Of a stretch of 22,674 bases of DNA, positions 1-22,674 are shown piece after piece. The stretch is from a virus. Below the pieces are notes generated by a model. The model ran no database searches, was not told the DNA's origin, and was given only the letters and a program-made list of their open reading frames with translations. The position numbers and the translations under genes are program-made. The first letter of the stretch is position 1. Each line of letters begins with the position of its first letter. The DNA is taken from positions 19,069 to 41,742 of IMG/VR virus record IMGVR_UViG_3300030116_001792; one strand, given 5' to 3'.

Positions 1-1151
1 TCAACTGATGACATAAGTTCTTGTAGACCTCTACCAGTAACAAAAGAGTTTGGTGATTGTGCGTCATCAGTAACAGGATAACTAGCACCTAATCTTAATT
101 GTCTCTCTAATCTATCTATTTGTTGAAACATCTGATAAGGTAAGTTGTTTGTTGGTTTTACAACTTGGCTACCAGGAGATAGATAGTTTATTGCAAATCT
201 ACCTCTTTTATAATTACCTGACTCTATCTCTCCTACTATGTTTGTTTCTGTAAACACAGCATCTTCCATAGCTATAATTGATAAAACATTTATCTTTGCC
301 ATTGCAGACATAAGGCCTAACACATGATCGTATTGTCCTTGTAGTCTGTCAAAACTAAATCTTTTAGCAATTACAAATCTTGGTCCTGTCTTTAATGGAT
401 TAGGTGTAAAGTCTAATATCTGACTTGTAGATGGTAGATATACATAAGTACCCTCTTCGTCATAATATTCTATTAACTCTTCACCATCAGCAGTGTCATT
501 CTCCCATGACCTTGACAATGCATCTTTATACAAACCTTGTTGCCAACCACCACCATAATTATTTGTACCTTGTTCGTATTCTATGTTTGCATTAGGATAT
601 AATTTTTTAATTAATCCTGACGGTACAATTCTTACTAATGCTAATTCTGTAGGTGTTTGATCAGGTCCATAGTAACCAGGAAAGCAATCGTATGGATCAC
701 GTAGTTCTGCATGTGGATACATATTGCCAAACTGATCTTGTTTGTTTCTTATTATCCATACACAAAAACCATAACCAGGTAGCCATCTAGCTGCTTGTGG
801 CATTTGCATTTCTATTCTGCTTTTTTTATCGTACGAATGTACTATACGTTCTATCTTTTCTGATTTTAATTTTGCACGTTCAGAATCTTTATTGTTATAT
901 GGATCAACTTTTAAGTCAGGCACTCTACCTAGTTTTTGTGCTAGGTGTTCTAATCCAGACTCGATCATATTAGGTATAGGTAAATCTTCGTTGTAATTTT
1001 CAGAGTTAGAACCTAGTAATGCTGATACACCTTGTGAACCACCATTAATAATTTTTCTTATTCTTGTTCTGTAATCCCAATGACCAGTATGTTCGTGTAA
1101 CCCACGTAAATCGTCTACCTTGTGTGCTAGTTGACTAGCGTTTAATGGCAT
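1..1151 (-). CDS. Phage portal protein, 3' end missing
   Basis: Open frame of 383 codons running off the left edge, starting at an ATG whose A is shared with the terminase stop (TAATG). The product begins MPLNASQLAHKVDDLRGLHE and includes stretches such as RDPYDCFPGYYGPDQTPTE, followed by a beta-rich region and a long helical C-terminal part, as in portal proteins. Portals form the dodecameric ring at the capsid vertex through which DNA is packaged, and they dock the terminase. The assignment rests on position directly after the large terminase, on size and on overall character; no single diagnostic motif was seen. Its C-terminus lies outside the window. Translation is probably coupled to the terminase. 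Confidence 0.72.
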   Translation of the reverse strand, partial: MPLNASQLAHKVDDLRGLHEHTGHWDYRTRIRKIINGGSQGVSALLGSNSENYNEDLPIPNMIESGLEHLAQKLGRVPDLKVDPYNNKDSERAKLKSEKIERIVHSYDKKSRIEMQMPQAARWLPGYGFCVWIIRNKQDQFGNMYPHAELRDPYDCFPGYYGPDQTPTELALVRIVPSGLIKKLYPNANIEYEQGTNNYGGGWQQGLYKDALSRSWENDTADGEELIEYYDEEGTYVYLPSTSQILDFTPNPLKTGPRFVIAKRFSFDRLQGQYDHVLGLMSAMAKINVLSIIAMEDAVFTETNIVGEIESGNYKRGRFAINYLSPGSQVVKPTNNLPYQMFQQIDRLERQLRLGASYPVTDDAQSPNSFVTGRGLQELMSSV

Positions 1152-3070
1152 TATCTATCCCACATTCTTTCGTCGTATGTACTTAACTTATAATTGCTAT
1201 AAGATGGATTATAGTCGTTGTCTACTTCTGATAGCATTAATTTAACGGTCTGGCGTACCCTTTTCATAGGAAACCAACTTGCCATAACTAAGTCAGTTTT
1301 TGAATTTACAGACTTAGAATTTGTGCCACTAGCACTACTAAAATAAATTAATTGTTGTCTAAGTACATTTACTTTACGTTGTGTCTGTGGATTACCCCAT
1401 GGTAAATTTATTTTTTGTTGTTCATACATAGGCACCATAGCTGTTACACCAAATACAGGATCCCATTTGTTTTTATATGTCTGATGGCCCTCTATCCTTA
1501 CACCGTTTACACCTGCCCAGTTTTTTATTTCTTTATCTTGTCCTATAGCTTTTTGGAATCCGTTTTCTTCTACAATCCAATGCGATAAAAAATATTGCTC
1601 ATGCCATTCTTGCATAACTTTTAATGCTTTAGATATACCACCACCTAAGTCATTACGTAAATCTACTAACCATAACTGTCCAGTTTTTTGATTGTATGCC
1701 CACAATACTGCTGCTTGGTATCCTGTACTTGCAGGATCTAAACCTGCAATTAATGCAGTATGTGGTGGTACATCACCAAGTATTCTAGACCTGTCTAAAC
1801 AAGAATCTATCATCTCTGCGCCAAACAATTCCATACCTGCAGGTACAGCTTTGTTAAGATACACCATCTCAAATATAGCTCTACCACCTGTTGTTTCTGC
1901 TGCTGCTAATTGTTCCATAAGCCATTTGTGTGATCGTTTACCTTTCCATAACATGTGTTCGTCTTGGTCATTTGACTCTTGGTCTAACGGTATTTCTAAA
2001 TCATGCGCTCTCTCTACTATTGTTTCCCAGGCATCATTGTTTAACAATGCATTGTACAAATCATCAGGATGCTGTCTAGAACCAATAACAACCATACCTG
2101 TATGTTCTTCTTTTCTAGACTGTAATGTTGTTGTCCACCAGTTTTTTGTATTCTCTCTTGCACTTGGTTGCACTGTACTACCATGATCTTCTATGTCGTC
2201 AGATATAATTAAGTCTGCATCTCTTGACAAAATTTTACCGCCCTTACCTACAGCTACCAACGTAGGTGATTTTATACCAGACACAGTTCTTGTAGCTACA
2301 GTAAATTGACTTGTACTCCAGGACTTGCCAGATTTATTCATAGGCCTAAATCCCTCGTATGTTGCATAGTCCTGTATAAGTTGTTCGTTGTTTTCTAGGT
2401 GGTCGAGTACAGAACCCACCGCGTTTTTTGCTATGTCCTCGTTACCGCCTACCCACATTATTCTCATGTTTGGATTTTTACATATCATGTATACACAAAA
2501 GTGTGTAAGCAAATCTGTCTTGCCATGACGTGGCGGAGACAACACCATTAATCTTTTACCATTCTTAATAGTTTCTAATATTGCATCTATCCATCTTTTC
2601 TGGAACTCTGGTGTCTCGTACGGTACGTTCTGCTCTGTCAAAAAATATTTGTCCCTAAACTCTACAAAGTCATCGAGTGCTGCTTGTGCCTCCCCATTTT
2701 TTTGTAAGGACTCGTGATTGACTCGTAGTGCCTCGTCCTTTAGATATGCAGACAGAGATCTTGTAACAGTCGGTAAAGAACAACCTAGTATGTCAGCAAC
2801 TTCTTGTTTAGTCTTTGTACCTTTTAATAAGTCGTCAAAAAAATTTTTTTTATCCATTATGGCGTAGTAGTTGCCTCTACGTTTCTGTACGTTTGTGTCT
2901 ACAATCTTTTCTACCTGGTATGTATCTGTCGCTTTGTTGGCCCTGTATGCTCTTTTCTTAATTCTGTTTGCACATTTGTCAGAACAATACTTTCTACGAC
3001 CTGTCGGTAAAACGTGAGTACAGTCGTTGGCTAGGCAAAACTTGTTTTTTTCTTGTTTTGTTTTAGTCAT
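1151..3070 (-). CDS. terL: Terminase large subunit with N-terminal zinc finger and HTH
   Basis: Packaging motor ATPase/nuclease, 639 aa. The ATPase has Walker A SPPRHGKT (residues 178-185) and Walker B LIISDDIED (287-295). The C-terminal RNase H-like nuclease shows GLDPAS (D445), acidic residues E501/E502 and D593 in KTDLVMAS. The N-terminus carries an extra module: a zinc finger with C12, C17, C29 and C33 (CX4C-X11-CX3C), then a helix-turn-helix around residues 84-110 (KQEVADILGCSLPTVTRSLS) of the kind found in small terminase subunits. No separate small terminase is visible in the window, so DNA recognition may be fused in. The ATG has no Shine-Dalgarno but lies 7 nt after a -10-like box, suggesting a leaderless start. 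Confidence 0.93.
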   Translation of the reverse strand: MTKTKQEKNKFCLANDCTHVLPTGRRKYCSDKCANRIKKRAYRANKATDTYQVEKIVDTNVQKRRGNYYAIMDKKNFFDDLLKGTKTKQEVADILGCSLPTVTRSLSAYLKDEALRVNHESLQKNGEAQAALDDFVEFRDKYFLTEQNVPYETPEFQKRWIDAILETIKNGKRLMVLSPPRHGKTDLLTHFCVYMICKNPNMRIMWVGGNEDIAKNAVGSVLDHLENNEQLIQDYATYEGFRPMNKSGKSWSTSQFTVATRTVSGIKSPTLVAVGKGGKILSRDADLIISDDIEDHGSTVQPSARENTKNWWTTTLQSRKEEHTGMVVIGSRQHPDDLYNALLNNDAWETIVERAHDLEIPLDQESNDQDEHMLWKGKRSHKWLMEQLAAAETTGGRAIFEMVYLNKAVPAGMELFGAEMIDSCLDRSRILGDVPPHTALIAGLDPASTGYQAAVLWAYNQKTGQLWLVDLRNDLGGGISKALKVMQEWHEQYFLSHWIVEENGFQKAIGQDKEIKNWAGVNGVRIEGHQTYKNKWDPVFGVTAMVPMYEQQKINLPWGNPQTQRKVNVLRQQLIYFSSASGTNSKSVNSKTDLVMASWFPMKRVRQTVKLMLSEVDNDYNPSYSNYKLSTYDERMWDR

Positions 3071-3077
3071 CTGCTAT

Positions 3078-3086
3078 AGTTTACCA
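3078..3086 (-). promoter_or_regulatory. Candidate extended -10 promoter giving a leaderless terminase mRNA
   Basis: On the minus strand TGG-TAAACT (TGn extended -10) ends 7 nt before the terminase ATG, so the expected transcription start is at the start codon. No Shine-Dalgarno is present there. The wider context TATGGTA is shared with the promoters proposed at 3400-3408 and 11383-11391. Confidence 0.45.
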
Positions 3087-3115
3087 TACAAATACTTTGA
3101 TTTAGATGGTTAAAA

Positions 3116-3232
3116 CTACCTAACATGTGTACAGGTAAGAGTGATCGAGACACAGAAAGTTCGGAATCGGTAATACGATAAACTAGACAAGGCAAACCGA
3201 ATACCCAAGGCACTTGACTGAATCCTAGTCAT
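3116..3232 (-). CDS. Small ORF (38 aa) upstream of terminase
   Basis: ATG at 3232 preceded by AAGGAGGT at 8 nt spacing, a strong ribosome-binding site. It encodes a 38-residue basic, Ser/Thr- and Cys-containing peptide beginning MTRIQSSALGIRF and ending in TAG. No family is recognised. Composition is unlike the neighbouring Lys/Glu/Asp-rich proteins, so the ORF may be a leader peptide or chance. It sits between the long hairpin at 3277-3327 and the terminase promoter. The ribosome-binding site is the main support. Confidence 0.35.
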   Translation of the reverse strand: MTRIQSSALGIRFALSSLSYYRFRTFCVSITLTCTHVR

Positions 3233-3276
3233 TAAGAGTAACCTCCTTATTGGCTCGCTATTTCTCTTGGCCGGTA

Positions 3277-3327
3277 GTCCTTACTAGCACTCCTAGTCCT
3301 ATGTATTTGTCCTGTACTAGCAAGGAC
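3277..3327 (-). other. Long RNA hairpin in the terminase leader region
   Basis: Arms 3277-3289 and 3315-3327 form a 13-bp helix with a 25-nt loop. In the minus-strand RNA all 13 positions pair (two are G-U wobbles); in the plus-strand RNA the same two positions are mismatches, so the structure belongs to the leftward transcript. It lies ~14 nt downstream of an extended -10 box and upstream of the 38-aa ORF. It is not followed by a T-run, so it is not a terminator; a regulatory leader or ncRNA is possible. Confidence 0.5.
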
Positions 3328-3340
3328 TTAACCTACTTTA

Positions 3341-3349
3341 ATTATAACA
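3341..3349 (-). promoter_or_regulatory. Extended -10 promoter, leftward
   Basis: Minus strand reads TGT-TATAAT, a perfect -10 with TGn extension and no clear -35. It would start a transcript near 3334 running through the 13-bp hairpin and the 38-aa ORF toward the terminase. Confidence 0.5.
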
Positions 3350-3384
3350 AGAAATAACTACTATATCTGGTACATACTAGATAT

Positions 3385-3408
3385 AGTATACACAATATAT
3401 GGTATACT
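3385..3408 (+). promoter_or_regulatory. Extended -10 promoter within an inverted repeat, driving the tRNA-like RNA
   Basis: TGG-TATACT (3400-3408) lies 7 nt before the GGGGATG acceptor end of the tRNA-like RNA, so the RNA would begin with GGGG at its acceptor stem. AGTATAC (3385-3391) and GTATACT (3402-3408) are a perfect 7-bp inverted repeat overlapping the -10, operator-like. A second perfect repeat, CTATATCT/AGATATAG, lies just upstream (3361-3368 and 3379-3386). Confidence 0.5.
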
Positions 3409-3415
3409 GTCTACT

Positions 3416-3506
3416 GGGGATGATTGGTAACTAAAGCTAACGATCAACTAAAGATTGCCCTTGTACACAGTAGCTTTTTGACTAGGTTCGACTCCTGGCA
3501 TCCCCA
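3416..3506 (+). ncRNA. tRNA-like RNA with CUA in the anticodon position (tmRNA-like ends)
   Basis: A 91-nt element that folds like a class II tRNA. The acceptor is GGGGATG (3416-3422) with CATCCCC (3499-3505), 7 perfect pairs, then discriminator A3506. The T arm is CTAGG-TTCGACT-CCTGG (3482-3498). The anticodon stem is CGATC/GATTG (3441-3445, 3453-3457) with 7-nt loop AACTAAA, placing CTA at positions 34-36 (amber-reading). The variable region is 24 nt, and CCA is not encoded. Unusual points: position 33 is A instead of the near-invariant U, the D-stem is weak (TGG/CTA) and the D-loop lacks GG. The 5' GGGGATGATTGGT and the 3' GGTTCGACTCC...CATCCCCAC resemble tmRNA ends, so a shrunken tmRNA relic is the main alternative. 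It is on the opposite strand to its neighbours and has its own promoter. Confidence 0.6.
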
Positions 3507-3742
3507 CTACATATAGTGTATATATAGCAAAAACCTAGTTACCACCTATACTTTTGGAGATACATATATATTTACGCGACGTCCAGATTTAACTATGTAG
3601 GTCTGTTGTGTAATGTCTAGAAATTGCAGGAATATGCACAGCTTTGATCTAAAGTTTTGTGCGTGTCTACTGCTAACAGGTTAATGCGCGCACGACCGCC
3701 CATAATACCCCTACATTAATTTCCTGGAATAACCCCACTATA
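3507..3742. other. Intergenic stretch, no clear gene
   Basis: Between the tRNA-like RNA and the terminator there is a short CACTA/TAGTG hairpin just after the RNA (3505-3518), without a T-run. A partial copy of the repeated motif, GCGCACGAC, is at 3688-3696 in plus orientation. A 28-codon minus-strand frame (3617-3703) has only a weak ribosome-binding site. Nothing else could be supported. Confidence 0.5.
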
Positions 3743-3780
3743 TAAAAAAAGAAGAGGAGACCGACGGCCTCCCCTCCTCT
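3742..3780 (-). terminator. Rho-independent terminator of the 5300-3802 operon
   Basis: On the minus strand AGAGGAG (3780-3774) pairs with CTCCTCT (3759-3753) around a GC-rich interior, followed by TCTTTTTTTATATA. It lies 21 nt after the stop of the 43-aa gene and separates that operon from the terminase region. Confidence 0.75.
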
Positions 3781-3801
3781 GTACGTATCTAATAGAGAGA
3801 G

Positions 3802-3933
3802 TTAACTAGATACTGCTTGCGCTTTCTTGTAATGGTAATAGCAAAGTTCTTGCTTTATTATTTCGAATGGCTCAAAAAAGAATGATGTATCACATCCGCA
3901 GGAGTTTATTTCTCTGCCTCTTTTCCTGGCCAT
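3802..3933 (-). CDS. Small Cys-containing protein (43 aa)
   Basis: Begins at an ATG overlapping the previous gene's stop (TAATG at 3933-3935) and ends 21 nt before a terminator, so it is the last gene of the operon. The protein starts MARKRGREINSCGCDTSFF, with CxC near residue 12 and C..H further on (ELCYYH). This could be a metal site or simply incidental. The basic N-terminus could bind nucleic acid. No family recognised; the operon position and overlap are the evidence that it is expressed. Confidence 0.55.
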   Translation of the reverse strand: MARKRGREINSCGCDTSFFFEPFEIIKQELCYYHYKKAQAVSS

Positions 3934-4337
3934 TATATATACCTATAACGGAATCGACTTTGCCAATCAGCAGGGCCAATCGTAAAACCATCTCCTAGAC
4001 TCCCGAACATTTCATATAATGTCTGGAATCCCATGTCCATATTACCGAATGAACGGTATATAGTTCCGCCTAGTTTATCGTTGAGACTGACTCCAATAAC
4101 TTTTGCTATATTATAAGTTATGTCAAAGAGTTTTCCAGTCTCTAAATCAACATAATGGAACGTGAAATAGTTTCCTCCGCTTTTTGTTGTTGGTTGTCTT
4201 TTAGCAATGTAGATCTCCGGTTTGCTCCCTTTATCTATTGCTAGCTTTTCTTGCGCTAGAAACATTTTAGTTAAATATTCCTTAGCCTCTTTAATATCGT
4301 CTTTTGTGTATTCTTTTACACTAACTATGTTAGGCAT
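3933..4337 (-). CDS. Hypothetical phage protein (134 aa)
   Basis: The start chosen is the ATG at 4337, which has AAGGAGG 6 nt upstream; a longer in-frame opening to 4406 would overlap the preceding gene deeply and has no ribosome site. The protein starts MPNIVSVKEYTKDDIKEAKE, with an amphipathic helical N-terminal third (residues 8-32) and then a beta-rich region (GNYFTFHYVDLETGKLFDIT). No catalytic pattern or membrane segment is seen and the family is not recognised. It overlaps the 44-aa zinc protein by 8 nt and the 43-aa gene by 1 nt. Confidence 0.75.
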   Translation of the reverse strand: MPNIVSVKEYTKDDIKEAKEYLTKMFLAQEKLAIDKGSKPEIYIAKRQPTTKSGGNYFTFHYVDLETGKLFDITYNIAKVIGVSLNDKLGGTIYRSFGNMDMGFQTLYEMFGSLGDGFTIGPADWQSRFRYRYI

Positions 4338-4464
4338 CTTTTTCCTCCTTATATTCTGGACATGTACGACAATAAAAATTATTTTCATCTGTCTGTAATG
4401 TCTCACCTATTGCTAGTTCTCTTTTACACCAGTAACAAAAAAACTTTAGGACAAGTTTTGTCAT
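4330..4464 (-). CDS. Zinc-ribbon microprotein (44 aa)
   Basis: ATG overlaps the upstream stop as ATGA, and the 3' end overlaps the next start. The protein starts MTKLVLKFFCYWCKREL and has a second pair in NFYCRTCPEY, i.e. CxxC ~18 residues apart from CxxC, a classic treble-clef/zinc-ribbon spacing. The residues between and after the pairs are charged. Such micro zinc ribbons usually bind nucleic acid or a protein partner, but the function here is unknown. It is adjacent to another zinc-ribbon gene. Confidence 0.72.
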   Translation of the reverse strand: MTKLVLKFFCYWCKRELAIGETLQTDENNFYCRTCPEYKEEKDA

Positions 4465-4613
4465 TTTCTTACTGCTTTATTGTATCCGGCATTTGTACAG
4501 GCTCCGCATACTTGGTATTTTGTAAAAGCTATCATCAAATCGTTATCGTCTCCGCATTCAAGACAAATAAGATTTTTTGTAATACCGTTTACAGTAAATT
4601 TATTATTGGCCAC
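4461..4613 (-). CDS. Zinc-ribbon microprotein (50 aa), GTG start
   Basis: The GTG at 4613 has AGGAGG at 6 nt spacing, which fixes the start; it overlaps the end of the 171-aa gene. The protein contains ICLECGDDND and YQVCGACTNAGYN, so CxxC-X17-CxxC, with a basic C-terminus (NKAVRK). This resembles the rubredoxin-knuckle type of small zinc ribbon. The stop overlaps the ATG of the next zinc-ribbon gene. No specific function can be given. Confidence 0.75.
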   Translation of the reverse strand: MANNKFTVNGITKNLICLECGDDNDLMIAFTKYQVCGACTNAGYNKAVRK

Positions 4614-5118
4614 GGTATGCCTCCTGCATCTCTGCCACTGTATAGGCTTTACAATTGTTATTAATAGAGTGATCTAGAATTAAGTTAATTAGATTTCTTG
4701 ATTCTTTAAGCGTTCGACATTCTCCCCAGTGAGTAACCGGCTCAATGGTTGGATTATCTTTTCTTATAACCGGAGTTAATAACGTATATCGATAGACTTT
4801 TTCATAATCTTTATATGAAAATATTGTCTCATCTCCGTTAATCATTCTGAAATAACTTTTATCATTCCCGATGTCCTGTAAATAGACATTACGTAAAATA
4901 AATAATCTTAGATATGCTTTATTAAACATTAACCAAGGCTTATTATCTACGTCATTAATTAGGTCTATATCTTTTAAATCTAGATTAAAAGCTAGCCCAA
5001 TATCAAAAAGTTTACCCTCATTATAAATATTATTATGAGGACTAAACCACCTATTATTAAGACGCTTTAATAACTCTTTGTATTTCTTTTGTCTACTTAG
5101 TGCCATAAACTGTAACAT
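4603..5118 (-). CDS. Hypothetical protein (171 aa)
   Basis: Starts at an ATG overlapping the upstream stop (TAATG), with an in-frame alternative Met four codons later (MALSRQKKYKELLKRL). The N-terminus is basic and helical; the middle is mixed alpha/beta (KLFDIGLAFNLDLKDIDLIND, seen in two parts), and the C-terminus AYTVAEMQEAYRGQ is helical. No metal, membrane or nuclease motif found. It is the second gene of the 5300-3802 operon. Confidence 0.75.
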   Translation of the reverse strand: MLQFMALSRQKKYKELLKRLNNRWFSPHNNIYNEGKLFDIGLAFNLDLKDIDLINDVDNKPWLMFNKAYLRLFILRNVYLQDIGNDKSYFRMINGDETIFSYKDYEKVYRYTLLTPVIRKDNPTIEPVTHWGECRTLKESRNLINLILDHSINNNCKAYTVAEMQEAYRGQ

Positions 5119-5300
5119 TATTCTAATCCCAGTTCATTAATGCGGTCCCTTATTGCTAAGAGTCCGGCCCTATTGGCAGTTCCCCGGCCCATTAGAGAAT
5201 GACTTATAACCATATTGGCGCCAATCAATGCGCCTAATCTATCAATGGCCCGCCCTGTTTCCTCTAATAAGCGCGCATGTTCTGCTATGTTGTATTCCAC
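5118..5300 (-). CDS. Small helical protein (60 aa), GTG start, operon leader gene
   Basis: The GTG start at 5300 is fixed by AAAGGAGGTACAAA directly upstream. The protein starts MEYNIAEHARLLEETGRAID and looks all-helical with conserved-looking Gly/Ala packing; no family recognised. It is the first gene of the operon ending at the 3742-3780 terminator. Its ribosome-binding region GGAGGTACA is identical to that of the genes starting at 6764 and 6897 and is complementary to the candidate sRNA loop at 11409-11417. Confidence 0.7.
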   Translation of the reverse strand: MEYNIAEHARLLEETGRAIDRLGALIGANMVISHSLMGRGTANRAGLLAIRDRINELGLE

Positions 5301-5348
5301 TTTGTACCTCCTTTATTGAAATAAACATAATTTAATTTTACCTAAATA

Positions 5349-5389
5349 AATAAAGAAATAAACCTTTATATTAAAAAATTTTCTTTATT
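5349..5389 (-). repeat. AT-rich inverted repeat in the operon leader
   Basis: AATAAAGAAA (5349-5358) and TTTCTTTATT (5380-5389) are perfect 10-bp inverted arms with a 21-nt loop, about 50-90 nt upstream of the GTG at 5300. It could be a leader hairpin or an operator; there is no GC stem, so it is unlikely to terminate. Confidence 0.4.
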
Positions 5390-5429
5390 GGATCATAAGT
5401 TATAAAGCGAACTCATTTCGGGACTTATT

Positions 5430-5442
5430 AGCGCACGACACA
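5430..5442 (+). promoter_or_regulatory. Repeated 13-bp motif, copy 2 (AGCGCACGACACA)
   Basis: Exact copy of a motif that recurs at 6872-6884 and 8684-8696, with near copies at 8251-8263, 9526-9538 and a partial one at 3688-3696, all in plus orientation. Here it is preceded by TTATT and lies at the base of a terminator hairpin, 130 nt upstream of the leftward operon that starts at 5300. Confidence 0.6.
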
Positions 5443-5470
5443 CAAAAGCCGGCCAATCGGGAGGCCGGCT
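5440..5470 (-). terminator. Rho-independent terminator of the 6764-5499 operon
   Basis: AGCCGGCC (5447-5454) and GGCCGGCT (5463-5470) form a perfect 8-bp GC stem with an 8-nt loop. On the minus strand it is followed by TTTTGTGTGT. It lies ~29 nt after the stop of the 70-aa gene. Confidence 0.7.
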
Positions 5471-5498
5471 ATGTGCATGCAACGTCAGCTTTACAGGG

Positions 5499-5711
5499 CT
5501 AAGTATTACTCTCCGTTGCATCATAGTTAGCTATCTCATACGCTATCATTGCTAATTGTTGTGGTGATTTTTGTACTGCATCCGTCAAAATCTTACTACT
5601 AACAATTAAATTCAAAGCAAACATCAAATCAAATTGTCCTGATGGTAAATCTTTAGTAACTTTTAATATCTCTTTGGTTACTTTCTTGACAGGTAATTCA
5701 ACTTTACTCAC
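5499..5711 (-). CDS. Hypothetical protein (70 aa), GTG start
   Basis: GTG at 5711 overlaps the end of the preceding 103-aa gene by 8 nt. The protein starts MSKVELPVKKVTKEILKVTK and is helical, with a mildly hydrophobic central stretch (FDLMFALNLIVSSKIL) too polar to be a confident membrane helix. Last gene before the terminator at 5440-5470. Not recognised. Confidence 0.65.
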   Translation of the reverse strand: MSKVELPVKKVTKEILKVTKDLPSGQFDLMFALNLIVSSKILTDAVQKSPQQLAMIAYEIANYDATESNT

Positions 5712-6015
5712 TGATGACCTCTAACATTTCTTTAATGACAGTATTTAAATTATCTCTAAGCTCTATCATCTGCGCCAAGTTAGCTAGCAATCTAGCTTTA
5801 CCACTTGACTTATCATGTAACGGCGTCCAGTGTGTGAAATGCATATCAATAGAATCGCATTTAGTTATTGTATTTTTGACACTAAAAAATGTTTCAGTGT
5901 TGTCAGTAACTAATTTATTCTCCTCTACAAAATTGTTATACATATCGCACCATTCTTTATTGTCTTTAGCAATCTCACTTATATGGTCCATGTCTTTCTT
6001 GTACATGACTCTCAT
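5704..6015 (-). CDS. Hypothetical helical protein (103 aa)
   Basis: ATG at 6015 with AAGGAGACATT upstream; it overlaps the previous stop as ATGA. Strongly helical ends (HISEIAKDNKEWCDMYNNF; LAQMIELRDNLNTVIKEML) flank a central region with CDSIDMHFTHW. No recognised domain. Part of a five-gene coupled operon (6764 to 5499). Confidence 0.72.
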   Translation of the reverse strand: MRVMYKKDMDHISEIAKDNKEWCDMYNNFVEENKLVTDNTETFFSVKNTITKCDSIDMHFTHWTPLHDKSSGKARLLANLAQMIELRDNLNTVIKEMLEVISE

Positions 6016-6203
6016 AATGTCTCCTTGATTCTGTCTTGTGCATCTTTAACACTTTGCACTGTCTCTTTAATATCTCTTATAGCTATAGTAACTACTCTAT
6101 CTATCTCTTGTACAGAACTTATACTCATATCAATGTCATGTGATAATGTTTCTAAGTTGCTTGCTTGCATTTCTAATTTTTGTAAAAGATCACTTAATTT
6201 CAT
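6012..6203 (-). CDS. Small coiled-coil protein (63 aa)
   Basis: ATG at 6203 with AAGGAGGAG 7 nt upstream. The whole protein shows heptad-like spacing of Leu/Ile/Val (LLQKLEMQASNLETLSHDID; IAIRDIKETVQSVKDAQDRI), so a coiled-coil oligomer or partner-binding protein is likely. It overlaps the upstream gene by 14 nt and the downstream one by 4 nt. Confidence 0.72.
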   Translation of the reverse strand: MKLSDLLQKLEMQASNLETLSHDIDMSISSVQEIDRVVTIAIRDIKETVQSVKDAQDRIKETL

Positions 6204-6498
6204 AATCTAACTCCTCCTTATTTGTAACGAACACGACACCGACTGTCTCCTCAAACATTTCAACCGGTCTATATTCGGTTAATAATCCCCAAATAGTTGA
6301 CCAATCCCTAGTTGTACTTTTAACTCTGTACGATGGAACAACTATCTCTGCAAACTGGACGTCTGCATCGTAACTATTTTTTATTACGTCTGTAATGTCA
6401 GCTCCAATCTTTTCGATAGATTGTAACCACTCAACAGAATTCTCCTCTTTATTATTTATGTCTACATAAGTAGTAAATTTTACTCTCACGTTTTCCAT
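6190..6498 (-). CDS. Hypothetical protein (102 aa)
   Basis: ATG at 6498 with AAAGGAGGGCTA upstream, overlapping the previous stop (TAATG). Alpha/beta protein beginning MENVRVKFTTYVDINNKEEN, ending in alternating beta strands (TVGVVFVTNKEELDYEIK). No family recognised; second gene of the operon. Confidence 0.72.
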   Translation of the reverse strand: MENVRVKFTTYVDINNKEENSVEWLQSIEKIGADITDVIKNSYDADVQFAEIVVPSYRVKSTTRDWSTIWGLLTEYRPVEMFEETVGVVFVTNKEELDYEIK

Positions 6499-6764
6499 TA
6501 GCCCTCCTTTATAGCTAGTAATAATTTTGTTCTATCAGGATTAAACAACGTGGAACCACAACCCGCACCAAAAGCAGGACTAAAGTTAGCATTGTTTTCT
6601 GGCATGCCATCTATAATCTCATCGTACTTCATGCAGAAATATTCTCCCGGCTTGTCTCCGCCTAGATATTTACATGCACGATTCGTGCTACTGGTTACCT
6701 CACCGAAATAACATGGCGCTTGTTTACAACAAAAACCACTTCTAACGCATGGTGAAAATTCCAT
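6498..6764 (-). CDS. Cysteine-cluster protein (88 aa), YkgJ-like
   Basis: Start fixed at the ATG at 6764 by AGGAGGTACATT; the frame is open further upstream but has no ribosome site. N-terminal MEFSPCVRSGFCCKQAPCYF has the spacing of the YkgJ-type zinc/iron-binding cysteine cluster (CxxxxxCCxxxxC), and further cysteines follow at ACKYLGG, YFCMKYDE and GAGCGST. Eight cysteines in 88 aa point to a metal or Fe-S site. First gene of the leftward operon, divergent from the 6897 island. Its ribosome-binding region matches the proposed sRNA loop over 10 nt. Exact function unknown. Confidence 0.72.
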   Translation of the reverse strand: MEFSPCVRSGFCCKQAPCYFGEVTSSTNRACKYLGGDKPGEYFCMKYDEIIDGMPENNANFSPAFGAGCGSTLFNPDRTKLLLAIKEG

Positions 6765-6896
6765 AATGTACCTCCTATACATATAAAGATACCACAAATA
6801 AAAAAAAACAAAAGACTTTATTTATAATTATGGATCATGATATAGTGTTAATACACATTGCGTCTATATAAAGCGCACGACACAAGGAGGTACAAA
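6765..6896. promoter_or_regulatory. Divergent control region with 13-bp motif
   Basis: Separates the leftward 6764 operon from the rightward island. Rightward: TATATAA (6865-6871) as -10, directly followed by the motif AGCGCACGACACA (6872-6884), then AAGGAGGTACAAA and the ATG at 6897, so the motif would lie in the transcription-start/leader region. GTGTTAATACAC and GGATCATGAT, just upstream, look operator-like; the minus-strand core ATGATCCA recurs near 5390-5397. Leftward: TGG-TATCTT on the minus strand (~6786-6794) is a possible extended -10. Confidence 0.5.
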
Positions 6897-7310
6897 ATGT
6901 GGACAGAGGGATTAGGTATAACCGATTACAGAAATGGTTTATGGTTACGCAGTAACTGTGTACCGCCAGAACTAAATAATTGGTTTGATAAACAATACGA
7001 ATATTCTGGATGGTATGACTCCATACAATTAGTAGAGTATAGCGGTAAGATTAAATCATATTGTCGTATGGACTACAAAGGATTCAAAGATTGGCTAGAG
7101 GAATTTAGCCCGGAGATGAACTTTAGTTATGAGACAAGAAAGATGAGTTACAACGAGGGATGGCCAGATAGCATAGACAGTCCATTCTATACAACACCTA
7201 TCGGCACAATAATCAAGTATGACAATTCTAAAATAGATGACAATATTAATTACAAGCCGAGAAAACAATTAGACAGATACATTGCATATATATTTGAGAT
7301 GCACTCATGA
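6897..7310 (+). CDS. Hypothetical protein (137 aa), first gene of the rightward island
   Basis: Start at the ATG at 6897, fixed by AAGGAGGTACAAA; the frame is open 13 codons further upstream but without a ribosome site and across the 13-bp motif. The protein is aromatic- and Trp-rich (MWTEGLGITDYRNGLWLRSN; NNWFDKQYEYSGWYDSIQLV) and ends RYIAYIFEMHS. Soluble, mixed alpha/beta; no family recognised. It is the largest protein of the nine-gene inverted island, which is the usual kind of place for early host-takeover or anti-defence genes, but that role is only inferred. Confidence 0.75.
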   Translation: MWTEGLGITDYRNGLWLRSNCVPPELNNWFDKQYEYSGWYDSIQLVEYSGKIKSYCRMDYKGFKDWLEEFSPEMNFSYETRKMSYNEGWPDSIDSPFYTTPIGTIIKYDNSKIDDNINYKPRKQLDRYIAYIFEMHS

Positions 7311-7459
7311 TTGTTTGTTACTATTGCAGAGATGGACGTAGCTTTACACATGGAGATGTAAATATAGCTAGTAACAACAATTACTATCATCGAAGTTGTT
7401 ATGACAACAACGTTAGACCTATACACGAACAATATAAAAGGAGAAATAATGAAACTTAA
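7307..7459 (+). CDS. Zinc-finger microprotein (50 aa)
   Basis: ATG overlaps the previous stop as ATGA. The protein starts MIVCYYCRDGRSFTHGDVN and has YYHRSCYDNN further on, i.e. CxxC...H...HxxxC, a LIM-like or treble-clef metal site. The last ten codons overlap the ribosome site and start of the next gene. No specific function. Confidence 0.65.
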   Translation: MIVCYYCRDGRSFTHGDVNIASNNNYYHRSCYDNNVRPIHEQYKRRNNET

Positions 7460-7598
7460 AAAAGATGAATTAACCACTGACTATGATACTTTTTATAAGT
7501 GGTTAGATACTTGCCCAGTCAACTCAAACATAATGAAAATTGACCATGATTATATGGAGATTGGATTTTTTGCAGTCATGGATGAGGAGGAGGAATAA
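7449..7598 (+). CDS. Small acidic protein (49 aa)
   Basis: Start at ATG 7449, preceded by AAAAGGAGAAATA; a longer in-frame opening lacks a ribosome site. MKLKKDELTTDYDTFYKWLD is followed by a beta-rich part and a tail of four or more Glu. Its strongly negative charge is a feature shared by many DNA-mimic or host-inhibitor phage proteins, but no such role can be shown here. Confidence 0.65.
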   Translation: MKLKKDELTTDYDTFYKWLDTCPVNSNIMKIDHDYMEIGFFAVMDEEEE

Positions 7599-7759
7599 TG
7601 GCAATATTTAGAGTAGTGATAGAAGTAGATGAACCTACATTAGAGGATGCACAGGACCATATACTAAGTCTTAGTGGTAGTGATTTAGTAGATGAAATTA
7701 TAGAAGTTGAATACACCAGTGTTTCAAAACTAGAAAAATTAGTAAAGGAGGAACAATGA
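7598..7759 (+). CDS. Small acidic protein (53 aa)
   Basis: ATG overlaps the previous stop (TAATG), with GAGGAGGAGGAATA as ribosome site. Starts MAIFRVVIEVDEPTLEDAQD and looks like a beta-alpha-beta mini-fold (FRVVIEV / helix / EIIEVEYTSV). Acidic. The stop overlaps the next start. Function unknown. Confidence 0.68.
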   Translation: MAIFRVVIEVDEPTLEDAQDHILSLSGSDLVDEIIEVEYTSVSKLEKLVKEEQ

Positions 7760-7857
7760 GCGAAGCAGAGAGTTTACAAAAACTTATAGATATTATGTGG
7801 GACTACATCAGCGAGAAAGATATACCAAAAATAAGCAAACGATTGGAGGAGGAATAA
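7756..7857 (+). CDS. Helical microprotein (33 aa)
   Basis: ATG overlaps the previous stop (ATGA), preceded by AAAGGAGGAACA. Reads MSEAESLQKLIDIMWDYISE and continues to an EEE tail; probably two short amphipathic helices. Its last codons supply the GGAGGAGGAATA ribosome site of the next gene, so it may partly serve translational coupling. Confidence 0.6.
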   Translation: MSEAESLQKLIDIMWDYISEKDIPKISKRLEEE

Positions 7858-8024
7858 TGATTGATTATTACAATGACACAGAATATAGAGAACGATTTTA
7901 TCACAAGGATACAGAAGTTTGGATTTGTGGAGAGTTTGATTGCGAGTGTTTATGCGATTTACCTAATAATTGTAAAATCTGTGAGCCATACTATTTAACA
8001 AAGGAGGAGTCATGTTGCAATTAG
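7857..8024 (+). CDS. Cysteine-rich microprotein (55 aa)
   Basis: Start at ATG 7857 (overlap TAATG; GGAGGAGGAATA upstream). Seven clustered cysteines: WICGEFDCECLCDLPNNCKIC, then ESCCN at the C-terminus. The pattern suggests one or two metal sites. Aromatic N-terminal half (IDYYNDTEYRERFYHKD). It overlaps the next gene by 13 nt. Not assigned to a family. Confidence 0.68.
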   Translation: MIDYYNDTEYRERFYHKDTEVWICGEFDCECLCDLPNNCKICEPYYLTKEESCCN

Positions 8025-8146
8025 GAGACATAATAGAAATAGGAGATGATTTAGACGGTGCCACCTTATGTGATTGGTGCAACATGCATTTTAAAGGAGA
8101 CGGAGATTTGACACGATGCAACACATGTTGGGATGACACAAGATGA
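8012..8146 (+). CDS. Zinc-ribbon microprotein (44 aa)
   Basis: ATG at 8012 with AAAGGAGGAGTC upstream. MLQLGDIIEIGDDLDGATLC leads into CDWCNMHF...RCNTCWDD, i.e. CxxC-X14-CxxC. The first part may be a small beta-barrel strand pair. The stop overlaps the next start (ATGA). Confidence 0.68.
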   Translation: MLQLGDIIEIGDDLDGATLCDWCNMHFKGDGDLTRCNTCWDDTR

Positions 8147-8289
8147 TTTGTAAAATGTGTGGCAACTGGATACCTCCGGAGTTTGATTCATGTTATGTGT
8201 GCGGAGAATACAGGATCAATTTTTTTATACATAAATTGTTATATAAGATTAACGCACGACACAGAGAGGAGGTGAATGATGGAAGATAA
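8143..8289 (+). CDS. Zinc-ribbon microprotein (48 aa)
   Basis: ATG overlaps the previous stop. MICKMCGNWIPPEFDSCYVC gives CxxC-X10-CxxC, the spacing of a compact zinc ribbon, followed by a basic hydrophobic helix (NFFIHKLLYKINARHRE). The 3' part of the gene runs over a TATATAA box, the 13-bp motif and the ribosome site of the next gene, so coding and control sequence overlap here. Confidence 0.62.
   Translation: MICKMCGNWIPPEFDSCYVCGEYRINFFIHKLLYKINARHREEVNDGR
8251..8263 (+). promoter_or_regulatory. Repeated 13-bp motif, copy 4, with upstream -10 box
   Basis: AACGCACGACACA, one base different from the exact copies. TTATATAAG lies ~10 nt upstream as a possible -10, and GAGAGGAGG with the ATG at 8279 lies downstream, the same order (box, motif, ribosome site, start) as at 6865-6897. 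This suggests an internal promoter for the last island gene. Confidence 0.5.
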
Positions 8290-8473
8290 AAGTATTATTA
8301 AGATAGCAGAAGTTACATTAACAGTTTCTTGGGAGGGAGACTGGGACCAACCATGGACTCCTGCTGACGAGTTGTGGCAATATGTAGGTGATAGAGATTA
8401 TAATTTATCAGATGTATCACTGTTAAAAACTGAAGTAAAAATGAAACAACTTGTAGACAAAGATGACGAATAA
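8279..8473 (+). CDS. Hypothetical protein (64 aa), last gene of the island
   Basis: Two adjacent ATGs; the second (8279) has the better 6-nt spacing from GGAGG, the first (8276) only 3 nt. The protein reads MEDKSIIKIAEVTLTVSWEG, Trp-rich beta (WDQPWTPADELWQYVGD) and an acidic/lysine tail. It ends immediately before the convergent stop of the minus-strand gene at 8474, with no obvious terminator between. Not recognised. Confidence 0.7.
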   Translation: MEDKSIIKIAEVTLTVSWEGDWDQPWTPADELWQYVGDRDYNLSDVSLLKTEVKMKQLVDKDDE

Positions 8474-8683
8474 TTATACTTTATAATTTACTGGCCTCTT
8501 ATGTGGTGCGCGTGGTTTAATATTATCATCGCTCTCACATGGGAGGCCATCTACATGGTGCATGTATTTCCTACTACAAACTAAACAAGGCTCATGCCTG
8601 TTGTAATTCCAATCAACTTTAGCCATCAAGTATGTTAATTGTAATGCGATCTTTCTTGCTACTAAATCTACATCTTTACTCAT
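8474..8683 (-). CDS. Small CxxC protein (69 aa)
   Basis: ATG at 8683; a GTG at 8695 is also in frame, and neither has a Shine-Dalgarno. The 13-bp motif lies directly upstream of the ATG. N-terminal helix (DVDLVARKIALQLTYLMAKV), then HEPCLVCSRKYMHHVDGLPC with CxxC, HH and a third Cys, a likely zinc site, and a basic tail. Last gene of the leftward recombination operon. Function unknown. Confidence 0.62.
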   Translation of the reverse strand: MSKDVDLVARKIALQLTYLMAKVDWNYNRHEPCLVCSRKYMHHVDGLPCESDDNIKPRAPHKRPVNYKV

Positions 8684-8696
8684 AGCGCACGACACA
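8684..8696 (+). promoter_or_regulatory. Repeated 13-bp motif, copy 5
   Basis: Exact AGCGCACGACACA between the nuclease stop (8699) and the ATG at 8683. Relative to the leftward genes it is in the opposite orientation to the copies at 6872 and 8251, which face their genes. Confidence 0.55.
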
Positions 8697-8698
8697 GT

Positions 8699-9085
8699 CT
8701 ATGGATTGTTAGGCACTGTACTCCAGAATGGTTCATCATAAAATTTATTTCCTTTTCTTGCATCTATAATCTCACAAAATGTTTCTAATGGTAAACATAC
8801 AATTATAGGTACGCCATCAGGTTGTCTTTTTTGTTTGTCAGTTTTGACAAGTCTTTTCCAAATCAATGCAGTAAAATCTGATTTACTTTTCTTCATTGCC
8901 TTGGCTAGTTCTCTTGTTACATTTAAAGATTGTCTAGCTTTACACTCTACAAAAAAGTCTATGCCGTTCCATTTAAAAACGACATCACCTCTGTCGTACT
9001 TGCCTCCCTCCGGGAGTCTCTCTCCACCTAATAATTTTGCTACAAAGGTTTCTAACCTCGTACCCTGTTGCTTTGGTTTGTTCAT
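8699..9085 (-). CDS. PD-(D/E)XK nuclease, Holliday-junction-resolvase-like
   Basis: A 128-aa protein with the compact Hjc-type restriction-fold layout: helix GTRLETFVAKLLGG (E12), GDVVFKW with D34, then IDFFVECKAR with E47-x-K49, giving the D...ExK catalytic set and E12 as the fourth metal ligand. Similar small nucleases resolve branched DNA before packaging or act as recombination nucleases. A GGAAAG site lies upstream of the ATG. It shares an operon with the Rad52-like gene, which supports a recombination/branch-resolution role. The exact subfamily cannot be decided from sequence alone. Confidence 0.75.
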   Translation of the reverse strand: MNKPKQQGTRLETFVAKLLGGERLPEGGKYDRGDVVFKWNGIDFFVECKARQSLNVTRELAKAMKKSKSDFTALIWKRLVKTDKQKRQPDGVPIIVCLPLETFCEIIDARKGNKFYDEPFWSTVPNNP

Positions 9086-9111
9086 TCATATCTTTCCGAT
9101 TGCCCTCGGTT

Positions 9112-9588
9112 TTAAAAGTCATAGTAACTTATGTCATTCTTGTACGTAGTTACTTTGTACTCGTCTTTTATCTTCATTCTTTTTTTTCTTAATGACTTAC
9201 TACTATTTACTATTGTCGCAAATGCGTTAAGCCAATTTTGCATTGTCTCTTTGTAACATCTGCCATAGTCTAGTTGTATATTTTGTTTTGTATAATTAAA
9301 TACATACAAGTCATTAATATCTAAAAGTATTTGTAAATCACCGTAACCTTTTGTGTTTACATAACCCATCGATATACCACCATGATGTCCACAATTATCA
9401 ACTGGTATATCATGGCCTTGTTCTATCAACATGTAAGTTACTCCTGCATTGAAAGTATCTTTTGGTAAAAAAGAAATTCTATCACCAGGATCAATCTCCT
9501 TTATAGATACTGCACTTTCTAATACAGCGCTCGACACAAGCATTTCGTAAACTAACTTGCCACCTTTAGACTCTATAATATCTTTCAT
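9112..9588 (-). CDS. Hypothetical protein (158 aa)
   Basis: ATG at 9588 with GGAGAGACATT upstream, overlapping the previous stop by 4 nt. Contains ISFLPKDTFNAGVTYMLIEQ, then DNCGHHGGISMGYVNTKGYG, where the His pair and glycines might be an active site or metal site, then LQILLDINDLYVFNYTK and a strongly basic C-terminus. No family recognised. A one-mismatch copy of the 13-bp motif (9526-9538) lies inside the coding sequence. Operon with Rad52-like and nuclease genes. Confidence 0.7.
   Translation of the reverse strand: MKDIIESKGGKLVYEMLVSSAVLESAVSIKEIDPGDRISFLPKDTFNAGVTYMLIEQGHDIPVDNCGHHGGISMGYVNTKGYGDLQILLDINDLYVFNYTKQNIQLDYGRCYKETMQNWLNAFATIVNSSKSLRKKRMKIKDEYKVTTYKNDISYYDF
9526..9538 (+). 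promoter_or_regulatory. 13-bp motif, one-mismatch copy
   Basis: AGCGCTCGACACA, plus orientation, within the 158-aa gene. It differs from the exact copies only at one central base. Confidence 0.35.
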
Positions 9589-9863
9589 AATGTCTCTCCA
9601 ATTAAATCATCAAACGTTTGCATGTAATATTGTTTCTCTTCATGTTGTGCGTTTCTGTATTTATATACATTAGCTCTATGACTATGGTTCTCCATATCAC
9701 ATGGTTCACCCTCTATAACAATACGTCCATCTTTTTTCATTGATGCTTTATTCATCTCACTGATTCTATTTCTAGCAGAGTAACCAGTTTCTTGTATAAT
9801 AGATTCAATGCAATGCCATCTTCCATCAGACAATATAGATTTTATAATATCTACGTAGCTCAT
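9585..9863 (-). CDS. Winged-helix DNA-binding protein (92 aa)
   Basis: ATG overlaps the preceding stop (TAATG). Residues 5-40 (DIIKSILSDGRWHCIESIIQ followed by ETGYSARNRISEMNK) have the pattern of a winged helix: helix, DGRWH turn, helix, turn, recognition helix; the wing may be the GRIVIEGEPC hairpin. Similar small proteins accompany phage replication or recombination genes, probably as DNA-binding accessories or regulators. The rest is acidic and aromatic (HEEKQYYMQTFDDLIGETL). Confidence 0.68.
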   Translation of the reverse strand: MSYVDIIKSILSDGRWHCIESIIQETGYSARNRISEMNKASMKKDGRIVIEGEPCDMENHSHRANVYKYRNAQHEEKQYYMQTFDDLIGETL

Positions 9864-10027
9864 TAAAATGGTGGTTCATCACAAGGATGACCATGCATAC
9901 TAACATCAGGTTTTATCCAGTCTTTAGATTCTGGTTTACCTTTACACATTTTAATTACTTTAGACAACGCATCACCGTCATCCTTTGCAGGCACTAACCA
10001 TGTAACATAATACTCGTTACATGTCAT
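9863..10027 (-). CDS. Small protein (54 aa)
   Basis: ATG overlaps the Rad52-like stop (ATGA at 10024-10027), and the stop overlaps the next ATG. Reads MTCNEYYVTWLVPAKDDGDA, a helix, then KPDVSMHGHPCDEPPF. The C-terminal HGHPCDEPPF ending resembles acidic, proline-containing tails used to dock partners, but this is speculative. Below usual gene-caller length; supported by the overlaps on both sides. Confidence 0.68.
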   Translation of the reverse strand: MTCNEYYVTWLVPAKDDGDALSKVIKMCKGKPESKDWIKPDVSMHGHPCDEPPF

Positions 10028-11073
10028 TTAGACTTTGCCTCTTTTAATTTTGTAATTAAATCTGATGCATCGCCTTTTGATAATTGACCGCCCTCGACAA
10101 GTCCTTTTGCCTCCTGTGCAATTTTATCTTGTCCTGCATCGATACACTCTGGCACTAATGTATTTAAAATAAAATTAGATTGTGCATCTGTCATTGGATC
10201 TTGCATCCACTTACCCTCTGGTATGTCAATCACTTCTTCCTCCTTTTTATTTTCTTCTTTTATTTCTGGTTCTAATCCTGCACTTGACACTAAACTTAAC
10301 AGTTCATCTTGTGCAATATCCATCATTGACTCTCCATTTTTTTCAAAATGTAAAGCAATCTTATCTAATAGTTTGTCCATCTCGCTATCAGTATAAGTCT
10401 CAACACTGTCATCTTTCTTTAACATTCTTTGCTTGCCATAGTTTACAAGTTCTTTTATCATTCTTTGTTCTTCTTTTTCAGTCAACCCATATTTAAAAAG
10501 CAAAACATTTTTAATATAATCTATTACTCTTTTAGTATTTTTAAGACTATCTTTTGCAATTTTAGCTACGTCATCTGAACCAGGAGATGATTTACGTTTC
10601 TGTTCTGTAACTTGTACAGACTTAGTTTCCATCACCTCCGATTCAGATTGTTGCGTTGCCTGCGTTATGGAAGAATTTTTATTAGCATAATGTTCTTCTT
10701 CTGTTGTCTCACCTGTCCATAAATGCAACCCTATTCCGTGTCTCATAGCACCTCTTTTCAATGCATCAGACATGCATAATTTTAAAAGCTCACCCTCTGT
10801 ATTCTTATTACCTACATCATTGTTATCAACATCACCAATCTCATCATGTGATACACCAAATAAAGTAAATGTAGTTACAACTGCTCTTACAGAATTATCT
10901 TTATCTCTAACTACCTCTTTTAGTATGTGGGACCATTGGCCATACGCAAACTTATTTAACCTTTTTGTTACTAGATGATGTGGCACATAACTACCAAACT
11001 TACCTCTCGGTGCAGGCTTGACTTCATCTTTACTAAATGGTTTAGTAAGTTCCTTTTTTATTTTGTCGTCCAT
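10024..11073 (-). CDS. Rad52/Rad22-like single-strand annealing protein
   Basis: 349 aa. The N-terminal ~120 residues are a Rad52-type annealing domain: PFSKDEVKPAPRGKFGSYVP, then KRLNKFAYGQWSHILKEVV, a beta region and the signature LLKLCMSDALKRGAMRHGIG followed by LHLWTGE. Such proteins coat and anneal single-stranded DNA in phage recombination and concatemer formation. After a Ser/Gln-rich linker (130-165) come helical segments and an acidic C-terminal tail (EENKKEEEVIDIPEG), a likely partner-interaction region. Ribosome site GAGGAGGAATAATC. Operon order: 84-aa gene, rad52-like, 54-aa, winged helix, 158-aa, nuclease, 69-aa. Confidence 0.85.
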   Translation of the reverse strand: MDDKIKKELTKPFSKDEVKPAPRGKFGSYVPHHLVTKRLNKFAYGQWSHILKEVVRDKDNSVRAVVTTFTLFGVSHDEIGDVDNNDVGNKNTEGELLKLCMSDALKRGAMRHGIGLHLWTGETTEEEHYANKNSSITQATQQSESEVMETKSVQVTEQKRKSSPGSDDVAKIAKDSLKNTKRVIDYIKNVLLFKYGLTEKEEQRMIKELVNYGKQRMLKKDDSVETYTDSEMDKLLDKIALHFEKNGESMMDIAQDELLSLVSSAGLEPEIKEENKKEEEVIDIPEGKWMQDPMTDAQSNFILNTLVPECIDAGQDKIAQEAKGLVEGGQLSKGDASDLITKLKEAKSK

Positions 11074-11075
11074 GA

Positions 11076-11330
11076 TTATTCCTCCTCGCCTGTGTCTAAT
11101 CGCATGGGATCGTCGTCATACGATTTCACAATCTTATCGTTCATTTCATAATGCACCCAAATATTTGTAGTAGATCTCACATTATATTGTAAAGTTAAAT
11201 CTTTTATACTTTTCTCTTTATGATTCCATATCATATCAAATATTTTTTCGCACTCTTCTATACTGTCTGCAGTTACAATGTAATCTCTTACACTTGTGTC
11301 TGTAAACATAATTGATACTTGTTTATTCAT
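11076..11330 (-). CDS. Hypothetical protein (84 aa), first gene of the recombination operon
   Basis: Starts MNKQVSIMFTDTSVRDYIVT; alpha/beta with an acidic C-terminus (YDDDPMRLDTGEEE) whose codons form the ribosome site of the Rad52-like gene. No Shine-Dalgarno; a TATTAT box ends 6 nt before the ATG, suggesting a leaderless mRNA. No family recognised. Confidence 0.7.
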   Translation of the reverse strand: MNKQVSIMFTDTSVRDYIVTADSIEECEKIFDMIWNHKEKSIKDLTLQYNVRSTTNIWVHYEMNDKIVKSYDDDPMRLDTGEEE

Positions 11331-11342
11331 AATTTCATAATA
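11331..11342 (-). promoter_or_regulatory. Candidate leaderless promoter for the recombination operon
   Basis: Minus strand TATTAT (11342-11337), then GAAATT, then the ATG at 11330: the same box-N6-ATG spacing as at 13211, 16671 and 16997. The box matches TATAAT at 5 of 6 positions, in a very AT-rich region, so this is the weakest of the set. Confidence 0.3.
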
Positions 11343-11382
11343 TATATTTTTAAAAAAAAATCAACCTCTTATATAAATTATA

Positions 11383-11391
11383 TGGTATAAT
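11383..11391 (+). promoter_or_regulatory. Extended -10 promoter of candidate sRNA
   Basis: TGG-TATAAT, a perfect extended -10, on the plus strand between two leftward operons. It shares ATATGGTAT with the promoter of the tRNA-like RNA at 3400-3408. The expected start is ~11397. Confidence 0.55.
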
Positions 11392-11396
11392 TAACT

Positions 11397-11471
11397 ATCG
11401 AAAAATGATGTACCTCCAAGTATTGAATTAGACGATAGGTTAAAAGAGGTCTGGCAACAGACCTCTTTTTT
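11397..11471 (+). ncRNA. Candidate phage small RNA with anti-Shine-Dalgarno loop
   Basis: A plus-strand transcript of ~75 nt is delimited by an extended -10 and a strong terminator, with no ORF inside. CTATCG (11395-11400) can pair with CGATAG (11433-11438), leaving a 32-nt loop that contains TGTACCTCC (11409-11417). That 9-mer is exactly complementary to GGAGGTACA, the ribosome-binding region of the first genes of three operons (starts 5300, 6764, 6897); at 6764 the match is 10 nt. Trans-acting repression of those genes is therefore plausible. Alternative: on the other strand the same bases are a relic Shine-Dalgarno of a lost gene, and the hairpin serves only the leftward transcript. Confidence 0.5.
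11442..11471. terminator. Bidirectional rho-independent terminator
   Basis: AAGAGGTCTG (11444-11453), a 4-nt loop GCAA (GNRA class), CAGACCTCTT (11458-11467): 10 perfect pairs. The plus strand continues with a run of seven T, the stronger direction; the minus strand reads TTTTAACC after the stem and can end the 11471-12896 operon, whose stop codon it abuts. Confidence 0.85.
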
Positions 11472-11683
11472 TATTCTTCTTCTGCATCTTTAATTGCTTG
11501 TAACATCTGTGTGTTCCACTGTAAAACAAAAACTTCACATGATGATTTTACTTTTTGCATATCATAAGCACCAAGCTCCCTACCTATAGTTGCTTTAAAA
11601 CCACCTAGACTATTGTGTAAATCTAAAGCCCACTCTTTTAATTTTTGTTTGTCTGCAAACATACCATCATACGACTTCTGCAT
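11471..11683 (-). CDS. Hypothetical protein (70 aa)
   Basis: The start at ATG 11683 is preferred because AAAGGGGATACAGCA precedes it; an in-frame ATG at 11710 would overlap the phosphoesterase by 44 nt. Sequence MQKSYDGMFADKQKLKEWAL, then LGGFKATIGRELGAYDMQKV and a helical acidic end. Probably helical throughout. Last gene before the bidirectional terminator. Not recognised. Confidence 0.68.
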   Translation of the reverse strand: MQKSYDGMFADKQKLKEWALDLHNSLGGFKATIGRELGAYDMQKVKSSCEVFVLQWNTQMLQAIKDAEEE

Positions 11684-12896
11684 TGCTGTATCCCCTTTCT
11701 GTATCTTCAATTACCATGGTAAATAATCCTTGTTGTGTTGACTTACCTGTCTGATGTTTGAACCAAGTTGACTCATCAAGTGATGGTACTTGGAACCAAC
11801 TACGAGGATCAGTTTTGTGTATGTAATGATGGTAATGACCACTTACAAGAATTTTAGAATCGCCAGGATGTTGCCATCCAAACGCTTGGTCTCTCCACCA
11901 TTTCATAACTTTTGTCTCTGGTGTTCCCCCTCCCATACCAATAGCATGGCCATGCGTAAAACTACAGACGGTGCCACAAATATTAAATGTTAAATGTGGT
12001 TCATCTGGTATTACAAACTTTATATGTTTATATGTTTTATTCTGTGCAAATATTTCACCTAATTGTTCAAAGACTTCAAGGTCAGAGTTGTCCATCTCAC
12101 CTGTTGGTGCAACTCCTTTGGCCACTCTTTTAGTACCATGATTTCCGGGGACCGCTCCAACTACAACCAAATCAAAATCTTTAGACCACTCTACTAATGC
12201 TTTGGCAATAAGTTTTCTTGCAACTTTAATTTGTGATCTGTTATCCAACTCGACTGAAAAAGTTTGATCCGGATAGAATCCTACACACCCCTCGACAATA
12301 TCACCTAATCCTACTATTGTTAGCTGATCAAACTCCATACCTGCTTTACGTAAAAATTCATATCGCTCTTTTACTTTGTCTATCTTATCTAAGAATCTTT
12401 CTACGATGGCCTCTGTGCCACCACCATCACGCTTACCTAATTGTAAATCTGATATGGCTACAAAAAAAGATCGCTTAGGATTTTTAATTTTTGGTTTAGG
12501 TTTTCTTTTGTGTGATTGTATCCATTTTAATAATTTATCATATTCTTTATCTGATAATGCTAAGTCATTTGCTACAACAGTGGCACGATAATACCATGCT
12601 TGTTGTATATTTCCCTGGCCCATATTCATATCCCAGGTTCTCACTTGTAATGTGTTGTCTAGTATTGTGTAATGCTTTGGATCAAATCCCCACTCTTGTA
12701 ATAAGTCAGCAAACTCTGGATTAGAATTTGTCGTAGGTCTAGATGTTATCGTACCTTTTTTCTTGTCATGACTAAAGGTAACACCAGGTTCCCAACCTTG
12801 TGGATGTGTAGGTATAGGACTCTTTTCGTTGTGTGCTACGTCCTGTTGACTCTCCGTAAGTTCTTCCAACTTAGTTTGAGTTTTCTTTTTACTCAT
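11667..12896 (-). CDS. Metallophosphoesterase (calcineurin-like), 409 aa
   Basis: The metal-site motifs of the binuclear metallophosphoesterase fold are in order: ISDLQLGK (D150), GLGDIVEG (D199), VPGNHG (N252, H253), THGHAIG (H315, H317) and SGHYHH (H354, H356). The first motif has Q where D-x-H is usual, a variation I believe is common among phage members. An N-terminal ~140-residue extension (Lys-rich start; ADLLQEWGFDPKHYTILDNT; KRKPKPKIKNPKR linker) precedes the catalytic domain. Phage enzymes of this type are thought to act on DNA or nucleotides, SbcD-like or as phosphodiesterases; substrate unknown. Ribosome site AAAGGTGG. It sits between the lysis and recombination genes. Confidence 0.85.
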   Translation of the reverse strand: MSKKKTQTKLEELTESQQDVAHNEKSPIPTHPQGWEPGVTFSHDKKKGTITSRPTTNSNPEFADLLQEWGFDPKHYTILDNTLQVRTWDMNMGQGNIQQAWYYRATVVANDLALSDKEYDKLLKWIQSHKRKPKPKIKNPKRSFFVAISDLQLGKRDGGGTEAIVERFLDKIDKVKERYEFLRKAGMEFDQLTIVGLGDIVEGCVGFYPDQTFSVELDNRSQIKVARKLIAKALVEWSKDFDLVVVGAVPGNHGTKRVAKGVAPTGEMDNSDLEVFEQLGEIFAQNKTYKHIKFVIPDEPHLTFNICGTVCSFTHGHAIGMGGGTPETKVMKWWRDQAFGWQHPGDSKILVSGHYHHYIHKTDPRSWFQVPSLDESTWFKHQTGKSTQQGLFTMVIEDTERGYSNAEVV

Positions 12897-12923
12897 AGAA
12901 AACCACCTTTCTATATTGTTATA

Positions 12924-13211
12924 TTATTTTGTAATTTGCTTTTTAGCATAAGTCTTTACGACTGCTAATGCTGCGCCACCACCTGCTATTGCTGCTAGCT
13001 GAATAGATTCTGCCTCAACTCCGGCCAATGGTGCTACTACTAATGCGCCTATAAATGCCTCGATGAATGTCCAGGCAGTACGCTCTAGCATATCTTTTAA
13101 GTCATCACTCAATTTATACTCCCATGCGTCTGACCAAGGAGTCCACCATACATCTGTTTTAAACGTACCGTCCTTGTTTCTTGCTCTTTTATCTTTACTA
13201 AAGATATTCAT
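12924..13211 (-). CDS. Holin, r1t-like (95 aa)
   Basis: Start taken at ATG 13211, 6 nt after a TATACT box; an in-frame Met six codons upstream is possible. N-terminal soluble, charged part (MNIFSKDKRARNKDGTFKTD; WWTPWSDAWEY), then two membrane-compatible segments, TAWTFIEAFIGALVVAPLAG and IQLAAIAGGGAALAVVKTYA, and a basic tail AKKQITK. Layout and the Glu/Ala/Gly-rich helices match phage holins of the r1t type that release endolysin across the inner membrane. The neighbouring lysis-type genes support the assignment. Confidence 0.7.
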   Translation of the reverse strand: MNIFSKDKRARNKDGTFKTDVWWTPWSDAWEYKLSDDLKDMLERTAWTFIEAFIGALVVAPLAGVEAESIQLAAIAGGGAALAVVKTYAKKQITK

Positions 13212-13223
13212 AACCCTAGTATA
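13212..13223 (-). promoter_or_regulatory. Candidate leaderless promoter for the holin
   Basis: Minus strand TATACT (13223-13218), AGGGTT, then ATG at 13211, i.e. box-N6-ATG. AGGG could instead be a weak ribosome site. Confidence 0.38.
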
Positions 13224-13239
13224 GTACATAAATATGACA

Positions 13240-13344
13240 TTAAAATTGTTTTTTATTATAATGTTTGCATTGTTTATTTATGCACACAAATCCGATCTCT
13301 TTTTTATAAAGAGGTAATTTACATTTAGGACAATCTACTTTCGT
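13240..13344 (-). CDS. Zinc-ribbon ORF without a normal start codon
   Basis: An open frame encodes VDCPKCKLPLYKKEIGFVCI followed by NKQCKHYNKKQF: CxxC, then C and CKH, a convincing zinc-ribbon pattern. No ATG, GTG or TTG precedes it in frame after the upstream in-frame stop. AAGG lies 6 nt before an ACG codon at 13344, used here only as a marker. Alternatives are a -1 frameshift from the preceding Lys-rich 21-codon gene, which ends 9 nt earlier in an A-rich run, or a decayed gene. The true 5' boundary is unknown. Confidence 0.45.
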   Translation of the reverse strand, partial: TKVDCPKCKLPLYKKEIGFVCINKQCKHYNKKQF

Positions 13345-13352
13345 ATATATCC

Positions 13353-13418
13353 TTAGTATTTCATTTTCTTTTTACGCTTGGTTTTTTTCTTTTTCTTTTT
13401 ACCGTAACCGTATGCCAT
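13353..13418 (-). CDS. Lys-rich micro-ORF (21 aa)
   Basis: ATG overlaps the DUF5675 gene's stop (TAATG). Begins MAYGYGKKKK and continues with 12 or so Lys/Arg, ending MKY. Such very short basic peptides occur in phage structural and lysis regions, with unknown roles. It might bind nucleic acid or membrane, or be part of a frameshift product with the zinc-ribbon frame that follows. Confidence 0.55.
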   Translation of the reverse strand: MAYGYGKKKKKKTKRKKKMKY

Positions 13419-13981
13419 TATACAATGTCCTTTCCATCCAGTTTTGCGTTTAAAATTTTTAACTCACCACTTATCTCTTGTAATTTTTCGTATGTATCTG
13501 ATTGCTCTGCAGGTTTATCAAGTATTTTATTTATAGTTGTGTATTCTATTGTTACTTTCTTGCCTTGTAATAATTGGTTAGCTACCTTTGCATACATTTT
13601 TTTGTAAGCTACTGTGCTAGATCCAATAAATCCATCTTTTGATATTTCTAAATCTTGTTGAGTTTCTCCAACAATAAGACAACCAGAGGTATGCTCATCG
13701 GTGTTTCCGGTGTGTATTAATATGTAGGTAAAGTTTGGTACATCTTGTACGTGCAACATACCATAGTGTGCATTCTTATATCTTTCTGAATACTTTGCAT
13801 GAAAGCCACCTGTCTTTCTAAATTCTAAATCGTATGTACCCTCTGGTATACAAGTTTCATGCATAACTTTTACTGCTTGGTATTGATCTTCCAGTGTATA
13901 ACATTCAAATACACCATCAATTAATAAGATACCGTTAGTTGCATCAGTTCCAAATTGTGTTCTTACTACTGTCAGTTTCAT
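13418..13981 (-). CDS. DUF5675 family protein, candidate lysin
   Basis: 187 aa. Residues 1-110 match the DUF5675 layout: FECYTLED, CIPEGTYDLEF (45-55), YGMLHVQDVPNFTYILIHTG and HTSGCLIVG (97-105). H90-x-G and S99-G100-C101 resemble the His and SxGC motif of L,D-transpeptidase-type peptidoglycan enzymes; the resemblance is my observation. The C-terminal ~70 residues are a helical/coiled-coil extension (TYEKLQEISGELKILNAKLD). Encoded between holin-like genes, so a cell-wall role is likely. Ribosome site GAGGAGTATAA. Confidence 0.68.
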   Translation of the reverse strand: MKLTVVRTQFGTDATNGILLIDGVFECYTLEDQYQAVKVMHETCIPEGTYDLEFRKTGGFHAKYSERYKNAHYGMLHVQDVPNFTYILIHTGNTDEHTSGCLIVGETQQDLEISKDGFIGSSTVAYKKMYAKVANQLLQGKKVTIEYTTINKILDKPAEQSDTYEKLQEISGELKILNAKLDGKDIV

Positions 13982-14152
13982 TTATACTCCTCGATGTGAA
14001 TGTACTCCGTACTTACAGTTACATATAGTTACATAAGTACCATTTCTTTTGAATGTAGTGCATTCAGATTCTTCTCTCATTCTATCTAATTCTAAATTAG
14101 CTCTATCTAATTCGTCATCAATATCATCTATTAAAACATCGTCAAACCACAT
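13982..14152 (-). CDS. Small protein (56 aa) with CxC...HxH
   Basis: ATG at 14152, two bases after the previous stop region; its stop is directly followed by the DUF5675 ATG, and its last codons form that gene's ribosome site. The N-terminal half is an acidic amphipathic helix (DDELDRANLELDRMREESE). The C-terminal part TYVTICNCKYGVHSHRGV has CxC and HxH, a possible metal site. Not recognised. Confidence 0.62.
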   Translation of the reverse strand: MWFDDVLIDDIDDELDRANLELDRMREESECTTFKRNGTYVTICNCKYGVHSHRGV

Positions 14153-14153
14153 A

Positions 14154-14336
14154 CTATTTCCTAAACCTTATAGTCAATAGCCACACAACTAATGTAATTA
14201 CTGTAGCTAATCCTGTAACTTGTTGCGCACTTCCCGTTAATGTAAGCGTTGCAATAATTAAACCGACAAGTGTCCATGACAAATTTAATGTTTCTTTTAT
14301 TGCCTCAACAATATAATCAATTATCTTTTTTATCAT
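14154..14336 (-). CDS. Small membrane protein (60 aa), possible holin
   Basis: Overlaps the end of the 663-aa gene by 4 nt (ATGA). N-terminal amphipathic helix (MIKKIIDYIVEAIKETLNLS), then two hydrophobic segments, WTLVGLIIATLTLTG and VTGLATVITLVVWLLTI, and a basic end RFRK. Two-helix topology with a positive C-terminus is typical of small holins, but it could be any membrane protein of the lysis set. Confidence 0.68.
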   Translation of the reverse strand: MIKKIIDYIVEAIKETLNLSWTLVGLIIATLTLTGSAQQVTGLATVITLVVWLLTIRFRK

Positions 14337-16324
14337 ACTCTCCTTGTCAACAGCATAGATGCCAAGCTAGCAATCCTTGTAATGATCACTGGTATAACAA
14401 CTTCTTGTGCTTTTTCACGTTGATCTTGTGTCATATCTTGTCCTATATCTGATATTACCACATCAGACAAATCGACATCTACTAAAGTACCTATTGGATT
14501 AGATATAAATTCTTCTATCTGGACCTCAACAACAACATCAGCAAGTGTATAATCCTCTACGTCTGCATTTTCTACTGCACGTTCTACATAAACTTCAACC
14601 GCATCTGCAATAACTTCATCTTCTTTTATAGCCTCTGCAATAATTTCTACATCTTCTGTTTGTACCTGTAATACTTCTGCTACTACTTCAACTTGTTCTT
14701 CTGTCAAATTATCTATCTCTTCTATGGCCTCTTCTACAACTGCTTGTACTATCTCTTGTACTTCCTCTGTAGCTTGTTCTAGATTTTGCACACCTATATC
14801 ATTAACTTCTTCTAAGACTTCGACTACTTCTTCTGTATCTAATTCTTCCACATACTGATCTATGACTTCTTCTATTTCTTCATCAGATAAATCATCTTCT
14901 ATATCTATCTCTATAACTTCTTCTAACTCTTCAGTCTCTTTGACATCTTCTTCTTGAATCTCTTCCGTTGTTTCGGTGTCATCTCCTGGTATATTTTCGT
15001 CCAACTCATCTTCTTCTATCTCTTCAAACTCTGTGTCCCAATCATCTATATCTATTTCTATTTCTTCTATGTCCTCTATAATTACAATTTCTACTTCTTC
15101 AAAGTCTTGTAAAAATTCTTCGACTTCAATAATCGTCTCAACAAAATTCTCCAACTCCTCTTCATCTTCAAACGTAAATATTTCAACTGTCTCTTTAATT
15201 TCAAGAATCTTAGTTTCTCTTTCAAGTTCTTCTTCAGTAAGTTCAATCTCCATAATGTCAGGTACATCAACATCATTGTAAAACTCTTCTCCGACTTCTC
15301 CCATGTCTTGTTCCTCAATGATCTCGATGTCATAATTTTCTAAATCTCCTCGTTCTATTTGTTCGTCAGTTAATTCTACACCATATATCTCAAAATTCTT
15401 TTTTCTTTCATTGTCTCGTTCTACTGTTCCGTCATCAATCTCATGTTGTTCATACTCTGCCTCTTCACCATTATCAAGTATGACAACAATTGTTTCTGGT
15501 TCAGGTGGTGGAGGAGGTATATAAGGTTCAGGTTCTGGTAAAGGTTCAGGTTCTGGAGGTGGAGGTAATGTTGTAGTTGTAGTTGTAGTTGTTGGTTGTA
15601 TGTATTTAAATGATATGTCATCAAGCAAAGACCAATCATTAATTGTTATTGTAAAACTTTCTATAAATGTTTCTAATGTGTCGTATATATTGTAAACAAC
15701 ATCTTCAAACATGTTTTCTATATCTGTATTATCTTGGCCCTCAATCACATTTACTTGTGTTGTTTCATCAGTGTGTGTATATGTTACTGTGCCATCATTA
15801 TTTAATGCACCGATTCTAAAACCAACTTCATATATATCTATATCTAACTCTTCTTCTTCTACTGTCGTGGTTTCAGGTAGTGTAAATGTGTAATCATTAC
15901 TATCGTTGCCATGTTGATAGTAATGTAAATTCATGTGAAAGTCTGTCATACCACAACAAGACCAATTACCGTTACTATGATTACTGTCTATCTGTATATT
16001 GTTTTCAACCTCATTACCTTGACTATCTAATTCATCTTCAGGTAATTCTATATCTGTTGATTGTTCCCATTCAGGTATTGTCGTAGTAGTTGTAGTGGTC
16101 GTAGTTGTAGTAGTGTTATCTTCTGGAACAGTTGTAGTCGTAGTAGTTTCTTCTGGTCCATCAAATGTTTCTATTTCTTCTACTTCACCAGGAATGGTAG
16201 TAGTAGTAGTTGTAGTAGTTGTAGTTGTAGTAGTTTGTTCTTCGTTAGCAAATACAGGTATAGGTACGAGTAGTACAGTAACTAATAGTATTCTAAAGTA
16301 ATTGCTTATCCTCCTGAACAGCAC
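14333..16324 (-). CDS. Giant secreted Thr-repeat, Pro-rich, acidic protein
   Basis: About 663 aa from the GTG at 16324 (two TTG codons at 16334-16339 are alternatives). Signal peptide: RRISNYFRILLVTVLLVPIP, then VFA|NEE. Then three poly-Thr tracts (about 13, 6+12 and 8 Thr), a folded-looking region with WSCCGMTDFHMNLHYYQHGN, a Pro-Glu tract (PEPEPYIPPPPPEPE) and ~330 residues extremely rich in Glu/Asp/Ile/Val. The C-terminus VVIPVIITRIASLASMLLTR is hydrophobic and could anchor in the membrane. No known domain. Export to the envelope during lysis or superinfection exclusion, or a surface decoration, are possibilities. Codon use is strongly GAA/GAT-driven, so the reverse strand looks Ser-rich. 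Confidence 0.8.
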   Translation of the reverse strand: MLFRRISNYFRILLVTVLLVPIPVFANEEQTTTTTTTTTTTTTIPGEVEEIETFDGPEETTTTTTVPEDNTTTTTTTTTTTTIPEWEQSTDIELPEDELDSQGNEVENNIQIDSNHSNGNWSCCGMTDFHMNLHYYQHGNDSNDYTFTLPETTTVEEEELDIDIYEVGFRIGALNNDGTVTYTHTDETTQVNVIEGQDNTDIENMFEDVVYNIYDTLETFIESFTITINDWSLLDDISFKYIQPTTTTTTTTLPPPPEPEPLPEPEPYIPPPPPEPETIVVILDNGEEAEYEQHEIDDGTVERDNERKKNFEIYGVELTDEQIERGDLENYDIEIIEEQDMGEVGEEFYNDVDVPDIMEIELTEEELERETKILEIKETVEIFTFEDEEELENFVETIIEVEEFLQDFEEVEIVIIEDIEEIEIDIDDWDTEFEEIEEDELDENIPGDDTETTEEIQEEDVKETEELEEVIEIDIEDDLSDEEIEEVIDQYVEELDTEEVVEVLEEVNDIGVQNLEQATEEVQEIVQAVVEEAIEEIDNLTEEQVEVVAEVLQVQTEDVEIIAEAIKEDEVIADAVEVYVERAVENADVEDYTLADVVVEVQIEEFISNPIGTLVDVDLSDVVISDIGQDMTQDQREKAQEVVIPVIITRIASLASMLLTRRV
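15568..16234 (-). repeat. Three ACN-triplet (poly-Thr) tracts
   Basis: In-frame runs of ACT/ACA/ACC codons: 16196-16234 (13 Thr), two runs within ~16074-16155, and ~15570-15594. Degenerate triplets, so slippage would change length without shifting frame. They separate the signal peptide, first acidic spacer, globular part and Pro-rich part of the secreted protein. Confidence 0.8.
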
Positions 16325-16344
16325 CCTTGTCCACAACAATCCAT
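16306..16344 (-). CDS. 12-codon Cys-rich micro-ORF (MDCCGQGCCSGG)
   Basis: ATG at 16344 preceded by AAGGAG with AATAT spacing, the best ribosome site in the region. It encodes 12 aa with two CC pairs, ending 18 nt inside the secreted-protein gene, in another frame. That large gene has only TTG/GTG starts and no good ribosome site of its own, so the micro-ORF probably delivers ribosomes to it by coupling. A metal-binding or sensing peptide is possible. It follows the XhlA-like stop within 10 nt. Confidence 0.5.
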   Translation of the reverse strand: MDCCGQGCCSGG

Positions 16345-16354
16345 ATATTCTCCT

Positions 16355-16549
16355 TTACATTAAGTTGCCAACAAGTGCTGATAACGCACCGACCGCAACA
16401 ATCCATCCAAACAATTCTTGCCTGGAAATTTTACTATTTACTTTTTCGTGTAATAAATCTATTCTTTCGTTTATTTCTTTTTGGCCCTCAATAATCATGA
16501 ATAACATTTCTTTTTGTGTAAATCCATTTGACACAGGTAAATTATTCAT
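16355..16549 (-). CDS. XhlA-like holin accessory / membrane protein (64 aa)
   Basis: Start at ATG 16549, overlapping the previous stop (ATGA). Amphipathic coiled-coil (EGQKEINERIDLLHEKVNSK) followed by one C-terminal membrane helix (LFGWIVAVGALSALVGNLM). This is the layout and size of the XhlA hemolysin-type membrane proteins that act with phage holins. Within the lysis operon. Confidence 0.65.
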   Translation of the reverse strand: MNNLPVSNGFTQKEMLFMIIEGQKEINERIDLLHEKVNSKISRQELFGWIVAVGALSALVGNLM

Positions 16550-16671
16550 GCGATCCAATCCCAATCTTCTTCTTTATAATTATCTGGTATTTTTATATCA
16601 ACTAAACTATTTAAATAATTTATAAATGTTCTTATAAAATAACCTAATAAAAACCCAATAATGTAATCCAT
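16546..16671 (-). CDS. Small membrane protein (41 aa), leaderless start
   Basis: ATG at 16671 lies 6 nt after a perfect TATAAT with TG extension and has no ribosome site, so the mRNA is probably leaderless. Begins MDYIIGFLLGYFIRTFINYL, one short membrane helix, then NSLVDIKIPDNYKEEDWDW as an acidic tail. First gene of the lysis operon, overlapping the XhlA-like ATG. Could be a mini-holin or holin regulator; unassigned. Confidence 0.65.
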   Translation of the reverse strand: MDYIIGFLLGYFIRTFINYLNSLVDIKIPDNYKEEDWDWIA

Positions 16672-16686
16672 TTATGGATTATATCA
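16664..16686 (-). promoter_or_regulatory. Lysis-operon promoter with perfect palindrome over -10 and start codon
   Basis: Minus strand TGA-TATAAT (16686-16678), CCATAA, ATG (16671). TAATCCAT-AA-ATGGATTA (16681-16664) is an 8+8 perfect inverted repeat covering part of the -10, the start point and the first codons, suggesting an operator or a hairpin at the very 5' end of a leaderless mRNA. Confidence 0.6.
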
Positions 16687-16694
16687 TAAGTGAT

Positions 16695-16997
16695 TTATGC
16701 AGGTTTTGGATTATCTGATTTAACTTTAGCTACGTGATCTTGCCAGGTTGTAGTGCTATTTACTGCGTCCCAATACTGCATATCCATTTGATCTGCGAGC
16801 GATCCGTAAGCAGCTTGTCTTGCAGAAATATAACCATATTGTTGTTCATTCCATTTAGAATTACCTAAATCAATTTTAGCTTGGTCGTAATCTGCATCAG
16901 AGAACTCCATTCTCTCATTATTAACTTGCTTGTATAAAGGCTTAGCTGCCTCTATCTCCGCATCTGCTTGTGTTTGTAGTTCTTCTTTTGTTGCCAT
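16695..16997 (-). CDS. Tail-fibre-associated small protein (100 aa)
   Basis: Helical protein with Glu/Gln-rich N-terminus (MATKEELQTQADAEIEAAKP), a middle helix and a C-terminal block RQAAYGSLADQMDMQYWDAV...TWQDHVAKVKSDNPKP. That C-terminal block resembles the R-AYPSI-DQLD...W...I..IK..YPKP pattern found in small proteins encoded after tail fibres in many marine phages; this comparison is from memory. The start lacks a ribosome site and is 6 nt after TATAAT. Last gene of the fibre block. Confidence 0.65.
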   Translation of the reverse strand: MATKEELQTQADAEIEAAKPLYKQVNNERMEFSDADYDQAKIDLGNSKWNEQQYGYISARQAAYGSLADQMDMQYWDAVNSTTTWQDHVAKVKSDNPKPA

Positions 16998-17009
16998 GGT
17001 GTAATTATA
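16998..17009 (-). promoter_or_regulatory. Candidate leaderless promoter for the 100-aa tail gene
   Basis: Minus strand TATAAT (17009-17004), TACACC, ATG (16997): box-N6-ATG, identical spacing to the lysis promoter. No Shine-Dalgarno precedes the ATG. Confidence 0.5.
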
Positions 17010-17060
17010 ACTTTTGTAATATACGGACCTTAGATTTAAACGTAGTTATATCTTAAAAAT

Positions 17061-17585
17061 TTATTTAGCAAGTCCATAAAGTTTGAAAGTTGCACCTGTA
17101 TTTATATTTACAGAACTTTCCATACTAAAATGAACTCCATCACTTGCACTTGCGACAGTGTGTGCAAAACCACCTTGAAAACCAGTTAAGGAAGAATCTG
17201 TTTGAAGAAAAGAACTTTCAGCAGTAATAAAACTAAACTCACTTGAATTTGCAAAATTAAATAAATATAAAATTGCATTTGCTGTTTCATTTGTTGCATT
17301 ACTTAGTGAGAATGCAAATGTAAAAGAAGTTCCATCTACTCCTTGAGTATTACTAAAACTTGCACTAGATTTTAAAAGTTTTCCTGAACTATCATATTCA
17401 CTGTCATCTTGTTTAGTACCACCTTTTGTTACTTTTAATAACAAATTCTTATTATCTGTAACTGGTTGAATACCTGACACAACAACTTTATATACGTCAT
17501 AGGTAGTGTCAATTCCTGTTAAAGACACTGTTGCCTGTGGAGAACTTAATGTTGTTTCTTGTATTAAAATTAAACTACCTGCCAT
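17061..17585 (-). CDS. Fibre-type paralog C2 (174 aa)
   Basis: Starts MAGSLILIQETTLSSPQATV. Beta-rich, Ser/Thr/Asn-rich, with DTTYDVYKVVVSGIQP, a middle AILYLFNFANSSEFSFITAE and a C-terminal strand INTGATFKLYGLAK. This order (YDVYxVxV ... NSSxxSFIT ... GxxxLYG) recurs in all six neighbouring genes, and it is closest to the gene at 18745-19257. The fold is probably a jelly-roll-like receptor-binding or fibre-tip domain. ATG overlaps the previous stop (TAATG). Function as host-recognition protein is inferred from context. Confidence 0.7.
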   Translation of the reverse strand: MAGSLILIQETTLSSPQATVSLTGIDTTYDVYKVVVSGIQPVTDNKNLLLKVTKGGTKQDDSEYDSSGKLLKSSASFSNTQGVDGTSFTFAFSLSNATNETANAILYLFNFANSSEFSFITAESSFLQTDSSLTGFQGGFAHTVASASDGVHFSMESSVNINTGATFKLYGLAK

Positions 17586-18097
17586 TATTTAACTCCATAA
17601 ACTTGTATTTTTGCACTATTAATATCTCCACTACCTCTATAATATCTAAAACCTTTTATCTGTTCAGCATTTCTATGAACACCAATCCATTTAGTACCAT
17701 AACCAACAGAGGTATAAGCTGCACTTTGACCTTGTCCAAATGTGTAACTTGTACTATCTTCTGCACCAATAATATAAAATATATGACCTAGTGCCATATC
17801 ATCATCAGTACCTGCAATATCAATATTTCCCCAACCAGTTGCAGAATCACTTTTTGAATTACTAAAACTACTTGAACTAGCTGACAAATCCATCTGTGCA
17901 AAAGCATATTCTGTATCGCCTATTGAATTGTTTGAGCTATCTAACAACCTTAAATATGAATATGTTTGAACAGTATAATCAGCTTTGGTTATTAAAACTG
18001 CATAGACATCATATCCAAAAATAAAAGCATCAGTACAAAGTATCTCTGAAACTGTTGATGTTACCTCATATTCTTTTATAAATTGTAAATCAGCCAT
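17585..18097 (-). CDS. Fibre-type paralog B2 (170 aa)
   Basis: Starts MADLQFIKEYEVTSTVSEIL; then FGYDVYAVLITKADY, GDTEYAFAQMDLSASSSSFS, STSYTFGQGQSAAYTSVGYG and the C-terminal IKGFRYYRGSGDINSAKIQV-YGVK. The closest relative is the gene at 19257-19784, which shares the start MxxLxFxxE and the end ITGFQLY...NSKIRTYGI. Beta-rich; likely virion surface protein. Coupled to both neighbours by 1-nt overlaps. Confidence 0.7.
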   Translation of the reverse strand: MADLQFIKEYEVTSTVSEILCTDAFIFGYDVYAVLITKADYTVQTYSYLRLLDSSNNSIGDTEYAFAQMDLSASSSSFSNSKSDSATGWGNIDIAGTDDDMALGHIFYIIGAEDSTSYTFGQGQSAAYTSVGYGTKWIGVHRNAEQIKGFRYYRGSGDINSAKIQVYGVK

Positions 18098-18744
18098 TAT
18101 GAAAACCTGATTCCGTACAAACTAAAAGAGCCACCTGTAAAAGTAGAACTACCATTTATATCAGGATGAAATCGTAGTCCATTATCAAATCTTACTAATG
18201 GATGTGTTCCACTTCCGAATTCATAACCTGGAACTCCTGATGAATTTACAAATGTAGATTGATAAGTAATAAATGTATATTTGTTTGAATTTAAACTATT
18301 ATAAATATATATATATCCATTTGCATTTTCATTTGTACCACTTCCTATGTTGTCAGTTATTCTTAATCCTGGTAAAGATGTACTTGCTACTGGTGTATGA
18401 GTTCCATCGGCCTCGCCAACTGATGCTGCTGCTTGATAGGCAGTACCACTTGCAACACCATTACTTAACAACTCTAAACCTATTCTCTTGTTGTCATTTG
18501 CAATAGTTAAATCAGTAAAGGTTAAAAAGAAAACATTAAAATCTCCATAAGTATCAAGGCCTGTAAAATCTACTGTTGATGAACCACTTATACTAGCATT
18601 TGTAAGTAAAAGTTCTAACTGTCCGAAATTAGTCCATTTGTTTTCTTGATCTAATTCAATAATATCTTGTGGTGTAAAAATACCTTTATTATCTCTAAAA
18701 GCCTGTGTAACTTCTTTTCCTATGTAACCGTATTCTTTACTCAT
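18097..18744 (-). CDS. Fibre-type paralog A2 (215 aa)
   Basis: Starts MSKEYGYIGKEVTQAFRDNK-GIFTPQDIIELDQ, an N-terminal segment of ~45 residues not found in the B and C types but shared with the gene at 19781-20413 (GYIG...NKGI...LEL). It probably attaches the protein to the tail. The rest is the common beta domain (DTYGDFNVFFLTFTDL; NSNKYTFITYQSTF; GGSFSLYGIRFS). ATG directly follows the stop of the previous gene. Confidence 0.72.
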   Translation of the reverse strand: MSKEYGYIGKEVTQAFRDNKGIFTPQDIIELDQENKWTNFGQLELLLTNASISGSSTVDFTGLDTYGDFNVFFLTFTDLTIANDNKRIGLELLSNGVASGTAYQAAASVGEADGTHTPVASTSLPGLRITDNIGSGTNENANGYIYIYNSLNSNKYTFITYQSTFVNSSGVPGYEFGSGTHPLVRFDNGLRFHPDINGSSTFTGGSFSLYGIRFS

Positions 18745-19257
18745 CTATACTACCTTATATAAAACTAATTCTGCACCTGCATCAACATTGCCACTAGACA
18801 TACCTACTGAAACACCATCGACTGCACTATTGACTTTAAAAATTCCAGAGCCTCTTATCCCAAGATGATTTGAATTACTATCTAAGGCAGTAGTTTTAAA
18901 AGTAATATGAGTGTTGTCTGAACTACTATTTGCCATGTGGATATAAAATATACCACTTAACTTTTCTTGTGTTACATTTCCTAATTGTTCTGATTGTATT
19001 AAAAATTGACTTTGATTTGTATTTTGATAATTTGCAAAACTAACTGCTGCTTTTAAAACATAATATTGCATATCATAATTTGTTGTTGAATTTGCGGTAC
19101 CACTTTCTGTAAATTTTAAAGTTGGATAAACAGTATTATCTTCAGGTTGTATATTTTTTAAAATAAGTACATAAGGATCATCACTATTTATACCTGTTAC
19201 TTCAATAGCACTTGCAGCACTAGATAAAACAGCTTTGTTTACTTGTTCTAATCCCAT
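18745..19257 (-). CDS. Fibre-type paralog C1 (170 aa)
   Basis: Starts MGLEQVNKAVLSSAASAIEV. Shares with C2 the blocks TGINSDDPYVLILKNIQP, NSTTNYDMQYYVLKAAVSFA, IFYIHMANSSSDNTHITFKT and a C-terminal GVSVGMSSGNVDAGAELVLY. Beta-rich virion protein, host-recognition role inferred. ATG overlaps the previous stop. Confidence 0.7.
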   Translation of the reverse strand: MGLEQVNKAVLSSAASAIEVTGINSDDPYVLILKNIQPEDNTVYPTLKFTESGTANSTTNYDMQYYVLKAAVSFANYQNTNQSQFLIQSEQLGNVTQEKLSGIFYIHMANSSSDNTHITFKTTALDSNSNHLGIRGSGIFKVNSAVDGVSVGMSSGNVDAGAELVLYKVV

Positions 19258-19784
19258 TAGTCTGTCCTTATTCCATAAGTTCTTATTTTAGAATTATCAA
19301 AAGGTCTAGTTTGTGAAATTGCGTATAATTGAAACCCTGTAATTTTATCTTTTTGAGTATAAACTCCAATACCTGCTCCTCCACCTGCACCACTTCCAAA
19401 AGAATAACTATCTTCCCAAGCAACAAAAGTATAACTTGTACTATCAGTTGGATAAAATACATAGCATACAAAACTTGTTCCCTCTGGTTCTTGGTCCGCT
19501 TGTCCTAATTTTTGTATATATGTATCACCCGTACCTTTTTCTTCTCCAAAAGTAGTGTAATGTCTAACTGCTAAATTAGCATAATCATATTCAATATTTG
19601 TTACAACACTACCACTTGAATTAATAAATCTAATAGCAACATCAGTAGAGGCAGTACCATTTGTAACCATTTGAGGAACTACAATTTTATACACATCAAC
19701 ATCACTTGTAAAAACATCTGTTACATCAACAGTAGATACAGAACTACCAACAGTTGTTTCATTTAAAAATCTAAGATTACTCAT
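19257..19784 (-). CDS. Fibre-type paralog B1 (175 aa)
   Basis: Starts MSNLRFLNETTVGSSVSTVD. Blocks: SDVDVYKIVVPQMV, NIEYDYANLAVRHYTTFGEE, DSTSYTFVAWEDSYSFGSGA and a Gly-rich loop GAGGGAGIGV. The end ITGFQLY...NSKIRTYGIRTD matches B2. ATG overlaps the A1 stop by 4 nt. Confidence 0.7.
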   Translation of the reverse strand: MSNLRFLNETTVGSSVSTVDVTDVFTSDVDVYKIVVPQMVTNGTASTDVAIRFINSSGSVVTNIEYDYANLAVRHYTTFGEEKGTGDTYIQKLGQADQEPEGTSFVCYVFYPTDSTSYTFVAWEDSYSFGSGAGGGAGIGVYTQKDKITGFQLYAISQTRPFDNSKIRTYGIRTD

Positions 19785-20413
19785 TGTTTAATTCCAAAAA
19801 TTTTGATCTCACCCTCATCTATATTTACACCACTTTCAACCATAAATTGTAAAGCATTTATTGTTTCTGCAACTAAATATGCACTATTACCAAAAGTTGA
19901 AGATGGTTGACTATCTGCTGAATAACGCCCAACTGCTTGATATGTAACAAAACTGTATTTACTACTATTACCTAAATTATAAAAGTAAGCGTGTCCATTC
20001 CATTTATAACTACCCTGTTGGTTTCCACATAAATGACCATAAGTTGATTGATTTGTTAATTTTACTGTTGTTCCGGCTGCTGTATTAAATTGCCCTGTAC
20101 TTGCATAATTACTACTTTCAAATGTAGAACCACCATCATTAGATACTCTGTAAAAAGGTATTTGCAAACCTGCTACTGTTGCCATACTCATACCTTGATA
20201 AGTTACATAATGGACATCATAGTCTGTTTCTTTTATAGAAGTAAACTCAACTGCTTTTGCACTGCTAACTGTATCACTAGCAATCAATTCTAACTTACCA
20301 CCTAAGAATCCTTGTCTTTCAAGATCAAAATTTTCTTGTATAGATAGTATGCCTTTATTCTTAACCTTTTGATTGACACTTGTAGATGTGTCGCCAATAT
20401 AACCAAATGACAT
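19781..20413 (-). CDS. Fibre-type paralog A1 (210 aa)
   Basis: Starts MSFGYIGDTSTSVNQKVKNK-GILSIQENFDLERQ, the same N-terminal attachment-like segment as A2, followed by the common domain: DYDVHYVTYQGMSM, NSSKYSFVTYQAVG, VNIDEGEIKIFGIKQ. AGGTGG lies just before the ATG. First of the six paralogs in transcription order. Confidence 0.72.
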   Translation of the reverse strand: MSFGYIGDTSTSVNQKVKNKGILSIQENFDLERQGFLGGKLELIASDTVSSAKAVEFTSIKETDYDVHYVTYQGMSMATVAGLQIPFYRVSNDGGSTFESSNYASTGQFNTAAGTTVKLTNQSTYGHLCGNQQGSYKWNGHAYFYNLGNSSKYSFVTYQAVGRYSADSQPSSTFGNSAYLVAETINALQFMVESGVNIDEGEIKIFGIKQ

Positions 20414-20420
20414 AGACCAC

Positions 20421-20750
20421 CTAGGTTTGTTTCAAATAGTTAATTGTAAAATCTATACTTGATGCTGCTGAACACAATCCTTGTATTTTATCACCAGTTG
20501 TTAAAACTATTTTAGTTTCCCAAACAAGTGTTGTACCTGCAGGAACAGTAACGTCATTTAACAAATGTGGTGTAGTTGATCCACCAGATTTGACAATTTC
20601 AATATCAATAGTTACATCTTGACCACTTGAATTAACATTAGAAAAACTCATTCCAATGACTGTTTCAGTTGTACTCGCTGCTACTGCGTCAAGTAAATCG
20701 GCGTTAGATGTGGTAAGAGTCCCTACTACACCTTCCAGAACGTCCGCCAT
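20421..20750 (-). CDS. Virion structural protein, beta-sandwich (109 aa)
   Basis: Starts MADVLEGVVGTLTTSNADLL, with AAAGGAGATAGGTT as ribosome site. All-beta pattern: VIGMSFSNVNSSGQDVTIDI, LLNDVTVPAGTTLVWETKIV, and KIQGLCSAASSIDFTINYLK. Small beta-sandwich proteins of this form are common in marine phage tails, near the fibres. Function inferred from fold-like pattern and position. Confidence 0.65.
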   Translation of the reverse strand: MADVLEGVVGTLTTSNADLLDAVAASTTETVIGMSFSNVNSSGQDVTIDIEIVKSGGSTTPHLLNDVTVPAGTTLVWETKIVLTTGDKIQGLCSAASSIDFTINYLKQT

Positions 20751-20765
20751 AACCTATCTCCTTTC

Positions 20766-21464
20766 CTAACTAAGTGCCAAAACAAGACCTAATGTAACTC
20801 CACCTGCTAAATTAGCAATATCTTGTGCTGTTGTTTTCTTTAAATTATTACTATCGTTAATATCACCAAACAATATTTCATCACCACCGGCAACAGTGCC
20901 TGATGATGTACCGTTTATATCAACTTTTAATTGTGATGATGCAACAGTTAAACCTGCACCATCTATTGCAGATAAGAAATCACTTATAGATTCTCTTTTT
21001 ACTTTGTTACTGTCGTTTGCATCTCTGATAAAAATTTCGTCTGCTGTTTGATCAACTGCTGCTGCTGCAACATTAAATACAACTTCACCTGCTGTTGAGT
21101 TAGCATATACAGAATCTACAACTTTACCAACAGCATCCCAAATATCTTCAAACATTTGTGCCATTGGTGATACACGTACTTTAGTACCTGATGCATGTGA
21201 TAAACCTGAACCTGCTGCAGAACCTGTCAAATATCTGTTATCAACAGTAGATGTTGCTGCTGATGTCGAATTAATTGTTCCGTCTATAAAAACATATTCT
21301 CTAGAAGATGAACTGTCTGGATCAATAACTAAATAAGTTGGTGATGTTAAACCAGTTGTTGATGTAAGGTTTAATGTTGTGTCAGTAGCACCTAAAGCAC
21401 CTGACAATGTAGTTTCAAAAGCATTACGTAAATTAACCTCTGCTGCTTTTCTTGTGTCTGCCAT
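20766..21464 (-). CDS. Tail-fibre-like protein (232 aa)
   Basis: Begins MADTRKAAEVNLRNAFETTL and is followed by TDTTLNLTSTTGLTSPTYLV, SREYVFIDGTI and VDNRYLTGSAAGSGLSHASG, a phage tail-protein pattern in which a value/annotation-like strand repeat precedes the fibre. The second half holds an internal repeat: ADEIFIRDANDSNKVKRESI and GDEILFGDINDSNNLKKTTA (~50 residues apart), a motif typical of fibre stalks. AGGATATT precedes the ATG. Probably a fibre or fibre-connector protein. Confidence 0.72.
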   Translation of the reverse strand: MADTRKAAEVNLRNAFETTLSGALGATDTTLNLTSTTGLTSPTYLVIDPDSSSSREYVFIDGTINSTSAATSTVDNRYLTGSAAGSGLSHASGTKVRVSPMAQMFEDIWDAVGKVVDSVYANSTAGEVVFNVAAAAVDQTADEIFIRDANDSNKVKRESISDFLSAIDGAGLTVASSQLKVDINGTSSGTVAGGDEILFGDINDSNNLKKTTAQDIANLAGGVTLGLVLALS

Positions 21465-21516
21465 AATATCCTATCCATAGCACCACCTCTACTTATATCT
21501 ATCTCCTTTTTTTATA

Positions 21517-21525
21517 ATTATATCA
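21517..21525 (-). promoter_or_regulatory. Extended -10 promoter for the fibre block
   Basis: Minus strand TGA-TATAAT; the TGA is also the stop codon of the upstream virion gene. AAAGGAGATAG follows ~10 nt later and the fibre-like ATG ~53 nt later. Same TGATATAAT as the lysis promoter. Confidence 0.5.
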
Positions 21526-22674
21526 GGTTCCAAATTGGTACACTCCTAAAGTACCGACTCCGAGTGCGCCTAATGAAGTTACTTGTGAAGTATCTGCAAC
21601 TTCTATTTGCCCTCGTATAGTTAAAAAACAAAAAATCATTGTCGATCCTTGTTTTGATATTTCTGATACAGGTAAAGTAACATTTTCTACAATACCTCTG
21701 ATTGTTTCTTCTGGTTTAAATACATCTAAAGTTACTGATTTACCCTCTAATCTTTGTATTTGATCAAATATTTTTTTACCAATACCAGGAATATTTTTAG
21801 GTGCTTTACCAGGTCTTTCTATTCTGTCTGATACATTTACAGGTATCTTCACAATAACATCTTCTGGTTCTGGGAAAGCACGAAGTGAGTATGAATAAAC
21901 ATAAGGTGAAAAACTTTGTGATGCACCAGATCTTATAACTATTTTAGGAACAAGCCATCTAGATATTACATTAACTAATGGTACTTCTTCACCGGTACCA
22001 TCTATCTGCACATTCTCTATAGTAGTAAAATTAGAACTGGATGGATTAGTCAAATCTTCTAGTTCTTTGGAAAAAAATGTTTGTACCTCTGAACCACCAC
22101 TCATTTGATTTGTGTAAACTCTTGCACCTATCCATTGTTTTGCAGATGCAGTATAAAAGTCTGCAGCAGGTAATATAATATATCCCTCTGTAACATAATT
22201 ACCAACATCTTCTTTTACTACTCCAATATCTTTTAAACTAAAAAATATAATATCATTTGCAACACACAATCCTTGTACTTCTTTACTAGCAGAAGAGTAA
22301 TATAAATCTCTTGCCATGCCTAGTGTTGGTAAATATACAGACCATAAATGTGTTTCATTAGCATCTTCAATAACACCCATAAATATTTGTTCTCTTGTTT
22401 TCATAAATTTCATAGGTCCTCTGTCGACAGTTGTATCCTCATCACCCCATTCTTTCATAACTTGTTTACCAGTAATAACGTAAAGATTGTCTGATACTGC
22501 TAGTTCGGCCATATATAATCTACCTATAAAACCATTTGTTTGTTGATTTTTTTGTTTAGCACCTACAAAAATTATTCCGTTAGATTCTATAATGTCTGTT
22601 AACTCTTCTCCCTCAAAAAAAGTTTGACCTTTTATTGTAAGACCTGAATCATCTTTAATAGAATATACATAACC
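21523..22674 (-). CDS. Virion structural protein, 5' end missing (383+ aa)
   Basis: The frame is open to the right edge: 54 codons upstream of the internal ATG at 22512 continue in frame (IKDDSGLTIKGQTFFEGEEL; IIFVGAKQKN), so that ATG is not the start. Repeating strand blocks (LYVITGKQVMKEWGDED; LWSVYLPTLGMARDLYY; VQGLCVANDIIFFSLKDIGV) look like beta-propeller or baseplate-type blades. The C-terminal part (RAFPEPEDVIVKIPVNVSDR; GIGKKIFDQIQRLEGKSVTL; STMIFCFLTIRGQIEV) looks like a separate domain. Located just upstream of the fibres, so a tail-tip or baseplate protein is likely; not assignable to a named family. Confidence 0.68.
   Translation of the reverse strand, partial: GYVYSIKDDSGLTIKGQTFFEGEELTDIIESNGIIFVGAKQKNQQTNGFIGRLYMAELAVSDNLYVITGKQVMKEWGDEDTTVDRGPMKFMKTREQIFMGVIEDANETHLWSVYLPTLGMARDLYYSSASKEVQGLCVANDIIFFSLKDIGVVKEDVGNYVTEGYIILPAADFYTASAKQWIGARVYTNQMSGGSEVQTFFSKELEDLTNPSSSNFTTIENVQIDGTGEEVPLVNVISRWLVPKIVIRSGASQSFSPYVYSYSLRAFPEPEDVIVKIPVNVSDRIERPGKAPKNIPGIGKKIFDQIQRLEGKSVTLDVFKPEETIRGIVENVTLPVSEISKQGSTMIFCFLTIRGQIEVADTSQVTSLGALGVGTLGVYQFGT

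Follow-up and report, generated by a model that had tools for sequence, protein, structure and literature searches.

What kind of RNA is encoded at positions 3416-3506 of a viral DNA, on the strand opposite to the genes on either side of it? The DNA analysed here is a stretch of 22,674 nt from IMG/VR record IMGVR_UViG_3300030116_001792, referred to in full as the window. A first-pass annotation had entitled the element a tRNA-like RNA with an amber (CUA) anticodon and its own promoter. The parts that it described (a perfect 7-bp acceptor stem, a T arm with a TTCGACT loop, a hairpin of 5 bp with a 7-nt loop and a TGG-TATACT box) are all present at the positions given below, and its departures from tRNA rules, an A at position 33 and no D stem, were confirmed. 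The 'long variable region' that it noted also exists as a stretch, but one strand of a P2-like helix, the 3' one, falls within it. The locus comprises the following features.

1151-3070, minus strand: gene for the large terminase subunit (terL), the divergent neighbour; phrog_38, E=9.9e-70.
3413-3385, minus strand: putative sigma70-like site TAGACA-17-TATACT directed toward terL, overlapping the plus-strand -10 of the RNA.
3400-3408, plus strand: extended -10 element TGG-TATACT, ending 7 nt before G3416; invariant in the clade except for TATAGT in L016 and L017.
3416-3506, plus strand: mini-tmRNA (tRNA-like domain plus a short P2, no mRNA-like domain); RF00023 24.2 bits; held-out model R2 25.9 bits, E=7e-4; kept upstream of terL in 17 loci.
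3416-3422, plus strand: acceptor 5' strand GGGGATG, forming seven Watson-Crick pairs with CATCCCC at 3499-3505; G3 pairs with C70 here and with U70 in most relatives.
3423-3432, plus strand: stemless D-loop-like region of about 10 nt (A8, conserved GG).
3433-3439, plus strand: 5' strand of the P2-like helix, AAAGCTA, pairing perfectly with TAGCTTT at 3471-3477; ATAGCTA/TAGCTAT in L016 and L017.
3441-3457, plus strand: small apical hairpin with a 7-nt loop (3446-3452, AACTAAA); triplet and loop length variable, stem broken in L016 and L017.
3471-3477, plus strand: 3' strand of the P2-like helix, TAGCTTT, the partner of 3433-3439.
3482-3498, plus strand: T arm CTAGG-TTCGACT-CCTGG, 5 bp with a TTCGACT loop; covaries in relatives (CTAGG/CCTAG, CCAGG/CCTGG, TCCGG/CCGGA).
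3499-3509, plus strand: acceptor 3' strand CATCCCC (3499-3505), discriminator A (3506), then CTA, with no encoded CCA; ACTA is invariant in the clade.
3748-3780, minus strand: likely intrinsic terminator of the 3933-4406 gene.
3933-4406, minus strand: the preceding gene.

The RNA is 91 nt long, has A73 and a 4-nt linker between the P2-like helix and the T arm, and presents its parts (7-bp acceptor, stemless D-loop, P2, T arm) in the order of tmRNAs that consist of the tRNA-like domain only (TLD only). An mRNA-like domain with a tag frame and pseudoknots is absent from it, only 31 nt lying inside P2, and its D-loop is without the UUCGAC motif of typical mini-tmRNAs. A search of the window for a perfect 7-bp acceptor together with a 5-bp T stem and a TTCRANY loop, all within 35-100 nt, gives a single site, and the same search gives none in 200 first-order Markov copies; the folding energy is unremarkable and, taken alone, uninformative (z = -1.3). 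A candidate tag peptide inside P2 (GCT AAC GAT CAA, or A-N-D-Q) was rejected, as one-base indels between relatives shift its frame, and as Ala-to-stop tag frames are not in excess in the wider family (34 versus 45 in shuffled sequences). Separately, a short way past the 3' end of the gene (3536-3544) stands TAGTTACC, complementary to GGTAACTA in the D-loop region (3426-3433) and kept in most relatives.

At 17 loci whose TerL is 82-100% identical to that of the window, the RNA is kept upstream of terL together with its -10 box. Among these window-clade relatives, the P2 helix and the T arm change by compensation; the covariation that the first-pass annotation had proposed to look for was found in these two helices, while the supposed anticodon varies in sequence and loop length and its stem is broken in L016 and L017. 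Judged by its conservation and by the compensatory changes in relatives, the element is a selected RNA structure. The RNA pattern, and not TerL, led to nine further contigs whose TerL shows 72-74% identity to that of the window. They carry a different mini-tmRNA with G3.U70, which in the four of them with the distance measured lies 318-320 nt upstream of terL in antisense orientation. In TerL relatives of about 50% identity the mini-tmRNA was not found, except in L095, which had been found from the RNA side, and direct DNA comparison of the window region with named phages gave no match.

The relationship to tmRNA was approached with models of different origin. The Rfam tmRNA model RF00023 aligns end to end with 3416-3509 (model positions 1-374, with the middle deleted) at E=2.7e-6, so that the Rfam comparison advised earlier did return tmRNA, but at 24.2 bits, under the curated gathering score of 47. 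Because RF00023 also matches in archaeal genomes, the relationship was tested by other routes. The covariance model R2, built from six unrelated viral mini-tmRNAs, none of them from the window's clade, recognises not only the window but also its clade members at 32-42 bits, down to E=7e-8 (L016), and did not match the canonical tRNAs in the L130 array. A further model, R1 (MAFFT and RNAalifold on minis of mixed length), was poor, with misaligned 5' ends, and was left out of the results. Outside the window's clade, the mini-tmRNA exceeds the RF00023 gathering score in nine of the ten carrier loci tested (47-69 bits), the score being reached neither by L059 nor by the two window-clade loci tested. 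With the Rfam match, the held-out covariance model and the clearer mini-tmRNAs at the same locus in related phages all speaking for a mini-tmRNA without an mRNA domain, which the first-pass annotation had already considered, the membership of the window RNA in this family, as a divergent mini-tmRNA, is well supported.

This family proved to be large. A pattern scan of IMG/VR for tmRNA-like ends with a short middle, which gives a lower bound on abundance, returned at least about 100 distinct viral mini-tmRNAs of 70-100 nt, one of which ARAGORN called a tRNA; at three pattern matches (L057, L066 and L067) ARAGORN predicts overlapping tmRNAs of about 300-490 nt. Among the matches listed, 92 were placed in an alignment that was fitted to the structure and is therefore biased in favour of covariation: 96% of its pair cells are standard-paired, all eight P2 pairs show double changes (581 such cells versus 179 when shuffled), and the covariation score is 0.590, a value that falls to 0.114 on shuffling and to 0.094 or less when the strands are slid, only 41-58% of cells then being paired. 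Despite that bias, most P2 pairs show all six standard pair types. Two motifs that agree with tmRNA, though the pattern does not require them, also recur: of 91 viral minis, 35 have GG..UYGAY in the D-loop (0.3 in shuffles) and 37 have GGAC ahead of the T stem. CCA is encoded by only 25 of the 91 other viral minis.

The neighbours of the gene differ among carriers. About ten related contigs have it between terL and portal, and six between the head protease and major capsid genes; in others it follows an exonuclease gene, or lies within or close to a tRNA array. No SmpB gene was detected in 12 carrier records, so the SmpB of the host would be used. A search with a single mini as the query returned mostly short matches to tRNA 3' ends; a composite of about 39 minis detected unannotated copies in Streptomyces phages. 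The isolates Lululemon and LuckySocke carry such minis in their tRNA arrays (L241:2996-3072, 56.5 bits, and L242:2991-3068, 77.1 bits, with R2) and are culturable systems in which function could be tested. Matches in genome contigs of Stenotrophomonas and several actinobacteria were set aside, since they resemble the 3' portions of full-length tmRNAs; some other matches are tRNA-Ala. Ten Poribacteria genomes (L172, L174, L183, L185, L189, L193, L196, L205, L211 and L213) contain an apparently chromosomal mini-tmRNA of 86-88 nt that has G3.U70 and a GGAUUCGACGG-like D-loop and, at 64-70 bits, exceeds the tmRNA cut-off; it adjoins a gene for a PLP-dependent decarboxylase-like protein in nine of the ten, and seven of them also have a full-length tmRNA. 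This apparently non-phage, bacterial TLD-only tmRNA merits separate study. Two further minis, in L190 and L207, lie in contigs binned as archaeal (Nitrosotalea and ARS1334), which are possibly misbinned phage or bacterial contigs.

As terL and the 3933-4406 gene are both on the minus strand, the RNA, on the plus strand, is antisense to its neighbours. The claim that it has its own promoter holds in that the motif is conserved in relatives, with GTATACTGT before GGGG retained in four compared sequences of the relatives with about 73% TerL identity, and the conserved -10 element is likely to be used for the mini-tmRNA; the same stretch, however, also reads as the minus-strand sigma70-like site. 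The overlap of the two sites suggests that terL and the RNA are served by promoter elements placed back to back. Elsewhere in the window, a 668-aa ORF (14333-16339, minus strand) with long threonine runs and Glu/Val-rich repeats had no Pfam match.

One difference within the family concerns pair 3-70. G3.U70 is the alanine identity, and G3-C70 is expected to block alanylation. Pair 3-70 is G.U in 91 of 92 aligned viral minis among the matches listed. Close to the window, G3-C70 occurs in the window itself, L001-L004, L006 and L018, and G3.U70 in L007, L008, L010-L017 and L044. Across the whole collection, 8 viral contigs matched a pattern allowing only C70, and the window's own subgroup makes up six of these, whereas the pattern allowing U70 matched at least about 100 distinct sequences; from this rarity, selection appears to maintain alanine identity in the family, and the window's subgroup lacks it. 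Because G3-C70 replaces G3.U70, the RNAs of this subgroup are probably not alanylated, and one step of tmRNA chemistry has probably gone with the pair. In terL, the window stands as far from the L003 group as from phages with G3.U70, or farther, which bears on whether G3-C70 had a single origin. That most family members retain G3.U70 suggests that in these RNAs charging and entry into the ribosome are of importance.

Like bacterial tmRNA (ssrA, RF00023), the minis have a GGGGxUGA acceptor, a stemless D-loop, P2, a T arm and A73, with G3.U70 in most family members, but the window RNA lacks the tag frame, the pseudoknots and G3.U70, and has 91 nt against a model of 374 positions. Complete tmRNAs are also phage-borne in the mycobacteriophage Bxz1 group, Bacillus phage G and, in two pieces, methylophage Melnitz (PMC4131195, PMC9004378); unlike the minis, they could perform trans-translation. 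The closest parallel is the ssrA gene of Mycobacterium phage DS6A, which encodes, as the window does, little more than the tRNA-like domain of tmRNA and was described as 'TLD only' (Lau and Williams, PMC4131195; PMC11915505), although DS6A is one mycobacteriophage set against a family and the likeness is drawn from the published description. A molecule similar to that of DS6A strongly inhibits tmRNA in E. coli, whether chargeable or not, perhaps by titrating SmpB, according to the account of Mao et al. 2009 given in PMC4131195; the passage on inhibition in Nawrocki et al. 2025 repeats this result (PMC11915505). Of the 97,179 sequences in the tmRNA database, the same authors class nine as 'standard, no CDS', with one phage named. 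Mitochondrial and two plastid tmRNAs are without a tag frame as well (PMC11915505), and the mitochondrial form and the Mallomonadaceae plastid form of about 65 bp therefore resemble the minis; they are organellar, however, and the role proposed for the mitochondrial one is rescue, not inhibition.

By analogy with the inhibitory molecule, and with a probability that we put at roughly 55%, the best explanation of the whole is that the phage makes a 91-nt mini-tmRNA that inhibits the trans-translation of its host, probably by titrating SmpB. The decoy idea of the first-pass annotation fits as a mechanism. Transcription would probably start at the extended -10 promoter that the RNA has to itself in the interval separating terL from the preceding gene, and host enzymes would trim the 3' end of the RNA and add CCA. 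The RNA would then bind host SmpB, and its chargeable relatives would engage AlaRS and EF-Tu as well, so as to compete with host tmRNA or to enter stalled ribosomes as a dead end, leaving trans-translation inhibited during infection. Most family members, which keep G3.U70, should be alanylated; the G3-C70 subgroup that includes the window would act mainly by occupying SmpB, as fits an uncharged decoy.

A role in rescue itself, in which a tag-less tmRNA is alanylated and accepts the nascent chain with SmpB, other factors then releasing it and freeing ribosomes for phage translation, as has been proposed for mitochondrial tmRNA, is unlikely. It would account for the near-universal G3.U70 of the wider family (among the matches listed), which a pure SmpB decoy does not need, and tag-less tmRNAs do exist in mitochondria and two plastids (PMC11915505). 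Against it, the published accounts of a similar molecule in E. coli (PMC4131195, PMC11915505) speak of inhibition, and in the window's subgroup the stems are intact even though G3-C70 should prevent alanylation. A tRNA-like decoy aimed at something other than SmpB (tRNA-cutting defence nucleases, RNase P or Z, EF-Tu or AlaRS) seems improbable. The ends and T arm are tRNA-like, G3.U70 with A73 would engage AlaRS, and some carriers place the mini in or near tRNA arrays; but many tRNA-cutting toxins act on the anticodon loop, which these RNAs lack, their apical loop shows no conservation within the family, and such a decoy gives no reason for tmRNA-like D-loop and linker motifs (GGAC, 37/91) to persist.

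Position and descent provide the remaining alternatives. The siting at terL-portal, at head protease-major capsid gene and, in the window clade, beside terL would suit an RNA that takes part in packaging the DNA or in assembling the head, or one that punctuates late transcripts by its structure. We give this little credence, as in other carriers the mini follows an exonuclease gene or is one element of a tRNA array, packaging leaves G3.U70 unexplained, and the window RNA, being antisense to the flanking genes, cannot punctuate their transcript. That the element remains from an integration event at ssrA or at a tRNA gene (an attP site or pseudogene) is very improbable: ssrA is a common integration site, and fragments of it are known in prophages (PMC9004378), but here both acceptor strands are present, the covariation of P2 and the T arm already contradicts it, a phage integrase was found neither in G000, nor in its relatives G019 and G020, nor in three of five other carriers, and the mini has been retained at one locus across about 27% TerL divergence. 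Least credible of all is the amber-suppressor tRNA of the original title. CUA does stand in a 7-nt loop of the window RNA, but the relatives refute this reading within the clade: their loops have 7 or 8 nt and other triplets, and the stem is broken in L016 and L017. The D stem is absent, position 33 is A, and ARAGORN, whose use had been recommended, made no call on the element.

We therefore return to the mini-tmRNA as an inhibitor of trans-translation and to its place in phage biology. The family is large and almost unreported, DS6A being the only published phage precedent found in a search limited to open papers, and it is a class missed by ARAGORN. It offers a natural inhibitor scaffold for studies of trans-translation. 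As a tentative extension, mini-tmRNAs may be a widespread phage counter-measure against ribosome rescue in many unrelated lineages, with the window's lineage representing an unchargeable, pure SmpB decoy. At least about 100 distinct TLD-only forms in phages would make it testable whether phages routinely suppress or redirect the ribosome rescue of their hosts by means of an RNA decoy.
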